Assembly: GCF_023516435.1 (NCBI RefSeq)
Contig: NZ_CP097332.1
Location: 2,790,001-2,854,000 of the forward strand
DNA from: Jatrophihabitans telluris
Lineage (GTDB): Bacteria; Actinomycetota; Actinomycetes; Mycobacteriales; Jatrophihabitantaceae
Direction of reading: 5' to 3'
DNA length: 64,000 nucleotides
Every line of letters begins with the position of its first letter. Positions within the stretch are counted from its first letter, which is position 1. The translations under genes were made by a program, and so were the position numbers. The notes under the pieces were generated by a model. The model had not been told where the DNA came from. It worked only from the letters and a program-made list of their open reading frames with translations, and searched no databases. Below are positions 1-64,000 of this stretch, piece by piece.

Positions 1-145
1 CGGCGTCTCCGTCGAGGATCTCCACCCGCCGGTCGTGCTCGGACAGGCGTTCGGCCAGCGCGGTGGCCAGGGTGGTCTTTCCGGCGCTGGGCAGCCCGGT
101 GAACCACAGGGTGGCTCCGGTGCGGGTCTCGACGGAGACGGTCAT
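1..145 (-). CDS. cysC: Adenylylsulfate (APS) kinase, N-terminal part
   Basis: Only the first 48 codons lie in the window; the gene runs off the left edge. The translation starts [20 protein letters not shown] and carries a P-loop (GLPSAGKTT, residues 17-25) followed by ALAERL and a LDGD motif, the typical start of APS kinase, which phosphorylates APS to PAPS. The ATG is at 145. It is divergent from the sirA-cysH group, which fits sulfate assimilation. The missing C-terminus means a CysN-CysC fusion downstream cannot be judged, but the short N-terminus shows that no CysN domain precedes the kinase. Confidence 0.85.
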
Positions 146-689
146 CGGTGGTGGGGTCCTGATCAGTCGGCGTGATCTCAGCGATCATGTCTGCGGTGGC
201 AGCAGCCTTCGACCGCGCAGCACTGCACGGCGGGCGGGGCCCGGACATGGGGTACGGCTGGCGATCCTCAGCGGGATCGCGGCAAAGCCGTCAGGACATT
301 CGACATGCCGCGCTGACGACGCGCTGCAAATCGACATGCAGGCGAGCGACCAACGGGACGGATGGCATGCCAACAGTGTGACACAACCGCCAGTGACCTC
401 CCAACCGTCGGCAGCGAGACCTTCCTCTCGTTGAGCGCTCTCGTTCAGCGCTCCCCGAAGCCCGATCGGGGCGTGCGCGAACCTGTCCCCGGGGATGTGA
501 CACCATCATCAGGTGCGTTCGGCCGGTGACCTGCTGACCTCGCGTCGCCACATCGATCTGGTTCGGGTGGCCGGCGCGAGCTGTTGACGTCCGCCGCAGT
601 ACGTCGTCCCACTCATGGGGTCGCGCCCTCGTCCCGCCCGGAACCTGCCGCGCCGCGCCCCGTTCCACCTTTGGAAGGACCGACCGCGA
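146..689. other. Divergent cysC/sirA intergenic region, no gene
   Basis: These 544 bases separate divergent cysC and sirA; I see no convincing coding region. An octamer TGTGACAC occurs twice (377-384 and 496-503), possibly half-sites for a regulator. Inverted repeats sit at 433-453 (GAGCGCT / AGCGCTC) and 453-471 (CCCCGA / TCGGGG). A TTGACG hexamer at 583-588 could be a -35 element, but no good -10 follows at standard spacing. I looked for a SAM riboswitch core and did not find one. Confidence 0.4.
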
Positions 690-2354
690 ATGGCAGCGGG
701 TAAAGGACAAGGACAGTGGAAGCTCGGATATCGCGAGCCGCTGAATCCCAACGAGCGCAGCAAGCGCGACAACGACGGCCTGCTCGTCAAGCAGCGCATC
801 ATCGACATCTACCAGTACACGGGCTTCGACGGCATCGATCCCGGCGACCTGCGCGGCCGCTTCCGCTGGTACGGCTTGTACACCCAGCGAGCCCAGGGCA
901 TCCCGGGCGGGCGCACCGCGATCCTGGAGCCGGAGGAGCTCGAGGATCGGTTCTTCATGTTGCGGGTCCGGATCGACGGGGGCCAGCTCACGAGTGAGCA
1001 ACTGGCCGTCATCGGTGAGATCTCCACGACCTACGGCCGCGACGTCGCCGACATCACCGACCGCCAGAACGTTCAGCTGCACTGGATCCGGGTGGAGGAC
1101 GTCCCGACGATCTGGGAGAAGCTCGAGGCGGTCGGACTCGACACCACCGAAGCCTGTGGGGACACTCCTCGCGTCATGCTCGGCTGCCCTTTGGAGGGCG
1201 TTGCCGCCGACCACATCCTCGACGCGGGTCCAGCCCTGCGTGCCACCGTGGAGAAGTACGTCGGCGATCCCGCGTTCTCGAACCTGCCGCGCAAGTTCAA
1301 GACCTCGATCTCCGGCTGCACCCAGCACTGCACGAACCACGAGATCAACGACGTCTCATTCGTCGGCGTCCTAGGTCCGGACGGCACGCCGGGCTTCGAC
1401 CTGTGGGTGGGCGGTGGACTCTCGACCAACCCGATGTTCGCCAAGCGACTCGGAGTGTTTGTCCGTGAGGACGAGGTGGGCGACGTCTGGGCCGGGGTGT
1501 GCTCGATCTTCCGTGACTACGGCTACCGGCGCTCGCGCAATCACGCCCGGATCAAGTTCCTGATGGCCGACTGGGGTCCGGAGAAGTTCCGGCAGGTTCT
1601 TGAGGACGAATATCTCGGGCACACCCTGCCGGACGGCCCCGCGCCACCGGCCTCGCCCTCACACCGCGACCACATCGGCCTCATCCCGCAGGCCGACGGG
1701 CTGACCGCGGTCGGCGCCACCACCAAGTCCGGCCGAACCAGTGGGCGGGCCCTCAGCGAGATCGCCGCGCTCGCGGCCGAGTTCGGCACGGCCGGAGGCC
1801 GGGTCAGGACGACGGCACAGCAAGGTCTGGTGGTGCTCGACATTCCGGCCGCGAAGGCCGAGGACGTCGCCGACCGCCTCGAACTGTTGGGCTTGTCGGC
1901 CCGCCCGTCCATCTTCCACCGCGGCACCATCGCCTGCACCGGCATCGAGTTCTGCAAACTCGCCATCGTCGAGACCAAGGCGAGGGCCGAGACGATCCGT
2001 GGCGAACTGGAAAAGCGGCTGCCCGACTTCGACACGCCGCTGACCATCAACGTCAATGGCTGCCCGAACTCGTGTGCCCGATTCCAGACTGCCGACATCG
2101 GCTTCAAGGGCATCGTGCAGAAGGTCAGGCAGGAGGACGGCAGCTTCACCGACGCCGAAGCGTTCCAGGTTCACCTGGGTGGCCAGCTGGGCAGCGAGGC
2201 GGCATTCGGACGCAAGTTCCGTGGCCTGAAGGTGTCGGCCACCGAGGCCCCGGACTACGCCGAACGGGTGCTGCGGGGGTTCCTCGAGCACCGCAAGGAT
2301 CAGGAATCATTCGCCAGCTACGTGGCCCGCGCCGAAGAGGACTGGCTGCTGTGA
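690..2354 (+). CDS. sirA: Ferredoxin-dependent assimilatory sulfite reductase
   Basis: A 554-residue siroheme/[4Fe-4S] protein of the nitrite/sulfite reductase family that reduces sulfite to sulfide with ferredoxin electrons. The cluster/siroheme cysteines are visible as CTGIEFC (C416, C422) and CPNSC (C458, C462). Y64 and C156 have the same 92-residue spacing as the Tyr69-Cys161 cross-link known from M. tuberculosis SirA, which favours sulfite over nitrite reductase. The ATG at 690 is chosen because GGAAGGA lies about 10 bases upstream; an in-frame upstream extension looks unlike the family. It is followed by a zinc-ribbon gene and cysH in an apparent operon. Confidence 0.93.
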   Translation: MAAGKGQGQWKLGYREPLNPNERSKRDNDGLLVKQRIIDIYQYTGFDGIDPGDLRGRFRWYGLYTQRAQGIPGGRTAILEPEELEDRFFMLRVRIDGGQLTSEQLAVIGEISTTYGRDVADITDRQNVQLHWIRVEDVPTIWEKLEAVGLDTTEACGDTPRVMLGCPLEGVAADHILDAGPALRATVEKYVGDPAFSNLPRKFKTSISGCTQHCTNHEINDVSFVGVLGPDGTPGFDLWVGGGLSTNPMFAKRLGVFVREDEVGDVWAGVCSIFRDYGYRRSRNHARIKFLMADWGPEKFRQVLEDEYLGHTLPDGPAPPASPSHRDHIGLIPQADGLTAVGATTKSGRTSGRALSEIAALAAEFGTAGGRVRTTAQQGLVVLDIPAAKAEDVADRLELLGLSARPSIFHRGTIACTGIEFCKLAIVETKARAETIRGELEKRLPDFDTPLTINVNGCPNSCARFQTADIGFKGIVQKVRQEDGSFTDAEAFQVHLGGQLGSEAAFGRKFRGLKVSATEAPDYAERVLRGFLEHRKDQESFASYVARAEEDWLL

Positions 2355-2388
2355 GCCCGCGGACCCTTCGGTTTCGGAGGATCGAGGA

Positions 2389-2574
2389 ATGAGCGGGCGC
2401 GCCGCACCGTTCTATTGCCCGTACTGCGCCGATGAGGACTTGCGTCCATTCGGCGAAACGCACGGGCAGTGGCGGTGTGGCGCCTGCCAGCGAGTGTTCG
2501 CCCTGAAGTACCTGGGCATCGCCGCCGACTGGACCACCGCCCCGAACGTAAAGACGGAGGAGTCGAGCTCATGA
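2389..2574 (+). CDS. Small zinc-ribbon protein of the sir-cysH operon
   Basis: A 61-residue protein with two CxxC pairs (CPYC at 10-13, CGAC at 30-33), consistent with one zinc or iron site. It lies between sirA and cysH, and its stop codon overlaps the cysH start (ATGA), implying translational coupling. Small cysteine-rich proteins at this position occur in other actinobacterial sulfite-reductase operons. Its role is unknown: it could carry electrons or metal, or serve as a redox sensor for the pathway. The CPYC pair resembles a thioredoxin/ribbon motif, but the protein is too short for a thioredoxin fold. Confidence 0.8.
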   Translation: MSGRAAPFYCPYCADEDLRPFGETHGQWRCGACQRVFALKYLGIAADWTTAPNVKTEESSS

Positions 2575-3275
2575 GCGTCGCCGTATCCGAACAGCGCGAC
2601 CTGCAGCATCTTCTCGCGCGCGACGCCGCTGATCTGGAAACCGCCACCGCAACCGAGATCCTGCAGTGGGCCTCGCGGCATTTCGGTTCGGACTGGTGTG
2701 TTGCCTCCTCCATGGCCGACGCGGTGCTGCCGCATCTGGCCTCAGCCGTCCAACCCGGTGTCGACGTGGTGTTCCTCGACACCGGTTACCACTTTGCCGA
2801 GACGATGGGCATGGCCGACGCCGTTGGCGCCATCCTTCCGGTCACGCTCAAGCGCGTGCTGCCCCTTCGGACCGTCGCCGAGCAAGACGCCGAGCACGGC
2901 GCCAAACTTCACGACCGGAACCCGAACCTGTGCTGTGCGCTGCGCAAGGTCGAGCCGCTGCAGCGGGCGCTGGCTCCCTACCGAGCCTGGGCCTCGGGCC
3001 TTCGACGTGCCGATTCGGCCGCGCGGTCAGACGTCAAGGTCGTCGAGTGGGACGCGAAACGCGAAATGGTCAAACTCAACCCGATCGCGGCCTGGAGTGA
3101 CGACGACGTCGACGCCTATATCGCGGCCAACGGAATCCTCGTCAACCCGCTGCTCTCCGACGGCTACGGCTCGATCGGATGCGCGCCGTGCACGCGACGG
3201 TTACTGCCCGGTGAGGACGTGCGCGCCGGACGCTGGGCCGGCTCGGACAAGACCGAGTGCGGTCTGCACACCTGA
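2571..3275 (+). CDS. cysH: Assimilatory APS reductase
   Basis: A 234-residue PAPS-reductase-family enzyme. The cysteine pairs C121-C122 and C204/C207, with the C-terminal ECGLH motif (C230), mark the [4Fe-4S] APS-reductase subclass that reduces adenylylsulfate to sulfite using thioredoxin. The nucleotide-binding FLDTGYHF segment is at 68-75. The ATG at 2571 overlaps the preceding stop by 4 bases. It supplies sulfite to SirA encoded upstream. Because APS is the expected substrate, the divergent cysC is not needed for this route and probably serves PAPS-dependent sulfation. Confidence 0.93.
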   Translation: MSVAVSEQRDLQHLLARDAADLETATATEILQWASRHFGSDWCVASSMADAVLPHLASAVQPGVDVVFLDTGYHFAETMGMADAVGAILPVTLKRVLPLRTVAEQDAEHGAKLHDRNPNLCCALRKVEPLQRALAPYRAWASGLRRADSAARSDVKVVEWDAKREMVKLNPIAAWSDDDVDAYIAANGILVNPLLSDGYGSIGCAPCTRRLLPGEDVRAGRWAGSDKTECGLHT

Positions 3276-3296
3276 GCGTCACCGGGCGGTGCACTG

Positions 3297-3360
3297 TCGC
3301 TTTGCGTTGGTCATTGCGTTGGCCATTTGCGTTGGCTATTTGCGCTGGTCGTCGCGTCAG
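3297..3360. repeat. Short imperfect 13-bp repeats downstream of cysH
   Basis: Four tandem imperfect copies of a unit around TTTGCGTTGGYCA run between the convergent ends of cysH and the next gene. Units are 12-14 bases. They look like local slippage products. No terminator-like hairpin with a U-tract was found here. Confidence 0.55.
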
Positions 3361-4469
3361 CCTTCGTCGCGGCGCCTGATGGCGAACACCGCAAGCCGGG
3401 TGAGGCCGAGCACGACGGCGACCCCGAGAACGGCGTAGACGAACAGCTCCAGTTGGGAATGGCCCGCGGGCGAACCCGCTCCGCTGTGCGATGAGGACGC
3501 CCTCGCGGGTGATGACGAGGCAGGCGTGCTCGACCGAGGCGGCGAACTCGTCCGCGCCGACTTCGGCACGGCGGGCAGCGGCAGGGCATACACCGCCGAT
3601 CCGACACCCTCGGAGTCGACCAACACTGTGGACCCGAGCAGTGCGATCCCTTCGCCCAACGGTTGCGGCGGAAGGGCTGTGCGATACGGCTTGCGCTGGA
3701 GCGCCGCGACGATCCCCGACGCGCTGACGGGCCAGAAGTACGCATCCGTGTACGTCCTCACCACGAGCAGCGAGCCATCGGCCGACATGCTCGCACCGGT
3801 CGCCGTCAACTGCCCCACGGCGTTCGGGCCGCCCGGCGTTCCGGTGAAGGAGAAGTCGATCTGCGCGACTCGCTGAAGGGTCTGAACAGACCGTTTCGGG
3901 GTGGCCGGCACCCGGTACACGACCGTCGCGCCGAGCAAGGACTTCGTGAAGATGTACATGCGATGATCGATCGGATCGACAGCCAAGGACTCCGCGTTGA
4001 CCGGGCCGTCCGGGTAGCGCAGACGCCACACGGCGGTCAGTGGCACGGTTACGTCTTGCTCGGCCAGCCCTGTCAGATGTGGCTCGGACACCTCATAGAT
4101 CTGAATTTGGCCGCGGGTCTCGCTGTTGTCCCCGATATCGGCGAGGAAGATCGAGGCGACGCCGCGGGCATTGCGCGACACCGCGAGGTCTTCCCAGTCC
4201 ACGTTCTTCGCGCCGGCCACGGATACCACCGATCTCGTCTGACCGGTTTGGCCGTCCACGGCGAAGAATCGGGCACTGTCGCCGCTGTCGTTCTGCAGGT
4301 AGCGAATCGAGGGTGAGGCGATGCCCACCCCGAGACCGCTGGCCTCCACGACCCGCGCGTCGGCGATCCTGAAGAGTTCCCGACCGGGGGCGTGGGCCGA
4401 GGCCACCGGGGCCAGGGCGCCGCACAGCCCCGAAACGGTCAGCAGCACCGCGGCCGCCATCCAGCGCAT
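3357..4469 (-). CDS. Secreted, membrane-anchored propeller-like protein of unknown function
   Basis: A 370-residue protein with an N-terminal signal peptide (hydrophobic residues 4-25, AHA cleavage region), a long extracytoplasmic region and a C-terminal transmembrane helix followed by RRRDEG. The N-terminal half has NDSGDSARFFAVD and VDWEDLAV blocks, typical of actinobacterial secreted proteins that look like beta-propellers; a Ser/Pro/Ala-rich stalk precedes the membrane helix. I recognise no catalytic motif. It is convergent with cysH and divergent from the repeat region and YbaK gene. Possible roles are cell-surface binding or lactonase-like hydrolysis, but neither is supported directly. 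Confidence 0.7.
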   Translation of the reverse strand: MRWMAAAVLLTVSGLCGALAPVASAHAPGRELFRIADARVVEASGLGVGIASPSIRYLQNDSGDSARFFAVDGQTGQTRSVVSVAGAKNVDWEDLAVSRNARGVASIFLADIGDNSETRGQIQIYEVSEPHLTGLAEQDVTVPLTAVWRLRYPDGPVNAESLAVDPIDHRMYIFTKSLLGATVVYRVPATPKRSVQTLQRVAQIDFSFTGTPGGPNAVGQLTATGASMSADGSLLVVRTYTDAYFWPVSASGIVAALQRKPYRTALPPQPLGEGIALLGSTVLVDSEGVGSAVYALPLPAVPKSARTSSPPRSSTPASSSPARASSSHSGAGSPAGHSQLELFVYAVLGVAVVLGLTRLAVFAIRRRDEG

Positions 4470-4550
4470 GCGGGCAACCCTCTCACGCCCGGCTCCCGGC
4501 GCGGGTCAGGGCGGTTGCGGTTGCGGTTTTGAGCGTCGGCCTGGCAACGA

Positions 4551-4759
4551 GGGCAACCTCAACGGACGACGGCGCGCAACAAGGGCAACCTCAACGGACG
4601 ACCGCGCGCAACAAGGGCAACCTCAACGGACGACCGCGCGCAACAAGGGCAACCTCAACGGACGACCGCGCGCAACAAGGGCAACCTCAACGGACGACCG
4701 CGCGCAACAAGGGCAACCTCAACGGACGACGGCGCGCAACAAGGGCAACCTCAACGGGG
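4551..4759. repeat. 32-bp minisatellite, six full copies plus a partial seventh
   Basis: Head-to-tail copies start at 4551, 4583, 4615, 4647, 4679 and 4711, with a partial copy at 4743. The unit starts GGGCAACCTCAACGGACGAC and ends SGCGCGCAACAA. The only difference between copies is one G/C position (G in copies 1 and 6, C in copies 2-5). There are no spacers, so this is not CRISPR. The unit is not a multiple of three, which argues against coding. The last partial copy runs straight into the TACCGT -10 box of the YbaK-family gene. Confidence 0.95.
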
Positions 4760-4760
4760 A

Positions 4761-4766
4761 TACCGT
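4761..4766 (+). promoter_or_regulatory. -10 box (TACCGT) of the YbaK-family gene
   Basis: TACCGT ends six bases before the ATG at 4773, the spacing of a leaderless transcript. Its -35 region falls inside the last partial minisatellite copy. Confidence 0.6.
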
Positions 4767-4772
4767 GGGCGA

Positions 4773-5249
4773 ATGGACGACTTGCACCCCAACTGCGTCC
4801 GGATCAACGCGATCCTGGCCGAGGCCGGGCTGCCGGGACGGGTCCGGATCCTGCCTGAGGCGGCCCCCACCGCGGTCGCCGCCGCCGAGCAGATCGGCTG
4901 CTCCGTCGGCGCCATCGCCAACTCCCTGGTGTTCGCCAGCGCCGAGAACGAGCCGATCCTCGTGCTCGCCAGCGGTGCCCACCGCGTCAACACCACGGCG
5001 GTGGCGTCTTATCTCGGGACCGCAACGCTGAAACGGGCCACTCCGGAGTTCGTTCGGGCCGCCACCGGCCAGGTCATCGGCGGTGTCGCACCAATCGGGC
5101 ACCCCGCTCCGTTGCGGACCCTGCTGGATGTCGATCTTGCCCAGTACGACGAGGTCTGGGCCGCGGGCGGTATCGCGCACGCCGTGTTCGCCATCGAGTA
5201 CGGACAGCTGCTGAAACTCACGGCAGCCGAGGCGATCGAGATCAGCTGA
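4773..5249 (+). CDS. YbaK/EbsC-family aminoacyl-tRNA deacylase-like protein
   Basis: A 158-residue single-domain protein of the YbaK/ProX family, whose members hydrolyse mischarged tRNAs in trans. It shows the family's GGVAPIGHP block (residues 105-113) and the C-terminal AAGGIAHAVFAI segment. The usual catalytic lysine region reads SVGAIANSLVF, so the lysine expected in Cys-tRNA(Pro) YbaK is not obvious; a different substrate or lost activity is possible. The ATG at 4773 follows a leaderless -10 box directly. No operon partner is evident. Confidence 0.82.
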   Translation: MDDLHPNCVRINAILAEAGLPGRVRILPEAAPTAVAAAEQIGCSVGAIANSLVFASAENEPILVLASGAHRVNTTAVASYLGTATLKRATPEFVRAATGQVIGGVAPIGHPAPLRTLLDVDLAQYDEVWAAGGIAHAVFAIEYGQLLKLTAAEAIEIS

Positions 5250-5305
5250 CGTCCCCCGCCCGGGGCCGGTCCGCGGCACGTCGCACATCGGTCTCGTCCG
5301 GGCGC

Positions 5306-5311
5306 TAACCT
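5306..5311 (+). promoter_or_regulatory. -10 box (TAACCT) of the GNAT gene
   Basis: TAACCT followed by six bases and the ATG at 5318, as for a leaderless mRNA. Confidence 0.55.
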
Positions 5312-5317
5312 GCTTCA

Positions 5318-5893
5318 ATGACCCGGCAGGCACCCGAATCGGCGCCCGAGTTCGACTATGTCGTGGTCGACATAGGTCACGAGCATCTGCCTGCGGTTGT
5401 GAGCGAGGCGATGGCGATCTACGTCGCCGCCATGGGTTACCAGCCGGGCGTGGGCAAGCAGCGCGCGGCGCACGTGCTGCGCCATTCCGAATTCGCCGAG
5501 TTCCGCTTTCGCGCGGCGATCAACGGGCATGGCCGCCTCATCGGTTTCGCCTACGGCTACACCTCGGTCCCGGGGCAGTGGTGGCACGATCTGGTCCGCA
5601 AGGCTGTGGGGCGCTCCGGTACGTCGTGGTTGGAGCACGCGTTCGAGCTCTCCGAACTGCACGTATCACCGGCAAGTCAAGGCCAGGGCACGGGCGAGCA
5701 GATCCTGAGATCGCTGGCCGCCGACCTCCCGCACCGCACGATGGTGCTGTCAACGCCCGAGGGCGACAATCGGGCGTGGCGGCTCTACCGCCGGCTCGGT
5801 TTCGTCGATCTGGCGCGCAACCACCTGTTTCCCGGCGACCACCGACCCTTCGGCGTCCTCGGCGCTGAGCTGCCGCTTGCCGGGCGGGACTGA
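5318..5893 (+). CDS. GNAT-family N-acetyltransferase
   Basis: A 191-residue protein with a GNAT fold: the acetyl-CoA-binding motif A is SPASQGQGTGEQIL, followed by NRAWRLYRRLGF, the standard motif-B region. The substrate is unknown. The N-terminal 45 residues and WWHDLVRK segment place it with actinobacterial uncharacterised GNATs. It has its own leaderless promoter and is convergent with metF, so there is no operon clue. Confidence 0.85.
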   Translation: MTRQAPESAPEFDYVVVDIGHEHLPAVVSEAMAIYVAAMGYQPGVGKQRAAHVLRHSEFAEFRFRAAINGHGRLIGFAYGYTSVPGQWWHDLVRKAVGRSGTSWLEHAFELSELHVSPASQGQGTGEQILRSLAADLPHRTMVLSTPEGDNRAWRLYRRLGFVDLARNHLFPGDHRPFGVLGAELPLAGRD

Positions 5894-5921
5894 CGCAACC
5901 GCCCACACCCTGCTGGCCCGG

Positions 5922-6809
5922 TCAGCGAGTTGCCGGCATGCCGATCAGGTTCCCCCACACCTCACGAGTGGCCTTGGAGCGGTTGAAGGTGATGAAGTGG
6001 ATGCCCGGAATCCCCTCGGCCAGCAGCCGATCCGCCAGCAGCGATGCTTCTTCGATCCCGAGCGCCCGAACCGCGGCCGGATCGTCGGCCACGGCTGCGA
6101 ACTTGGCCTGCAACGCGGCGGGGAACGGCGCCCCGGACAGCTGCTCGGAACGATCGATCGTCGCCATCCGGGTCACCGGCATGAGGCCCGCCAGGATCGG
6201 TACGTCCGACCCGGCGGCCGCGACTCGGTCCCGCAGCCGCAGGTAGTCCTCGGCCTGGAAGAACATCTGGGTGATCGCGTAGTCCGCGCCCGCCCGGCAC
6301 TTGGCCACGAACTGGGCGGTGTCGTCCTCGACCGTGGCCGAGCGCGGGTGCTTGTAGGGGAACGCGGCGACGCCGACGGTGAAATCGCCGCAGGACCGGA
6401 TGAGTTCGACGAGGTCGCTCGCGTACTGGATGCCCTCCGGGTGCGCGATCCACTCCCCCATCGGATCGCCGGGCGGATCACCCCGGATGGCGAGCACGTT
6501 GGAGATCCCGGCATCGGCCAGCCGGCCGATGATTCCTCGCAACTCGGCCACCGAATGGTCCACCGCGGTGAGGTGGGCGACGGGAAGCAGTGTCGTGTCG
6601 CTGGCGATGTGCTCGGTGATCTCGATCGTTCGGTCGCGGGTGGTGCCGCCGGCCCCGTAGGTGACCGAGACGAAGTCCGGTCGCAGGGACTCCAGCTCCC
6701 GAATGGTCGTCCACAACAGGCGCTCGTCGGCCGCGGTCTTGGGCGGGAAGAACTCGAAGGAGAAGGTGGGTTTGCCCTCGCCGAAGGCGTCCCGGACCGA
6801 TCGCGACAT
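5922..6809 (-). CDS. metF: 5,10-methylenetetrahydrofolate reductase
   Basis: A 295-residue TIM-barrel reductase that makes 5-methyl-THF for methionine synthesis. Family signatures include SFEFFPPKT near the N-terminus, [22 protein letters not shown] and [12 protein letters not shown]. Its position next to the polyprenyl synthase matches the M. tuberculosis order Rv2172c-Rv2173. The ATG at 6809 is preceded, on its strand, by a TACGCT -10 six bases upstream, so the transcript is probably leaderless. That box overlaps the promoter of the divergent gene. Confidence 0.93.
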
Positions 6810-6833
6810 GGGCTAAGCGTAGTGTCCGCCAGC
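6810..6833. promoter_or_regulatory. Overlapping divergent leaderless promoters, metF and polyprenyl synthase
   Basis: Only 24 bases separate the two start codons. On the minus strand TACGCT (6821-6816) sits six bases before the metF ATG. On the plus strand TAGTGT (6820-6825) sits eight bases before the GTG at 6834. The two -10 hexamers share bases 6820-6821, so the two polymerases should exclude each other. Confidence 0.6.
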
Positions 6834-7946
6834 GTGAGCAGCAGCCAGCCCACGCCCGGACCCGCCCCATCGGTGCTCGAGCGGATCAACAGCGCGCTGT
6901 CGGAGTTTCTGGACCATCAGCGCCACACCCTTCTCGACATCCACCCGGATCTGTCCCTGCTGGCCGACGCGGCCGAGAGCGCGGTGATGGCCGGCGGCAA
7001 ACGGCTGCGGCCGACATTCGCCTACTGGGGGTGGCGTTCGGCGCGTCCGGCGGGCTCCCCCGGCGAGCACGAGCTGTTCCGGGCGGCGGCCAGCCTCGAG
7101 CTGTTGCAGGCGTGTGCGCTGGTGCACGACGACCTGATGGATGACTCAGATACGCGCCGCGGGCAGCCCGCGGCGCATGTCCGGTTCGCCAGCGAACACA
7201 CCCGGGCGGGTTGGCCGGGACCCGCCGGACGCTTCGGCTTGTCCGGCGCCGTCCTGCTCGGGGACCTGTTGCTGTCGTGGGCGGAGGAGCTGTTCGACTC
7301 GGCCCAGGAGGCCGCGGCAGCCGCCGGCGCCGTCGCGGCTGAGCACGCCCGCGCCTGCCGGCGTGAGTTCGACGCCATGCGCACCGAAGTGGTGGCCGGT
7401 CAGTTTCTCGATGTGCTCGCCCAGACCCGGGCCGGCTTCGACGTCCAGGAAGCCCTGCGGGTCATCGAATTCAAGACGACCAAGTACACGATCCAACGTC
7501 CGCTGCTGCTCGGGGCCCGCGCGGCCGGGGCCCCTGCCGAGCTCACCCACTCGCTGGCCGAATACGGCTACGCGCTGGGTGAGGCCTTCCAGCTGCGCGA
7601 CGACCTGCTGGGTGTCTTCGGCGACCCGGTCGAAACCGGCAAGCCGGCCGGCGACGACCTGCGCGAGGGCAAGCGGACGTACCTGCTCGCGGTGGCGATG
7701 CAACGGGCCGACGAGCAGCAGGCGACGCTGCTGCGACAGCAGATCGGCGACCCCAAGCTCGAGGCGGCGGACGTGGAGCAACTGCGCGAGCTCCTGGTGG
7801 CCACCAACGCTGTCGCCGACGTCGAGGCCCGGATCAGCGATCGCGCCGCGGCGGCGGAACAGATCCTGAGCAGGTCGTCGATCTCTCGCGAGGCCCGCGC
7901 CGCACTGTCCGCGCTCGCCCAAGCTGCCGCTCACCGAACCTTCTGA
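6834..7946 (+). CDS. idsA: Polyprenyl (geranylgeranyl-type) diphosphate synthase
   Basis: A 370-residue trans-isoprenyl diphosphate synthase. The first aspartate motif is DDLMDDSDTRRG and the second is LRDDLLGVFGD, with GGKRLRP upstream, so both Mg-diphosphate sites are intact. Product length is not certain; proximity to lycopene cyclase genes and synteny with Rv2173 (idsA2) fit a GGPP synthase feeding carotenoids or menaquinone/dolichol-type lipids. The start is taken as GTG 6834 (VSSSQPTP); GTG 6822 is the alternative. There is no ATG near, and the promoter places transcription start at the codon. Confidence 0.88.
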   Translation: MSSSQPTPGPAPSVLERINSALSEFLDHQRHTLLDIHPDLSLLADAAESAVMAGGKRLRPTFAYWGWRSARPAGSPGEHELFRAAASLELLQACALVHDDLMDDSDTRRGQPAAHVRFASEHTRAGWPGPAGRFGLSGAVLLGDLLLSWAEELFDSAQEAAAAAGAVAAEHARACRREFDAMRTEVVAGQFLDVLAQTRAGFDVQEALRVIEFKTTKYTIQRPLLLGARAAGAPAELTHSLAEYGYALGEAFQLRDDLLGVFGDPVETGKPAGDDLREGKRTYLLAVAMQRADEQQATLLRQQIGDPKLEAADVEQLRELLVATNAVADVEARISDRAAAAEQILSRSSISREARAALSALAQAAAHRTF

Positions 7947-8035
7947 AGGCCGCCGGAAACGATCCGCCGCGTGAGCGCGTTCCGGTCCGACCGCCGCGCG
8001 GTGTGAGCGTCGGTGGCATCTGAGACGATTACCCG

Positions 8036-9631
8036 GTGGTGAACACCGGGCAACGAGCGAGCACCGGCAGCGCTCCCCGCACCCTGGCCACGGTCGAACG
8101 ATGGGTCGACTGGGACCTGCGCCGGATCGCCGCCGCCGGGCTGACGGCGACCCTGCTGATCGCGATCGGCAGCTACGGTGCGGGCTCGCTGCCGGCCAAC
8201 GACCCGACCCGCCATATCCCGGTCATCGGGTTGCTTCGCCACGGCTGGCTGGGGTTGCACGCCTCGCTGAGTGCCTACTACCTCGGTCTGGCGCTGCTGA
8301 CCGCGACGTGGCTGATCCTCGGCCGGGTGTTGCTGACCGGCTCCGCCCATGGGACCCTGCCGGTCACCGAGGACCACCTTCTGCACGCCGACGCCGGCAC
8401 CGCCGGGGGTCTCCCGGCCGCGGCCGACGGCTCGGTGATCGACCCACGGCGACTGCGCACCGTCCTCATCCGCTGGATGCTGCCGTTGCTGGTGGCGATG
8501 CCGTTGGCCAGCCAGGACCTCTACTCCTACGCGGCGCAGGCACGTCTGGCCGAGGCCGGGTACGACCCGTACAAGTTCACGCCGGCCGATCTGCCCGGCA
8601 AGTTCCTCGACAACGTCGCGTGGAAGTGGCTCGACACGCCCTCCCCCTACGGGCCGCTCTGGGTGACGGTCTCCCGCTGGACGGCCACCATCACCGGCGA
8701 CCACGCCCTGATCACCGCTATGGTGCTGCGGCTGATTCCCTTCGCCGCCATCCTGGGCATGGCCTGGCTGATCCCTGGGATGGCCCGCCACCTGGGCCAT
8801 CGCGGCGATCTGGCCCTGTGGCTGGCGATCGCGAACCCGCTCGTGCTCGTGCACGGGGTGGGCGGTGGCCACAACGACGCGGTGATGGTGTTCCTGCTCG
8901 TGGCCGGTCTGGCCGTCGTGTTGCGAGAAGGCGCCGGCTGGCGAGCACTGGCCGGCGCCGCCGCTCTGATGGCGCTGTCCGCGGCGGTCAAGGCGCCAGG
9001 AGCGATCGGTGTGGCCTTCGTCGTCCCGGTCTTCATGGCCGGCCGCGCGGAGCTGCGCGTCCGGGACTGGTTGCGGGCCTGCCTGATCGCTGCGGCGGTC
9101 GCCGTCCCGGTGTTCTCGCTGATCACGTGGATGGTCGGCTACGGAAACGGCTGGATCAAACAGGTCTCCCCGACCATTCCGGTGATCAGCCTGATGTCGA
9201 TCCCCACCGTCCTGGGCGTGCTCTACAACCTCGCCACCGGCCAGCCCCACGCCGGCACCTTGGTCGACCACACCGTTCGGGCGTTTCGTCGCGTCGGCAC
9301 CGTCGTCAACGCCCTCGTCCTGACCTACCTCTGGTTCCGGGCCGTACGCGGGTCGGCTTTGCAGCTGTTCGCACTGGCTCTGGTCTCGGTGGTGTTGCTC
9401 AGCCCCGCCGTCCAGCCGTGGTACTTCACGTGGGCGCTGGCCCCGGCAGCGCTCTTCCTGTCCCAACCGCGCGGGATCTTCTGGGTGGCCTTCGTGTCGG
9501 TGGCGTTGACGTTCCTCGTCCAGCCGATGGGCTCGGGTGTCGGCCTGACCGCCTACGTTCCGACCGTCCTCGTCGGCGCCTTCGCGGCCCGGTCGTTGCT
9601 CGGCCCGGTCGTGCAGCGCGTTCGGACCTAG
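8036..9631 (+). CDS. mptA: MptA/MptB-family polyprenol-phosphomannose mannosyltransferase
   Basis: A 531-residue polytopic GT-C glycosyltransferase with about a dozen membrane segments. Recognisable family blocks are ASQDLYSYAAQ in an extracytoplasmic loop (Asp near the first loop, as in GT-C enzymes), DTPSPYGPLW and the GVGGGHNDAVMVFLLVAG segment. These enzymes extend the alpha-1,6-mannan core of lipomannan from polyprenol-phosphomannose at the outer face of the membrane. The neighbour order (polyprenyl synthase, this gene, Rv2175c-like, pknL) points to MptA rather than MptB. The start is GTG 8036 or GTG 8039. A related family is annotated as carotenoid-associated, so the role is inferred. 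Confidence 0.8.
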   Translation: MVNTGQRASTGSAPRTLATVERWVDWDLRRIAAAGLTATLLIAIGSYGAGSLPANDPTRHIPVIGLLRHGWLGLHASLSAYYLGLALLTATWLILGRVLLTGSAHGTLPVTEDHLLHADAGTAGGLPAAADGSVIDPRRLRTVLIRWMLPLLVAMPLASQDLYSYAAQARLAEAGYDPYKFTPADLPGKFLDNVAWKWLDTPSPYGPLWVTVSRWTATITGDHALITAMVLRLIPFAAILGMAWLIPGMARHLGHRGDLALWLAIANPLVLVHGVGGGHNDAVMVFLLVAGLAVVLREGAGWRALAGAAALMALSAAVKAPGAIGVAFVVPVFMAGRAELRVRDWLRACLIAAAVAVPVFSLITWMVGYGNGWIKQVSPTIPVISLMSIPTVLGVLYNLATGQPHAGTLVDHTVRAFRRVGTVVNALVLTYLWFRAVRGSALQLFALALVSVVLLSPAVQPWYFTWALAPAALFLSQPRGIFWVAFVSVALTFLVQPMGSGVGLTAYVPTVLVGAFAARSLLGPVVQRVRT

Positions 9632-9654
9632 GTTCGGTCGGCCACCACCGGCGG

Positions 9655-9975
9655 TCAGCGGCCACGACGTGGCGACCCGCCGTTGCGCCGGCGGCCGAGC
9701 GCCACCCAGCAGGCGAGGGTGAGCAGGATCAGGGCGAATCCGAAGCCGATGTCCTCCACCGGGGCGTAGGCGATCCGCAGCCCGAGGATGTCCGCGGCGG
9801 AGTAGCGCACGACCGGGATCCCGGTGAGCACGCCGTTGACGAGCAGCTGGAACACCAGGCAGATCCCGTAGCTGAACCAGAACGCGCGCCGACGCACCAG
9901 CGCCGTTCGCAGCACGGCCAGGTCGACGGTCACGGCCCCGGCCAGGGCCAGGACGACCAGCACGGTGTAGCTCAT
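9655..9975 (-). CDS. crtYd: Lycopene cyclase subunit (CrtYd-type)
   Basis: A 106-residue membrane protein with three predicted helices and the motif YAPVEDIGFGF near the third helix, the conserved PxE(E/D) signature of heterodimeric lycopene cyclases. Its start overlaps the stop of the upstream subunit by four bases (ATGA), so the two are translated together. The pair cyclises lycopene ends, giving beta-, gamma- or epsilon-type C40 or C50 carotenoids; the sequence does not settle which. Confidence 0.88.
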   Translation of the reverse strand: MSYTVLVVLALAGAVTVDLAVLRTALVRRRAFWFSYGICLVFQLLVNGVLTGIPVVRYSAADILGLRIAYAPVEDIGFGFALILLTLACWVALGRRRNGGSPRRGR

Positions 9976-10346
9976 CTGCGGGTCATCCCGTCGCTGCCGT
10001 TGCTGCTGTTGTCAGCCGAGGGCTCGTCGCCGATCAACCAGTCCGGTCGACGCCGGCGCACGGCTTCCAGCGTCAGTACCGCGCACAGGGGAATGACGGC
10101 GAAGAACAGGATCTCCTCGACGGGCAGGCCCGCCAGCCGAAGTCCGATGAGGTAGCCATCCGCGAAGGACCAGTGACCGGCGTGCACGGCGTAGAGGTCC
10201 CACGCGGTGCCGAGCAGCAGCCCGGGAAGCAGAGCGAGGAGCAAGCGTCTCGGTCGGGAGTAGACCTGAGTGCGCAGGAGGATCTCCAGCGGAGCCGTCC
10301 CGACCAGACAGGCCGCCAACAACCCGAGGTAGGTCAGATGCCGCAC
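9972..10346 (-). CDS. crtYc: Lycopene cyclase subunit (CrtYc-type)
   Basis: A 124-residue membrane protein with the signature LAGLPVEEILFFAVIPLC, the partner of the downstream crtYd. Three membrane helices are visible. The start is taken as GTG 10346 (VRHLTYLGLL), after a GGCGGGGGCGG stretch. A longer reading from 10415 would overlap the upstream gene and add a polar N-terminus not seen in the family. No phytoene synthase or desaturase lies in the window, so the rest of the carotenoid pathway must be elsewhere. Confidence 0.85.
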   Translation of the reverse strand: MRHLTYLGLLAACLVGTAPLEILLRTQVYSRPRRLLLALLPGLLLGTAWDLYAVHAGHWSFADGYLIGLRLAGLPVEEILFFAVIPLCAVLTLEAVRRRRPDWLIGDEPSADNSSNGSDGMTRR

Positions 10347-10371
10347 GCCGCCCCCGCCGTCGAGCGAGTGC

Positions 10372-10737
10372 TCAGAATCCGGCGGCCTGAGCGCGCCGTT
10401 TGACCTCCGTACCACGGTTCTCGGCCAGTGCTTGGGCGGGAGTGCCAGGCAGCGAATCGTCTTCCCGGTACAACCACGCGACGATGTCCTCGTCGCCGTA
10501 GCGGGCGTCGCGCAGCAGGGTGATCACGCCGGGCAGGCCCTTGACGACGGCGGCAGCGTTACGGCCACCCCCAGCTCCGGGGACGAGCAGCCCGCGCGGC
10601 ACACTGCGGCGCCCCTGGGCATCGGCGACGGCCACCAGCTTGCCGTCCTTGAGCAACTGGTGAACGACGGTGATCTGCACGTCGAGCAGCTCGGCCGCCT
10701 CGGGCAGCGGAATCAGGTCAGGAGGGAGGTCGGACAT
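10372..10737 (-). CDS. Rv2175c-like winged-helix DNA-binding protein
   Basis: A 121-residue protein with a helix-turn-helix N-terminal half (LPEAAELLDVQITVVHQLLKD) and a C-terminal helix-rich part (DEDIVAWLYREDDSLPGTP). It corresponds in position and layout to M. tuberculosis Rv2175c, a DNA-binding protein phosphorylated by PknL. Here pknL is 1 kb away, so the kinase-substrate pairing is probably conserved. An N-terminal threonine site cannot be assigned with certainty. The ATG at 10737 is chosen because the upstream in-frame extension is Pro/Arg-rich and overlaps the next gene's end. Confidence 0.82.
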   Translation of the reverse strand: MSDLPPDLIPLPEAAELLDVQITVVHQLLKDGKLVAVADAQGRRSVPRGLLVPGAGGGRNAAAVVKGLPGVITLLRDARYGDEDIVAWLYREDDSLPGTPAQALAENRGTEVKRRAQAAGF

Positions 10738-10765
10738 GTCACCAGCCTGCCACGCCCGCCACCGG

Positions 10766-11599
10766 TTACCGGATCCGCCAGCCCTCCCGGTTCGGTTCCG
10801 GCGATTCGGCGGCATCGGCGTCGGTGAACGGCCGGCCGGCCGGCAGGGACCCGAGCAGCTCGGGCAGCCCTCGGACCCCGGCGGGGAAGGGCTGTCGGAC
10901 AACCTCGCGCCGCAGCGCATCGACGTCGAAAGCCTGGTCGGTGGCCGCGAGGACGACGTTGCCGAAACGCCTGCCCTTGAGCACGTCGTTGGAGGCGACC
11001 AGGACGATGTCGGCGAACCGGGTCCGCAGTCCGGCCAGCACCCGCCGGATGTAACGCATGCCCGGCTCGTCCACGAGGTTGGCCAGCAGGAGGCCGTCCG
11101 GGCGCAGCACCCGCGCCACGTCGGCGATGAACTCGGCCGTGGTCAGTTCCGCCGGGACCCGACCGTCGTCGTAGGCGTCGAGGATGACGAGGTCCGCACT
11201 GCCGGCAGCGAGCGCCGCGACCCCGGAACGACCGTCCTGCGAACGAATCCGGATCCGGTGATTCCGGGGTAGGGGCAGCTGCTGACGCACGAGATCGGTC
11301 AGCTCGGTGTCCGGCTCGAGGACGACCTGGGTCGACCCCGGCCGAGTGACGGCCAGGTAGCGCGGCATGGTCAGCGCCCCGCCGCCCACATGGGTGGTGG
11401 CCAGCGGGCCGGGGCGCCAGATCTCGAGCACGCTGGCGAAGAACTGGATGTATTCGAAGTCGAGGTAGGTGGGGTCGTCGAGGTCGACGTAGGACTGTCG
11501 TACCGCGTCCATCACGAGCATCACGCCACCGGGATGGTCCTCGTCGGCGATCAGTTCGATGCGCGGACGCCCGGTCTGGGCAGGCGGACGAGCGGGCAT
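10766..11599 (-). CDS. Spermidine-synthase-like methyltransferase-fold protein
   Basis: A 277-residue protein with the Rossmann fold of the spermine/spermidine synthase family: THVGGGALTMPRYLA is motif I, VVLEPDTEL the cofactor acidic residue, and VILDAYDDGRVP the loop that in true synthases carries the catalytic Asp. The polyamine-binding residues are not obviously kept, so it may use a different nucleophile. Leaderless: TACGCT (11611-11606) lies six bases before the ATG at 11599. It is divergent from pknL. Confidence 0.78.
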   Translation of the reverse strand: MPARPPAQTGRPRIELIADEDHPGGVMLVMDAVRQSYVDLDDPTYLDFEYIQFFASVLEIWRPGPLATTHVGGGALTMPRYLAVTRPGSTQVVLEPDTELTDLVRQQLPLPRNHRIRIRSQDGRSGVAALAAGSADLVILDAYDDGRVPAELTTAEFIADVARVLRPDGLLLANLVDEPGMRYIRRVLAGLRTRFADIVLVASNDVLKGRRFGNVVLAATDQAFDVDALRREVVRQPFPAGVRGLPELLGSLPAGRPFTDADAAESPEPNREGWRIR

Positions 11600-11746
11600 T
11601 GCCCGAGCGTACTGAGCCCGGCCCGGGTCGTCGGAGCCCGGCCGACGGCCCTCCTCAACCACATCGGCCCAGGTGCGCGCATGCTTGGCAGGCCGGGGGT
11701 CGCGGGCCGGCCCGGTGAGTCGCGAGCCCAGCTTTCGGGCACAACC

Positions 11747-11752
11747 TAGAAT
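11747..11752 (+). promoter_or_regulatory. -10 box (TAGAAT) of pknL
   Basis: TAGAAT followed by six bases and GTG 11759; it fixes the pknL start and implies a leaderless mRNA. Confidence 0.65.
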
Positions 11753-11758
11753 TGCGGG

Positions 11759-13762
11759 GTGCAAACGGCCATGGGAGACCCAATCGTGGGTCGAGTCCTC
11801 GACGGCCGCTACCGGGTCAAGCAGAGTTTGGCCCGGGGCGGCATGTCGACCGTGTACACCGGGCTGGACGAACGGCTCGATCGCGAGGTCGCGATCAAGG
11901 TCATGTCCTCGGCGCTGTCCACCGACCCCGCCTTCGCGGATCGCTTCACCCGGGAGGCCCGGGTCGCGGCGCGGCTGTCCCACCCGAACGCCGTGTCGGT
12001 CTATGACCAGGGCACCGACGCCGGCCACGTCTTCCTGATCATGGAACTGGTGCGCGGGCGCACCCTGCGCGATCTGCTGCGCGAACGTGGCGCCCTGAGC
12101 CCCGCCCTCGCCGTCTCGCTCATGGAACCGGTGCTCGGCGCGCTCGCCGCCGCCCATCGTGCCGGGCTGGTGCACCGCGACGTCAAGCCGGAGAACATCC
12201 TGCTCTCCGACGACGGGGCGGTGAAGGTGGCCGACTTCGGCCTGGCCCGCGCGATCGAGGCCGACGCCAGCAACACGCGGACCGGCCTGATGATGGGCAC
12301 CGTGGCCTACTGCCCGCCTGAGCAGATCTCGCGCGGCCACGCCGATGCCCGCTCGGACGTGTACTCCGCCGGCGTCGTCCTGTTCGAACTACTCACCGGA
12401 ACCGCGCCTTACACCGGCGACAGTGCGATGTCAGTGGCCTACCAGCACGTCAACTCGACCGTGCCGCTGCCCAGTTCCCGCCGGGCCGGCATCCCGACGC
12501 CGATCGACGACCTGGTGCGCCGCGCGACCAGCCGTGAACCGTCCGGACGTCCCCTCGACGCCGGCGCGTTCCTGGCCGAACTGCACGACATCCGCCTCGA
12601 CCTGGCGCTGCCCGTGGTTGGTGTTCCCCCACGCCGCCCGGCGGCCGATCCGAACGCGACCCAGATCATCCCGACCGCGGCAGCTGACTACCCCGGCCCG
12701 CCCGGGGCCCGGCACACCGCGGAGTCGGCGACGGCGCCTACCCACGGCGGACGCCCCCCAGCGCGAGGCAACGGCACCGCGGTCAGCAGGCGTCCGGGTG
12801 TCGAGCGCACGCCGAGCCCGTCCCGCGACGAGGCGCGTCGCCGGGCCATGGCCGAGCGACGGCGCCGGGCACGGCTGCGGTCCACGGTCATTGTTCTCGT
12901 CATCCTGCTGCTGGGCCTGGCCACCGGTTACGGAGCCTGGTGGTTGACCGTCGGCCGCTACCGCTCGGTGCCGAACGTGACCGGCCTGAGCGCCAGCGCG
13001 GCGACGCAAACCCTGCGGGACAAGGGTTTCGCGGTCTCCTCGGCGGTCCGCCAGCAATACTCGGAGCAGTACCCCGCCGGGCAGATCATCGCCACCGACC
13101 CGGGCGCGTCCTCGCATCAGCTCAAGGGGCAACTGGTCACGCTGGTGCTGTCCAAAGGTGCGGAGAGATACACGATTCCCGACGTCGCCGGCAAGAAGGC
13201 TGCCGACGCGGCAAAGGCGTTCTCGGGTATGCCGCTTAACGTCGTGGACAGCCAGCAGGCCGATGGCACGGGCAAGGTCGACAAGGGCACCGTGATCGGC
13301 ACCAACCCGCCGAAGGGCAGCGAGGTCAAGCGCAACGCCAACGTCACGATCTTCGTGTCGTCCGGGCCGCCGGCGGTGACGGTGCCCGACGTGCAGAACC
13401 AGAAGAAGGACGATGCGACCAAGGCCTTGACCGACGCCGGGTTCCAGGTAACGGTGCAGCAGGACTACTCCGACAGCGTGCCGGACGGCTCGGTGATCTC
13501 GCAGACGCCGGGCGCGAAGTCCTCCGCCTTGAAGTTCAGCTCGGTGACCATCGTGGTGTCCAAAGGGCCCGAGCTGGTGACCCTGCCGAAGATCAAGAAC
13601 GGCACCGACGCCAACGAGGCGAAGCAGACGCTGGAAAGCCTCGGGCTCGTCGTCTCGATCGACACCCGCTACGGCGGCTTCCTGAACAAGGTCGTCGGCA
13701 TGGACCCCAAGGCGGGCACGCAGGTCCGCCGGGGCGACACCGTCACGCTCACCGTCGTCTGA
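11759..13762 (+). CDS. pknL: PASTA-domain Ser/Thr protein kinase
   Basis: A 667-residue membrane receptor kinase. The kinase domain spans about residues 13-280: glycine loop LARGGMSTVY, Lys47 in VAIKV, HRDVKPEN with catalytic Asp141, and DFG at 159-161. A Pro/Arg-rich juxtamembrane stretch leads to one helix (about 375-397). Four extracellular PASTA repeats follow, starting with VPNVTG, IPDVAG, VPDVQN and LPKIKN, which should sense muropeptides or lipid II. As I recall, the M. tuberculosis PknL lacks PASTA repeats, so this is the full-length architecture. The likely substrate is the Rv2175c-like protein nearby. Confidence 0.93.
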   Translation: MQTAMGDPIVGRVLDGRYRVKQSLARGGMSTVYTGLDERLDREVAIKVMSSALSTDPAFADRFTREARVAARLSHPNAVSVYDQGTDAGHVFLIMELVRGRTLRDLLRERGALSPALAVSLMEPVLGALAAAHRAGLVHRDVKPENILLSDDGAVKVADFGLARAIEADASNTRTGLMMGTVAYCPPEQISRGHADARSDVYSAGVVLFELLTGTAPYTGDSAMSVAYQHVNSTVPLPSSRRAGIPTPIDDLVRRATSREPSGRPLDAGAFLAELHDIRLDLALPVVGVPPRRPAADPNATQIIPTAAADYPGPPGARHTAESATAPTHGGRPPARGNGTAVSRRPGVERTPSPSRDEARRRAMAERRRRARLRSTVIVLVILLLGLATGYGAWWLTVGRYRSVPNVTGLSASAATQTLRDKGFAVSSAVRQQYSEQYPAGQIIATDPGASSHQLKGQLVTLVLSKGAERYTIPDVAGKKAADAAKAFSGMPLNVVDSQQADGTGKVDKGTVIGTNPPKGSEVKRNANVTIFVSSGPPAVTVPDVQNQKKDDATKALTDAGFQVTVQQDYSDSVPDGSVISQTPGAKSSALKFSSVTIVVSKGPELVTLPKIKNGTDANEAKQTLESLGLVVSIDTRYGGFLNKVVGMDPKAGTQVRRGDTVTLTVV

Positions 13763-13774
13763 GCGGCGCCTGGC

Positions 13775-13780
13775 TAGGCT
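13775..13780 (+). promoter_or_regulatory. -10 box (TAGGCT) of the type I DAHP synthase gene
   Basis: TAGGCT followed by six bases and ATG 13787; it decides for ATG 13787 over GTG 13781. Confidence 0.6.
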
Positions 13781-13786
13781 GTGGCC

Positions 13787-14818
13787 ATGGTGATCGTGAT
13801 GGCTCCGTCCGCGTCCGACAACGACATCGCAGGAGTCGTCGCCCACGTGGAGGCCCACGGCGGCCAGGCGTTTGTGAGCCGAGGCGTCTCCCGCACCATC
13901 ATCGGTGTGGTCGGCTCGGAGGCCGTTCTGGAAACGCTCGGTGCCGACGGGCTTCCGGGTGTCGCGGACACCAAACGCATCACCGCGCCGTACAAGCTTG
14001 TCTCGGCGGCCAACCACACCAAACGCTCGACGGTGCGGGTCGGCGGTGTCCCGATCGGCCCCGACACCTTCACCCTGATCGCCGGTCCCTGTGCGGTCGA
14101 GACGCCGGAGCAGACCTACGCCTCCGCGCTGCTCGCCAAGCGCGCCGGCGCCACGATTCTGCGCGGGGGTGCCTACAAGCCGCGGAGCTCGCCCTATGCG
14201 TTCCAGGGGCTGGGCTTGGACGGGTTGAAGGTACTCGCCGAGGTGCGCGAGGCGACGGGCCTGCCGTTCGTGACCGAGGTGCTGGACACCAAAGACGTCG
14301 AGGACGTCGCCGAGCACGCCGACATGCTGCAGGTCGGCACGAGGAACATGCAGAACTTCGGGCTGCTGCAGGCGGTCGGTGGCACGGGCAAGCCGGTGAT
14401 GCTCAAGCGCGGTCTCGCCGCGACGTACGAGGAATGGCTGATGGCCGCGGAATACATCGCCCAGCGCGGCAACCTCGACATCGTCCTGTGCGAACGAGGC
14501 ATCCGCGGGTTCGAACCGTCCATCCGCAACATGTTCGACGTCTCGGCCGTGCCGATGATGCAGATCCTGTCGCACCTGCCGATCATCGTCGATCCATCGC
14601 ACGCGGCGGGACGCCGGGACCTGGTGGTTCCGTTGGCGCGGGCCGGCATCGCCGCGGGTGCCGACGGCGTGATGGTGGACGTCCATCCCAATCCCGAGGC
14701 GGCCCTGGTGGACGGAGCTCAAGCGCTGACGGGCGAATCGCTGGACGAGTTGGCCCAGGCGGTCACGACTCTGCCGGCGCTGCTCGGCCGTACCTCGGCG
14801 GCACACCGGGCCGGCTGA
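13787..14818 (+). CDS. aroF: DAHP synthase, type I-beta
   Basis: A 343-residue 3-deoxy-D-arabino-heptulosonate-7-phosphate synthase, which joins PEP and erythrose 4-phosphate in the first shikimate step. Residues 1-70 form a small ferredoxin-like regulatory domain; the barrel then shows LIAGPCAVE, ILRGGAYKPRSSPYAF, GTRNMQNF, VMLKRG, IVDPSHAAG and VDVHPNP. This matches the Thermotoga/Bacillus type I-beta class. A second, unrelated type II DAHP synthase gene lies 3.3 kb downstream. It is convergent with the M14 peptidase gene. Confidence 0.92.
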   Translation: MVIVMAPSASDNDIAGVVAHVEAHGGQAFVSRGVSRTIIGVVGSEAVLETLGADGLPGVADTKRITAPYKLVSAANHTKRSTVRVGGVPIGPDTFTLIAGPCAVETPEQTYASALLAKRAGATILRGGAYKPRSSPYAFQGLGLDGLKVLAEVREATGLPFVTEVLDTKDVEDVAEHADMLQVGTRNMQNFGLLQAVGGTGKPVMLKRGLAATYEEWLMAAEYIAQRGNLDIVLCERGIRGFEPSIRNMFDVSAVPMMQILSHLPIIVDPSHAAGRRDLVVPLARAGIAAGADGVMVDVHPNPEAALVDGAQALTGESLDELAQAVTTLPALLGRTSAAHRAG

Positions 14819-14841
14819 CCGCTGCGTCGGCTCCGAGCGTG

Positions 14842-15966
14842 TCAGGAAACGGCGACGCTCGTGCAGTACTGGGGAGAGGCGACGCCGGCGCCGACGTTGC
14901 CGGCCTGGACGCAGATCCGGTGGCTCCCGGCAGATGCCTTGTAGTTGAAGGTGAATCCGTGGCGCCCGGTCAAGCCGTAGGCCTTGTTCACGTCGGCACG
15001 CAGCGATTCCGTGGGCCGTGCGACGACCTTGCGGCCATCGTCGTAGAACGCCACGTTGATGGCCCTGCTCCGGGCGTCCGGGTCGAAGGCCCAGCCAGTC
15101 ACGACTGCCGTCCGTCCCACCACCGTGACGCTGTCGACGTGTAGTCGAGGTTCGCGCACGCTCGGCGCGGCCAGGGTCGTGCCGATCGCTGACAGCAGGG
15201 CCGACCGCGCCGTGGTCTTGAGATAATCGGCTGACGGCGAAGCGGGAAACTCGATGGTGACCGCGATGGAGTTCCGCTGGTTGTCGGTGACCCAGCCGGT
15301 CATCGAGCCGTAGCAGAACCCTCCGCAGGTGAACGGCTTGAGGGTCAGGCCGAGCCGTTTGGCCAGCGCCGCGACGAAGCGTGGGTGCAACCTGCCGCCG
15401 TCGGTGGTGTCCATACCGTTCAGGGGCTGGTGCATGGAAATCAGGAATTTGGGTCTGACCCTCGAGAGAAAGGCGTACATCGCGCGGGTCTCGGGCTCGG
15501 ACAGCGCCTTCGGGCCGGAGTAGAACTGACCGGTCAGGCGCCTCCAGTGGTCGGGCCAGTTCCGGTTCAGGTCGACCCCGTGGGCGTTCTGGCGAGTTCC
15601 GTGGGCGGCACCGTCGGGATTCATGGTCGGAACAACCCAGACGTCAGCACCGAGAACGGCTCTGGGCAACGCGATGATCGCGCGCGCGACCACTGTCCCG
15701 GCCGGCTCGTTTCCGTGCATCTGGCCCAGGATGACCGCCTTGACCGTGCTGTAGGGATCCCCGATCCGGTAGGCAACGATCGGCCGACCCTGCACGCTGT
15801 GACCAATCACGCTAGTGGATTGCACTGCCGCAAAGCCGGGAACCGCCGACGCAGGACGGGATCCGGTCGGCAGCACAACGCCTGCGAACAGCACCAACGC
15901 CATCAAGCCGAGCCACACGCGAGTCCAGACACGCTCTGGACGACGGGCGATTCGGTGCGCTGCCAT
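14842..15966 (-). CDS. Secreted M14-family zinc carboxypeptidase with C-terminal beta domain
   Basis: A 374-residue exported peptidase. A signal peptide (hydrophobic 16-38, ASA) precedes an M14 domain with the zinc motif HGNEP, NPDG, DLNRNWP, the third zinc His in SMHQP and the catalytic Glu in VTIEFP. This composition resembles MpaA-type murein peptide amidases. The last 95 residues (HVDSVTVVGRTAVVTGWAFD onward) form a beta domain common on actinobacterial secreted proteins, probably for wall or substrate binding. The start at ATG 15966 gives the signal peptide directly after basic residues. Confidence 0.87.
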   Translation of the reverse strand: MAAHRIARRPERVWTRVWLGLMALVLFAGVVLPTGSRPASAVPGFAAVQSTSVIGHSVQGRPIVAYRIGDPYSTVKAVILGQMHGNEPAGTVVARAIIALPRAVLGADVWVVPTMNPDGAAHGTRQNAHGVDLNRNWPDHWRRLTGQFYSGPKALSEPETRAMYAFLSRVRPKFLISMHQPLNGMDTTDGGRLHPRFVAALAKRLGLTLKPFTCGGFCYGSMTGWVTDNQRNSIAVTIEFPASPSADYLKTTARSALLSAIGTTLAAPSVREPRLHVDSVTVVGRTAVVTGWAFDPDARSRAINVAFYDDGRKVVARPTESLRADVNKAYGLTGRHGFTFNYKASAGSHRICVQAGNVGAGVASPQYCTSVAVS

Positions 15967-16149
15967 GCTCCACGGTCTCCTGCGGTGGTGGGGGGCGGCG
16001 AGCGGGGGCCCGCAGGCCCACCCTGTCAGGGTTCGGCCACGGCCGCCACTTCTGCGGGTGGGATCGGCCGAGCACAGGGCCGAGGCCGGGTATGGCCAGC
16101 GATGGAGAGCGCTCACGCACGCAGAGCGGCCGAGCTTGCGCGGAGACCG

Positions 16150-17067
16150 TCAGGCAGGCAGGAACTGCGTGCGGATCTCGTTGGCGCCCGAAGGCGTGGC
16201 CGCCTCGTAGTACACCCGCCAGCCGGCGAGCCGGCCGCCACCTACCGGCACGATACTGGCGTAGCGAAGGGTGCCACGGCCGTGCTGGGACTGGCCCACG
16301 ATCGCGGGATCGCTGACCACGAAGGGCATCGCCAGACCTGGGGCGCTCGCGTGCCCGGTTCGTTCGTACCAGTTCTCCTCCGCCGAACGACGGCCGTCGT
16401 AGTAGGCATCGGCCGAGCCGTCGGCGTTGTGACGCACCGTCGTCAACCGGCGCCCGCGCCGATCCCAGCCCGACAGACCCGGCGCCAGAACCTGGACCGG
16501 GTCCGACCACGTCTGCCCGTCGACGCTGCTGGTGTAACGGGTGGTCATCCGATCCTCGGACCCGGCCACGTCGAGCGGGTGGCAGCACAGCCAGGCATGC
16601 CAGCGCCCGTCACGATCGATCAGCACGACCGGGTCCTTCACCGCGACCGCGTCGTCGCCCGGCCACACGACGACCCGGTCTCCGGCAGGCAGGTCCTCCG
16701 GGGCGTCGGCGTCCAGGGCGTCGATGCGCCAGTGCTTGGATCCCTCGGTGGACAGGCTGAGGAAGATCCGCCAACCACCGTCCGGACGGCGTACCACCGC
16801 CGGACGTTCGAGCGAGGCGGTGCCGAGTTCATCCTTGTCGAACAGAGCGATCGTCGTGAATGCGACGCCGTCATCGGATCGAGCAAGCACGTTGGCGTAG
16901 CCGCGGCCGTCGTTCACCGGTCGGCGTAATCGGTAGGCCAGGTAGTAGGTGCCATCGTCGTAGAACGCGCTCGGTGCGCCGGCCCAATTACCGTCGCCCT
17001 CGGCCGGGGGCGCAATGACCAGCTCACCGGCGGACGGATCGAGCGACGGCAGAGCCGGCCCGCTCAT
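16150..17067 (-). CDS. Five-bladed beta-propeller, glycoside hydrolase-like protein
   Basis: A 305-residue cytoplasmic-looking protein (no signal peptide) with the repeating beta-propeller pattern of GH43/GH62/GH68-type enzymes: GAPSAFYDDGTYYLAYR, LERPAVVRRPDGGW, KDPVVLIDRDGRWH and YDGRRSAEENWYE. Acidic residues typical of the active site (Asp in FYDD and KDP, Glu in AEENWYE) are present. The substrate is unknown. It overlaps the threonine aldolase stop by 4 bases, so the two are probably co-translated, although no common pathway is obvious. Confidence 0.68.
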   Translation of the reverse strand: MSGPALPSLDPSAGELVIAPPAEGDGNWAGAPSAFYDDGTYYLAYRLRRPVNDGRGYANVLARSDDGVAFTTIALFDKDELGTASLERPAVVRRPDGGWRIFLSLSTEGSKHWRIDALDADAPEDLPAGDRVVVWPGDDAVAVKDPVVLIDRDGRWHAWLCCHPLDVAGSEDRMTTRYTSSVDGQTWSDPVQVLAPGLSGWDRRGRRLTTVRHNADGSADAYYDGRRSAEENWYERTGHASAPGLAMPFVVSDPAIVGQSQHGRGTLRYASIVPVGGGRLAGWRVYYEAATPSGANEIRTQFLPA

Positions 17068-18083
17068 GCCGCCTCGGTCACGAGCGGCCGGAGGACCGCC
17101 GCCGCCCTTTCGACACCGGATTCGTCGACGTCCAGGTGCAGCACGAGCCGCAGGAACGTCGGGCCCAGAGCCGATACCAACACCCCCTGCGCCCGTGCGG
17201 CCGCGGCGACGGCGGGTGCGTCGGTCACCGAGAGCACCACGATGTTGGTCTCGACCGTACCGGCGGCCACGCCGAGCTGGTCGGCCAGCCAGCGGGCCCG
17301 CTCATGATCGTCGGCGAGGCGTTTGATGTTGTTCTGCAAGGCGAACCGCCCCGCGGCGGCGATGATCCCGATCTGGCGCATCCCCGCGCCGTAACGTTTG
17401 CGCCAGATCCGGGCTTCGGCGATTCGCGCGGCGTCGGAGACCAGAACCGAGCCGATGGGTGCGCCCAATCCTTTGGACAGGCATACCGACACGGTGTCGA
17501 ACCCGGCGGCGAGCGTTGACAATGGCGTGCCGCTCGCCACGTGTGCGTTCCAGAGCCGAGCACCGTCCAGGTGCAGTCCCAGGCCGTGGCGACGGCCGAG
17601 TTCCTGCACGGCTCGGACCTCCTCCGCCGGCTGGACCGTCCCCCCGCCGAAGTTGTGGGTGTTCTCCACGGCGATGGCCGTGGTGGAGACCAGGTACGGG
17701 CCGGCGTCCGGAGTGATGATCTCCGCGACGTCGGCCGCCGCCAGCCGGCCCCGCTCGGCGCGCCAGGTGCGGGTGGTGATTCCGGAGAACGTCGCCGCCG
17801 CGCCGAGCTCGGCCCGGACCACATGAGCGGTCGAATCGCAGGCCAGTTCCTCACCGGGTTTCACCAGCAGACGCAGGCCCAGTTGGTTCGACAGCGACCC
17901 GGACGGCACGAACAGGGCTGCCTCGTATCCCAGCAGCGCCGCAACCTCGGCCTCCAGAGCATTGCCCTCGGGATCGTCGCCGTAGACGTCGTCGCCGACC
18001 TCGGCCTCCGCCATGGCCGACCGCATCGCCGGACTCGGCTTGGTCACGGTGTCGGAGCGGAGGTCGACCACGGGGTCAGACAC
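17064..18083 (-). CDS. ltaE: Low-specificity L-threonine aldolase
   Basis: A 339-residue PLP enzyme that cleaves threonine or allo-threonine to glycine and acetaldehyde. Motifs: VDLRSDTVTKPSPAM at the start, VGDDVYGDDP, ENTHNFGGGTV, LHLDGARLWNA and the PLP lysine in SVCLSKGLGAPIGS. The start is GTG 18083 (VSDPVVDLRSD), since ALT-family proteins begin a few residues before DLRSDT. It overlaps the propeller gene downstream by 4 bases. Confidence 0.92.
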   Translation of the reverse strand: MSDPVVDLRSDTVTKPSPAMRSAMAEAEVGDDVYGDDPEGNALEAEVAALLGYEAALFVPSGSLSNQLGLRLLVKPGEELACDSTAHVVRAELGAAATFSGITTRTWRAERGRLAAADVAEIITPDAGPYLVSTTAIAVENTHNFGGGTVQPAEEVRAVQELGRRHGLGLHLDGARLWNAHVASGTPLSTLAAGFDTVSVCLSKGLGAPIGSVLVSDAARIAEARIWRKRYGAGMRQIGIIAAAGRFALQNNIKRLADDHERARWLADQLGVAAGTVETNIVVLSVTDAPAVAAAARAQGVLVSALGPTFLRLVLHLDVDESGVERAAAVLRPLVTEAA

Positions 18084-18115
18084 AGACTTCTGCCTTTGTT
18101 CGTAGGGTTTCTGTT

Positions 18116-19519
<1,404 letters not shown>

Positions 19520-19574
19520 TCAAGGGTAGGCAGTCCCGCAACCCGTTCCGACAGCGGGCCGCCCGCGCCAGCGC

Positions 19575-20600
19575 TCAGCCGAAGAAGACTTCCGCCTCGC
19601 TGTAGAAGGAGGGCGGGACGGTCTTGAGCTCGGTCGTGGCCTCGGCCAGGGGCACCCGCACGATGTTCGTCCCCTGCAGCGCTACCATCTTGCCCCAGTC
19701 CTCGTCGTGGACGACATCGATGGCGTGCAGGCCGAAGCGGGTGGCCAGCACCCGGTCGAACGCGGTCGGAGTGCCGCCGCGCTGGATGTGGCCGAGCACC
19801 GTGGTACGGGCCTCCTTGCCCGTCCGGGCCTCGATCTGGCCGGCCAGCCACTCGCCGATACCCCCGAGCCGCACGTGCCCGAAGGCGTCCAGGCCCTTGT
19901 CGAGGGTGACCATCTCACCCTCGTCGGGCTGGGCTCCCTCGGCAATGACGATGATCGGGGCGTAGTGCGACTGGAAGCGGCTTTCCACGTAGGCGCACAC
20001 GCGCTCCAGCGAGAATCGCTGCTCGGGAATGAGAATGACATTGGCACCGCCGGCGAGTCCGGCGTGCAGCGCGATCCAGCCCGCGTGCCGGCCCATGACC
20101 TCCACGATGAGCGCGCGGTGATGGGACTCCGCCGTGGTGTGCAGTCGATCGATCGCCTCCATCGCGATGTTCACCGCGGTGTCGAAGCCGAAGGTGTAGT
20201 CGGTGGCGTTGAGGTCGTTGTCGATGGTCTTGGGTACCCCGACCACGTTGACGCCCTGATCGTGCAGCTGGGTCGCCACCCCGAGGGTGTCCTCGCCGCC
20301 GATGGCGACCAGCGCGTCGATACCCATGTCGGCCAGGTTCTGGCGGATCCGGCCGACGCCGCCCTCGATCTTGTACGGATTGGTGCGCGAGGAACCCAGG
20401 ATGGTTCCACCGCGGGGCAGGATGCCGCGCACTTCGGGAATTCCGAGCGACATGGTCAGGCCCTCCAACGGACCCTTCCAGCCGTCGCGGAAGCCGACGA
20501 ACTCGTAGCCGTAGATGCCCGCGCCCTTGCGGACGACGGCCCGGATGACGGCGTTCAGGCCGGGGCAATCCCCGCCGCCGGTCAGCACCCCAATGCGCAT
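19575..20600 (-). CDS. pfkA: 6-phosphofructokinase, residues of the pyrophosphate-dependent type
   Basis: A 341-residue PFK phosphorylating fructose 6-phosphate. Motifs: LTGGGDCPGLN, the nucleotide/PPi loop GGEDT (residues 101-105), PKTIDND (123-129) and MGRHAGWIA. Position 104 is Asp and position 124 is Lys (E. coli-like numbering). In this family Gly104 goes with ATP, while Asp104 with Lys124 goes with pyrophosphate, as in the Amycolatopsis methanolica enzyme. I therefore predict a reversible PPi-PFK. The start ATG 20600 gives the family-typical MRIGVLTGG. An ROK glucokinase gene lies 4 kb away. Confidence 0.9.
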   Translation of the reverse strand: MRIGVLTGGGDCPGLNAVIRAVVRKGAGIYGYEFVGFRDGWKGPLEGLTMSLGIPEVRGILPRGGTILGSSRTNPYKIEGGVGRIRQNLADMGIDALVAIGGEDTLGVATQLHDQGVNVVGVPKTIDNDLNATDYTFGFDTAVNIAMEAIDRLHTTAESHHRALIVEVMGRHAGWIALHAGLAGGANVILIPEQRFSLERVCAYVESRFQSHYAPIIVIAEGAQPDEGEMVTLDKGLDAFGHVRLGGIGEWLAGQIEARTGKEARTTVLGHIQRGGTPTAFDRVLATRFGLHAIDVVHDEDWGKMVALQGTNIVRVPLAEATTELKTVPPSFYSEAEVFFG

Positions 20601-20652
20601 ACGAGCTGTCCTCTCACCGATCTCGCGTTCGCTGCCCGGTCGCGGGTGGTAC

Positions 20653-21180
20653 TTACCCACCCTCAACCGCGAGCGAGCCTAACGCGATCTCGGTCCGGTT
20701 CGACAGCACCGCGCTGATGACGCGCCACTTGGCCAGGTTGTGGCGGGCATCGGCCAGGGCGTCATGGGCGTCGGCCGGGGCGGGCGGCAGCTCCGGCGAG
20801 CCGGCGAGTTCCCAGTGCTGGCGCAGTTCGTGGGTGAAGCGGGGGATCTGGCGCGGCAGTGCGCGCATGTCACCCCAGAGCTGGGCCAGTACGACGTGGT
20901 CGTAGCCGGCCAGCCACGCCCACAGTTCGATCGGTTCACCCGGCTCGGTCAGAAACGCCAGCAGGTCATCGCGGATCTGCCCCCGGGATCGCCACGCCCG
21001 GTCCGCCGGGGAGGGCAGTTGGCTCAGCACGTGCTTGCGCACCCACGGGATGGCCCGGGATTCGTCGAACTCGGTGGACACCGCGTAGAACTCGCGCCCG
21101 TCCTCGGCCACGGCGCCGATCGACACCAACTCGATCGTTCGGCCGTCCTCGATGAACTCGCAGTCGTAGAAGAAACGCAC
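20653..21180 (-). CDS. Rv2179c-like DEDD-family 3'-5' exoribonuclease
   Basis: A 175-residue RNase T/DEDD-fold nuclease. It begins RFFYDCEFIEDG (first Asp/Glu pair), has LWAWLAGYDHVVL (third motif) and ends HDALADARHN (final His/Asp pair), the complete metal-binding set. M. tuberculosis Rv2179c, next to aroG, is the same protein and removes 3' overhangs of RNA. It lies downstream of the acyltransferase gene, 10 bases apart, so they probably form an operon. Confidence 0.88.
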   Translation of the reverse strand: MRFFYDCEFIEDGRTIELVSIGAVAEDGREFYAVSTEFDESRAIPWVRKHVLSQLPSPADRAWRSRGQIRDDLLAFLTEPGEPIELWAWLAGYDHVVLAQLWGDMRALPRQIPRFTHELRQHWELAGSPELPPAPADAHDALADARHNLAKWRVISAVLSNRTEIALGSLAVEGG

Positions 21181-21190
21181 CAGGTGCTGC

Positions 21191-21964
21191 CTAGCCCGCT
21201 CGCTCGGACGACATCCGGTCGCTGTTCGTCGAGCCGACGGCGTCGGCGTGGTTGATTCCCCGCTTGGCTCCGAAGCCCAGGTCGGCTCCGGTGGCCAGCT
21301 TCACCTTGGCGGCGTAGGTGTCCACGTATTCCTGGCCCGACAGTTGCATGAGTTCGTACATGATCTCGTCGGTCATGGACCGTTCCACGAACCGGTCCCC
21401 GGCCATGCCCTCGTAGCGGGAGAAGTCCAGCGGCGTCCCGAACCGGATACCGGGCCGGGGACGCAGTCGCGGAAGCTTGCGCCCGGTGGGCTGCACCTTG
21501 TCGGTGTCGATCATGGCCACCGGGATCACCGGGACACCGGCCTCCAGGGCCATCCGGGCCACGCCCGTTTTGCCCTTGTACAGCCGACCGTCCGGGGATC
21601 GGGTTCCCTCCGGATAGATGCCCAGCAGATCACCCTGGGAAAGGATCCGGACGCCCGCGACCAACGCACCGCGGGCGGCGTCCTTGTCGTCGCGATCGAT
21701 CGGGACCTGGCCGATGCCCGAGAAGAAGAGACGGGAACCAAGACCCTTCAGGCCCGGCGTCGTGAAGTACTCGGCCTTGGCCAGGAAGGTGACCCGGCGC
21801 CGCACCATCAGCGGCAGGAAGAAGGAGTCGCAGAACGACAGGTGGTTGCTGGCCAGGATCGCCCCGCCGTGCTCCGGGATGTTCTCCGCGCCCTCGACCC
21901 AGGGACGCCAGACCCCCTTCAGCCACGGGCCGAGCCCGATGTACTTCAGGAACCAATACAACAC
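21191..21964 (-). CDS. plsC: 1-acyl-sn-glycerol-3-phosphate acyltransferase
   Basis: A 257-residue PlsC-family acyltransferase (Rv2182c position) that makes phosphatidic acid. The HX4D motif is NHLSFCD, and the glycerol-phosphate site is YPEGTRSPDG; an amphipathic N-terminal segment (LYWFLKYIGLGPWLKGVW) should attach it to the membrane. The start is GTG 21964 because an AGGAGG ribosome-binding site lies eight bases upstream. The C-terminal 25 residues are polar and variable. Confidence 0.9.
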   Translation of the reverse strand: MLYWFLKYIGLGPWLKGVWRPWVEGAENIPEHGGAILASNHLSFCDSFFLPLMVRRRVTFLAKAEYFTTPGLKGLGSRLFFSGIGQVPIDRDDKDAARGALVAGVRILSQGDLLGIYPEGTRSPDGRLYKGKTGVARMALEAGVPVIPVAMIDTDKVQPTGRKLPRLRPRPGIRFGTPLDFSRYEGMAGDRFVERSMTDEIMYELMQLSGQEYVDTYAAKVKLATGADLGFGAKRGINHADAVGSTNSDRMSSERAG

Positions 21965-22192
21965 AGCCGCAGCCTCCTGAGGCACACATCGAGCGGGTCT
22001 TGCTGATTGGACGGTCACGAGCTGGGTGGAACCTGACCTTAGCCGTGCGGTGGCGCCCGGGACAATCGAGAGCCCGAGTGCGTGCGGGTGACAGGGCGGC
22101 TCGTAGCGTGATGTGATACCAGGCAGTAACCGCCGACCGATCCAGCCGCAGCTTTGCCCCGTCCCAGACACCGAGCTTCAAGGAGTCCCACC

Positions 22193-22966
22193 GTGCCCCT
22201 GTTATCCGGTGCCGAGCCGTTCTCCGCCGACGGGCCAGGCACGACCGGGCGGGTGGGGGTCCTGGTGAGCCACGGGTTCACCGGCACTCCGGCCAGCATG
22301 CGTCCCTGGGCTGAGCACCTCGCCGAGGCCGGGTACACGGTGCGCCTGCCCCGGCTCCCGGGCCACGGGACCCGGTGGCAGGACCTCAACGACACGAAGT
22401 GGACGGACTGGTACGGCGAGATCAGCCGGGCCTACGCCGAGCTGAGCGAGCGCTGCGACGCCGTCTTCGCGTGCGGGTTGTCGATGGGCGCGACGCTGGT
22501 GACGAAGCTGGCCGAGGACCACGGTTCGGCGATCGCCGGGCTGGTGCTGGTCAACCCCGCCTACGGGACGCTGCGCAAGGACGCCGCGTTCGCCCGGTAC
22601 CTGACCTGGGCGGTGAAGTCTCGGCCGGGAATCGGAAGTGACATCAAGAAGGTTGGCGAGCGCGAACCGGGCTACGACCGCACCCCGTTGAAGGCGTTCG
22701 TCTCACTGCAGGCGCTGTGGAAGATCGTTGTGGCCGACCTGGGCAAGGTCAGCGCACCGATCCGCTTCTACCATTCCAGCGAGGATCACGTCGTCGACGA
22801 TCTGTCCGGACGGCTCCTGCGCGCCGGCGCCACCGCGACCACCGTCGAGGAGATCACCCTCGCCGATAGCTATCACGTCGCAACCATGGACAATGATGCC
22901 GAGACCATCTTCGCCGGTAGCGTTGACTTCATCCGTCAGCACACGGCGGCATCGATCGAGGATTGA
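22193..22966 (+). CDS. Alpha/beta hydrolase (carboxylesterase/monoacylglycerol lipase-like)
   Basis: A 257-residue hydrolase with oxyanion loop SHGFTGTPASM, nucleophile elbow GLSMGA, catalytic Asp in SSEDHVV and His in SYHVATMD, so the triad is complete. It resembles Est30-type carboxylesterases. The start is GTG 22193 with AAGGAG upstream. It is divergent from plsC and followed 5 bases later by a membrane protein gene. A role in trimming acylglycerols would suit its neighbours but is not shown. Confidence 0.87.
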   Translation: MPLLSGAEPFSADGPGTTGRVGVLVSHGFTGTPASMRPWAEHLAEAGYTVRLPRLPGHGTRWQDLNDTKWTDWYGEISRAYAELSERCDAVFACGLSMGATLVTKLAEDHGSAIAGLVLVNPAYGTLRKDAAFARYLTWAVKSRPGIGSDIKKVGEREPGYDRTPLKAFVSLQALWKIVVADLGKVSAPIRFYHSSEDHVVDDLSGRLLRAGATATTVEEITLADSYHVATMDNDAETIFAGSVDFIRQHTAASIED

Positions 22967-22971
22967 CCTTC

Positions 22972-23667
22972 ATGACGGGACCGGCATCCGCGCACCGCGG
23001 CCGACGCGACAACGGCCTGGACTCCGACCAGTTCGCGCCGATCGCGGACGTCGACCCCCGGCTGGCCGACCACCTGCTCGACGTCCTCGGCCTGCGGGAC
23101 GTGCCCGCCTACGTCGAGCCGGCACCGCCGGGCCGGGCGGTGGTGGCCGACCGCCTGTTCGTCGCCTCCGACCGCACCGGAGACGCTCGCGACGTCATCG
23201 AACTCGTCGCGACCGAACTCGGGATCGAGGTCGCCCAGGGTCCGCAGCCGTTCAGCTCGCTGGAGGAGTCCCGGCGCCCGGATCCACTGGCCGGCGTCGA
23301 CACAGACGCCGAGTTCGCCGCGATCATCTCGGGTCTGGAGGAGCTCGGCCGCCCACTGTTCTCCGAAGCCGTCTCCCCGGCGGTGCACGCGGTGTCCACC
23401 GGCGAGGACAGCACCCCCGAGGCCGTGGATCACTTCGTGCCGCCCGCCCCACCACCGATTCCACGTCCGTCGCTGCCCACGGCGATGGCCATCTTGGTGA
23501 CGCTGCTCGGCGTCGCCCTGCTTGCCTTCGGCGGCATGGTGGGTCTGCCGCCGGACATGCCGCTGCCCTTCGGCGTACTGCTCATCGTCACCGGAGCGGT
23601 GTTGCTGGTGCTGCGCCTGCGTCCGGAACCGCGCGACGACTCCGACGACGACGGCGCGGTCCTGTAG
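22972..23667 (+). CDS. Uncharacterised protein with two C-terminal membrane helices
   Basis: A 231-residue protein not recognised. About 165 acidic, Pro/Asp-rich residues are cytoplasmic; two hydrophobic helices (ILVTLLGVALLAFGGMVGL and FGVLLIVTGAVLLVLRL) close to the C-terminus end in an acidic tail. No enzyme motif. It starts 5 bases after the hydrolase stop, so it is probably co-transcribed. It may anchor or regulate that enzyme, but this is only positional. Confidence 0.7.
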   Translation: MTGPASAHRGRRDNGLDSDQFAPIADVDPRLADHLLDVLGLRDVPAYVEPAPPGRAVVADRLFVASDRTGDARDVIELVATELGIEVAQGPQPFSSLEESRRPDPLAGVDTDAEFAAIISGLEELGRPLFSEAVSPAVHAVSTGEDSTPEAVDHFVPPAPPPIPRPSLPTAMAILVTLLGVALLAFGGMVGLPPDMPLPFGVLLIVTGAVLLVLRLRPEPRDDSDDDGAVL

Positions 23668-23793
23668 GTCGTCGCTGCTGCCGGTAATGACGTCGGGACA
23701 CACAGTGTCCGGGAAACGTTTGCTCGCCGGACATGTGGGTTGAGCCATACGGTCATTTCACGCCGTCACCGTGGGGTCCTGGAGGTGGCGATC

Positions 23794-24045
23794 ATGATGA
23801 CTGCCGAAGAAACCGTGTTCATCCTGTGGTGCCGGTTGACGGGCAACAACCCCGTCGATTTCGGCGACGACGAGCGGGAGGCCTTCATTGCCCGACCGCA
23901 GGTTGCCGAACTGGCGACCACGCCCTACGCCGTACTCCTCGACGCCGGCATCACGGCCGCCCGCCGCGGGTCGTTGCCGTTGGAACGCTGGATCAACGCC
24001 GTCCGCACGGTGCGCCTGGACTTTCCCGCGGTACGAACGGCCTGA
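23794..24045 (+). CDS. Small uncharacterised protein
   Basis: An 83-residue acidic, soluble, helix-rich protein (MTAEETVFILWCRLTGNNPV onward) with one cysteine. GGAGG eight bases before ATG 23794 supports the start; ATG 23797 is an alternative. Base composition matches its neighbours. I recognise no family; it is not clearly in an operon with either side. Confidence 0.55.
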   Translation: MMTAEETVFILWCRLTGNNPVDFGDDEREAFIARPQVAELATTPYAVLLDAGITAARRGSLPLERWINAVRTVRLDFPAVRTA

Positions 24046-24101
24046 CGTCGAATCCGGCACTTCCACGCGACGGTGCACGGCGCAGGCCCGGTGCGCGTCA
24101 C

Positions 24102-24107
24102 TAGGGT
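24102..24107 (+). promoter_or_regulatory. -10 box (TAGGGT) of the uridine kinase-like gene
   Basis: TAGGGT followed by six bases and GTG 24114, leaderless arrangement. Confidence 0.55.
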
Positions 24108-24113
24108 CAGGGT

Positions 24114-24647
24114 GTGCTGTGGACCGATGTCGTGACCGATCGGCTGCTCGCCCTGCCACCGACCTGCGGCACGGTCCGGGTGCTGGCCATCGACGGCGGG
24201 GCAGCCGCGGGCAAATCGACGTTGGCCGCCGACATCGCCCGGACCCTCGCTGACAGCGTCGTCGTGCACACCGACGACCTTCTCGACGGCTGGGACGACC
24301 AGTTCGGCTTCTGGGACCGGTTACGCACCCAGGTGCTCGATCCTCTGGCACAGGGGCGGACCGCCGACGTGCCGCAGTACGACTGGCACCGCCAGACCTT
24401 CGCCGATCCGCGACCGCTGCCGGTGCCACGGGTCCTCATCGTCGAGGGCGTGTCAGCCATCCAGGCCTGCGGCGGACGGCTCACGCTGGGCGTTCTGCTG
24501 CAGGTCGACCGCCTCGACCGGCAGCGTCGCTGGAGCGACCGGGACGGCGCACTGGGTCCGGCGGAACTCCGGTGGCTCGATCGCGAACAGGACTACTTCG
24601 CCGCACCGATCGACACCAGCGCCCCCGTCCTGGCGCTACGCGGTTAG
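24114..24647 (+). CDS. Uridine kinase-like P-loop NTPase
   Basis: A 177-residue nucleoside/phosphoribulokinase-like NTPase: Walker A GGAAAGKST, a DDLLDGWDD segment that in uridine kinases binds the sugar, and LIVEGVSAIQACGG, the conserved EG(I/V) motif. Shorter than Udk (about 210), so the natural substrate (nucleoside, pantothenate or another small alcohol) is uncertain. Leaderless GTG start. It is convergent with glucokinase. Confidence 0.78.
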   Translation: MLWTDVVTDRLLALPPTCGTVRVLAIDGGAAAGKSTLAADIARTLADSVVVHTDDLLDGWDDQFGFWDRLRTQVLDPLAQGRTADVPQYDWHRQTFADPRPLPVPRVLIVEGVSAIQACGGRLTLGVLLQVDRLDRQRRWSDRDGALGPAELRWLDREQDYFAAPIDTSAPVLALRG

Positions 24648-24670
24648 CTCCGGCAGCCGGCTGTGCCCGG

Positions 24671-25618
24671 TCAGCCCCGGCGGCGGGCGAGATCGGCCGC
24701 TCCCACGAGTCCCGCCTCCGGTCCGAGTTCGGCCGGACGTACCTCCGCGGTGGGACGGAAACCCCGACCGGTCAGGGATTCGGCAAAGGTGGCCCGGGCC
24801 GGGTCGATGAGCAGCGCACCAGCCTCGGAGACACCGCCGCCGATCACGAACACCGTCGGATCGATCACTGCGGCGAGGTTGGCCAGGCCACGCCCGAGCC
24901 AGCGACCCATGGTCGTGTAGATCTCCACGGCAGCCGGGTCACCTTCACGCGCCGCCTCGGTCACGAGCGGGCCGGTGAGTGCGCCGGGCAGGCCGTTGGC
25001 CAACTGGAGCAGCCGGTGCGCCGCCACCGGGGAGATGTCGGCCAGCTCTCGCGCGTCGCGGGCCAGTGCGGTGCCGGATGCGTACATCTCCCAGCAGCCG
25101 CGATTTCCGCACGCGCAACGCCGGCCGTCCGGGACCACCGTCATATGGCCGTACTCGCACCCGACGCCGTACGCGCCCCGGTACAGCACGCCGCCGACGA
25201 CCAGGCCACCACCGATCCCGGTCCCGAGCGTGACCATCACGGCCACCGGCTGATCGCGCGCGGCCCCGAACCGGTACTCGGCCCACGCCGCCGCGTTCGC
25301 GTCGTTCTCCACCACGACGGGCACGCCGATCCGCTCGCTGAGCGCGTCGCGCAGCGGCTCGTTCCGCCAGGCCAGGTGCGGCGAGAACAGCACGGTGGCC
25401 CGGTCATTGGCGATCCAGCCGGCCGCACCGATGCCGACCGCGACCACCGCATGCCGGGCGCTGAGCTCGGCCACCGCGTCGGCGATCACCGCCTCGGTCT
25501 CCTCCACGTCCGTACCCGGAGTAAGCCGTCGGGTCGTGTCGATCACCGCACCGTGTTCGTCGACCACCCCGGCCAGCACCTTGGTGCCGCCGATGTCCAC
25601 CCCGATCGCCAGCGACAT
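24671..25618 (-). CDS. glkA: ROK-family glucokinase
   Basis: A 315-residue sugar kinase. ATP site DIGGTKVLAG, sugar-binding VENDANAAAWAE with the catalytic Asp, GTGIGGG, and the ROK zinc motif CACGNRGCWE are all present. The size and position match Streptomyces GlkA, which also mediates glucose repression. The upstream CxxC-containing gene ends 5 bases before, so the two form an operon. It supplies glucose 6-phosphate upstream of the PFK encoded 4 kb away. Confidence 0.92.
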   Translation of the reverse strand: MSLAIGVDIGGTKVLAGVVDEHGAVIDTTRRLTPGTDVEETEAVIADAVAELSARHAVVAVGIGAAGWIANDRATVLFSPHLAWRNEPLRDALSERIGVPVVVENDANAAAWAEYRFGAARDQPVAVMVTLGTGIGGGLVVGGVLYRGAYGVGCEYGHMTVVPDGRRCACGNRGCWEMYASGTALARDARELADISPVAAHRLLQLANGLPGALTGPLVTEAAREGDPAAVEIYTTMGRWLGRGLANLAAVIDPTVFVIGGGVSEAGALLIDPARATFAESLTGRGFRPTAEVRPAELGPEAGLVGAADLARRRG

Positions 25619-25623
25619 GCCGC

Positions 25624-26046
25624 TCAGTCTCCGTCCGAGAGGTCGATGCGTTGCACCCGATCCTGATCAGCTCTGTCGGCGGCCGGACGGTCAGTGCCGT
25701 CAGTGCCACCAGTGCCGCCAGAGCCGCCAGAGCCGCCAGAGGCGACGCTATCGGCCAGGGTGTGGAGGAAACCGGCGATCACGCCCTGCAGGTCGGCCAC
25801 CCCGGCCACGAACTGCTCGGGCGAACGGTGGCCGCCCCGCATCGCCGAGATCAGCTGACACACCGGGCACCACGCACACTCCGGTGCGCCGTTGGCGATC
25901 CGGCTGGTCGCCGGATCGCGCACACTGCGATGCAGATAATCGCCCGCGGCGGTCAGCAGCCGCGCCAACTCCTCGGCGAGCGGCCCGGTGCCAGCGTGTG
26001 GCCCTGCTCCGGCGGCGTGCGGCCCGGTCGGTGGCGTGTCGGTCAT
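25624..26046 (-). CDS. Small CxxC protein upstream of glucokinase
   Basis: A 140-residue protein with a cysteine cluster CAWCPVC, a preceding helix-rich part and a Gly/Ser/Thr-rich low-complexity tail (GSGGSGGTGGTDGTD). It is joined to glkA by a 5-base gap. In Streptomyces a gene directly upstream of glkA (SCO2127) is reported to influence glucokinase; this may be its counterpart, but the similarity is inferred from position. The cysteines suggest metal binding. ATG 26046 is preferred over 26079. Confidence 0.68.
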   Translation of the reverse strand: MTDTPPTGPHAAGAGPHAGTGPLAEELARLLTAAGDYLHRSVRDPATSRIANGAPECAWCPVCQLISAMRGGHRSPEQFVAGVADLQGVIAGFLHTLADSVASGGSGGSGGTGGTDGTDRPAADRADQDRVQRIDLSDGD

Positions 26047-26053
26047 TTGTCGA

Positions 26054-27271
26054 TCATGCCTGAGGCCACAGCGACTCATCCGGGACGAACAGCAGTTCCA
26101 ACTTCCCGCCGCTCACCCGCCCCGATTCGACGCGGCACCGCCGCAGCACGCTGGGCAAGCTGAGGACGCGGCGGTGCCCGGCGACCGTGACGACGAGTTC
26201 GTCCCCACTGCGACTGGCCTGAACGTCCTTGCGATCAGCCAGCGGCAGATGGACCACGAGCTTGAACTCCGGCGAGGCCGCCGAGCCCACCGACGTCACG
26301 TCCAGCAATGCCGGACCGGCAACGAGGACGGTCGGATCGTCGCCGGGCAGCTCCCGGTACAGCTGATCTGCGACCTCACGCAGGGCGTCCAGGCCCACCG
26401 GTTCGGTGTCCCGGTAGCCGCTGCGGCGAACCGGCAGTCCGGCGAAGGAATCCTCGATCGCGGCCAGGTGCTGTTCCTGCGCCCGGATCCACGCCCGTTG
26501 CCAGGACGACATCGGCTCGTCGCTGGCCGGGATGATGCGGTTGGCGATGACCTCGTCCACCTGGTAGCCGTAAAGCGCCAGCGCGGTGAAGGTACGCCGG
26601 GTCTCGGCCGCCACCACGGCCTCGGGGGTCAGGACGAGCCGGACCGCGGTCGTGGCCGGGTCGGCCAGCAGCTCACGCAGCCCCGACAAATCCTCGGCCA
26701 GGCGCAGGATGGCGTCGAAGGCAGCGTCGGGCGGTACGGTGCCCGACCGTCCCAGCAACGCGGCCAACGGACGTGCCCCTCGGGCCAGTGCGCGGTGCAG
26801 CGGGAAGACCCGTTGGAGGTACCAGCTCAAAGTGCCCGGCAACGCGAGCAACCGCAGTGTTTCCGCCGTCGGAGCGCAATCGACCACCAGGCAGTCCCAC
26901 CGACCGGACTCGGCCAGCTCGCGGACTGCGAGCAGGGCGAGCACCTCCTCCACGCCGGGCAGGACGGTCAGCTCGGCGGCGGCGATGTCCTCGGCTCCGC
27001 CCGCACCCAACAGCCTCCGAAGGTAGTTCTGCAGTTGGTTCCAGGACTGCTCGAACCGGCGTTGGGTGTCGATCTGAGTGGCGAACAGTCCGGGCGCTAC
27101 TTCACTGGGCTCGCCCGTCAGCGGCAGGGCCAACGCGTCGCCGAGGGAGTGCGCGGCGTCGGTCGACACGATCAGTGTCTTCAACCCGCGATCGGCAAGC
27201 CGGATCGCAGTCGCCGCCGCGGTCGTGGTCTTTCCGACGCCGCCCTTGCCGGTGAAGAGCAGAATGCGCAT
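26054..27271 (-). CDS. ArsA/GET3-like ATPase
   Basis: A 405-residue ATPase of the anion-transporting/GET3 superfamily with deviant Walker A GKGGVGKTT, switch I STDAAHSLGDAL, and VVDCAPTAETLRLL (switch II). The C-terminal 80 residues form a beta-rich domain (LVVHLPLADRKDV). Position equals Rv2184c. No arsenite-binding cysteines are seen, so an arsenic pump role is unlikely; a role in delivering membrane proteins or lipids is more plausible. It is part of a minus-strand row with two SRPBCC proteins. ATG 27271 gives the standard MRILLFTGKGG start. Confidence 0.88.
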   Translation of the reverse strand: MRILLFTGKGGVGKTTTAAATAIRLADRGLKTLIVSTDAAHSLGDALALPLTGEPSEVAPGLFATQIDTQRRFEQSWNQLQNYLRRLLGAGGAEDIAAAELTVLPGVEEVLALLAVRELAESGRWDCLVVDCAPTAETLRLLALPGTLSWYLQRVFPLHRALARGARPLAALLGRSGTVPPDAAFDAILRLAEDLSGLRELLADPATTAVRLVLTPEAVVAAETRRTFTALALYGYQVDEVIANRIIPASDEPMSSWQRAWIRAQEQHLAAIEDSFAGLPVRRSGYRDTEPVGLDALREVADQLYRELPGDDPTVLVAGPALLDVTSVGSAASPEFKLVVHLPLADRKDVQASRSGDELVVTVAGHRRVLSLPSVLRRCRVESGRVSGGKLELLFVPDESLWPQA

Positions 27272-27317
27272 GCCGGCTCCGCTATCGCCGGGCAATCGAG
27301 GGGTGGGCCATGTCGGC

Positions 27318-27749
27318 TCAGCGCTCGGCTTGCTTCTTCAACTCCTTCAACGCCGTATCCATGATCACCTTCTCGGCCTTGCGTTTGAGCATGCCGAGCA
27401 TCGGTATCGCCAGGTCGACGGCGAGACTGTAGGTGACCTCGGTGCCGCCGGTCACCGCCTTCAAGCTGTAGGAGCCCTGCTGGGACTTCTGCATCTGACC
27501 GGAGACCAGCGTCCAGGAAACCGCGCGGTCACCGTCCCAGGAGTACGCCAGCTCGTATTCGTCGCGGATCGCCGATGCCTCGATCTTGAACGCGACCCGT
27601 TCCGCCCGGCCATCGCTGCCCGCCTTGGTAACGGTGGCCGATTTCACCGACCCGGCCCACTCGGGGTAGGCGTCGAAATCGGCGATCACCGCCATGACCT
27701 TCTCCGGCGGGGCGCTGACGGTGATCGACTGCGTTGACTGATCGGCCAT
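27318..27749 (-). CDS. SRPBCC-family protein (Rv2185c/TB16.3-like)
   Basis: A 143-residue START/polyketide-cyclase-fold protein: SITVSAPPEKVMAVIADFDA is the typical strand-helix beginning, with YPEW and a long C-terminal helix. This fold binds hydrophobic ligands. The order ArsA-like, this gene, second SRPBCC, fadD15 matches Rv2184c-Rv2187, suggesting lipid or acyl-CoA handling. Leaderless: TAGCCT (27762-27757) is seven bases from ATG 27749. Confidence 0.87.
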   Translation of the reverse strand: MADQSTQSITVSAPPEKVMAVIADFDAYPEWAGSVKSATVTKAGSDGRAERVAFKIEASAIRDEYELAYSWDGDRAVSWTLVSGQMQKSQQGSYSLKAVTGGTEVTYSLAVDLAIPMLGMLKRKAEKVIMDTALKELKKQAER

Positions 27750-27759
27750 GCGCGACAGG

Positions 27760-28143
27760 CTACCGTCCCTCCAGATCGTCCTTCAGCGCCCAGAACACCC
27801 GCTTGGCGTGCCAGGCCAGGCGCTGCTCGGTGCGAGCCCGGCGCCGCGCGACCCGGCCCCCGTCGCGAACCCTGGGGTGCGCGCTGAGACGTGCCGGGTT
27901 CAGGCGGAGAAAGTGATGCAGGACGACGCCGTCCCGAACGGGTTCCAGCCAGAGCTCGACCGTGCCGGTGTAGTTGCCGCCGGCATCCCACTGCAGTCCT
28001 TTGAGCCCGCGGTCGCGCCGAACTCGCAGCGTCACCGAGGGCCACCACCGAGCCCAATTGTCCGGATCGGCCACCGCCGCCCGGACACGTTCGGGGGACG
28101 CGGCGATCCAGGTGTCGTCAATGAGGTGGATTTCTGGTCGCAT
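27760..28143 (-). CDS. SRPBCC-family protein (Rv2186c-like)
   Basis: A 127-residue protein with a second SRPBCC fold: IDDTWIAASPERVRAAVADP, WARWWPSV and a basic C-terminal helix. It ends 10 bases before the first SRPBCC start. The two are only distantly alike. The ligand is unknown. The start ATG 28143 is divergent from fadD15, with 170 bases between for both promoters. Confidence 0.8.
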   Translation of the reverse strand: MRPEIHLIDDTWIAASPERVRAAVADPDNWARWWPSVTLRVRRDRGLKGLQWDAGGNYTGTVELWLEPVRDGVVLHHFLRLNPARLSAHPRVRDGGRVARRRARTEQRLAWHAKRVFWALKDDLEGR

Positions 28144-28313
28144 TGCGGCAGGATCGCATAGCAACAACGTTTCTTCACCTTCATGTGGAGCATCGTCGGC
28201 AAACAAGTTACCGTTCGGTATCACGAATTCCCGTTGCATTCACGAGTACCCATGGGGCCGGTGCGAACGCCCGGAATCCGGTGGAATCGACAGCGTCGGA
28301 AAGGACACCACGC

Positions 28314-30125
28314 GTGCGTGAGCTGACCATCCCCAGTGCCGGTACCGCGAAGGAGAACAGCGCCGCGCGCTACGTTTACGAGCGCGCCGCGTCCTCCCCC
28401 GACAACGTGGCCATCCGGGTCCGCCAGGGCAGCGGTTGGGCAGACGTCACCTCAGCCGAACTGGCCGAGCAGGTCGGCGGCATCGCGAGGGGGCTGCTCG
28501 CCAGCGGGATCGACACCGGTGACCGGGTCGCCTTGATGAGCAAGACCCGCTACGAATGGACCCTGTTCGACTTCGCGATCCTGTCCCTGGGGGCGGTCGT
28601 CGTCCCGATCTACGAAACGTCCTCGGCCGAGCAGGTGCAGTGGATCCTGGCCGACTCCGAAGCCAAGGCCGTGGTCGTGGAGAACGAGGCCCACGCCGCG
28701 ATCGTGGCCGAGGTACGCGAGCAGACGCCCGATCTGCAGCATGTCTGGCAGATCGATTCCGGTGCGGTGCAAAGTCTCATCGGTGCGGGCGCCGAGATCG
28801 ATATCGCCGAGGTACACAAGCGTCTGGACGCGACTCAGCCGTCCGACCTGGCCTCCCTGATCTACACGTCCGGAACCACGGGCCGGCCCAAGGGCTGCGA
28901 ACTCACCCACGCCAACTTCCTGGCCGAGGTCTTCGAGATCGTCAGCGGGCTCGACCACTTGTTCAACGCCGAGTCCTCCACCCTGCTCTTCCTGCCGATT
29001 GCGCACGTATTCGGCCGGGTCATCGAAATCGGTGCGATCGCGACCGGCACCACCCTCGGGCACACCGCCGACATTCGTAATCTGGTCGCCGATCTCGGCG
29101 TTTTCAAACCCCGCTTCGTGCTGAGCGTGCCCCGGGTGTTCGAAAAGGTCTACAACACCGCCAAGCAGCGGGCGCACTCGGAGGGCAAGGGCCCCATCTT
29201 CGACCGGGCCGAGCGGGTGGCCATCGCCTACTCCGAAGCTCTGGACGGCCGCGGACCGGGCCTCGGTCTGAAACTTCAGCACACCCTTTTCGACAAGCTC
29301 GTCTACGGCAAGCTGCGCGCGGCGCTCGGCGGCCGGTGCGAATCGGCCATCTCCGGCGGCGCACCGCTCGGCGCGAGGCTCGGCCACTTCTTCCGGGGCA
29401 TCGGGGTGACGATCTTCGAGGGGTACGGCCTGACCGAGACCACCGCCGGGATCTTCCTCAACGTGCCGGACAAGGTCAAGGTCGGTTCGGTGGGGCGCCC
29501 GGTCGGCGGCACGAGCGTACGGATCGCCGAGGACGGAGAGGTCCTGCTCTCCGGCCCCGTGGTCTTTGCCGGCTACTGGCGAAATCCCGCCGCCACCGCC
29601 GAGGCCATCGAGGAGATCGACGGCAAACGCTGGTTCCACTCCGGCGACATCGGGGTGATCGACAATGACGGCTTCCTGACGATCACCGGCCGCAAGAAGG
29701 AACTCATCGTCACCGCCGGCGGCAAGAACGTCGCCCCGGCCGTGCTCGAGGACCGGGTGCGCGCGCACTGGCTGGTCAGCCAGTGTCTGGTTGTCGGCGA
29801 CCAGCAGCCGTTCATCGCCGCGCTCATCACCGTCGATCCGGAATCCTTCCCCGCGTGGCTCAAGCAGGCCGGCAAGCCCGAGGACGCTGCCATGGCCGAC
29901 ATGGTCGACGATCCCGACCTGCACGCCGAGCTACAGAAAGCCGTCGATGATGCCAACAAGGCGGTGTCGAAGGCGGAGGCCATCAAGAAGTTCACGGTGC
30001 TGCCCGAGGACTGGACGGAGGCCACAGGCCAGCTCACGCCGTCGCTGAAGCTCAAGCGCAATCTGGTGCTCTCCGAATGCAAGGACGAGATTGCCTCGCT
30101 CTACTCGGGCGATTCTCGCTCCTGA
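28314..30125 (+). CDS. fadD15: Long-chain fatty acid-CoA ligase
   Basis: A 603-residue adenylate-forming enzyme activating long-chain fatty acids to acyl-CoA. AMP-binding motif YTSGTTGRPKGCELTH, YGLTETTAG, the motif HSGDIG (Asp for ribose binding) and GRKKELIVTAGGKNV with the catalytic loop. Position equals Rv2187 (fadD15). The start is GTG 28314 with GGAAAGGA upstream. It is convergent with pimB, 6 bases between stops. Confidence 0.93.
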   Translation: MRELTIPSAGTAKENSAARYVYERAASSPDNVAIRVRQGSGWADVTSAELAEQVGGIARGLLASGIDTGDRVALMSKTRYEWTLFDFAILSLGAVVVPIYETSSAEQVQWILADSEAKAVVVENEAHAAIVAEVREQTPDLQHVWQIDSGAVQSLIGAGAEIDIAEVHKRLDATQPSDLASLIYTSGTTGRPKGCELTHANFLAEVFEIVSGLDHLFNAESSTLLFLPIAHVFGRVIEIGAIATGTTLGHTADIRNLVADLGVFKPRFVLSVPRVFEKVYNTAKQRAHSEGKGPIFDRAERVAIAYSEALDGRGPGLGLKLQHTLFDKLVYGKLRAALGGRCESAISGGAPLGARLGHFFRGIGVTIFEGYGLTETTAGIFLNVPDKVKVGSVGRPVGGTSVRIAEDGEVLLSGPVVFAGYWRNPAATAEAIEEIDGKRWFHSGDIGVIDNDGFLTITGRKKELIVTAGGKNVAPAVLEDRVRAHWLVSQCLVVGDQQPFIAALITVDPESFPAWLKQAGKPEDAAMADMVDDPDLHAELQKAVDDANKAVSKAEAIKKFTVLPEDWTEATGQLTPSLKLKRNLVLSECKDEIASLYSGDSRS

Positions 30126-30131
30126 TCCGCC

Positions 30132-31262
30132 CTACAGCTGCAGCAGTTCCGCCAGCCGGTCGGCGATCTGATCCCACTGCCAGCGCTCGGTGACCCACCG
30201 GCGGCCGGCCTGCCCGTAACGGCGGGCACGGTCCGGTTCACCGAGCAGCCCAGCGAGGGCGTCAGCCAGCGCCCGGACGTCTCGCCCGTCGAGGACTTCG
30301 CCGGTGGAGCCGGCCACCACTGCATCGGGGGCCCCGCCCGAGTCACCTGCGAGCACCGGCAGCCCCACCGCCGACGCCTCCAGGAAGACGATCCCCAAGC
30401 CCTCGACGTCCATGCCGAACCGGCGTGTCCGGCAGGGCATGGCAAAGACCTGCCCCGCGGCGAAATGCGCCGGGAGTTCGGCGTAGGGCACACCGCCGGT
30501 GAAGACGACGTGGTCCTCGACGCGTTCGTCGCGGGCCAGCCGTCGCAGGCGCTGCTCATCGGGACCGCGACCGACGATGAGTAGCGTCGCGTTCGGAATC
30601 GTCCGCCGGACGAGCGGCAGGGCACGGATCAACGCATCCTGCCCCTTGCGCGGCACCAGGCGCGAGACGCACACGATCACCTTCGCATCGGTCAGCGCGT
30701 ACCGTTCGCGGATCGCCCGACCGTCGGCCTCGGGAGCGAAGAATTCGGTGTCGACCCCCGGGGTGAGCTGAGCCATCAACGGATGCGAACCGAACGCGGG
30801 TGCGAGCCGGTGCCGGGTGTACTCGCCGAGGTAGGTGACGACGTCGACGGTGTTGCCGATCCGCCGCAGGGCCTGACGCGCGCCGGGCAGCATCGCCCAG
30901 CCGACCTCATGGCCATGAGTCGTCGCGACCTGCCGGCGAATTCCCCGACGGGAAAGGGTAGAAGCGAGCAGGCCGAGCGGTGCGGACGCGCCGTACCAGA
31001 CACGGGTGCTGCCGAGGTCGGCCACGGTGTCCGCGATGCGACGGGCGGCGGCAGGTGTGGGAATCAGCAATCCGGTCGGATGCCTGCGGACCGGGAAACT
31101 CTGCTGAGCATCGAACGCCGCCGCTCCCGCGAAGTCCGAGCAGTACACCGCCACCCGGTCGGCGGGCAGACGCCGCACAAGCTCGTGGACGAACGATTGG
31201 ATTCCCCCCTGCCGTGGCGGGAAGTCGTTGGTCACGACAAGCAGGTCACGCACCGGCACCAT
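30132..31262 (-). CDS. pimB: GT4 phosphatidylinositol monomannoside mannosyltransferase
   Basis: A 376-residue GT-B glycosyltransferase. N-domain VTNDFPPRQGGIQSFVHEL (Gly-rich acceptor loop) and C-domain SRLVPRKGQD with EX7E (EGLGIVFLEASAVGLP) bind GDP-mannose. Position equals Rv2188c, PimB', which adds the second mannose to PIM1 on the cytoplasmic face. With MptA upstream this shows that the organism makes PIM-derived lipoglycans. ATG 31262. Confidence 0.9.
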   Translation of the reverse strand: MVPVRDLLVVTNDFPPRQGGIQSFVHELVRRLPADRVAVYCSDFAGAAAFDAQQSFPVRRHPTGLLIPTPAAARRIADTVADLGSTRVWYGASAPLGLLASTLSRRGIRRQVATTHGHEVGWAMLPGARQALRRIGNTVDVVTYLGEYTRHRLAPAFGSHPLMAQLTPGVDTEFFAPEADGRAIRERYALTDAKVIVCVSRLVPRKGQDALIRALPLVRRTIPNATLLIVGRGPDEQRLRRLARDERVEDHVVFTGGVPYAELPAHFAAGQVFAMPCRTRRFGMDVEGLGIVFLEASAVGLPVLAGDSGGAPDAVVAGSTGEVLDGRDVRALADALAGLLGEPDRARRYGQAGRRWVTERWQWDQIADRLAELLQL

Positions 31263-31283
31263 TCTGCTTGATGGGGACGGTGC

Positions 31284-32753
31284 TCATTCCCGCAGGACCG
31301 TCTTCAGTTCCGAGCGCCAGGCCTCGGTGAAGCGCGCCGTACTCAGACCGAGGACCGAGCGCAATCCTCGGTCCGCGGCCGTGGCCGGGTCCGCCGCGGC
31401 GGCCGCACTGACCGCCTTGTAGAACCGGACCAGTCCGGCCTGGCCCACCCGGTGTGCGATGAGCACGCAGGCAAGCCAGGATTCCTCGTACTGCTGGGCC
31501 AGCCTGCCGTCCGTGCCGGCAAAGTCGGCGTTGCTCGGCAGCGAGCTGGGCATCCGGCCCTGAGCGAGTTCGTCGGCGAGCTCACGCGCCGTTGCCGCGG
31601 GGGACATCGTCGAGCCGAGGTTGCCGACGTAGTCGGCGAAACCTTCGATCACCCAGGTCGGCATCCGGTCGTTGGTGACGGCCCGCGCGGCGATGTGGGT
31701 CAGTTCGTGCTGGATGACCAGCCGGCGGCCATGATCGTCGAGCTTGGCCAGGTTGGCGGGATTGAGCACGATGCGGGCACCGAGGACCGTTCCGTCCGGC
31801 TCGACGGAATCGGCGATCGAGACCGCGGCGAGGTCGGCCGTGTTGCTGGTATCGGCGGTCACGGCCGCGAACTCCTGCTGGCTGGACGGCAGGAGGACCG
31901 CGACGTCCTCGTGCCACGGACCTCCCCAGACCGACTTGACGACCGGGACGGCCGCCTCGACCAGCGCAGCAAAGGTGGCCATCTGATCGCGGTGATCGGG
32001 ATGGGCCAGGACGAGTGTGTGCGGCCCGCGGCGCACGACGAGCGGGCCGAAGTCCCACGGACCGGACCAGGACTTGCCCCCGGCGACGGCCGCATCGTCG
32101 TCCGCGGCCAGCTTCCAGGATCGGCCCCGCAGGACGGCCGTCAGCCACAGATCCTTGGATGTGGGCGCGGGGTCGACCCCGGAGAAGGCGTATTGCAACT
32201 GCACGTGAACGACGACGACCCGGCCACCCAGCCGCGAGGCCGCTGGACCGAGCACGTCGGTGCTCGTCACCGGCGCCAGCAGAACGTAACGCCACGTCGT
32301 CAGTGGGACGCCGGCCAGGTCGGCGTACACCGCGCGTTCATGGCTGCGGTAGCCGGTCGCGGCCGGAGTGGGGTCCAGCGCGGCGTCCCAACCCGCGCTG
32401 TCGCGGGTGGTGAGTGCCGTCGCCTGGGCGGCCAGCACCGACATCACCGCACTCGTCTCCTCGGTGGTGGGCGGTGCGGAGCGACTCGCCAGGCTGCCGT
32501 CGGCGGTTGACGTCCGGTTCCGTAAGAGCACCGCTGCGACGAAGCCCAGGACGACCGCGATCACGACCGTCAACCCGACGAGGACGGCCCGTTGCCCGGT
32601 GCTCGACCGCGCCCGCGGACCGAACGGTGCGGACACCGAGTCCTGGGACACTGGGGGGACGAGCTCGGGAGGATCGGAAACGCCAACGGGCGGGGCCGTT
32701 TCCGGCTCCCGCCCGCTGGCGTGTGAGAACTGCCGCGCGCTGGCGTTCGACAT
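31284..32753 (-). CDS. Membrane-anchored gluzincin metalloprotease-like protein
   Basis: A 489-residue protein: a 55-residue cytoplasmic Pro-rich tail, one transmembrane helix (AVLVGLTVVIAVVLGFVAAVLL), then an extracytoplasmic region. The zinc motif HELTH is followed 20 residues later by WVIEGFADYVG, giving the third-ligand Glu, the pattern of peptidase-MA/M1-like gluzincins. N-terminal half (residues 80-250) looks like a beta sandwich. Substrate unknown. Ends 4 bases from the NlpC/P60 gene stop-start region, so the two surface genes are co-transcribed. Confidence 0.8.
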   Translation of the reverse strand: MSNASARQFSHASGREPETAPPVGVSDPPELVPPVSQDSVSAPFGPRARSSTGQRAVLVGLTVVIAVVLGFVAAVLLRNRTSTADGSLASRSAPPTTEETSAVMSVLAAQATALTTRDSAGWDAALDPTPAATGYRSHERAVYADLAGVPLTTWRYVLLAPVTSTDVLGPAASRLGGRVVVVHVQLQYAFSGVDPAPTSKDLWLTAVLRGRSWKLAADDDAAVAGGKSWSGPWDFGPLVVRRGPHTLVLAHPDHRDQMATFAALVEAAVPVVKSVWGGPWHEDVAVLLPSSQQEFAAVTADTSNTADLAAVSIADSVEPDGTVLGARIVLNPANLAKLDDHGRRLVIQHELTHIAARAVTNDRMPTWVIEGFADYVGNLGSTMSPAATARELADELAQGRMPSSLPSNADFAGTDGRLAQQYEESWLACVLIAHRVGQAGLVRFYKAVSAAAAADPATAADRGLRSVLGLSTARFTEAWRSELKTVLRE

Positions 32754-32757
32754 CAGG

Positions 32758-33846
32758 TCAGCCGATACGGACCGCGCCGGAGTAATCGCTCATGTAGGCC
32801 AACGAACTGATCTTCACGACGTCGCCCGTGGTCGGGGCGTGGACCATCATGCCGTTACCGATGTACATGCCGACGTGGTAGGCGGGCGAACCGAAGAAGA
32901 CGAGGTCTCCGGGCTGGAGGTTGTTCTGGGCGACCGGAGTCCCCATGCCCTGTTGCTCGGCGGACTGGTGCGGCAGGCTGACGCCGGCCTGGCCCCATGC
33001 CCACATGGTCAGCCCCGAGCAGTCGTAGCTGTCAGGTCCGCCGGCACCCCAAACGTAGGGCTTGCCGCGCTGGGACAGCGCCGCCCGAACCGCGGTGAGG
33101 GCCGCGCTGGAGGCGCTGCCGGAAACGGCCACAGCGGCAGGCGCCCTGGCCACACCCGTCGCGGTCACGCTGGTCACGCTGGTCACGGCGGCGAGCTGAG
33201 TCCGACTCGGGGCTGCCCTGGCGGCCAGCTTGGCGCGCTCGGCGGCCGTGAGCGTGGCCAGCAACTGCTTCTGCTTGGCGATCTCGGATTCGAGCGTCGT
33301 GCGCCGGGCGAGCAGGGTCTGACTCTGCTTCTGCGCAGCCTGTACGGCGGCGTCAGCAGCGGCCTGTGCGGACTTCGCGGCCTCGGTGGCCTTCACCGCA
33401 GCGGTGGCGACATCCTTCTGGTGGTCGGCGAGGAAGCTCAGCGACTGCATCTTGTCGAGGTAGGCCTGGCCGGACGCGCTGTCCATCAGGGCAGCGGTGC
33501 GACTGAAGCTGCCACCCTTGTACTGAGCGGCAAGCGACGTGGCCAGTGCCTGACGGTCCTTGGCGACCTCGGCCTGCGCGAGGGCGAGGGATTTCGCGGC
33601 GGCATCTGACTGCTTCTGGGCGTTGGTCAGATCGATCCGTGCCTGGTTGAACTGTTCGGTGAGCTTGCCGTTGTCCTTGGCCAGCTTGTCCAGAACGCTC
33701 AGGACGTCGGCGGAAGTCTTGGGCTGGGCAGGCGTCTGCAGCGTCGGTATCGCACCCGCTGTCAGCGGGCCGGCCAGAAGCGCTCCGGTAAGGACGACAG
33801 CACCCAGGATCACGCGGCTGAGCCGCGACTTTCGAGTCAACGCCAC
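32758..33846 (-). CDS. Secreted NlpC/P60 peptidoglycan endopeptidase
   Basis: A 362-residue exported hydrolase, Rv2190c-like. Signal peptide (residues 10-32), a long coiled coil (45-210), a short linker, and an NlpC/P60 domain from 247 with catalytic Cys276 (DCSGL), His324 (HVGMYIG) and His336. It cleaves gamma-D-Glu-mDAP bonds; the coiled coil probably restrains it. A ydaO/c-di-AMP riboswitch precedes it, as often for actinobacterial wall hydrolases, tying wall remodelling to osmotic signalling. GTG 33846 is used. Confidence 0.93.
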   Translation of the reverse strand: MALTRKSRLSRVILGAVVLTGALLAGPLTAGAIPTLQTPAQPKTSADVLSVLDKLAKDNGKLTEQFNQARIDLTNAQKQSDAAAKSLALAQAEVAKDRQALATSLAAQYKGGSFSRTAALMDSASGQAYLDKMQSLSFLADHQKDVATAAVKATEAAKSAQAAADAAVQAAQKQSQTLLARRTTLESEIAKQKQLLATLTAAERAKLAARAAPSRTQLAAVTSVTSVTATGVARAPAAVAVSGSASSAALTAVRAALSQRGKPYVWGAGGPDSYDCSGLTMWAWGQAGVSLPHQSAEQQGMGTPVAQNNLQPGDLVFFGSPAYHVGMYIGNGMMVHAPTTGDVVKISSLAYMSDYSGAVRIG

Positions 33847-33870
33847 AGTTGGCGGTGCTCCTCTTCCACT

Positions 33871-34036
33871 CGACCGCCTACCGAGTTAGCTGTCGGGTTC
33901 GGGCTTGGAAGATGCCCTACAAAACATCGCGGGAGGCGGGCCGTTGGACGAGCCAATGGCCATGCTTTAACGATGTTCCGATTCACCCCAGGAACCTGGG
34001 TCCCCGGCTCGACTGACCTGGCGCCTGATCGCTGCA
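33871..34036 (-). promoter_or_regulatory. ydaO/yuaA-type c-di-AMP riboswitch
   Basis: On the minus strand, upstream of the NlpC/P60 gene, conserved blocks appear in order: GGGGACCCAGG, CCTGGGGTGAATCGG and, near the 3' end, CGAACCCGACAGCTAACTCG followed by GTAGGCG. These are the P1/P2-flanking consensus segments of the ydaO class that binds c-di-AMP and, in actinobacteria, turns off cell-wall hydrolase genes. Boundaries are approximate, since I aligned by eye. The remaining 137 bases upstream (34037-34173) should hold the promoter. Confidence 0.85.
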
Positions 34037-34173
34037 CCACGCCCGAATGTCGATTCGGCGGTACCGACCGGTGCCATCCGAGCTGGATGGCGGTTAACCG
34101 GAAGGTCTCGGAAAGGTTACGCCAAGCAGGGGCTTAATCACAATTACCGTTCATTGTGTCGTCGTAATCCAGA

Positions 34174-34488
34174 TCACCCTGTCGCTCTGTAACCGAGAGC
34201 GCGATCATCGCCGACCCTCTCGACAGGTGAGTCCGCCTGCCTCGCGACGGTCGCCGGCACCGCCGCGGTCGTCGGCGAGACGTGCGGGGCACTCGGAGGG
34301 CGGCCGGGCGGAATAGTGGGCACAAGCCGCAGCGGTGGGAGCAGGCCGCCTCCCGCGAGCGCGCCCAGGGCAACCTCCTCGGCGCTGTCGAGCTCGATCG
34401 TCACCGGACGTGGCCCCAGCAGCACGGTCACCACGCAGTCGGCGCAAGCCAGATCGCGCATCGCGCAGCTGTCGCAGTCGATCAACAT
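34174..34488 (-). CDS. Small cysteine-rich conserved protein
   Basis: A 104-residue protein whose first 20 residues carry four cysteines in CDSCAMRDLACADC, followed by a Pro-rich, polar tail. AAGAGG lies just upstream of ATG 34488. The cysteine set may hold a zinc or Fe-S site. No family recognised. It stands between the riboswitch-led wall hydrolase and the NYN gene and is transcribed in the same direction. Confidence 0.62.
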   Translation of the reverse strand: MLIDCDSCAMRDLACADCVVTVLLGPRPVTIELDSAEEVALGALAGGGLLPPLRLVPTIPPGRPPSAPHVSPTTAAVPATVARQADSPVERVGDDRALGYRATG

Positions 34489-34574
34489 CGTCGGCCTCTT
34501 CCCTAGTCGTCGCACCGGATCCACCGGTGCCGCGAACGCTAGGCAACCCCTACGACAATTTCGTCCGACGACGA

Positions 34575-35900
34575 TCAGGACCGCTCGATGCGCCCCAATA
34601 ACACCTCGGCCGAGACCGCCCACGCCTGAGCGCCCCGGACGCTGGCCGCGACCGCCTGGTCCGAACTTGCCACGACGAGCGTCCGGCCGCCGGGTTCAAG
34701 CTCCAGCAGGCGCCGAATCAGGTCGTCGGCCAACTCACCCGGTGCGCTGAAGAGCACCCGCACACCGCGGGGGGTGGGCAAACTCGCCGCTGCTCCCGTC
34801 GGCGCCGCGGTGCCGTCGAAGGCCACGGTGATCTCGATGCCGCGCCGGGCCGCCAGCGCGCCGAGTGAACTGGTGAGCCGGTTCCGTTGCTCGATCAGGG
34901 TCAGCTCGGGGTAGCCGGTCTTGGTGATGTTGTATCCGTCCACGATCAGGTGGACGTGCGAGCCCTCCAGCATGCGCTCGAGCAGCGTCGAGTCCAGAAC
35001 CGACGGTCGCGCGCCGGTGTTCTGCTCGGCTCCGGCCAGCTGGTCGGCCGGGGTGACCGAGGGCCGCTTGATGTCCAGCTCGCGACGCAGTCCCGCGGCG
35101 GCGGAGCTGAGCTGCTCCAGCAGGACCCACAGGCGGGCGTCGTCGTGGTCGCGCTCGACCCGAGCTCCGCGGCGGCCCGCCTCCAGGTCGGCCTCCAACG
35201 CCGCGATCCGGGCTCGAGCCCGCCGCAGCTCAGCCGACTCGGTCGAATCACGCCGTTCCAGCTCCCCCTGGATCTCCGACAGCGCCGCCTCGGCTCGGGC
35301 ATGAGCCCGTTGTGCGGCGCGCGCCTCGCCTTGCAGGGTCCGGATCCGATGACTCAGCTCGGCCGTCTCCCGCGCGTGGCCCGCCGACTGCTCCCGCGCC
35401 GCGGCCTTCGCGGCGTCGCGTTGTCGTCCGAGCTCGGCGTTCTCCTCGCCCAGCCGGGTCAACTCGGCGCTGACCCGCTCGGATTCCGATGCGCTCATGC
35501 GGGCTTCGTTCGCCTGGAGGAGCTGCCGACTGACCTCGGTCAGAATCTCCGCCCACCGCTGCCCGCGGAACAGGTAGGCGATGACCCCGACGTCGGAGGG
35601 GTCGGCGGTGGCCGGCGGAGTGCCTGACCCGACCTGTTCGACCAGCTCCGGGGACGCGTCCTGGACGACGTCGGCGACCATGGCCCGGAAGTCCTCGTCG
35701 GCGGACAGAGCGGTGGCGAGTTCGGCGCTGCCCATACGCAGCCGCTTGTTGGGGGCGAAGCGGGCAAAGCGCCGTAGCCCCGGCGGGAGGTCGTGGATCG
35801 GGCGTCGGCCGATGAGGTCGGCCGAGATCGCCAACAGCTGCTGCCTGACCTCGGCCGGGAGGACCGGCTCGAAGTCTTCAGCTGCCGCTGCCTCGCTCAC
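34575..35900 (-). CDS. NYN (YacP/PIN-like) domain RNase-like protein with coiled coil
   Basis: A 441-residue protein. Residues 1-125 are helical, 130-260 form an Arg/Glu/Ala coiled coil, and the C-terminal third is an NYN domain: VHLIVDGYNITKTGYP, a central VAFDGT and VVASSDQAV, with Asp residues for a metal site. YacP-like NYN proteins act in rRNA/mRNA processing, probably as endoribonucleases. GTG 35900 is divergent from the exonuclease fusion gene by 63 bases. Confidence 0.82.
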   Translation of the reverse strand: MSEAAAAEDFEPVLPAEVRQQLLAISADLIGRRPIHDLPPGLRRFARFAPNKRLRMGSAELATALSADEDFRAMVADVVQDASPELVEQVGSGTPPATADPSDVGVIAYLFRGQRWAEILTEVSRQLLQANEARMSASESERVSAELTRLGEENAELGRQRDAAKAAAREQSAGHARETAELSHRIRTLQGEARAAQRAHARAEAALSEIQGELERRDSTESAELRRARARIAALEADLEAGRRGARVERDHDDARLWVLLEQLSSAAAGLRRELDIKRPSVTPADQLAGAEQNTGARPSVLDSTLLERMLEGSHVHLIVDGYNITKTGYPELTLIEQRNRLTSSLGALAARRGIEITVAFDGTAAPTGAAASLPTPRGVRVLFSAPGELADDLIRRLLELEPGGRTLVVASSDQAVAASVRGAQAWAVSAEVLLGRIERS

Positions 35901-35950
35901 CGATCCACCCCCGTTCGGCCGTGTCCGACGTTCTCGTCAGACCCCGACGC

Positions 35951-35956
35951 TAGCGT
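35951..35956 (+). promoter_or_regulatory. -10 box (TAGCGT) of the DEDD-GIY-YIG gene
   Basis: TAGCGT, seven bases before GTG 35964, leaderless; decides against GTG 35955. Confidence 0.55.
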
Positions 35957-35963
35957 GCGCCCC

Positions 35964-37751
35964 GTGACCAGGATGCAGAACCGAGCCACCGATTTCACCC
36001 AGCTGAACTTCGACGAGCTGGACGAGCCCCTGCGCGCGACCACGTTCGTCGTCGTGGACCTCGAGACGACGGGCGGCGCCGCGGGCAGCGACGCGATCAC
36101 CGAGATCGGCGCGGTCAAGGTCTGCAACGGTCAGATCCTCGGCGAGTTCGCCACCCTCGTCGATCCCGGCATCGCGATCACACCCTTCGTCAGTGTCCTC
36201 ACGGGAATCACCGACTCCATGGTCGCGGCTGCTCCGGGCCTGGCCGCCGTGTTGCCGGCCTTCCTGGAATTCGCCTCGGGCTCGGTGCTCGTCGCGCACA
36301 ACGCGCCGTTCGACGTCGGTTTTCTCAAGGCCGGGTGCCTGGCTCAGCAGCGGCCGTGGCCAGGGTTTCCGGTGGTGGACACAGCCGTCCTGGCCCGTCG
36401 CATCCTGACCCGTGACGAGGTCCCGAACTGCAAGCTGTCGACGCTGGCCGGGTTCTTCCAGGCCGCGACCACCCCGAACCACCGGGCTCTGTCCGACGCC
36501 CGCGCGACGGTCGATGTGCTTCACGGACTCATCGCACGGCTGGGCTCCTTGGGGGTGCACTCGCTGCCCGAGCTGCGCGCCTTCACCGCCCAGGTCAGCG
36601 ACGCCCAGCGCCGTAAGCGGCATCTGGCCGACGGCATCCCGCACTCCCCCGGGGTGTACATCTTCAAGGACGCGGCGGGCACGCCGCTCTACGTGGGCAC
36701 CAGCAAAGACCTGCGCAATCGGGTCCGGCAGTACTTCGTCGCCTCCGAGACGCGCACGCGGATGGGCGAGATGGTCGGGCTGGCCGAATCCGTCGACGTC
36801 ATCGTGTGCGCTCACGCGCTGGAGGCGCAGGTCCGTGAGCTGCGCCTGATCACGACACTCAAGCCGAAGTACAACCGACGCTCCAAGAACAGCGACCGCA
36901 CGATCTGGCTCAAATTGACCCGTGAGCACTACCCACGGCTGTCCGTCGTCCGGGAACACCGTCCCGACGGCGCGGACTACTTCGGACCGCTTCGCTCGGC
37001 CCGCCAGGCCGAACAGCTGCGCGACGCGATCCATGACGCCGTGCCGATTCGGCAGTGCACCGACAAGCTGGTCCCCGGTCGGCACGTCCGTTCGGCGTGC
37101 ACCCTGGCCGACATCGGCCGCTGCAGCGCGCCGTGCGAGCAGCACATCTCCGTGGACGACTACAGCGTCTTGGTGGCCCGCATCGTCCAGGCCTGGCGCG
37201 CGGACGTCGGCGAGCTGATCACACCACTGCGCGACAGGCTCACCCAACTGTCGACCCACCAACGCTACGAGGAGGCCGCGCTGCTGCGCGATCGCATCGC
37301 GACGCTGGTGCGTAGCTGTGCCCGGGCCCAGTCGCTGACCGGCTTGAACCGGATCGAGGAACTGGTCGCGGCCCGACCGGACGGGGTCGGCGGCTGGGAA
37401 CTCGCCGTGCTGCGGCACGGCCGCCTGGTCGGCTCCGACGTCGCCGCCCGAGGGATTGCCCCGATGCCGATCGTCGAGTCACTCGTGGCCACGGCGGAGG
37501 CCGTGGACGATCGGTCGGCCGGTCTGATGGCCGTCGTCGAAGAGACCGAAATCCTGTTGCGATGGCTCGGTGAGCCGGGGGTCCGGTTGGTGCGCAGCTC
37601 GCGGCCGTGGGCGCTGCCCGCGTTCGGGGCGGGCAGGCAGCGTCGCTGGCTCGCTTCCGCCAAGGCCGCCGTCGGGCTGGCCAACCCCTTTGCCGACCGC
37701 CGGGGCTTGCGGATCAGCCATCAGCCGACCCGCGGCCGGGCCCTAGGATGA
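35964..37751 (+). CDS. DEDD exonuclease fused to a UvrC-like GIY-YIG nuclease
   Basis: A 595-residue fusion. Residues 30-200 are a DnaQ-like 3'-5' exonuclease (VVVDLETTG, VAHNAPFDVGFL, NHRALSDARATVDVL). From about 220 a UvrC N-terminal-type GIY-YIG domain follows (SPGVYIFKDAAGTPLYVGTS, RNRVRQYF, with NRRSKNSD) and then a UVR-like helical part. This is the Rv2191 architecture, related to E. coli Cho; it should nick near lesions and trim. It lacks the UvrC C-terminal RNase H endonuclease. Confidence 0.92.
   Translation: MTRMQNRATDFTQLNFDELDEPLRATTFVVVDLETTGGAAGSDAITEIGAVKVCNGQILGEFATLVDPGIAITPFVSVLTGITDSMVAAAPGLAAVLPAFLEFASGSVLVAHNAPFDVGFLKAGCLAQQRPWPGFPVVDTAVLARRILTRDEVPNCKLSTLAGFFQAATTPNHRALSDARATVDVLHGLIARLGSLGVHSLPELRAFTAQVSDAQRRKRHLADGIPHSPGVYIFKDAAGTPLYVGTSKDLRNRVRQYFVASETRTRMGEMVGLAESVDVIVCAHALEAQVRELRLITTLKPKYNRRSKNSDRTIWLKLTREHYPRLSVVREHRPDGADYFGPLRSARQAEQLRDAIHDAVPIRQCTDKLVPGRHVRSACTLADIGRCSAPCEQHISVDDYSVLVARIVQAWRADVGELITPLRDRLTQLSTHQRYEEAALLRDRIATLVRSCARAQSLTGLNRIEELVAARPDGVGGWELAVLRHGRLVGSDVAARGIAPMPIVESLVATAEAVDDRSAGLMAVVEETEILLRWLGEPGVRLVRSSRPWALPAFGAGRQRRWLASAKAAVGLANPFADRRGLRISHQPTRGRALG
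37744..37749 (+). promoter_or_regulatory. -10 box (TAGGAT) of the Lrp-like gene
   Basis: TAGGAT six bases before GTG 37756; it lies inside the last codons of the preceding gene. Confidence 0.55.
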
Positions 37752-37755
37752 GCGC

Positions 37756-38043
37756 GTGATTACCGCCATCGTGATGGTCAGTGTCGAGGCCGACCGCATT
37801 CCCGAGGTCGCGCAACAGATCGCCGAACTCGACGGCGTCAGCGAGGTCTACAGCGTCGCCGGCGACGTGGACCTGATCGCCGTGGTCCGAGTTCGGGAGT
37901 TCGAGCAGATCGCCGAAGTGATCGCCGGAGGCCTGAGCAAAGTCGCCGGCGTCGTCCATACCGACACCCACATCGCGTTTCGGGCCTACTCCCGCCACGA
38001 CCTCGACGCGGCTTTCTCGATCGGGTTCACCGCCTCGGAGTAG
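37756..38043 (+). CDS. Stand-alone Lrp/AsnC ligand-binding (RAM) domain protein
   Basis: A 95-residue protein that is the C-terminal effector domain of Lrp/AsnC regulators, without any helix-turn-helix. VITAIVMVSVEADRIPEVAQ, GVSEVYSVAGDVDLIAVVR and THIAFRAYS are characteristic. Such free RAM proteins form octamers and bind amino acids. It lies near trpD, which may hint at an amino-acid sensing task, but no direct link is seen. Starts 4 bases after the previous stop, with its own leaderless promoter. Confidence 0.9.
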   Translation: MITAIVMVSVEADRIPEVAQQIAELDGVSEVYSVAGDVDLIAVVRVREFEQIAEVIAGGLSKVAGVVHTDTHIAFRAYSRHDLDAAFSIGFTASE

Positions 38044-38173
38044 GTGCTCTCCGCGGCAACCTGGTCACTGGGCGGAACATCCGGCCAATCCTGCGCAAAG
38101 AATCTTGCGCCGACCTCAGATTTGGCGAAGGCTCCCCTTCGACTCCGCACCCGGCGGAGGCGAAGGAGGAACT

Positions 38174-38398
38174 ATGGCTGTACAAGTTGACCTGGCGAAG
38201 GCGCTCGACAAGGCATGGGAGGACAAGTCGCTTTCCGAGATCCTCGATGCTCCTCCCTCGGCCTTGGCGGGCTTGACCCCGGCCCACGACGCGATCCTCA
38301 AGGACAACTTCGGCATCGACACCGTGCGCAAGCTCGGCTCGAACAAGTTTTTCGCCGTCGCTGGTGTCCTCGTCGCCCTCGAGGCCAAGCAGGGCTGA
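38174..38398 (+). CDS. Small conserved helical protein
   Basis: A 74-residue, soluble, helical protein (MAVQVDLAKALDKAWEDKSL onward). AAGGAGGA seven bases before ATG 38174 is one of the strongest ribosome-binding sites in the window, suggesting high expression. The segment DNFGIDTVRKLGSNKFFAVA resembles helix-hairpin-helix protein contacts. Function unknown. Confidence 0.7.
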   Translation: MAVQVDLAKALDKAWEDKSLSEILDAPPSALAGLTPAHDAILKDNFGIDTVRKLGSNKFFAVAGVLVALEAKQG

Positions 38399-38455
38399 GC
38401 GCGCCGGGTCCGGCGAACGCGCTGAGCGTTCGCCGGACTCGGGCAGGATGGAACG

Positions 38456-39133
38456 ATGCCCTCCATCTTCCGACGTGCCCTCGGCCCCGACTTCGACCGT
38501 TTGCAGCCGGAGCTGCAGCGACGATTCTCCCTGTCGAGCAGGGACAATCTCGCCGAGCTGGGCACCGGGGTCATGACCTCGATGAAGCGCGGTCGCCTCG
38601 CCGCCGTCCCGGTGGCGATCGCGGGCCGCTCCCGGCGCCTTGAGTTGCCCGGCGCCGCGACGGACGTCCGTTTCGACCTGGCCAACTACGCCTATCTGGA
38701 CGGCTTCGGGCGCGAGACGTTCCTCTACTCGCGGCGCTTCCGGTTTCCGGCACGGGTCGCACGCTTCGACGACACCATGATCTACTCCGAATCCCGGACG
38801 ACGATTGTCAACTATCTCGGATCGCATCAGGACATCGCCGCCGAACTCCGCCTGTCGGTCACCGACGACGGCGGCTTGCGGATGCAGGGTGGCTCGCAGC
38901 GCATCTACCTGGGCCGGGTCAAGCTGGCGCTGCCGGGGGCGCTGGCCGCTCGAGCGGAGGTCATCGAGCGTTGGGACGAGGCCGCGAACCGATTCACCAT
39001 TTCGGTCGAGATCGATTCTGCCGCCGGCTCACTGTTCGCCTACCGCGGCTGGTTCACCGTCAACGAAGTGCCGATGGTCCCGCAGGACATTCCGGCCGGC
39101 CTCCGCCCCGACCGGGAACGGCGTGGCGACTGA
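38456..39133 (+). CDS. DUF4166 family protein
   Basis: A 225-residue protein with the DUF4166 pattern: FDRLQPELQRRFSL, a VPVAIAGRSRRLELPG block, RRFRFPARVARFDDTMIY and YRGWFTVNEVP at the end. Members are often attached to epimerases or sit alone; they may bind hydrophobic small molecules. The ATG 38456 follows CAGGAT by six bases. Convergent with trpD, 10 bases apart. Confidence 0.78.
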   Translation: MPSIFRRALGPDFDRLQPELQRRFSLSSRDNLAELGTGVMTSMKRGRLAAVPVAIAGRSRRLELPGAATDVRFDLANYAYLDGFGRETFLYSRRFRFPARVARFDDTMIYSESRTTIVNYLGSHQDIAAELRLSVTDDGGLRMQGGSQRIYLGRVKLALPGALAARAEVIERWDEAANRFTISVEIDSAAGSLFAYRGWFTVNEVPMVPQDIPAGLRPDRERRGD

Positions 39134-39143
39134 ACCGGCGGCC

Positions 39144-40199
39144 TCAAGGCGTGCGGGCCGCCGTGCTCGAGGTGATCCAGTTCTCGAGCAGACCGGTGGC
39201 CGCGCCCGAATCGATCGCGTCGGCGGCGATGGGCAACCCGTAGTCGATCGCGGCGTGAGCGGACTCGAGTACTCCGTCGAACGCGGCGATCGTGGCCGCG
39301 GCGTTGAGCAGGACGGCATCCCGGACCGGCCCGGACCGACCGTTCAACACTGCTCGCACGACGGCGGCGTTGAACTCGGCGTCCCCGCCCCGAAGCGCGT
39401 CCGCTGCGGCGTAGGCGATACCTACCGCCGCGGGGTCGAAGGCGTCCTCGCGCACCCGGCCGTCAGCCACGACCCAGACCGAGGACGTCGTCGCGCTGGT
39501 CAGTTCGTCGAGGCCGTCATCGCCGCGGAACACCAGCGCCTGGTCGCCCCGCTCGGCGAGCACCTGCGCCATGACCGGAGCCATCCGCCGGTCCGCGCAC
39601 CCGATCGCCGCCGAGGTCGGGCGGGCAGGGTTGGTCAACGGACCCAGGAAGTTGAAGACCGTCGGCACTCCGAGTTCGCGACGTGGGGCGCCGGCGAAGC
39701 GCATGCCCGCGTGAAACACGGCCGCGAAGCAGAAGCCGATCCCGACCTCGGACACCGTGCGGGCCACGCCGGCCGGTCCAAGATCGATGACCACTCCGAG
39801 CCGCTCGAGCACGTCGGCGGTCCCGCAGGCCGATGACGCGGCACGGTTGCCGTGCTTGACGACCGTACGACCGGCACCGGCGGCGACGAGCGCCGACATC
39901 GTCGAGATGTTCACAGTCTGTGCGCGGTCACCACCGGTCCCGACGACGTCCACGGCCGGTCGGTCGATGACCACCGGTACCGCGCGGGCAAGCATGGTGC
40001 GAACCAGGCCCGACAGTTCGGTGGGTGTCTCGCCTTTGGCTCGCAGCAGCACGGCGAAAGCGGCCAACTGCGCTGGGGTCGCCTCCCCGGCCATGATCTC
40101 GTCCATCGCCCAGGCGGTGTCGTCCGCGGAGAGCGCGGACCCTGCCATCAGGGCGGCGAGAATGGACGGCCAGCTGGCGGCCCCCACCGTCGAGGTCAC
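39144..40199 (-). CDS. trpD: Anthranilate phosphoribosyltransferase
   Basis: A 351-residue enzyme transferring phosphoribose from PRPP to anthranilate in tryptophan synthesis. PRPP loop [37 protein letters not shown] with the anthranilate-binding Asn/Ser set, and [12 protein letters not shown] are all present. Its distance from the other trp genes is normal for actinobacteria (Rv2192c, SCO2147). Upstream by 10 bases is the receiver-like gene, so they share a transcript. Confidence 0.95.
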
Positions 40200-40209
40200 A
40201 GCCGAACCG

Positions 40210-40638
40210 TCAGCGAATGACCGGGATCGCGGTCGCCGTCGCGCGCAGGGCGCCGGCCACCGCGGCGCCGGCCGCCACCGGATCGATCGGACGCAGGATC
40301 ACGCCGTCGGCCTGCGCCCAGCTCGCCAGCCAGCGATCGACCTCACGCAGCAGGATGACCAGGATCGGGGGGCAATCGGTGATCTCGTTCTTGAACTGAC
40401 GTGACAGGCCCACGCCGCCAGTCGGTTGAGCATCGCCGTCGAAGATCGCCAGATCGATGTCACCGGAATCCAGCTGGTCTTTGACCTGGCTGTAGTTGGC
40501 ACATTCCACCCAGTCGATGCGAGGCACATCCGGGGCCGGGCGGCGGCCGACCGCGGTGCGGACCGCGGTGCGTACGGCAGGATCCTGGCTGTAGACCAAG
40601 ACGACGACGCTGGCGCTGTTCGAGGGTGAACCGGTCAT
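40210..40638 (-). CDS. Orphan receiver-like domain protein
   Basis: A 142-residue protein resembling a response-regulator receiver: strand [16 protein letters not shown], phospho-acceptor region DLAIFDGD, and a terminal helix with [12 protein letters not shown]. The acidic pair after the first strand is replaced by SQDP, so Mg binding and phosphorylation are doubtful. There is no output domain. It lies between ctaE and trpD in many actinobacteria. A decoy or protein-docking role is plausible. Confidence 0.75.
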
Positions 40639-40889
40639 CGCTGTCGATCGTCCTTCATCTCGAGAGTCTCGGCTCGGCCGGGCCGGACGGCGACCCACGG
40701 AAGCCGAACGGCGAGCAGGCCTGAGCCGGACAAGCCGGGTAGGTCATTCGCCGCAATCGTAGGCCACCGCCCCGCGGCCGCACGGCGCAGGTTCGCGCCC
40801 GGTCGGCGCACAAGGTAACGACCGGGTTGCGGCACGCGCAGGCCCACCCCGAACCAGACAAGTGTCGGCGATCAGGCAATAATGCGGAG

Positions 40890-41537
40890 GTGACCTCGAC
40901 TGCCTCGGCTACCGCAGAGCGATTCCCGTCGTCCCGGGTTCATTCCCTGACGCGCCCGAACCTGGTGAGTGTCGGAACCATCGTCTGGCTGTCCAGCGAA
41001 TTGATGTTCTTCGCCGGCTTGTTCGCGATGTACTTCACGGTCCGTGCCAACAACATCCACGAGTGGCCTGGCACCAAGCTGAACATCGCCTACGCGCTGC
41101 CTTTCACGATCATCCTGGTCGGATCGTCGGTCACCTGCCAGCTCGGTGTCTTCGATGCCGAGAAGGGCAACGTTTACGGGCTGCGTCGCTGGTTTCTGCT
41201 GACCTTCTTCCTCGGCCTGCTCTTCGTTTTGGGGCAGGCCGGCGAGTACGCCATGCAGGTGCACGCGTTCCACACCTCGCCGATCGTCAACGGCGTCCAC
41301 GAGGACGGCATCACGCTCTCGTCCTCCGGCTACGGCTCGGTCTTCTTCCTGGCCACCGGCTTCCACGGCCTGCATGTGATCGGTGGCCTGATCGCCTTCC
41401 TCTTCTACCTCGGCCGGACCGCGCTGGGCCGGTTCACCCCGGCTCAGGCGACGGCCGCGATCGTCGTCTCCTACTACTGGCACTTCGTCGACATCGTGTG
41501 GATCGGCCTGTTCGCGACGATCTACGTGCTCCGCTAG
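40890..41537 (+). CDS. ctaE: Cytochrome c oxidase subunit III
   Basis: A 215-residue, five-helix oxidase subunit of the actinobacterial bcc-aa3 supercomplex. Family features: [23 protein letters not shown], the [15 protein letters not shown] segment and final [11 protein letters not shown]. The start GTG 40890 lies six bases after AATAAT, probably leaderless. It heads ctaE-qcrC-qcrA-qcrB, as in Rv2193-Rv2196. The catalytic subunit gene ctaD is not in the window. Confidence 0.94.
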
Positions 41538-41625
41538 CTATGCATTTCGTTTGCCCGCACCACCCGTTGGAGGTCGGCCCCAGCCGGCCCGCAGTGACCG
41601 AACGGCGATCAGCGAAAGGACGTCC

Positions 41626-42516
41626 ATGACCGACGACAACGTCGACGCGGACTCAGGGCTCGGTTTCGAACCGGCAGTCACCGACGGCACGTTCGCCGCT
41701 GCCGAAGTGGGCCGCAGCCGTCCGCGCACGGCCACCGGCTCGCGGCGCCGCAACTCGTTGCGCCGACGTCTGACCAGCCTCGTCGTGCTGACCGGCGCCC
41801 TCGTCACCGTCGGCGGCGGGTACGCGCTGCTGGCACCGTCGTCGAGCGCCGACCAGACCGCTGTCAGCGCCGCTGACGTCGAACACGGTCGGCAGCTGTT
41901 CCAGACCAGCTGCATCACCTGCCACGGCGCCAACCTGCAGGGGGTTACCGGTCGCGGTCCAAGCCTGATCGGAGTCGGCTCGGCCGCGACGTACTTCCAG
42001 GTCAGCACCGGTCGCATGCCCGCGGTCAGCCAGGGTGCCAACAACGTCCGCAAGCCGGCCAAGTTCGGCGAGGCCGACACCCAGGCCTTGGCGGCGTTCG
42101 TAGGTTCGGTCGGCGGAGGCCCCGAGGCCCCGACCTCGGGCAGCCTGCGCAACGGCTCCATCGGAGCCGGCGGCGAGCTCTTCCGCCTCAACTGCGCCTC
42201 GTGCCACAACTTCGCCGGCAAGGGGGCGCCCCTGTCGGCCGGCAAGGTCGCGCCAGGTTTGAACCAGGCGACCGACAAGCAGATCTACACGGCGATGCTG
42301 TCCGGCCCGGAGAACATGCCCGTCTTCTCCGACAACCAGATCACGCCCGAACAGAAGCAAGCCATCATCAACTACATCCAGAACCTCAAAGCGTCCAAGG
42401 ACCCCGGCGGGGCCGGGCTCGACCGGATCGGTCCGGTGTCGGAAGGCTTGCTGATCTGGACGGTTGGCCTGGGAGTGCTGATGGTGGCCATTCTCTGGAT
42501 CGGCCGCAAGTCATGA
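41626..42516 (+). CDS. qcrC: Diheme cytochrome c of the bcc complex
   Basis: A 296-residue protein with one N-terminal helix (about 50-70), two c-type heme motifs CITCH (96-100) and CASCH (190-194), and a C-terminal helix (LLIWTVGLGVLMVAILWIG). Actinobacteria lack soluble cytochrome c and pass electrons directly from this diheme subunit to CuA. AAAGGA upstream supports ATG 41626. It is followed by qcrA after 34 bases. Confidence 0.95.
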   Translation: MTDDNVDADSGLGFEPAVTDGTFAAAEVGRSRPRTATGSRRRNSLRRRLTSLVVLTGALVTVGGGYALLAPSSSADQTAVSAADVEHGRQLFQTSCITCHGANLQGVTGRGPSLIGVGSAATYFQVSTGRMPAVSQGANNVRKPAKFGEADTQALAAFVGSVGGGPEAPTSGSLRNGSIGAGGELFRLNCASCHNFAGKGAPLSAGKVAPGLNQATDKQIYTAMLSGPENMPVFSDNQITPEQKQAIINYIQNLKASKDPGGAGLDRIGPVSEGLLIWTVGLGVLMVAILWIGRKS

Positions 42517-42550
42517 CCAGCCCGCAGCTCGAGCGTGACGGAGAGAACCT

Positions 42551-43633
42551 GTGAGCACGACTGACCAGCACCCTGGCGACGAGATCGAGGTGCCCTCGGC
42601 CGAAGCCCTGGGGTCGATGAGCGACGAAGAGGTCATGATCATCGGCGCCGAGGCCGACGGCGTGCACATCGTCCACCGGCGCGAGCGGTACCCCATCGCC
42701 GGGACACGGGCGGAGAAGCGGGCGGAGCGAACCATCGCGGCGCTCTTCGTGCTGGCGTTCCTCTCGGCGGTCGGCTTCATCGTGGTGTTCTGCGGCGCGG
42801 TGCCCTTCGAGTGGCATCTGCCCGGCCAGGGAAGTCAGGACTTCCGCTACTTCACGCCCCTGCTCGGAGCCTTGCTCGGGCTGTCGCTGGCTTGCATCGG
42901 CATCGGCGTGGTCCTCTGGGCGAAGTGGCTCATGCCCGAGGAAGAGGTTGTGCAGGACCGGCACGACGACCCGTCCCCTCTGCCCGAACAGATCATGACC
43001 TCGGCGACGATCATGTCCGGGCTCAACGACTTCGGGGTCGCGCGCCGCTCGATGCTCAAGTCGACGATCGGCCTTGCGGGCGCCGCGCTCGGAGCGGTCC
43101 CGCTGGTGGCTCTGGTCGGCGCGATGATCAAGAAGCCGAACAAGGGCGCCGGACAGAGCCTGTTCCACACGATGTGGACGAAGGGTGTTCCGATCGTCTA
43201 CGCCGACGGTCGGCGCGTCGGCCCGGACGACCTCCTCCCCGGTGGGCTGGAGACGGTGTTCCCGGGCGTGCCCGGTGGCGTCAAGGCGGGTGACTCGCCG
43301 ACGCTGCTCATCCGGCTTCGTCCGGGTCAGGTCGTCAAGGCGCGTAAGGGACAGTCGAGCTACCAGTGGGGCGATTATGTGGCGTTCTCCAAGATCTGCA
43401 CACACGCCGGGTGCCCCGCTTCCTTGTACGAACAGCAGACCGGGCGGTTGTTGTGCCCGTGCCACCAGTCCCAGTTCGACGTGCTGCTCGACGCCAAGCC
43501 GATCTTCGGTCCGGCCACGCGCAGCCTTCCGAAGCTTCCGCTCGGAGTCGAAGTAGTGGACGGCAAGCAGTACTTTGTTGCTCAGGGTGACTTCCCTGAG
43601 GCAATCGGCCCGGCATTCTGGGAGCGGCCATGA
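42551..43633 (+). CDS. qcrA: Rieske iron-sulfur subunit of the bcc complex
   Basis: A 360-residue subunit with three helices (about 60-81, 100-125, 172-192), the last preceded by an RRSMLK motif for Tat-type insertion, and a Rieske domain: CTHAGC (C283, H285, C288) and CPCH (C302, H305; C304 paired with C288). The [2Fe-2S] site accepts the first menaquinol electron. GTG 42551 with GGAGAG upstream. The long, polar N-terminus is typical of actinobacteria. Confidence 0.95.
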   Translation: MSTTDQHPGDEIEVPSAEALGSMSDEEVMIIGAEADGVHIVHRRERYPIAGTRAEKRAERTIAALFVLAFLSAVGFIVVFCGAVPFEWHLPGQGSQDFRYFTPLLGALLGLSLACIGIGVVLWAKWLMPEEEVVQDRHDDPSPLPEQIMTSATIMSGLNDFGVARRSMLKSTIGLAGAALGAVPLVALVGAMIKKPNKGAGQSLFHTMWTKGVPIVYADGRRVGPDDLLPGGLETVFPGVPGGVKAGDSPTLLIRLRPGQVVKARKGQSSYQWGDYVAFSKICTHAGCPASLYEQQTGRLLCPCHQSQFDVLLDAKPIFGPATRSLPKLPLGVEVVDGKQYFVAQGDFPEAIGPAFWERP

Positions 43634-43685
43634 ACGAGGATCGCATTGAGGCGTCCATCGCCCGCGCGAGAAGCGAGGCAACCCG

Positions 43686-45338
43686 ATGACTGTTGATGAC
43701 CTGAGGGCCAAGCCGACCGTGAAGGGGCCCAAGCGGTTCGACAAGCCGCGGACGCCGGCCGGCAAGGCGGGCAAGTTCATGGAAGAGCGCCTGAGCCTGG
43801 CTGGTGGCGCGCGCAAGCAGCTGAACAAGGTCTTCCCGGACCACTGGTCGTTCATGATGGGCGAGATCGCGCTGTACTCGTTCATCATCCTGATCCTGAC
43901 CGGCACGTTCCTCACGTTCTTCTTCGACGCGTCCATGGGCGAGGTCAAGTACGACGGGTCGTATGTACCGCTGCAGGGCGTGGAGATGTCGCGGGCGTAC
44001 GCGTCCACCCTGCACATTTCCTTCGATGTCCGCGGCGGCCTGATCCTGCGACAGATCCACCACTGGGCGGCGCTGCTGTTCATGGCGTCGATGACGATCC
44101 ACATGTTCCGGATCTTCTTCACCGGCGCGTTCCGCAAGCCGCGTGAGCTGAACTGGCTGATCGGTCTCGGCCTCATCACGCTGGGCCTGGTCGAGGGCTT
44201 CGCCGGCTACTCGCTGCCCGACGATCTGCTGTCCGGTACCGGTCTGCGGATCGCCGAGGCCATCATGCAGTCGATCCCCGTGATCGGCACCTGGGTCGCG
44301 TTCCTGGCCTTCGGCGGGAAGTTCCCGGGTACCGAGATCATCGGAAGGCTCTACATCGTCCACGTGCTGCTCATACCCGGCATTCTCGCCGGGCTGATCG
44401 GCGCGCACATGGGCTTGCTGATCAAGCAGAAGCACACCGAGTTCCCCGGGCCGGGCAAGTCCGAGGCGACGGTGTCGGGCGAGAGAATGTATCCCACGTA
44501 TGGCGCCAAGGCCGGTGGCTTCTTCTTCATCGTCTTCGCCGTGTGCGCGGCCCTCGGTGGACTCGCCCAGATCAACCCGATCTGGCTGTACGGGCCGTAC
44601 AACACCGCGCAGGTTTCGGCGGGTTCGCAGCCTGACTTCTACATCGGGTTCCTCGACGGCTCCACCCGTCTGTTCCCGTCATGGGAAATCCGGTTGTGGC
44701 ACCACACCATTCCCGCGCTGTTCTGGCCGACGCTGGTGTTGCCGGGAATCCTGTTCTCCCTGGCCGGGGCGTATCCGTTCCTGGAGGCCAAACTCACCGG
44801 CGACCGTGCGCATCACAACCTGCTGCAGCGGCCCCGGGACGTCCCCGTCCGTACGGGTCTCGGATCTATGGCGATCGTGTTCTACGCCGTGTTGCTGCTG
44901 TCCGGGGGTAACGACCTCATCGCCAAGTCCTTCGACATCTCGTTGAATGCGATGACCTGGACGGGTCGCATCGCGTTGCTGTTCGCTCCCCCGCTGGCGT
45001 ATCTGGCGGCGTACAAGATCTGTCTCGGATTGCAGCGCCATGACCGCGAGGTGCTGGAGCACGGGATCGAGACCGGCATCATCAAGCGTCTGCCGAACGG
45101 TGAATTCATCGAGATTCACCAGCCACTCGGCCCGGTCGACGATCATGGTCACGGCCTGTTGCAGTACTCCGGTACTCCCATCCCGAAGAAGATGAACAAG
45201 CTCGGCAATCCGCACGGGGGCCGGGTTCGGGGATTCCTCTGGCCCGTCAAGGAACCGGCCGAGATCGAAGCGGAACTCGCCGCTCTCGCCGAGGCCGAAT
45301 CCGCCCAGCACGACAAGCAGCGGGAGCTGACCGACTAG
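43686..45338 (+). CDS. qcrB: Cytochrome b subunit of the bcc complex
   Basis: A 550-residue integral membrane subunit with di-heme b. [18 protein letters not shown] gives heme histidines in helix II, and [18 protein letters not shown] in helix IV; PDW-like loop region reads NPIWLYGPY. The C-terminal polar extension of about 130 residues is characteristic of actinobacteria, as in Rv2196, the target of Q203-type inhibitors. A strong hairpin follows 112 bases downstream. Confidence 0.95.
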
Positions 45339-45450
45339 CTAGACCTCCGGACTCCGGTCGTCTGTTCGCGTGCCGGGTCCCGGCCGACTTGCAGCGCTGG
45401 CCGACTTGCCGGCTGCACGACTTTCCGGATACCTAACTGCAGCGCTACTC

Positions 45451-45485
45451 ACGGGCCCGCTCACCACACTGGTGGGCGGGCCCGT
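45451..45485 (+). terminator. qcrB: Hairpin downstream of qcrB
   Basis: A 16-bp stem with one wobble (ACGGGCCCGCTCACCA / TGGTGGGCGGGCCCGT) and a CAC loop. No U-run follows, as is usual for actinobacteria. It probably ends the ctaE-qcrCAB transcript. Confidence 0.75.
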
Positions 45486-45510
45486 TCCTCATGCGCGCGG
45501 CCTGCTCCAC

Positions 45511-45637
45511 ATGCGTGGGCGGCCCTCTCCCGATGCGTGGGCGGACCGTCCATATGCGTGGGCGGAGCGTCCATATGCGTCGACGGACCGTCCATATGCG
45601 TCGACGGACCGTCCATATGCGTCGACGGACCGTCCGC
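45511..45637. repeat. 21-bp tandem array
   Basis: Units begin with ATGCGT at 45533, 45554, 45575, 45596 and 45617 with a diverged leader copy at 45511. Unit: ATGCGTSGRCGGASCGTCCAT. It contains CATATG and, in the later copies, GTCGAC palindromes. Copies diverge towards the left and are identical on the right, as expected for recent right-side amplification. Confidence 0.9.
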
Positions 45638-45654
45638 TCCGCGCCATCCCCCAA

Positions 45655-45731
45655 ACTCTCCCCCGCGAATGGGCACTTGCAGCGCGAATGGGCACTTGCA
45701 ACCGCCCACTCGCGGCGAAACTGCCCATTCG
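45655..45731. repeat. 77-bp direct repeat, copy 1
   Basis: Starts ACTCTCCCCCGCGAATGGGC and ends CTGCCCATTCG. Contains GCGAATGGGCACTTGCA twice and the inverse TGCCCATTCG, so each copy can fold into a hairpin with an 11-bp stem. Differs from copy 2 at a single base (G instead of A). Confidence 0.92.
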
Positions 45732-45845
45732 CCGACCGGACGGCCGTCCCTCGCGACGAAGCTGCCCACTCGACGACACTCGCTCAGGGGCGCCCCGGCA
45801 CGCTCCGGTCCACCTGACCTGTCCCCGTCCCGACAAGGTCCCCCC

Positions 45846-45922
45846 ACTCTCCCCCGCGAATGGGCACTTGCAGCGCGAATGGGCACTTGCAACCGCCCAC
45901 TCGCGACGAAACTGCCCATTCG
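45846..45922. repeat. 77-bp direct repeat, copy 2
   Basis: Same content as the copy 191 bases upstream, one mismatch. Flanks differ between the copies, so the duplicated unit is precisely bounded. Confidence 0.92.
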
Positions 45923-45928
45923 GCGAGC

Positions 45929-46045
45929 CGACCGGACGACCGGACCCACCGGACCAATGGAACCGGACGGAAGCGACCGGACGGACCGCACCGAAGCGAC
46001 CGGACCGGACCGAAGCGACCGGACCGGACCGACCGAACCGACGGG
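45929..46045. repeat. Degenerate CCGGAC-rich repeats
   Basis: The core GAAGCGACCGG appears at 45970, 45993 and 46012 (periods 23 and 19) within a run of overlapping CCGGAC and GGACCG words. Confidence 0.75.
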
Positions 46046-46088
46046 AGGAGCGGACTCTGCCGGCAACGGGACGAGGGAGGTACAGCAA

Positions 46089-46120
46089 CGGGCCCGCCCA
46101 CATGGTGGTGGACGGGCCCG
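46089..46120 (-). terminator. ctaF: Hairpin downstream of ctaF
   Basis: Stem CGGGCCCGCCCA / TGGACGGGCCCG with one mismatch. Lies 21 bases past the ctaF stop and shares its GGGCCCGCCCA core with the qcrB hairpin on the other side of the gap. Confidence 0.65.
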
Positions 46121-46140
46121 GACGATGCCTGAGCGTGACG

Positions 46141-46563
46141 CTAGCGAAGCGGCGCGCGGTTTCCGACGTAGTACTCGAACAACAGGCCACCGGCGGTGGA
46201 CAGGATGAGCACAACACCCAAACCCATCAGCCAGAACTGAGCCAGGGCCATGCCGAAGCCGGTGACCAGCGCCGACAACGCGATTCCGAAGGGCCAGTAA
46301 CTGCCGGGCGAGAAGAATCCCAGCTCGCCGGCACCCTCGGCGATGTCGGCATCGTTGCGATCTTCCGGACGGGCGTCGATACGACGGGACACGAACCAGA
46401 AGAAGGACCCACCCAGGCCGAGCAGACCACCGGACAGGATGAGCCCAGCCAGACCGGCCCATTCGACCTGACCCAGGTCGTGCCACGCCCACCAGGCGTA
46501 CACGCCGGAGACGACGAAGCAGAACAAGGCGATCCAGAGGAAGATGCGCGCTTCGAGTTTCAT
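46141..46563 (-). CDS. ctaF: Actinobacterial cytochrome c oxidase subunit IV
   Basis: A 140-residue protein with four helices: the first near the N-terminus (ARIFLWIALFCFVVSGVYAWW), the others in LAGLILSGGLLGLGGSFFWF and the last 50 residues, with the typical GSYWPFG segment. It is an accessory subunit of the aa3 oxidase. AAGGA upstream supports ATG 46563. It lies 10 bases downstream of ctaC, same operon (Rv2199c-Rv2200c order). Confidence 0.92.
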   Translation of the reverse strand: MKLEARIFLWIALFCFVVSGVYAWWAWHDLGQVEWAGLAGLILSGGLLGLGGSFFWFVSRRIDARPEDRNDADIAEGAGELGFFSPGSYWPFGIALSALVTGFGMALAQFWLMGLGVVLILSTAGGLLFEYYVGNRAPLR

Positions 46564-46573
46564 CGAGAGTCCT

Positions 46574-47548
46574 TCAGCTTCCGCACGGGTCGAGCTCGGA
46601 CTGAGACCTGGTTGTGCGGACGGTGTTGAACGGCTGGGTGGTCGTCGCGCACGGCGCACTACCGATCGCGGTCAAGGCCTTGCTCTGCCGGTTCGGGTCG
46701 GTGGAGCCGACCGCCGCCAGCGCGGCCAGGTACTTCTGGTAGTCCGCGTCCGACACGACGCGCACCTCGAAGTTCATCTGCGAGTGGTACGTCCCGCACA
46801 ACTCCGCGCACCGGCCGACGAACTGGCCGGTCTTGGTCGCGGTGAAGGCAAACTCGTTCGGCTTTTTCTGCGGAAGAACGTCGCGCTTGAACAGGAACTC
46901 CGGAACCCAGAACGAGTGGATGACGTCCCTGCTGACCTCGATCACCTTCACCGTCTTGTTGACCGGCACCACCAGGATCGGAATCTCGTTGTTGCTGCCG
47001 ACCGTGGACAGGTTCTGGCCAGCACCCGGGTCCGCGACCCCAGCCCCGGTGTTAGCCGGGTACTTGGTCTGCGTTCCGCCGCTCTGGACGTACTCGAACT
47101 GCCAGTTCCACTTGAACGCGTCAACCTGGACCGTCGTGTCCGGGTTGCTCGGGATCTTGTCGACGTAGTTCTCGGTCACGGCGGTGAAGTAGAACAGGAC
47201 GGCGATGATCAGGAACGGTGCGATGGAGTAGGCGATCTCGATCGGCAGGTGGTACTTGGTCTGACGGGGAAGGATGTCGTTCTTCTTGCGGTAGCGGATG
47301 CACGCCCAGAAGATCAGGCCCCACACGATCACACCGACGACGAGCGCGGCGACCGAGGACCAGGTCCACAGCGTGCGCATGCGGTCGGCCTGCTTCGTGA
47401 CACCCGTGGGCCAGCCGAAGCGGAGCTTCATCTCCCAGTCGTGGGCGGTGCAGCCGGACAGCAGTACGGCCGTGCCCGCGAGCAGACCGAGCTTGCTCAG
47501 CCCGGACCGAAGTGAGCGCTGCACTGGCGAAACCGCCTTTCTCGACAC
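46574..47548 (-). CDS. ctaC: Cytochrome c oxidase subunit II
   Basis: A 324-residue lipoprotein: lipobox LLSGC (Cys33), two helices, then a cupredoxin domain with the CuA site CAELCGTYHSQM (C247, C251, H255, M258) plus H211. An insert rich in Gly/Ala/Asn (155-190) is usual for actinobacteria, where CuA accepts electrons from QcrC directly. The C-terminal 60 residues extend past the standard fold. Start GTG 47548. It is divergent from the desulfurase fusion gene. Confidence 0.95.
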   Translation of the reverse strand: MSRKAVSPVQRSLRSGLSKLGLLAGTAVLLSGCTAHDWEMKLRFGWPTGVTKQADRMRTLWTWSSVAALVVGVIVWGLIFWACIRYRKKNDILPRQTKYHLPIEIAYSIAPFLIIAVLFYFTAVTENYVDKIPSNPDTTVQVDAFKWNWQFEYVQSGGTQTKYPANTGAGVADPGAGQNLSTVGSNNEIPILVVPVNKTVKVIEVSRDVIHSFWVPEFLFKRDVLPQKKPNEFAFTATKTGQFVGRCAELCGTYHSQMNFEVRVVSDADYQKYLAALAAVGSTDPNRQSKALTAIGSAPCATTTQPFNTVRTTRSQSELDPCGS

Positions 47549-47645
47549 CGTACGACCCGCCCGGTACCGCGGCGGAGGTCAACCGTGGCCGAGCCTATCC
47601 GACCACGACGATGCGGGACGGCAAGGGGTCCGGTTTCTCCTCCTC

Positions 47646-47651
47646 TAGAGT
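47646..47651 (+). promoter_or_regulatory. -10 box (TAGAGT) of the desulfurase-TusA gene
   Basis: TAGAGT ends seven bases before GTG 47659; leaderless. This sets the start at VPSVQPSDP. Confidence 0.55.
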
Positions 47652-47658
47652 CGCCGAC

Positions 47659-49116
47659 GTGCCCAGCGTGCAGCCAAGCGATCCGGCGGGGTACTTCGAC
47701 GCCGCCGCCGGACGACCATTGCACCCGGTCGCCGTGCAGGCGTGGCAGGCCGCCGCCGAGGACGGCTGGGCCGACCCGGGCAAGTTGGCCGGACCGTCTC
47801 GACGCAGTGCCCTTCTGCTCGACGCCGCCCGTGAGACTGTGGCCGAGGCGTTCGGGCTCGCACCGGACGAGGTCAGCTTCCTGCCTTCCGGCGTGCACGC
47901 GCTGCAGTCCGCTGTCCTCGGCGCCGCCTACGCCCGCCGCGCCCGGGGAGCGCGCATCGTCCACTCGGCCGTCGAGCACTCGGCCGTGCTGCACGCGATC
48001 CAATGGCATGTCCGGCGCGGTGGCCTCGCCGTGCCCGTCGGGGTGGACGCACACGGCAAGGTATCGGCCAGCGAGTTTTTGGCCGCGGTGAACGCGCCGG
48101 GTACAGCGGCAGCTGTGTTGCAGGCCGCCAATCACGAGGTCGGTACTCGGCAGCCCGTCGAGGCCGTCGCCGCACAGCTGCGCGACGTCCCCCTCGTGGT
48201 GGACGTCGGCCATCAGGTCGTCTTCGGCGCGGTTCCGGACGGCGCCGACATCGCTGCCGCCGACGCCCGCCTGTGGGGCGGACCGGGACTGGGGATCCTC
48301 ATCGTGCGGCGGGGACGGTCGTTCGAGCCGCCGTTCCCCCGCGAAGACCCTGAATTCGGCCGATCGGCAGGTGTGCCGGACGTCCCGGCCGCCGTGGCCG
48401 CCGCGGCCGCCCTGCGCGCCGTCCGCATGGACCGTGAGGCCGACGCCGTCCGCCTGGCCGGGTATCTGGACGACCTCCGCCGGCAGATCGCTCAGTTTCC
48501 GGACGCGGTTGTGCTCGGGGATCCGGTCGACCGGCTGCCGCACCTGTTGACCCTGTCGCTGCTGCACGTTGATGGACAGGTGCTGCTCGACGGGCTCGAG
48601 CGCTCCGGCTTCATCGTGTCGTCAGGCTCGTCCTGCACGTCCGACACGCTGACCCCATCGCATGTGCTGGTCGCGATGGGGGCACTGACCACGGGCAACA
48701 TCCGCATCTCCCTGCATCCCGGCGTCAACGCCCGAGCAGTCGAACGCTTCGCCCAGGCGTTGCCGTCGGTGCTCGCTGATGCGCGGGCGCAGCTTCCCGG
48801 CGCGGCCCCGCTCCAGGCGGGGCCGCAGACCACCACGCCGAACGTCGTCGACTCGCGTGGGCGCCGTTGCCCGTTGCCCGTACTCGACCTCGCCCGGGCG
48901 TTGCCACTCATCGACGTGGGCACCGAGTTGCTGGTGCTGGCCGACGACCCGGCGGCCGGGTCCGACATCGAGGCATGGTGCCGGATGCGCGGCCAGGAGC
49001 TGGTCGACGTGCGACCGGCGGCACCGGACACCGGCCAGCCGCCGGGTACCCCAGCGGCCGTCCCGGCAACCGCCGCACGCTCCGAGACCGCCTTCCGGGT
49101 GCGCCGCCTGAGCTGA
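47659..49116 (+). CDS. Cysteine desulfurase-like protein fused to a TusA domain, PLP lysine missing
   Basis: A 485-residue fusion. Residues 10-375 follow the NifS/IscS fold: EHSAV (His107), VVDVGHQ (Asp182), and the persulfide loop SSGSSCTSD with Cys326. Residues 395-455 are a TusA sulfur carrier with CPLP (Cys404). The PLP-binding lysine, expected just before the GGPxG turn (207-211), is Arg204. Only two lysines exist in the whole protein (42 and 134), neither near the active site. So it can hardly form the usual internal aldimine. It may act as a persulfide acceptor/relay or need a partner. Next to it are ctaC and an epimerase gene. Confidence 0.88.
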   Translation: MPSVQPSDPAGYFDAAAGRPLHPVAVQAWQAAAEDGWADPGKLAGPSRRSALLLDAARETVAEAFGLAPDEVSFLPSGVHALQSAVLGAAYARRARGARIVHSAVEHSAVLHAIQWHVRRGGLAVPVGVDAHGKVSASEFLAAVNAPGTAAAVLQAANHEVGTRQPVEAVAAQLRDVPLVVDVGHQVVFGAVPDGADIAAADARLWGGPGLGILIVRRGRSFEPPFPREDPEFGRSAGVPDVPAAVAAAAALRAVRMDREADAVRLAGYLDDLRRQIAQFPDAVVLGDPVDRLPHLLTLSLLHVDGQVLLDGLERSGFIVSSGSSCTSDTLTPSHVLVAMGALTTGNIRISLHPGVNARAVERFAQALPSVLADARAQLPGAAPLQAGPQTTTPNVVDSRGRRCPLPVLDLARALPLIDVGTELLVLADDPAAGSDIEAWCRMRGQELVDVRPAAPDTGQPPGTPAAVPATAARSETAFRVRRLS

Positions 49117-49148
49117 CCTGGTCCGGCGGCGGCCGGGGCCATGAGAAA

Positions 49149-49730
49149 ATGGCACGCGTGACATTCGAGATCACTGATATGCAGACGACCCCGACCGCCA
49201 TCGACGACCTCGTGGTGGTGACCCTGAAACAGGTCACCGACGACCGCGGCACGGTTCGTGAGTTCTTCCGGATCTCCGCCTACGCCGAGGGCCCGTTCGC
49301 CGGACTGGGCAGTTGGCAGCAGATCAACGTCACCGAATCCAAGCACGGCGCGGTGCGCGGCCTGCACGGTGAGTCCATGATCAAGCTCGTCTCCTGCGTC
49401 GCAGGTCGGGCCTTCGGGGTTTATCTCGACGCTCGGGAGGACTCGGCCACCTACGGCGCCGTGGTGACCGTCGCGCTCGAGCCCGGAACCCAGGTACTCG
49501 TGCCGGCCGGCGTCTGCAACGCGTTCCAGTCGCTCAGCCCGGAAGGCACCCAGTACGTGTACTGCTTCACCGAGGAGTGGAAGCCGGGCATGGCCGGGAT
49601 CGCCTTCTCGCCCCTGGACGAGGGACTGGGCGTCGAATGGCCGATTGCCATCGACGTGGACAATCCCGCGCAGATCTCGGCCAAGGACGCCGGGGCCCCG
49701 AAGTTCAGCGAGCGGACGACGGCAGCCTGA
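49149..49730 (+). CDS. dTDP-4-dehydrorhamnose 3,5-epimerase family protein
   Basis: A 193-residue cupin of the RmlC/sugar-epimerase family: DDRGTVREFF, ESKHGAVRGLHGE with the active-site His, LVPAGVCNAFQSLSP and YVYCFTEEW. Classic RmlC has VRGLH(Y/F)Q; here it is VRGLHGE, a change in the substrate pocket, so another nucleotide sugar is possible. Ends one base before asnB, so the two are translated together. ATG 49149 or GTG 49158 are both possible starts. Confidence 0.8.
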   Translation: MARVTFEITDMQTTPTAIDDLVVVTLKQVTDDRGTVREFFRISAYAEGPFAGLGSWQQINVTESKHGAVRGLHGESMIKLVSCVAGRAFGVYLDAREDSATYGAVVTVALEPGTQVLVPAGVCNAFQSLSPEGTQYVYCFTEEWKPGMAGIAFSPLDEGLGVEWPIAIDVDNPAQISAKDAGAPKFSERTTAA

Positions 49731-49731
49731 C

Positions 49732-51633
49732 GTGTGCGGACTCATCGGATTTCTCGCCGCTCACTCCGACGCTCCCGAGACTCGCGAGGCGATCGAGGCT
49801 TCCCTGGTGCAGATGCGCCATCGAGGTCCGGACGACGGCGGCAGCTGGTCCGACGACGATGTGGTGATCGGGTTCCGGCGGCTATCGCTGATCGACTGGG
49901 AGCACAGTCACCAGCCGCTGCCCTACCTTGACGGTCGTTACCACCTCATCTTCAACGGCGAGATCTACAACTACGTCGAGTTGCGGGCAGAGCTGCGCGA
50001 CCGGTTCGGCGCCGAGTTCGCCACCGAGGGCGATGGCGAGGCGATCGTCGCCGGCTACCACTACCTCGGCGAGGACGTCGTCACCCGATTGCGTGGCATG
50101 TTCTCCTTCTTCATCTGGGATTCGCAGGAGAAGGTCGTCTTCGGCGCTCGTGACTGGTTCGGCATCAAGCCGCTCTACACCTATACCGACGCTCGCGGTT
50201 CGTTCTTCTCCTCCGAGAAGAAGACCCTGCTTGCCGTGGCGGAACCCGGCGAGAGCAAGGACGTCAACCTCGAGGCCCTGCAGCACTATCTGACCCTGCA
50301 GTACGTGCCCGAGCCGGCGTCGATGCACAACGGGATCACCCGGATCGACAGCGGGACCTCGTTCACGATCCGTCCAGGCCAGGTCCCGGTCACCAAGCGC
50401 TACTTCGCGCCGGACTTTCCGATCAAACCGGTGTCAGAACCTGACCGCCTCTACCACCAGATCGCCGAAGCTCTGCGCGACTCGGTGGCCAAGCACATGC
50501 GGTCGGACTTCACGGTCGGCTCGTTCCTGTCCGGTGGCATCGACTCGACCGCCGTGGCCGCACTGGCCAAGGAGCACAACCCGAAGCTGCTGACCTTCAC
50601 CACGGGCTTCGAGCGGGCCGGCTTCTCCGAGATCGACGTCGCGGCCGAATCGGCGGCCGTGATCGGGGTCGACCACATCACCAAGGTCGTCACCCCGCAG
50701 GAGATGATGGACAGCCTCCCGCTGATCGTCTGGTACCTCGACGATCCGGTCGCCGACCCGGCCTTGGTCCCCCTGTACTTCGTGGCCCGGGAAGCACGCA
50801 AGCACGTCAAGGTGGTGCTCTCCGGGGAAGGGGCGGATGAGCTCTTCGGTGGGTACACCATCTACCGCGAACCGATCTCGCTGCGACATCTCACCGCCGC
50901 GCCGGACCCGGTGAAGAAGTTGCTGGCCGCGTTGTCCACCCGGCTGCCCGAGGGGATACGCGGCAAGGACCTGCTCCGCCGCGCCTCGATCGGCATCGAG
51001 GAACGCTACTACGGCAACGCGCGTATCTTCCGCCCGGAGGAGATGCAGAGCCTGCTCAAGACCTACGACCCGGCGGTGAGCTACACCGACGTCACCGCGC
51101 CCCACTATGCGGCGAGCCACCATCTGGACGACTCGACCCGTATGCAGTACATCGATCTGTTCACCTGGCTCCGCGGCGACATCCTCGTCAAGGCGGACAA
51201 GATGACGATGGCCAATTCGCTCGAGCTTCGCGTGCCGTTTCTGGACACCGTGGTCTTCGACGTGGCCCGGTCGATCCCGGTCGACCAGAAGCTCACCAAG
51301 GAGACGACGAAGTACGCTCTGCGGCGCGCGCTGGAGGACATCGTCCCGGCCCATGTCATCAACCGGCCGAAGCTCGGGTTCCCCGTGCCGACCAGGCCGT
51401 GGCTCAAGGACATCATGTACGACTGGGCGCACTCGATCATCTCCGAGGCCGGGACGACCCATCTGATCGACCGGCAGGGAGCGCTGGACCTGCTCGCCGC
51501 CCACCGAGCCGGACCGCACGACTACTCCCGCAAGATCTGGACGTTGCTGGTGTTCATGATCTGGCACGGCATCTTCGTCGAGGGCCGGATCCGGCCCGAG
51601 ATTCCGGAGCCGGTGTATCCGGTCGCGCTGTAA
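49732..51633 (+). CDS. asnB: Glutamine-hydrolysing asparagine synthetase
   Basis: A 633-residue enzyme. The start GTG 49732 yields VCGLIGF with the glutaminase Cys2 exposed after Met removal. N-terminal Ntn domain: RHRGPDDGG, FNGEIYNY. C-terminal ATP-PPase: SFLSGGIDSTAV, SGEGADELFGGY and the segment RPKLGFPVP. Transfers amide nitrogen to aspartate or, in some homologues, to cell-wall diaminopimelate. Matches Rv2201 in position. Confidence 0.94.
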   Translation: MCGLIGFLAAHSDAPETREAIEASLVQMRHRGPDDGGSWSDDDVVIGFRRLSLIDWEHSHQPLPYLDGRYHLIFNGEIYNYVELRAELRDRFGAEFATEGDGEAIVAGYHYLGEDVVTRLRGMFSFFIWDSQEKVVFGARDWFGIKPLYTYTDARGSFFSSEKKTLLAVAEPGESKDVNLEALQHYLTLQYVPEPASMHNGITRIDSGTSFTIRPGQVPVTKRYFAPDFPIKPVSEPDRLYHQIAEALRDSVAKHMRSDFTVGSFLSGGIDSTAVAALAKEHNPKLLTFTTGFERAGFSEIDVAAESAAVIGVDHITKVVTPQEMMDSLPLIVWYLDDPVADPALVPLYFVAREARKHVKVVLSGEGADELFGGYTIYREPISLRHLTAAPDPVKKLLAALSTRLPEGIRGKDLLRRASIGIEERYYGNARIFRPEEMQSLLKTYDPAVSYTDVTAPHYAASHHLDDSTRMQYIDLFTWLRGDILVKADKMTMANSLELRVPFLDTVVFDVARSIPVDQKLTKETTKYALRRALEDIVPAHVINRPKLGFPVPTRPWLKDIMYDWAHSIISEAGTTHLIDRQGALDLLAAHRAGPHDYSRKIWTLLVFMIWHGIFVEGRIRPEIPEPVYPVAL

Positions 51634-51766
51634 TCGCACCATCCGAATGCGATGCGGAGGCCGAGGCGCGACGTGGCCGCTACCTCGCCCCGCGTGCGCA
51701 GCGGCCGAGCCCGACAGTCCTAGAACGGCGCGCGCGAAAGCGATCGCCGGCCGCGGACGGACCGTT

Positions 51767-52741
51767 TCAGCGGTTGGCCAGCCGCACCACATTCGGTAGT
51801 TGGCGGCGGACCGTATTCACGTCAGCAGGCGGGAACAGCCCGATACTGCCGACGCCGGCCGACTCCAACGCGGCAATATGGGCGAGCGCGTCGTCCTCGG
51901 TGCCGATCGGCGCGAGCTCGCCCCACCACTCGGCCGGCATCCTGACCAGTCCCTCGACGCCGTGGGTGTCGAACCACGCGAACAACTCGTCGATGAACGG
52001 CAATGTCCGATAGGCGTCGGTCGGCGTGGATCGCTGTCCGGCAAGTTGACCAGCCAGCCATGGCGCCATCCGCTCGTAGGCGCTGCGCCGGTCTGGTTCG
52101 ACACACAGCACCGAGAACGTTGCCGTGTGAAAAGCTTCGGCCGCCACCGGAGACGCCTGGGCCAGTGCCCAGCGGACATAGCTCGGACTGGCGGGCTCGG
52201 CCAGCACGACGCCGTCGGCGACCTGTCCGGCGAGCGCCAGGGATTTCGGCCCCTGAACCCCGGCCAGCAACGGCGGCGGATCGGTCGGCGGGGAGTCCAG
52301 GCCGACCGCATCGAGATGGATCTGGTGACCGTCGAAGGTGACCTGCTCGCCGGCGAGCAGCCGTCGCAGACACTCCAGCACCTCGCGCAGGGTGGTGAGC
52401 GGGGACGGCGTTCGCACCCCCATCTGACCCATCCACGACTGCACGCCATGACCGATTCCGGCCAACACCCGGCCCGGTCCCAGCGCACACAGTGTGGCGA
52501 TCTCCATCGCCGTGATGGGAACGGCGCGTGCTACCGCCGGAAGAATCCCGAGTCCGACCGTCAGGTCGTCGGTGACGGCCAGAGCGGTGGCCGCCAGGGC
52601 GATGCCCCCGGTGTAGAAGCAGTCCTCGATGATCCAGATCTGACGGGCACCGCCCTGCTCCAATGCGGGAGCGAACTCCCGGATCAGCGGGGCCGGCAGG
52701 GTGCGGTCAAAGCACATGCCGACGTCGGCGCGCGCGGTCAC
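51767..52741 (-). CDS. LLM-class flavin (F420 or FMN)-dependent oxidoreductase
   Basis: A 324-residue TIM-barrel oxidoreductase of the luciferase-like superfamily: WIIEDCFYTGG, GLGILPAVAR, LAGIGHGVQSWMGQMG, LLAGVQGPKSLALAG and DGVVLAEPASP. Both F420 and FMN users have this pattern, and the substrate is unknown. Start GTG 52741 leaves 7 bases to adoK, so they form an operon; ATG 52717 is the alternative. Rv2202c lacks this neighbour as I recall, so it is an insertion. Confidence 0.82.
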   Translation of the reverse strand: MTARADVGMCFDRTLPAPLIREFAPALEQGGARQIWIIEDCFYTGGIALAATALAVTDDLTVGLGILPAVARAVPITAMEIATLCALGPGRVLAGIGHGVQSWMGQMGVRTPSPLTTLREVLECLRRLLAGEQVTFDGHQIHLDAVGLDSPPTDPPPLLAGVQGPKSLALAGQVADGVVLAEPASPSYVRWALAQASPVAAEAFHTATFSVLCVEPDRRSAYERMAPWLAGQLAGQRSTPTDAYRTLPFIDELFAWFDTHGVEGLVRMPAEWWGELAPIGTEDDALAHIAALESAGVGSIGLFPPADVNTVRRQLPNVVRLANR

Positions 52742-52748
52742 GACAGCG

Positions 52749-53723
52749 TCAGCGGCTGAGCAGCGGGTGAACCTCGGCGGCCGCTGCCTCGCCGTAGGAC
52801 TCGGCCAAGCGGTCCGCGAACTCGTCCGGCTTGATCTCGTACTCCTGGGTGCCCACGGTCTCCAGCACGAGGGTGGCCACCAGGCTGCCGACCTGGGCCG
52901 ACCGCTCGTAGGACAGTCCCCAGCTGCGACCGGTGAGGAATCCGGCGCGGAAGCCGTCCCCCACGCCGGTCGGATCCAGCTTCGCCCGCTCGGCGGCAAC
53001 CGGGACGTGCACCGCTTCGATGTTCCGTCCGACGATCTCGACGCCGTCCTTGCCCAGCGTGGTCACCCGGACCGCGACCTGAGCGAGGATGTCGGCTTCG
53101 GACAGGCCGGTCTTGGTCTCGAGGAGGTTCTTCTCGTAGCTGTTGGTGAACAGCAGCTCGGCGCCCTCGATCAGGGCGAGCAGTTCATCGCCGGACATCC
53201 GCGCGATCTGCTGGGATGGGTCGGCGGCGAACCGGAAGCCTCGCGACCGTGCTTCGGCGGAGTGGCGCACCATCGCGGCCGGATCGTCCGCGCTGATCAC
53301 GACGAGGTCGGCGCCGGTGCGTTCGACGGCCGGTTGGAGCTCGATGTTGCGGGCCTCGCTCATCGCGCCCGCGTAGAACGAGGCGATCTGGCACATCTCC
53401 TCGTCGGTGGTGCAGACGAAGCGAGCGGTGTGCAGCAGGGGCGAGACGTGCACCGAATCGCAGTCGACGCCGTGGCGCTCCAGCCAGGCGCGGTATTCGG
53501 CGAAGTCCTCACCGACCGCGCCGATGAGTACCGGGCTTTCCCCCAGCTGGGCCATGCCGAAGGCGATGTTTGCGGCGACCCCGCCGCGCCGGACGACCAG
53601 GTCGTCGACGAGGAAGCTCAACGACACCTGATGGAGCTGGTCGGCGAGCAGTTGATCGGCGAACCTCCCCGGGAAATGCATCAAGTGATCAGTGGCGATG
53701 GACCCAGACAGAAGCACCGGCAT
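52749..53723 (-). CDS. adoK: Adenosine kinase (PfkB family)
   Basis: A 324-residue kinase phosphorylating adenosine. Ribokinase-fold marks: LVVRRGGVAANIAFGMAQLG near the N-terminus and DPTGVGDGFRAGFL with the catalytic Asp. The M. tuberculosis orthologue (Rv2202c) is an unusual bacterial adenosine kinase, important for purine salvage. Leaderless: TACGCT (53735-53730) is six bases from ATG 53723. Confidence 0.9.
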   Translation of the reverse strand: MPVLLSGSIATDHLMHFPGRFADQLLADQLHQVSLSFLVDDLVVRRGGVAANIAFGMAQLGESPVLIGAVGEDFAEYRAWLERHGVDCDSVHVSPLLHTARFVCTTDEEMCQIASFYAGAMSEARNIELQPAVERTGADLVVISADDPAAMVRHSAEARSRGFRFAADPSQQIARMSGDELLALIEGAELLFTNSYEKNLLETKTGLSEADILAQVAVRVTTLGKDGVEIVGRNIEAVHVPVAAERAKLDPTGVGDGFRAGFLTGRSWGLSYERSAQVGSLVATLVLETVGTQEYEIKPDEFADRLAESYGEAAAAEVHPLLSR

Positions 53724-53856
53724 GAGGCCAGCGTACTTGGCCGGGCGCAAGGCCTCGGACAAGGCGAACGCCGGCGGCGGGTTGATGGACCCGGCGCCGG
53801 CGCTCGTGTGGCTTGTGTTGCGGCCGGACACGTCGAGTGTCCGGCGAGGCTGCGGA

Positions 53857-54243
53857 CTAGCCGCAGAAGGAGTTACCGCAGGCGCAGCCGCCGCCGGCGT
53901 TGGGGTTGTCGATCTCGAAACCCTGCTTGGAGATCGTGTCCGTGTAGCTGATCACGGCGCCGGTCACCAACGGCACGCTGGTGCGATCCACGACGAGCGG
54001 GACGGTGCCGCCTTCGACGGGCTGGTCGACCAGAACGTCGCCGTCGAGGCTGCGCTCGTCGAAGAACAGCTGGTACTGCATGCCCGCGCAGCCACCAGGC
54101 TGGACGGCGATCCGCAGACGGAGGTCGGTGCGACCCTCGGCGTCGAGCAGCTCGCGGACCTTGACGGCCGCGGAATCGGTCAGCGAAACCGGCGCGGTCA
54201 GAGTCGGGGCACTGGTCTCGATGGTGATCTCGGTGGCGGTCAT
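53857..54243 (-). CDS. erpA: Iron-sulfur cluster insertion protein (A-type)
   Basis: A 128-residue A-type Fe-S carrier (Rv2204c position). The three ligands are the Cys in PGGCAG (about 51) and two near the C-terminus in GGGCACGNSFCG. Passes clusters to apo-enzymes; NadA, encoded 1.1 kb away, is one candidate client. An extra terminal cysteine (FCG) is usual for actinobacteria. Upstream 54244-54448 holds its promoter; I see no other gene there. Confidence 0.93.
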   Translation of the reverse strand: MTATEITIETSAPTLTAPVSLTDSAAVKVRELLDAEGRTDLRLRIAVQPGGCAGMQYQLFFDERSLDGDVLVDQPVEGGTVPLVVDRTSVPLVTGAVISYTDTISKQGFEIDNPNAGGGCACGNSFCG

Positions 54244-54448
54244 ACGCTCCCCACAATTGAACTCCGGGCGCCGGCTACCGGCGGCCCCTGTATTTGGTTG
54301 GTGTCACACTCGATCTTCGCGTTTCGACGTCCCAACCGAGAAGTCGCCGCGAGGTATTCCCAAGTGTAGCGATCCAGCCGGCAATCGCTCACCCTGCCGC
54401 GCGGCGCACCTCACGGACCGGAGCACGGCACCCCGCCGCTTGTCTCGA

Positions 54449-55270
54449 TCAGCCTCCCCCGCGCTCCTCCTCCCGCCACAGCGAGTCGCCGCGGCTCGTG
54501 GCCGGACTCGTGCGCGCCGGAGGCAGTTGCTGGGTCGACTGATCCGCCGGCCGATCCGGCTCGGCGCCCCCAGGAGCGCTCACCGGGTGGGCCGGCCGGG
54601 ACGGCTGTGGGGATTCCTGCCCGGCATTGCCCGACGGGCCCGCAGTCAGCGGCACTGCTGCCGTTGCGGGGGTGTCGCCGCCGGCCAAGCGACGCCGCGA
54701 GTCCGCTCTGTCACTGTCGTGGTCGGTGAACGGCGGCTCGGCATCATCACGGGCCGCTCGCCGTCGGCGCAGGGCCCCGATCGCGCCGTCCAGCGACAGC
54801 GGACCGGCCCCACCGAGGACGAAGACGGTCAAGGCCAGGGCGGTGACCAGATCGACGGAGGTGAACCAACCGCCGTTGCCGGTGTACTGCTTCACCTCGT
54901 TCCAGTTCACGCTCAACACGATGAGCACCGTGAGGGCTATCCCGCCGAGGGCCGCGAGCCGGGTCAGCAGGCCGACCAGGAGGCCGAGCCCGATGGCCAG
55001 CTCGGCGAAGGCGGTCACGTGACCGAACAACGACGGGTGGTCGATCATCGGCGTCAGCAGGCTGCTGATGGGCGAGTCGGCCTTCGCGCTCGCGACGGCC
55101 GATCTGAACCCGAAGGAGGCCTTCGGATCGAAGAAACCCGGGTAGGTGAGCTTGGCGTACCCGGCGAAGAGGAACAGCGCCGCCAGGAAGATTCGCAGGG
55201 GGACGGTGGGCCAGCTGTTGCTGAACCGGCGCCAGCCCGTCCGTTGGGGCGCCTGATCGAGTGTGGTCAT
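54449..55270 (-). CDS. DoxX-family membrane protein with long polar tail
   Basis: A 273-residue protein: an N-terminal 25-residue cytoplasmic part, four helices (LRIFLAALFLFAGYAKLTYP, then AELAIGLGLLVGLLTRLAALGG, a third, and FTSVDLVTALALTVFVLGG) typical of DoxX/DoxD, and a 110-residue Pro/Ser/Arg-rich tail. DoxX proteins associate with thiol/quinone redox systems, for instance SodA and SseA in mycobacteria. The tail is not part of the family. Divergent from nadA. Confidence 0.8.
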   Translation of the reverse strand: MTTLDQAPQRTGWRRFSNSWPTVPLRIFLAALFLFAGYAKLTYPGFFDPKASFGFRSAVASAKADSPISSLLTPMIDHPSLFGHVTAFAELAIGLGLLVGLLTRLAALGGIALTVLIVLSVNWNEVKQYTGNGGWFTSVDLVTALALTVFVLGGAGPLSLDGAIGALRRRRAARDDAEPPFTDHDSDRADSRRRLAGGDTPATAAVPLTAGPSGNAGQESPQPSRPAHPVSAPGGAEPDRPADQSTQQLPPARTSPATSRGDSLWREEERGGG

Positions 55271-55357
55271 GGTTCTGTGCGTCCTCTCGGTAGCTGCACC
55301 GATGCCAGATGCCTCCCAATTCCAACACACCGAGGCCGACCAGGCAGACTGATCCGC

Positions 55358-56584
55358 GTGAGCAGCGTCGACGTGTCCGAAGATGCATACGCCCCGCACA
55401 TCCCCGGCGGTTCAGTCGACCGCAGCGGCACAGCGCGCGCCTTGCTGCTACTGGGACGGGGCTCGGACCCCGATTCCGAGCGCGGGGTGGACTGCCCGGG
55501 TGAATTGCCGGCGATCTCAGACCCGGGTCTGGTCGAGCGTGCTCGCGCGGCGAAAGCGGCCCTGGGCGAGAAGGTGTTCGTGCTCGGCCATCACTACCAA
55601 CGCGACGAGGTCATCCAGTTCGCCGACGTGACCGGCGATTCCTTCAAGCTGGCCCGCGAGGCCGCGGCCCGTCCGCAGGCGCCCTACATCGTCTTCTGCG
55701 GCGTGCATTTCATGGCCGAGTCGGCCGACATCCTCACCGCCTCCAGCCAGCGGGTGCTCCTGCCCGACCTGGCGGCGGGGTGCTCGATGGCCGACATGGC
55801 GCGCGACGTGCAGGTCCACCACGCGTGGGACGCGCTCACCGCGGCCGGGGTGGCGGCAGACACGGTGCCGGTCACCTACATGAACTCCTCGGCGGCCATC
55901 AAGGGATTCACCGGGGAACACGGCGGCCTGGTCTGCACGTCGTCCAACGCCGAGCGCGCGCTGCGGTGGGCCTTCGCGCAGCGCACCGAAGGCGGCGGTC
56001 AGCCCAAGGTGCTGTTCCTGCCCGACCAGCATCTGGGCCGTAATACCGCCGTCCGCCAACTCGGCATCGGGCTGGACGAATGCGTGGTCTACAACCCCCT
56101 CGAGCCCAACGGCGGCCTGAGCGTCGAACAGCTGCAGGCGGCCCGCATGATCCTCTGGCGCGGACACTGTTCGGTCCACGGCCGCTTCACGACCGCGCAG
56201 GTCGCGGCGGTCCGCGAGCGCGTTGCGGGTGTCCGGGTACTCGTCCACCCTGAGTGCACCTACGAGGTCGTCAGTCAGGCCGATCTGGTCGGCTCGACCG
56301 AGTTCATCATCGACACGATCGAGTCCGCCCCGGCCGGCTCGTCCTGGGCGATCGGCACCGAGCTGAACCTGGTTCGCCGCCTCGCCCAAGCCCACCCGGA
56401 CAAGCAGATCACCTTCCTGGAATCGACCGTCTGCTACTGCGCGACCATGAACCGGATCGATCTGCCCCATCTGGTGCACACCCTGGAGGGCCTCGTCCGC
56501 GGCGAGGTGTACAACCAGATCACCGTCGAGGAGACGGTCGCGGCGAACGCCCGCACCGCACTCGACCGGATGCTCGCGCTCTGA
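55358..56584 (+). CDS. nadA: Quinolinate synthase
   Basis: A 408-residue [4Fe-4S] enzyme of NAD synthesis, condensing iminoaspartate and DHAP. The three cluster cysteines lie in FCGVHFMAESADIL (C114), HPECTYEV (C300) and TVCYCATMN near 360. GHHYQRDEV and PDQHLGRN are substrate-binding. The first 60 residues are extra and polar. Leaderless-type CAGACT precedes GTG 55358. nadB and nadC do not follow, so the pathway is dispersed. Confidence 0.94.
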   Translation: MSSVDVSEDAYAPHIPGGSVDRSGTARALLLLGRGSDPDSERGVDCPGELPAISDPGLVERARAAKAALGEKVFVLGHHYQRDEVIQFADVTGDSFKLAREAAARPQAPYIVFCGVHFMAESADILTASSQRVLLPDLAAGCSMADMARDVQVHHAWDALTAAGVAADTVPVTYMNSSAAIKGFTGEHGGLVCTSSNAERALRWAFAQRTEGGGQPKVLFLPDQHLGRNTAVRQLGIGLDECVVYNPLEPNGGLSVEQLQAARMILWRGHCSVHGRFTTAQVAAVRERVAGVRVLVHPECTYEVVSQADLVGSTEFIIDTIESAPAGSSWAIGTELNLVRRLAQAHPDKQITFLESTVCYCATMNRIDLPHLVHTLEGLVRGEVYNQITVEETVAANARTALDRMLAL

Positions 56585-56650
56585 GCAGAGCCAGCGCATG
56601 GCATCCTGGTTCCGTCCGTCCGTTCGCTGTCCCATCAGGAAGTGCCCACC

Positions 56651-57250
56651 GTGAACCTGCTTCGCCGCAAAGCCAGCCCCGGTCCGTCCGAGCCTCAGGT
56701 TGAGGTCGAGACCGCGGAGGTCGGGCAGGGCGGCAAGAAGGGTCGCCCGACACCCAAGCGGCGGACCAGCTCCGCCCCGGCGGCTCCTGCCCCGAAGACC
56801 CGCAAAGAAGCCATGGCCTGGCAGAAGCAGCAGGGCAAGCGGGCCAGCGTGGCCGGGCAGAAGAAGATGACCTCGGCGGAATACCGCGAAGCGATGCGCA
56901 CCGGCGACCCCCGCGTCCTGCCCCGCCGGGACGCCGGACCGGTCCGGGCACTGGCTCGCGACTGGGTCGACTCGCACCGGATGGCCTCGAACTACCTGTT
57001 GTTGATCTTCCCCATCTACCTCGTGGGCCTGACCTACCGACCGCTGCTGCCGATCCCGCTGCTGATGATCGTGCTGTTCGCCATCGAGTGGATCCTCACC
57101 GGTCGACGGATCAAGAAGCTGGCTCTCGACCGAGGCCTGCAGACCAACGAAGGCGCCTTCGGTCTCGGCTTCTACGCCGGCGGCCGCGCCTACTTCCCGC
57201 GTCGCTGGCGCCGGCCGGCCCCGCGGGTGAGCCTGGGCGAGCAGATCTAG
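56651..57250 (+). CDS. DUF3043 membrane protein
   Basis: A 199-residue protein: a basic cytoplasmic N-terminal half (KKGRPTPKRR, then KKMTSAEYREAMRTGDPRVLP), two helices (NYLLLIFPIYLVGLTY and LPIPLLMIVLFAIEWILTG) and a basic tail with FGLGFYAGGRAYFPRRWRRP. Widely kept in actinobacteria, function unknown. GTG 56651 is chosen because AGGAAG lies eight bases upstream. Convergent with the aldo/keto reductase gene, 3 bases apart. Confidence 0.85.
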   Translation: MNLLRRKASPGPSEPQVEVETAEVGQGGKKGRPTPKRRTSSAPAAPAPKTRKEAMAWQKQQGKRASVAGQKKMTSAEYREAMRTGDPRVLPRRDAGPVRALARDWVDSHRMASNYLLLIFPIYLVGLTYRPLLPIPLLMIVLFAIEWILTGRRIKKLALDRGLQTNEGAFGLGFYAGGRAYFPRRWRRPAPRVSLGEQI

Positions 57251-57253
57251 GGA

Positions 57254-58264
57254 TCAGGCCGGCCGCGTCTTGGGGGCGTTGTCTGCGGTCCGGGCGGGGT
57301 CTCGCTCCATGACGGCCCCGAGCGCCTGATCGATCGCCGCCAGCGCATCGGCCGGGATCGTGACACCGGCCGCCTTGACGTTCTCGGCGACCTGCTCGGG
57401 CCGCGAGGCACCGACGATCGCGGCGGCGACATTGTCGTTGTGCAGCACCCAGGCCACGGCGAGCTGCGCCAGTGAGAGGTCGAGCGACTCGGCGACCGGC
57501 CGCAGGGCCTGAACCCGGCTCAGCACGTCGTCGTCCATGAACCGTTTGATCATGTCCGCGCCACCGTTGGTGTCGGTCGCGCGCGAGCCCTCCGGGGGCG
57601 CCTGACCAGGCTGGTACTTGCCGGTCAGCACACCCTGGGCGATGGGCGACCAGACGATCTGCGAGATGCCCAGCTCGCGCGAGGCGGGTACGACCTCGCC
57701 CTCGATCACCCGCCACAGCATCGAGTACTGCGGCTGGTTGGAGATCAACTGGAAACCCAGCTCCCGAGCGAGCGCATGACCGGCCCGAAGTTGTTCGGCC
57801 GTCCACTCGCTGACGCCGATGTAGAGCGCCTTGCCCGATCGGACGACGTCGGCGAAGGCCTGCATCGTCTCCTCCAGAGGCGTCTCGGTGTCGTACCGGT
57901 GCGCCTGGTAGAGGTCGACGTAGTCGGTCTGAAGCCGGCGCAGCGAACCGTCGATGGACTCCAGGATGTGCTTGCGAGACAGGCCGGTGTCGTTGTGGCC
58001 GCGCGGCCCGGTCGGCCAGTACACCTTCGTGAAGATCTCCAGCGACTGCCGCCGCTCGCCCTTGAGCGCGTCCCCGAGTACCTGCTCGGCCTTGGTGTTG
58101 GCGTAGGCGTCGGCCGTGTCGAAGCTCGTGACGCCGCACTCCAGCGCCGCGCGGACGCAGGCCGTGGCGACCTCGTTCTCCACCTGCGAGCCGTGGGTGA
58201 GCCAGTTGCCGTAGGTGATTTCGGAGATCTTCAAGCCGCTGTTGCCGAGGTATCGGAATTCCAT
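57254..58264 (-). CDS. Aldo/keto reductase
   Basis: A 336-residue NADPH-dependent (alpha/beta)8 reductase: FDTADAYANTKAEQVLG with the catalytic Asp/Tyr, LQTDYVDLYQAHR with the active His, SNQPQYSMLWR and AIVGASRPEQVAEN. It is closest to the YghZ/Kv-beta AKR group. Substrate unknown; a detoxification role is usual. Leaderless: TAAGGT (58277-58272) is seven bases before ATG 58264. Confidence 0.9.
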   Translation of the reverse strand: MEFRYLGNSGLKISEITYGNWLTHGSQVENEVATACVRAALECGVTSFDTADAYANTKAEQVLGDALKGERRQSLEIFTKVYWPTGPRGHNDTGLSRKHILESIDGSLRRLQTDYVDLYQAHRYDTETPLEETMQAFADVVRSGKALYIGVSEWTAEQLRAGHALARELGFQLISNQPQYSMLWRVIEGEVVPASRELGISQIVWSPIAQGVLTGKYQPGQAPPEGSRATDTNGGADMIKRFMDDDVLSRVQALRPVAESLDLSLAQLAVAWVLHNDNVAAAIVGASRPEQVAENVKAAGVTIPADALAAIDQALGAVMERDPARTADNAPKTRPA

Positions 58265-58293
58265 ACCAACGACCTTAGTCAGCCCGACGTCGC

Positions 58294-58491
58294 CTACTCC
58301 GACAGCGGCATCGGCCCGTAGACGTCCTTGCCGTCGTTCACCAGCACCACACCGGCGACCCCGGCCTCGGCCAGGTGCCGCCACGACTCCCCCAGCCAGC
58401 TCTCGGCGTCGGATTGGTTGCTGAACTCGCCCGAAGGCTCCGCACGGCCGTCGTCCGGTTCGTAACGCCAGGTCCAGTTCGAGTGCGCCAT
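58294..58491 (-). CDS. Small conserved protein
   Basis: A 65-residue protein, MAHSNWTWRYEPDDGRAEPS onward, with Trp-rich first part and VVLVNDGKDVYGPMPL end. GAGGGGA upstream supports ATG 58491. Similar short proteins (about 65 residues with WRYE start) are common in actinobacteria and unassigned. It is the last gene before the cobalamin riboswitch and points away from it. Confidence 0.72.
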   Translation of the reverse strand: MAHSNWTWRYEPDDGRAEPSGEFSNQSDAESWLGESWRHLAEAGVAGVVLVNDGKDVYGPMPLSE

Positions 58492-58614
58492 CGCAACCCG
58501 TCCCCTCTCATCGGAACCAGTGTCGGGGTCGACGACCGGAACGTGCTCGGCAGGTGATCTCCTGCACCGTAGATGCCGTGATGGGCCGGAGCGAATTGAC
58601 CCCTCCGCGGCTGT

Positions 58615-58735
58615 GTGTTCCCATGGTGCCGCACACGCCGAACGAGCGGGGGAAGCCGGTGAGAGCCCGGCACTGACCCGCAGCCGTGAGCCGACGGACA
58701 TCTGGACGCCGGTGAGTCGGAATGCCCGTTCATCC
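58615..58735 (+). promoter_or_regulatory. Cobalamin (AdoCbl) riboswitch
   Basis: Conserved blocks appear in the right order: GGTGCC at 58625, GGGGGAAGCCGGTGAGAGCC with CGGCACTGACCCGC (58650-58682) covering the B12-box/core, GCAGCCGTGAG, and GAGTCGGAATGCCC (58716-58729). This is the standard J6/3-B12-box arrangement. About 120 bases of expression platform lie between it and the ATG at 58855. It should switch off the following operon when intracellular cobalamin is high. Boundaries are by eye. Confidence 0.88.
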
Positions 58736-58854
58736 GGCGCGTCTCCACAACACCGTCGAGGATCGCGGTTCGGAGTCGCTGAGTGTCCCGGGTCTCAGGC
58801 TCGTGGACGTCCCGGCGAAATCGGGCGGACCTCCGTTCCTCCAGAAGGACGCCG

Positions 58855-60465
58855 ATGACCCGCCTCACCCGTTCGCTGCGTCGCACCGGCACCGTCGCGC
58901 TGGCCGTCACCGTTGCCGGCGTGCTCGCGCTAGGCAGCGCGGCCGGACCTGCCTCAGCCGCGACCTCGCCCGCCCTGACCGGCGACGCTGCCCAGGCCGC
59001 GGCGAGTTGGCTGGCCGGACAGCTGGTCGACTCGAGCGGAAAGCCCGCCACCACCGGGGACCACTTCGACTACCCGGGCGGAACGTACTTCTTCGACGGA
59101 CTCACCGCGGACTCGGTGTTCGCGCTGGCCGCCGCGGGAGTCGGCACGGCCAAGATCGCGAAGGTCCTCGACTACTACGAGGCGAACATCGCCCTGGCCA
59201 GCAGCGTCAACGACACCTCGGGCGCACCGGGACCCTACGACGGCTCCGTCGCCAAAGCTGCCCTTGCCGCGATCGTGGCCGGCCGCGACCCGTCGCACTT
59301 CGGTGGCTACAACCTGCTTCAGGCTCTGGCCGACGACAGCTGCACGGCCGTGTCCGCACCGGCGAACAGCCAGGACTTCACCACCCCGACCTGCCCGGCG
59401 ATCGGCGCCGGACGCAACATCTTCTCCAGCGTCTCCCAGTCCCTGATCGTGATCGCGCTCGAGCGCGGCGAAAAGCCGGTGACCCCGGCGCAGTCGTCCT
59501 ACCTGCTGTCCCTGCAGTGCGCGGGCGGCGGCTTCACCTCCGAGACCACCGCGGCCGGCTGCACCCCCGACATCGACGCCACGTCCTACGCCATCCTCGC
59601 GCTGAAGGCTTTGGGCGGCCACGCCGCGGCCCTGGCGTCGGCCAAGTCCTGGCTGATCTCCCAACGCACCGCCGGCGGGTACTGGACCGCTCAGGGCGGG
59701 CCGAACACCGACTCCACCGGGCTGGCGGTCTCAGCCCTTGACGCCCTCGGCGTGGACGTCGACGCCTCGCGGACCTGGCTCTACTCACAGCAGGTCGTCG
59801 AGGGCCCGACCTTCGGCGCCAACGCATCCCGCAGTGCCCTGACCTACCTGGGTGCGTTCAACGCGTTCGACTCCCTCAAGGCCACCGCAGACGGCATCGT
59901 CGGGATGGTTCCCGGGGCGTCCCTGCTGAGCGTCACGACGGCCGGCGCGCTGGCGGGGCTGCCGGTTCTGCCACCGGACGTCGACCGTCAGCACGCCTCG
60001 GTGAAGCAGGGTGGCAGGCAGGGCGTGGCCGCGACCGGCTTCACGGCGGGCGAGAAGGTCGTCGCCACCCTCCACTCCACCACCGTCGCCCTCGGCTCGG
60101 CGAAGGCCAAAGCGAACGGAACGGTGGAGGTCGACTTCACGGTTCCGAAGACGGTGCCCACCGGCACGCACGCCGTGGTGCTCGTCGGTGCGACATCCGG
60201 CCTGGTCGCCAAGATCTCCTTCGTGGTGACCAAGGCAGCGGCCACTCCGGCCCCAAGCGGTTCGGGTTCGGGTTCGGGTTCGGGTTCGGGTTCGGGTTCG
60301 GCCGGCGGAAGCACGGGCGGGTCCAGCACCACCAGTGGGTCCGGCGCCGCACTGGCGGCAACCGGCCTGGACCGCGGCCGGCTGTCCGGTGCGAGCGAGC
60401 TCGCGCTGGCCCTGCTGATGGCCGGCGTCGGCCTCGTCATGCTGGGACGGCGACACGCGGCATGA
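58855..60465 (+). CDS. Sortase-anchored alpha/alpha-toroid protein (transcobalamin alpha-domain-like)
   Basis: A 536-residue exported protein. Signal peptide (1-36, PASAA); residues 40-350 are repeated inner/outer helices of the terpene-cyclase/transcobalamin toroid type (AAASWLAGQLVDSSG, DSTGLAVSALDALGV); 365-460 is an Ig-like beta domain; a Ser-Gly linker (about 468-482) and LAATG (500-504), hydrophobic stretch and RRHAA form a class E-type sortase signal. The toroid in human intrinsic factor holds B12 with a second domain; here that domain is the next gene. Riboswitch control points to cobalamin binding. AGAAGGA seven bases before ATG 58855. Confidence 0.85.
   Translation: MTRLTRSLRRTGTVALAVTVAGVLALGSAAGPASAATSPALTGDAAQAAASWLAGQLVDSSGKPATTGDHFDYPGGTYFFDGLTADSVFALAAAGVGTAKIAKVLDYYEANIALASSVNDTSGAPGPYDGSVAKAALAAIVAGRDPSHFGGYNLLQALADDSCTAVSAPANSQDFTTPTCPAIGAGRNIFSSVSQSLIVIALERGEKPVTPAQSSYLLSLQCAGGGFTSETTAAGCTPDIDATSYAILALKALGGHAAALASAKSWLISQRTAGGYWTAQGGPNTDSTGLAVSALDALGVDVDASRTWLYSQQVVEGPTFGANASRSALTYLGAFNAFDSLKATADGIVGMVPGASLLSVTTAGALAGLPVLPPDVDRQHASVKQGGRQGVAATGFTAGEKVVATLHSTTVALGSAKAKANGTVEVDFTVPKTVPTGTHAVVLVGATSGLVAKISFVVTKAAATPAPSGSGSGSGSGSGSGSAGGSTGGSSTTSGSGAALAATGLDRGRLSGASELALALLMAGVGLVMLGRRHAA
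60259..60300 (+). repeat. (GGTTCG)7 hexanucleotide repeat in coding sequence
   Basis: Seven perfect copies encode the Ser-Gly linker. Slippage in units of six keeps the frame and would change the spacer between wall anchor and binding domain. Confidence 0.95.
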
Positions 60466-61388
60466 CCGGCGTCCCCGCTGGGCGCGTCCGGCGACCAGCC
60501 CCGCGGCTACTGGCCGTTACCGCGGCCGCGGCTCTTGCGGTCCCGGCCGGCGCAGCATTGCCCGCCGTTGCCCTGACCCCGGCCTCGGCCTCGCCCTCCC
60601 ACGTCGCCGTGGTCATCGGCGGCCAGTACGCGCGCTGCGTCGCCTGGCGTTCGGGCATGACGGGGCTCGACGTGCTCGAAGCCGCCGCTACCGTCCGCTT
60701 CGGCCAGCGTCAGTACAGCGGGCTGGTCACGTGGATCAACAGCGTGGGTTCGGATCGCCCGACCACGTCCTCCTACTGGGCCTACTTCCACAACGGGAGC
60801 TACGCCGGCTCCGGACCCGCCACCTATCACCCGCAGCCCGGCACGGTCGAGGGCTGGGCGTACGGCAACGGGAAGACCGCGCCGTCCGCTAGCTACGCAA
60901 CCGTGTGCGCGGGCGCGGACACCGCGGCCAAACCCGCTCCAACAGTGGCGCCGAAACCAGTCCCGAAGCCGGCTCCCACGCTGTCGCCGAAACCGGTTCC
61001 CTCAGGCCAGGCAGCGGCCCAGCGCCCGACACAGGCCACCGGCGTCGCCGCGGCGCCCGCGTCCGGCTCGGCGAGCAACCGTGCGAACCCGGCGAGCGGC
61101 GGACAACCTTCCTCATCGAGCGGCTCCCCAGGTGCCCCGTTCGGGACCCACCCGCCCTCCGGCTCAGCCACCGCAGCAGGTACCCAGGTGACCGGCAGCG
61201 CGCTGACGTCCCCAGCGGGAGCCGTCACCGCCGAGTCCACGACGACCCCGGGCACGACGGGCGTGGCGAGCACAACCGTCGGGAAGAAGACCGGATCCTC
61301 GACCGCGACCGGCGCAGCGATCGCACTGCTGGCTGTACTCGCCCTCGGCGGCGGCGCCTGGTGGCATCGTCGCCGCCGCGTGCTCTAG
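60462..61388 (+). CDS. Exported DUF4430 (transcobalamin-like C-terminal domain) protein
   Basis: A 308-residue protein. Signal peptide (basic residues, then LLAVTAAAALAVPAGAALPAV); a DUF4430 domain (45-150) with MTGLDVLEAA, VTWINSVG, SSYWAYFHNGSYAGSGPA and VEGWAYGNG; a Pro/Ala/Lys and Ser/Gly stalk; a C-terminal helix (GAAIALLAVLALGGGAWW) ending HRRRRVL. DUF4430 is the beta-domain of transcobalamin/intrinsic factor. It overlaps the toroid gene by 4 bases (ATGA). No LAXTG motif is seen, so it stays in the membrane. Confidence 0.86.
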   Translation: MTGVPAGRVRRPAPRLLAVTAAAALAVPAGAALPAVALTPASASPSHVAVVIGGQYARCVAWRSGMTGLDVLEAAATVRFGQRQYSGLVTWINSVGSDRPTTSSYWAYFHNGSYAGSGPATYHPQPGTVEGWAYGNGKTAPSASYATVCAGADTAAKPAPTVAPKPVPKPAPTLSPKPVPSGQAAAQRPTQATGVAAAPASGSASNRANPASGGQPSSSSGSPGAPFGTHPPSGSATAAGTQVTGSALTSPAGAVTAESTTTPGTTGVASTTVGKKTGSSTATGAAIALLAVLALGGGAWWHRRRRVL

Positions 61389-61407
61389 GTCCGGCCGGCG
61401 AAGGTTC

Positions 61408-62487
61408 GTGTCCCGTCCCCGACTCATTCATCCCGTCGCCTGGTGGCTGTGGGCGCTCGGTCTGGCGTGGGCGACCATGCAGACGAGCAACATCCCGCTG
61501 TTGCTGGTGATTGCCGCGGTGTGCGGGTTCGTCGTCAGTGCCCGGCGCGCCCGCACGGTGTGGGGTAACGCCTTCGGCCTGCTCCTGGTCTTCGGCGCCG
61601 TCGGCATCGTCGTGACCGTGCTGCTGCAGGTGCTCATCGGCACCCGTACCCCGGGCCATGTGGTGCTCACCCTTCCGCAGTGGGACCTACCGGCGTGGAC
61701 GGACGGACTCTCGGTGGGCGGCCCGGTCACCGGCGAGGCTTTGCTCGACTCGGCGACGAAAGGGCTTCGCCTGGCCGTGTTGATGGCCTGCTTCGGGGCA
61801 GCGAACTCTCTGGCCCATCCCGGTCGCCTGTTGGTGCTCGTTCCAGCGGCCTTGTACGAACTCGGAGTCGCCGTCGTCGTGGCGCTGACGCTGATTCCGC
61901 AGCTGACCGCCGCCTTGGCCCGAGTCCGCGATGCGCAGCGGCTGCGTGGCCGGCGCACCACCGGCCTGCGAGCCATCCGCGGCATCGGGGTGCCGGTGCT
62001 CGAAGAGGCCCTGGAAGGATCGATCGCCCTGGCCGCATCGATGGATTCCCGCGGGTACGGTCGTTCGGCCGCCCTGCCCGCGCGCGTGCGCCGACTCACC
62101 CACCTCGTGCTGCTGCTCGGCCTCGGAGCGGCCCTGGTCGGCAGCTACTTCGTCGTCGACCCGAGCGCCGCGCATGGCTGGGGGGTGCTGGGACTCGCCG
62201 TCGGCAGCGGCCTGGCCGTAGTGGCCGGCCTGTACTCCGGCCGCAGGCTGCGGCGGACCCGCTACCGGCATGACCCCTGGGGTGGGCCCGAGTGGCTGAT
62301 TCTGGTCAGCGTGGCCGTCCCGCTCGCCTGCTTCGCGCTGGCCGACGCCAACCCCGGAGCGTCCGGCGTGCTGCGCTGGCCCTCGCTTCCCCTCGTCCCC
62401 TTTCTCGGACTCCTCCTTGCTGCGCTGCCCGGCCTCACCGGTGGTCCGACAACGCAGAATCCCCTTTCCGAGGCGGGGACGTCATGA
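61408..62487 (+). CDS. ecfT: ECF transporter T component (CbiQ/EcfT)
   Basis: A 359-residue membrane protein with six or more helices and both EcfT coupling motifs: ALARVRDAQRLRGRR and ASMDSRGYGRS (Ala-Arg-Gly types) that grip the ATPases. The C-terminal helices exceed the CbiQ minimum (about 240 residues). GTG 61408. Its stop overlaps the ATPase start by 4 bases. Vitamin specificity comes from an S component, not present in the window. Confidence 0.9.
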   Translation: MSRPRLIHPVAWWLWALGLAWATMQTSNIPLLLVIAAVCGFVVSARRARTVWGNAFGLLLVFGAVGIVVTVLLQVLIGTRTPGHVVLTLPQWDLPAWTDGLSVGGPVTGEALLDSATKGLRLAVLMACFGAANSLAHPGRLLVLVPAALYELGVAVVVALTLIPQLTAALARVRDAQRLRGRRTTGLRAIRGIGVPVLEEALEGSIALAASMDSRGYGRSAALPARVRRLTHLVLLLGLGAALVGSYFVVDPSAAHGWGVLGLAVGSGLAVVAGLYSGRRLRRTRYRHDPWGGPEWLILVSVAVPLACFALADANPGASGVLRWPSLPLVPFLGLLLAALPGLTGGPTTQNPLSEAGTS

Positions 62488-64000
62488 TCGAGCTGGTTTC
62501 CGCGGGAGTGCGGTACACGCCGACTTCCGAACCGGTTTTCCACGACCTCACGCTGTCCATCGCCGAGGGCGAACTGTGCCTGGTCGTCGGGCCGACGGGA
62601 TCGGGCAAGTCCAGCCTGCTCGGGACGGTGAACGGGCTCGTCCCCCACTTCACCGGCGGGGTGCTGTCGGGGACCGTACGGGTCGCCGGACGGGACACTC
62701 GAACCCACCCACCGCGGGAACTGGCCGATGTGGTCGGGGTCGTCGGCCAGAATCCCCGGGCCGGCTTCGTCACCGACGTCGTGGAGGACGAGCTGGCCTA
62801 CACGATGGAGTCGCTGGCCATTCCCCGCGACGTGATGCGACGCCGCATCGAGGACGTGCTCGATCTGCTTTCGCTGGCCGAGCTGCGCGACCGGCCGCTG
62901 TCCACGTTGTCCGGAGGGCAGGCTCAGCGAGTCGCCATCGGTTCGGTGATGACCGCCCATCCGCGGGTGCTGGTGCTGGACGAACCCACCTCCGCTCTGG
63001 ACCCCGCCTCAGCCGAGGAGGTCCTGGCCGTCATTCAGCGCCTCGTGCACGACAACGGCCTGACCGTCCTGATGGCTGAGCACCGGCTCGAACGCGTCGT
63101 CCATTACGCTGACTCGGTCGTGGTCATGCCCGGCGGCGGCCGGCCGATCGAGTACGGCGATCCGGCGGCGATGATGCGGTTGTCGCCGGTGTTCCCGGCG
63201 GTCGTCGAACTGGGTCGCGATCTGGAGTGGGACCCGCTCCCGCTGACGGTCCGCGACGCGCGCCGCCGCTCCGCCGGACTGCACCGGACTCTGGCCACCG
63301 CCGCCGTGCCGCCGGATTCCGCCCGACCAGGTCGGGTGCTGGCCCGGGTCAGCGGGGCAACGGTGCGCTATCCCGAGACGGTCGCGGTCGACGGTCTGGA
63401 CCTCGAACTGCGCGGGGGTGAGATCACCGCCCTGATGGGACGCAACGGCGCCGGCAAGTCCAGCCTGCTCAATCTGCTGACCGGCCTGCGCAAGCCGACC
63501 AGCGGTACCGTCCGCCTGGGCGCCGGCGTCGACCCACGGAGTCTGCGCGGCCGAGCGCTCATCTGCGCGGTCGGCCTCGTCCCGCAGCAGCCCGCGGACC
63601 TGCTCTACGCCGACTCCGTCGCCGAGGAATGCGCCCTGGCCGACCGGGAAGCGGGCGGCGCCGTCGGACGCTGCGCTGGGCTGCTCCTGCGGATCGCCGG
63701 ACCCATCGACCCGGACCGCCATCCCCGGGACCTGTCCGAGGGCCAGCGCCTGGCCCTGGCGCTGGCCGTCGTCATGACCTCCGAACCGGACCTGCTGCTG
63801 CTCGACGAGCCGACCCGAGGGCTCGACTACCCCGCCAAGAAAAGGCTGATCGTGCTGCTGCGTGAGCTGGCCGGTCCCGAGCGGTCCATCGTCCTGGCCA
63901 CCCATGACGTCGAACTGGCGGCCGAGTTGTCCGACCGGACCGTGGTGATGGCTGACGGTCAGATCGTCGCCGACGGGCCCAGCCGTGAGGTGGTTGTCTC
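62484..64000 (+). CDS. ecfA: ECF transporter fused tandem ATPase (EcfA-EcfA'), 3' end outside
   Basis: At least 505 codons, running off the right edge. The first half has Walker A GPTGSGKSS, signature LSGGQAQRVA, Walker B VLVLDEPTSALD. The second has GRNGAGKSS, a degenerate signature LSEGQRLAL, and LLLLDEPTRGLD. The two halves power one ECF transporter as a built-in heterodimer. It belongs to the riboswitch-led operon; the S component gene probably follows. Confidence 0.92.
   Translation, partial: MIELVSAGVRYTPTSEPVFHDLTLSIAEGELCLVVGPTGSGKSSLLGTVNGLVPHFTGGVLSGTVRVAGRDTRTHPPRELADVVGVVGQNPRAGFVTDVVEDELAYTMESLAIPRDVMRRRIEDVLDLLSLAELRDRPLSTLSGGQAQRVAIGSVMTAHPRVLVLDEPTSALDPASAEEVLAVIQRLVHDNGLTVLMAEHRLERVVHYADSVVVMPGGGRPIEYGDPAAMMRLSPVFPAVVELGRDLEWDPLPLTVRDARRRSAGLHRTLATAAVPPDSARPGRVLARVSGATVRYPETVAVDGLDLELRGGEITALMGRNGAGKSSLLNLLTGLRKPTSGTVRLGAGVDPRSLRGRALICAVGLVPQQPADLLYADSVAEECALADREAGGAVGRCAGLLLRIAGPIDPDRHPRDLSEGQRLALALAVVMTSEPDLLLLDEPTRGLDYPAKKRLIVLLRELAGPERSIVLATHDVELAAELSDRTVVMADGQIVADGPSREVVV

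Follow-up and report, generated by a model that had tools for sequence, protein, structure and literature searches.

Does the 3' end of this stretch of DNA encode a bacterial form of the animal vitamin B12 carriers, divided between two surface proteins and set beside an importer? The window, that is the whole stretch of 64,000 nucleotides that was analysed, closes in an operon with the following features, given in window coordinates:

58595-58748, + strand: cobalamin riboswitch aptamer RF00174 (covariance-model match over the gathering score)
58855-60465, + strand: exported alpha/alpha-toroid protein, SCO2321-like, 536 amino acids from the ATG at 58855 (LAATG sorting-type C-terminal signal; family matches)
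60462-61388, + strand: exported DUF4430 protein (transcobalamin-type beta-grasp) with a C-terminal hydrophobic anchor (PF14478 over cut-off)
61408-62487, + strand: EcfT-like membrane protein (CbiQ family, weak match; position conserved across loci)
62484-64112, + strand, ending 112 bases past the window: fused EcfA-EcfA' ATPase (two ABC stretches)
64109-64972 (8110-8973 of locus L003), just outside the window: ECF S component (PF12822)
65000-66019 (9001-10020 of locus L003), outside the window and next after the S gene: CobT-like gene

The cobalamin riboswitch that the original prediction placed at the head of a four-gene operon is borne out by an RF00174 match of 37.6 bits (gathering score 31.5), with an E-value of 5.9e-6 when the window was searched and of 6.4e-8 for the same element in a 701-base search. 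The element starts 20 bases upstream of position 58615, from which the operon had earlier been counted, and the start codon of the toroid gene lies 106 bases past its 3' end. The toroid and DUF4430 genes overlap by 4 bases, as do the EcfA and S genes, and the CobT-like gene follows the S gene after 27 bases. At least two RF00174 matches are present in the window's genome (150 of 345 first-look candidates scored); the other lies just 5' of genes for the large and small subunits of a ribonucleotide reductase, which we take to be the class I, B12-independent enzyme, the type shut off by such riboswitches in Streptomyces.

The predicted ECF machine is likewise present, as EcfT and a fused ATPase, and the S-component gene, for which the prediction had pointed past position 64,000, directly adjoins it (PF12822, 34.6 bits, cut-off 30.7). 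A group I ECF gene set is thus complete, with EcfT, EcfA/EcfA' and the S component encoded together, the match of EcfT to CbiQ being below the Pfam cut-off (21.5 bits, cut-off 25, E 2.1e-4). Compared with known structures for a relation to CbrT, the profile of the S family (A4) found nothing among PDB sequences up to an E-value of 10.

In a sample of 296 genomes from the class the S component was matched in 159; a phylum-wide sample of the same size gave 107, many of the matches there being weak. For gene order, 76 S loci from 72 of the 159 S-bearing genomes were hand-picked for family spread and contig extent; with four toroid loci from the window's own family and the window locus itself this gave 81 loci, which were mapped with home-made profiles, and 76 remained once five cut by contig ends had been dropped. 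The toroid and DUF4430 genes both stand ahead of the transporter genes in 54 of the 76 loci, and a same-strand RF00174 match lies at the operon's 5' end in 69 (35 over the gathering score and 34 below it, E up to 1e-3 per genome), counts of riboswitches being lower bounds since at most 50 candidates were scored per relative in the genome-wide searches. The co-occurrence of toroid, DUF4430, ECF genes and B12 riboswitch, which the original prediction suggested surveying, recurs across these loci. Eighteen loci have DUF4430 ahead without a toroid (L073 and L076 among them have one elsewhere in the vicinity), and four have neither. When the window and the four loci chosen for their toroid are set aside, the remaining 71 comprise 49 with both, 18 with DUF4430 only and four with neither, 64 of them with a riboswitch. 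No riboswitch over threshold was found at seven of the 76 loci (L070, L071, L072, L099, L117, L124 and L126), and a direct RF00174 search of five of these returned only a weak match, at L099 (21.5 bits).

Among the best 80 named loci, out of at least 571 relatives, the order toroid-DUF4430-EcfT-EcfA-S, with or without CobT, occurs in 49, DUF4430 precedes the toroid in three, DUF4430 stands ahead with no same-strand toroid ahead in 16 (two with a toroid downstream), and neither is present in 12, several of them cut by contig ends. The names in this best 80 include Streptomyces, Kribbella, Amycolatopsis, Micromonospora, Janibacter and Nocardioides, together with Nanopelagicales or acidimicrobial MAGs, and judged by these relatives the window's genome would itself be of the Actinomycetota. 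Because the riboswitch and the gene order recur in other genomes, the arrangement is more than chance.

Two genomes separate the parts. In G103 and G226 the ECF-S operons (loci L103 and L123) are riboswitch-led and have no toroid or DUF4430 genes, and at a separate site a toroid-DUF4430 pair follows another B12-clan riboswitch (RF01689, 43.4 bits, and RF01482, 52.7 bits, both over cut-off). Given these separate riboswitches, the transporter and the surface pair are each independently linked to B12.

What, then, is imported? The window's genome encodes four B12-binding domains over cut-off, and searches of it matched neither CbiC (control positive in 7 of 14 genomes) nor CobS (control positive in 10 of 14). 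On this gene content it looks like a cobamide user obliged to import the finished molecule, and because the B12-binding domains are present and CbiC and CobS are unmatched, import of whole cobamides fits best. That the operon serves cobamide import is in our view very likely. Alternatively, the transporter could carry a lower-ligand precursor (alpha-ribazole or dimethylbenzimidazole) or another B12 precursor. The CobT-like gene, found beside the S gene here and matched in 34 of the 76 loci, hints at lower-ligand chemistry, and one known S component has such a role: CblT is an ECF S component. The available part of PMC8123684 presents it as an alpha-ribazole transporter. Carrier-like surface proteins, however, suit a large ligand rather than such a precursor. 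CobS is the enzyme that attaches the lower ligand to the corrinoid, and it was not found in ten of 17 examined genomes, all with this S component; the ten include the window's genome and the six examined from the small-genome family f28. Its absence from the ten argues against import of a lower-ligand precursor alone, and we regard this alternative as improbable. A cobalt transporter under B12 control would agree with the CbiQ-like EcfT and with what is available of PMC3766115 and PMC7689651, in which cobalt uptake too is governed by B12 riboswitches. Among Pfam families, however, the S component matches PF12822 and none of those for cobalt S components, and with no CbiC match in the genome there is probably no corrin ring to be filled with cobalt, making this alternative very improbable.

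The surface proteins were predicted to be counterparts of the alpha and beta domains in intrinsic factor and transcobalamin. As a single sequence, the toroid protein matched no Pfam family, scored 66.3 bits against NF053823, far under the cut-off of 300, and against PDB sequences gave only low-complexity or chance matches, as did the S component. The alignment A1 comprises 53 of the 60 toroid domains, without two weak toroid-like hits, two fusions and three more. With E up to 0.01 as the limit, 38 of its members match SQHop_cyclase_C and 33 match the Prenyltrans toroid; PF01122, also a toroid family, is matched by two of the 53 (best E 1.1e-3) and not by the window's protein. The family profile has squalene-hopene cyclases as its best PDB sequence matches (6.8e-39), with no B12 carrier among the 54 PDB sequences matched. 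These matches, and the drimenyl diphosphate synthases and squalene-hopene cyclases in the top VIA-align ranks of two modelled fusions (L056 and L159, below), could mean that the toroid is an exported enzyme, a terpene cyclase or glycosidase, that lies here by chance. The DxDD motif of cyclases has a catalytic role, however, and it is missing at the aligned site in all 53 members, three of which have the same letters elsewhere. The conserved B12-riboswitch operon and the fusions to DUF4430 also speak against a chance placement, and an exported enzyme is to us hardly credible.

The DUF4430 protein matches PF14478 with 25.8 and 28.2 bits (cut-off 23.8), one of only two such matches at E up to 0.01 among the 66 aligned members (alignment A2, 66 of 82 DUF4430 domains, 16 left out). 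Neither the protein nor its family profile matched any PDB sequence.

As predicted, the alpha and beta halves are separate polypeptides in the window. In some relatives they form a single chain: L159 and L145 have a toroid followed by DUF4430, and L056, L081 and L144 have DUF4430 followed by two toroids, although the two fusions from MAGs could be assembly or base-call errors. L159 has the domain order of the animal carriers, and its halves are 27% and 29% identical to the window's toroid and DUF4430 proteins. Its model, ligand-free and from an unpaired alignment, has a pLDDT of 90.7 and a pTM of 0.79, and in a Foldseek search of the PDB ranks 1 to 15 are all transcobalamin, haptocorrin or intrinsic factor (E 9.1e-10 to 1.9e-7), in alignments of 466-496 columns that cover both domains. 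The model of this relative thus matches the two-domain carrier fold. The linker is short, the last toroid helix ending at 333 and the first beta strand starting at 349; at the level of secondary structure, the beta part runs through strands 349-355 and 363-369, a helix at 375-381 and strands 386-391 and 394-400, and the L056 model has the same order of strands and helix. Foldseek found transcobalamin only at rank 50 for the reversed-order L056 model. VIA-align placed intrinsic factor at rank 46 for L056 and no B12 carrier among the best 50 rows for L159, toroids filling them. The natural single-chain fusions and the Foldseek ranks 1 to 15 of one of them support likening the toroid to the alpha domain, and the DUF4430 protein to the beta domain, of transcobalamin and intrinsic factor.

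Do the two proteins close on the vitamin together? The alternative is that they act separately, the toroid as a wall scavenger or store and the DUF4430 protein as a membrane-side docking protein for the S component, with no single clasp. The 18 of 76 operons that have DUF4430 without a toroid ahead fit separate action and count against an obligate two-part clamp. Moreover, 17 of 19 examined genomes whose S gene has no toroid neighbour gave no toroid match at all, so that in these the DUF4430 protein or the S component must work unaided by one. The tails of the two proteins differ, and the modelled L159 fusion lies outside the closed pose of the carriers, superposing poorly on the B12-bound ones (18.6-21 A rmsd over both domains).

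Set against separate action are the adjacent, overlapping genes, the five natural fusions, one of them (L159) with a short linker, and the pair's moving together in two genomes. The distances between sequences point the same way. Over 46 loci (ten were left out by name and others for want of one of the five proteins), the toroid distances track those of DUF4430 more closely than the transporter accounts for, with a partial r of 0.42 that none of 2000 permutations reached, permutation correcting partly for the non-independence of pairwise distances. This is the highest partial distance correlation among the pairs with a surface protein, the pairs being conditioned on differing sets. For a joint toroid-DUF4430 clasp we find the case evenly balanced. 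The more specific proposal, that the two chains make up a B12 clasp anchored at the surface, in effect a split intrinsic factor passing the vitamin straight to the ECF S component, we put forward tentatively and hold to be somewhat doubtful; purely separate action appears rather unlikely.

The prediction that the toroid protein is sortase-anchored fits the terminal signals of the window's protein and does not extend to the whole family. Class E sortases recognise LAXTG, and the toroid ends in LAATG, a hydrophobic stretch and RRHAA; with five sortase matches over cut-off in the genome, it has the features of a sortase substrate, an LAXTG-type motif, a hydrophobic stretch and a basic tail. Among the ends of 122 toroid open reading frames, 33 combine L[PA]xTG with a hydrophobic stretch, 34 have the hydrophobic stretch alone, 52 have neither by the rule applied and three run off the contig; judged by these signals, wall anchoring is predicted to be common, and not general, among toroid proteins. 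At its C-terminus the DUF4430 protein has a hydrophobic stretch and a basic tail, and no LPXTG-like motif was seen there; the LPXTG_anchor model matches it weakly (16.8 bits, cut-off 15.9, E 0.008).

Combining these data, we consider it probable that this is a B12-repressed operon for the import of complete cobamides, in which the surface pair binds cobalamin and the S component, EcfT and EcfA-A' import it. From the riboswitch class, scarcity of the cofactor would permit expression of the operon. The toroid, with its wall-sorting signal, and the membrane-anchored DUF4430 protein would then most likely bind cobalamin at the cell surface. Core binding would fall to the DUF4430 protein, and the toroid would be an optional lid or catcher, serving to raise affinity or range. 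The vitamin would be handed to the adjoining S component and moved in by EcfT and EcfA-A'.

The original prediction also knew of no experimental description of the arrangement. Among the titles and abstract openings listed in searches of open-licence papers, none reported an experimental test of a toroid-DUF4430-ECF arrangement. The prediction overstated the novelty, given that PMC1796856 and PMC5301498, in the parts available, already contained predictions. Burroughs et al. 2007 (PMC1796856) predicted that toroid and beta-grasp proteins in CbiO/CbiQ operons are B12 scavengers and that different such surface proteins may form complexes. The clade outlined in the available text of PMC1796856 resembles the present one in its secreted transcobalamin-clade beta-grasp proteins, some with sorting signals and often fused to toroids, in operons with a CbiO-like ATPase and a CbiQ-like permease, and in hosts that usually lack key B12 synthesis genes; here too CbiO/CbiQ-like genes lie in the operon and CbiC and CobS are unmatched in the host genome. 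For that clade the available text names low-GC Gram-positives, planctomycetes and some euryarchaea, and toroid-SLBB fusions, whereas the present proteins, from Actinomycetota, are mostly encoded by separate genes. They are accompanied here by a dedicated S component and by a cobalamin riboswitch, both of which go unmentioned in that text.

The animal transcobalamin, haptocorrin and intrinsic factor share with this operon the combination of a toroid and a DUF4430-type beta domain. They are one chain, whereas here there are two polypeptides with different tails, and single chains are seen only in relatives such as L159; the animal carriers use endocytosis, whereas here an ECF importer adjoins. 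CbrT/CbrTUV was reportedly treated by Rodionov in 2009. DUF4430 sits at the C-terminus of TCN proteins, according to the available part of PMC4350170. ECF-CbrT (PMC5997447) is likewise an ECF B12 importer with its own S component, but it uses a shared ECF module and the available text mentions no surface binders, in contrast to the two surface-protein genes found here. The ECF genes of acI actinobacteria lie behind cobalamin riboswitches and were proposed to form a cobalamin importer (PMC5301498); surface proteins are not mentioned for that module in the accessible text, whereas here they are part of the operon. What this analysis adds is (i) the conservation in Actinomycetota of a split operon that has an S component and a riboswitch of its own, and (ii) a surface pair under an independent riboswitch, genomes from which the toroid is absent, and carrier-order fusions with a fold match.

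The operon points to a widespread cobalamin importer. To our knowledge, ECF importers work without a separate binding protein; if the split clasp is true, they would gain a dedicated extracellular one, and Actinomycetota would hold both two-gene and single-chain forms of the B12 architecture of animals. The proposal that transcobalamin and intrinsic factor are of bacterial origin also becomes directly testable, since the two halves are found in nature as separate proteins and, joined in carrier order, as single chains.

The toroid family alignment (A1) reveals a pair of cysteines, at residues 192 and 206 of the window fragment of the toroid, that is conserved in 52 of its 53 domains, and we suggest from this sequence pattern that the two residues possibly form a disulphide.

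The genome of J. telluris also has the following features:

L004:5650-5885 (own-genome contig C1:2499649-2499884), plus strand: other cobalamin riboswitch match, 90.5 bits
L003:9001-10020 (own chromosome, beyond the window end): CobT-like gene, 258.8 bits, under the NCBIfam cobT cut-off of 319.3
Window 33860-34033, minus strand: c-di-AMP riboswitch, 72.3 bits

The cobalamin riboswitch match is directly followed by the genes for the large and small subunits of ribonucleotide reductase. CobS, the lower-ligand joining enzyme, was sought and gave no match in this genome, which carries the CobT-like gene. The frame after the c-di-AMP riboswitch (32758-33846) resembles, as judged by eye, an NlpC/P60 wall hydrolase, and this arrangement looks ordinary.

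At least nine RF00174 matches occur in the compared genome G286 (2.3 Mb; loci L136 and L137). DUF4430 is present there in several copies, of which one is preceded by a riboswitch and lies apart from the EcfT-EcfA-S locus of that genome. Close relatives of the S component are held by MAGs labelled Acidobacteria and Chloroflexi (L152 and L218), reflecting either transfer or misbinning.

Fused forms were also observed. In a toroid-DUF4430 fusion (L145:2764-5223), the toroid's LAFTG sorting-type signal and a hydrophobic stretch are internal, N-terminal to the DUF4430 domain. EcfT, EcfA and the S component lie within a single open frame of 1196 aa (L117:3971-7558, minus strand), which is apparently a single-chain ECF importer.
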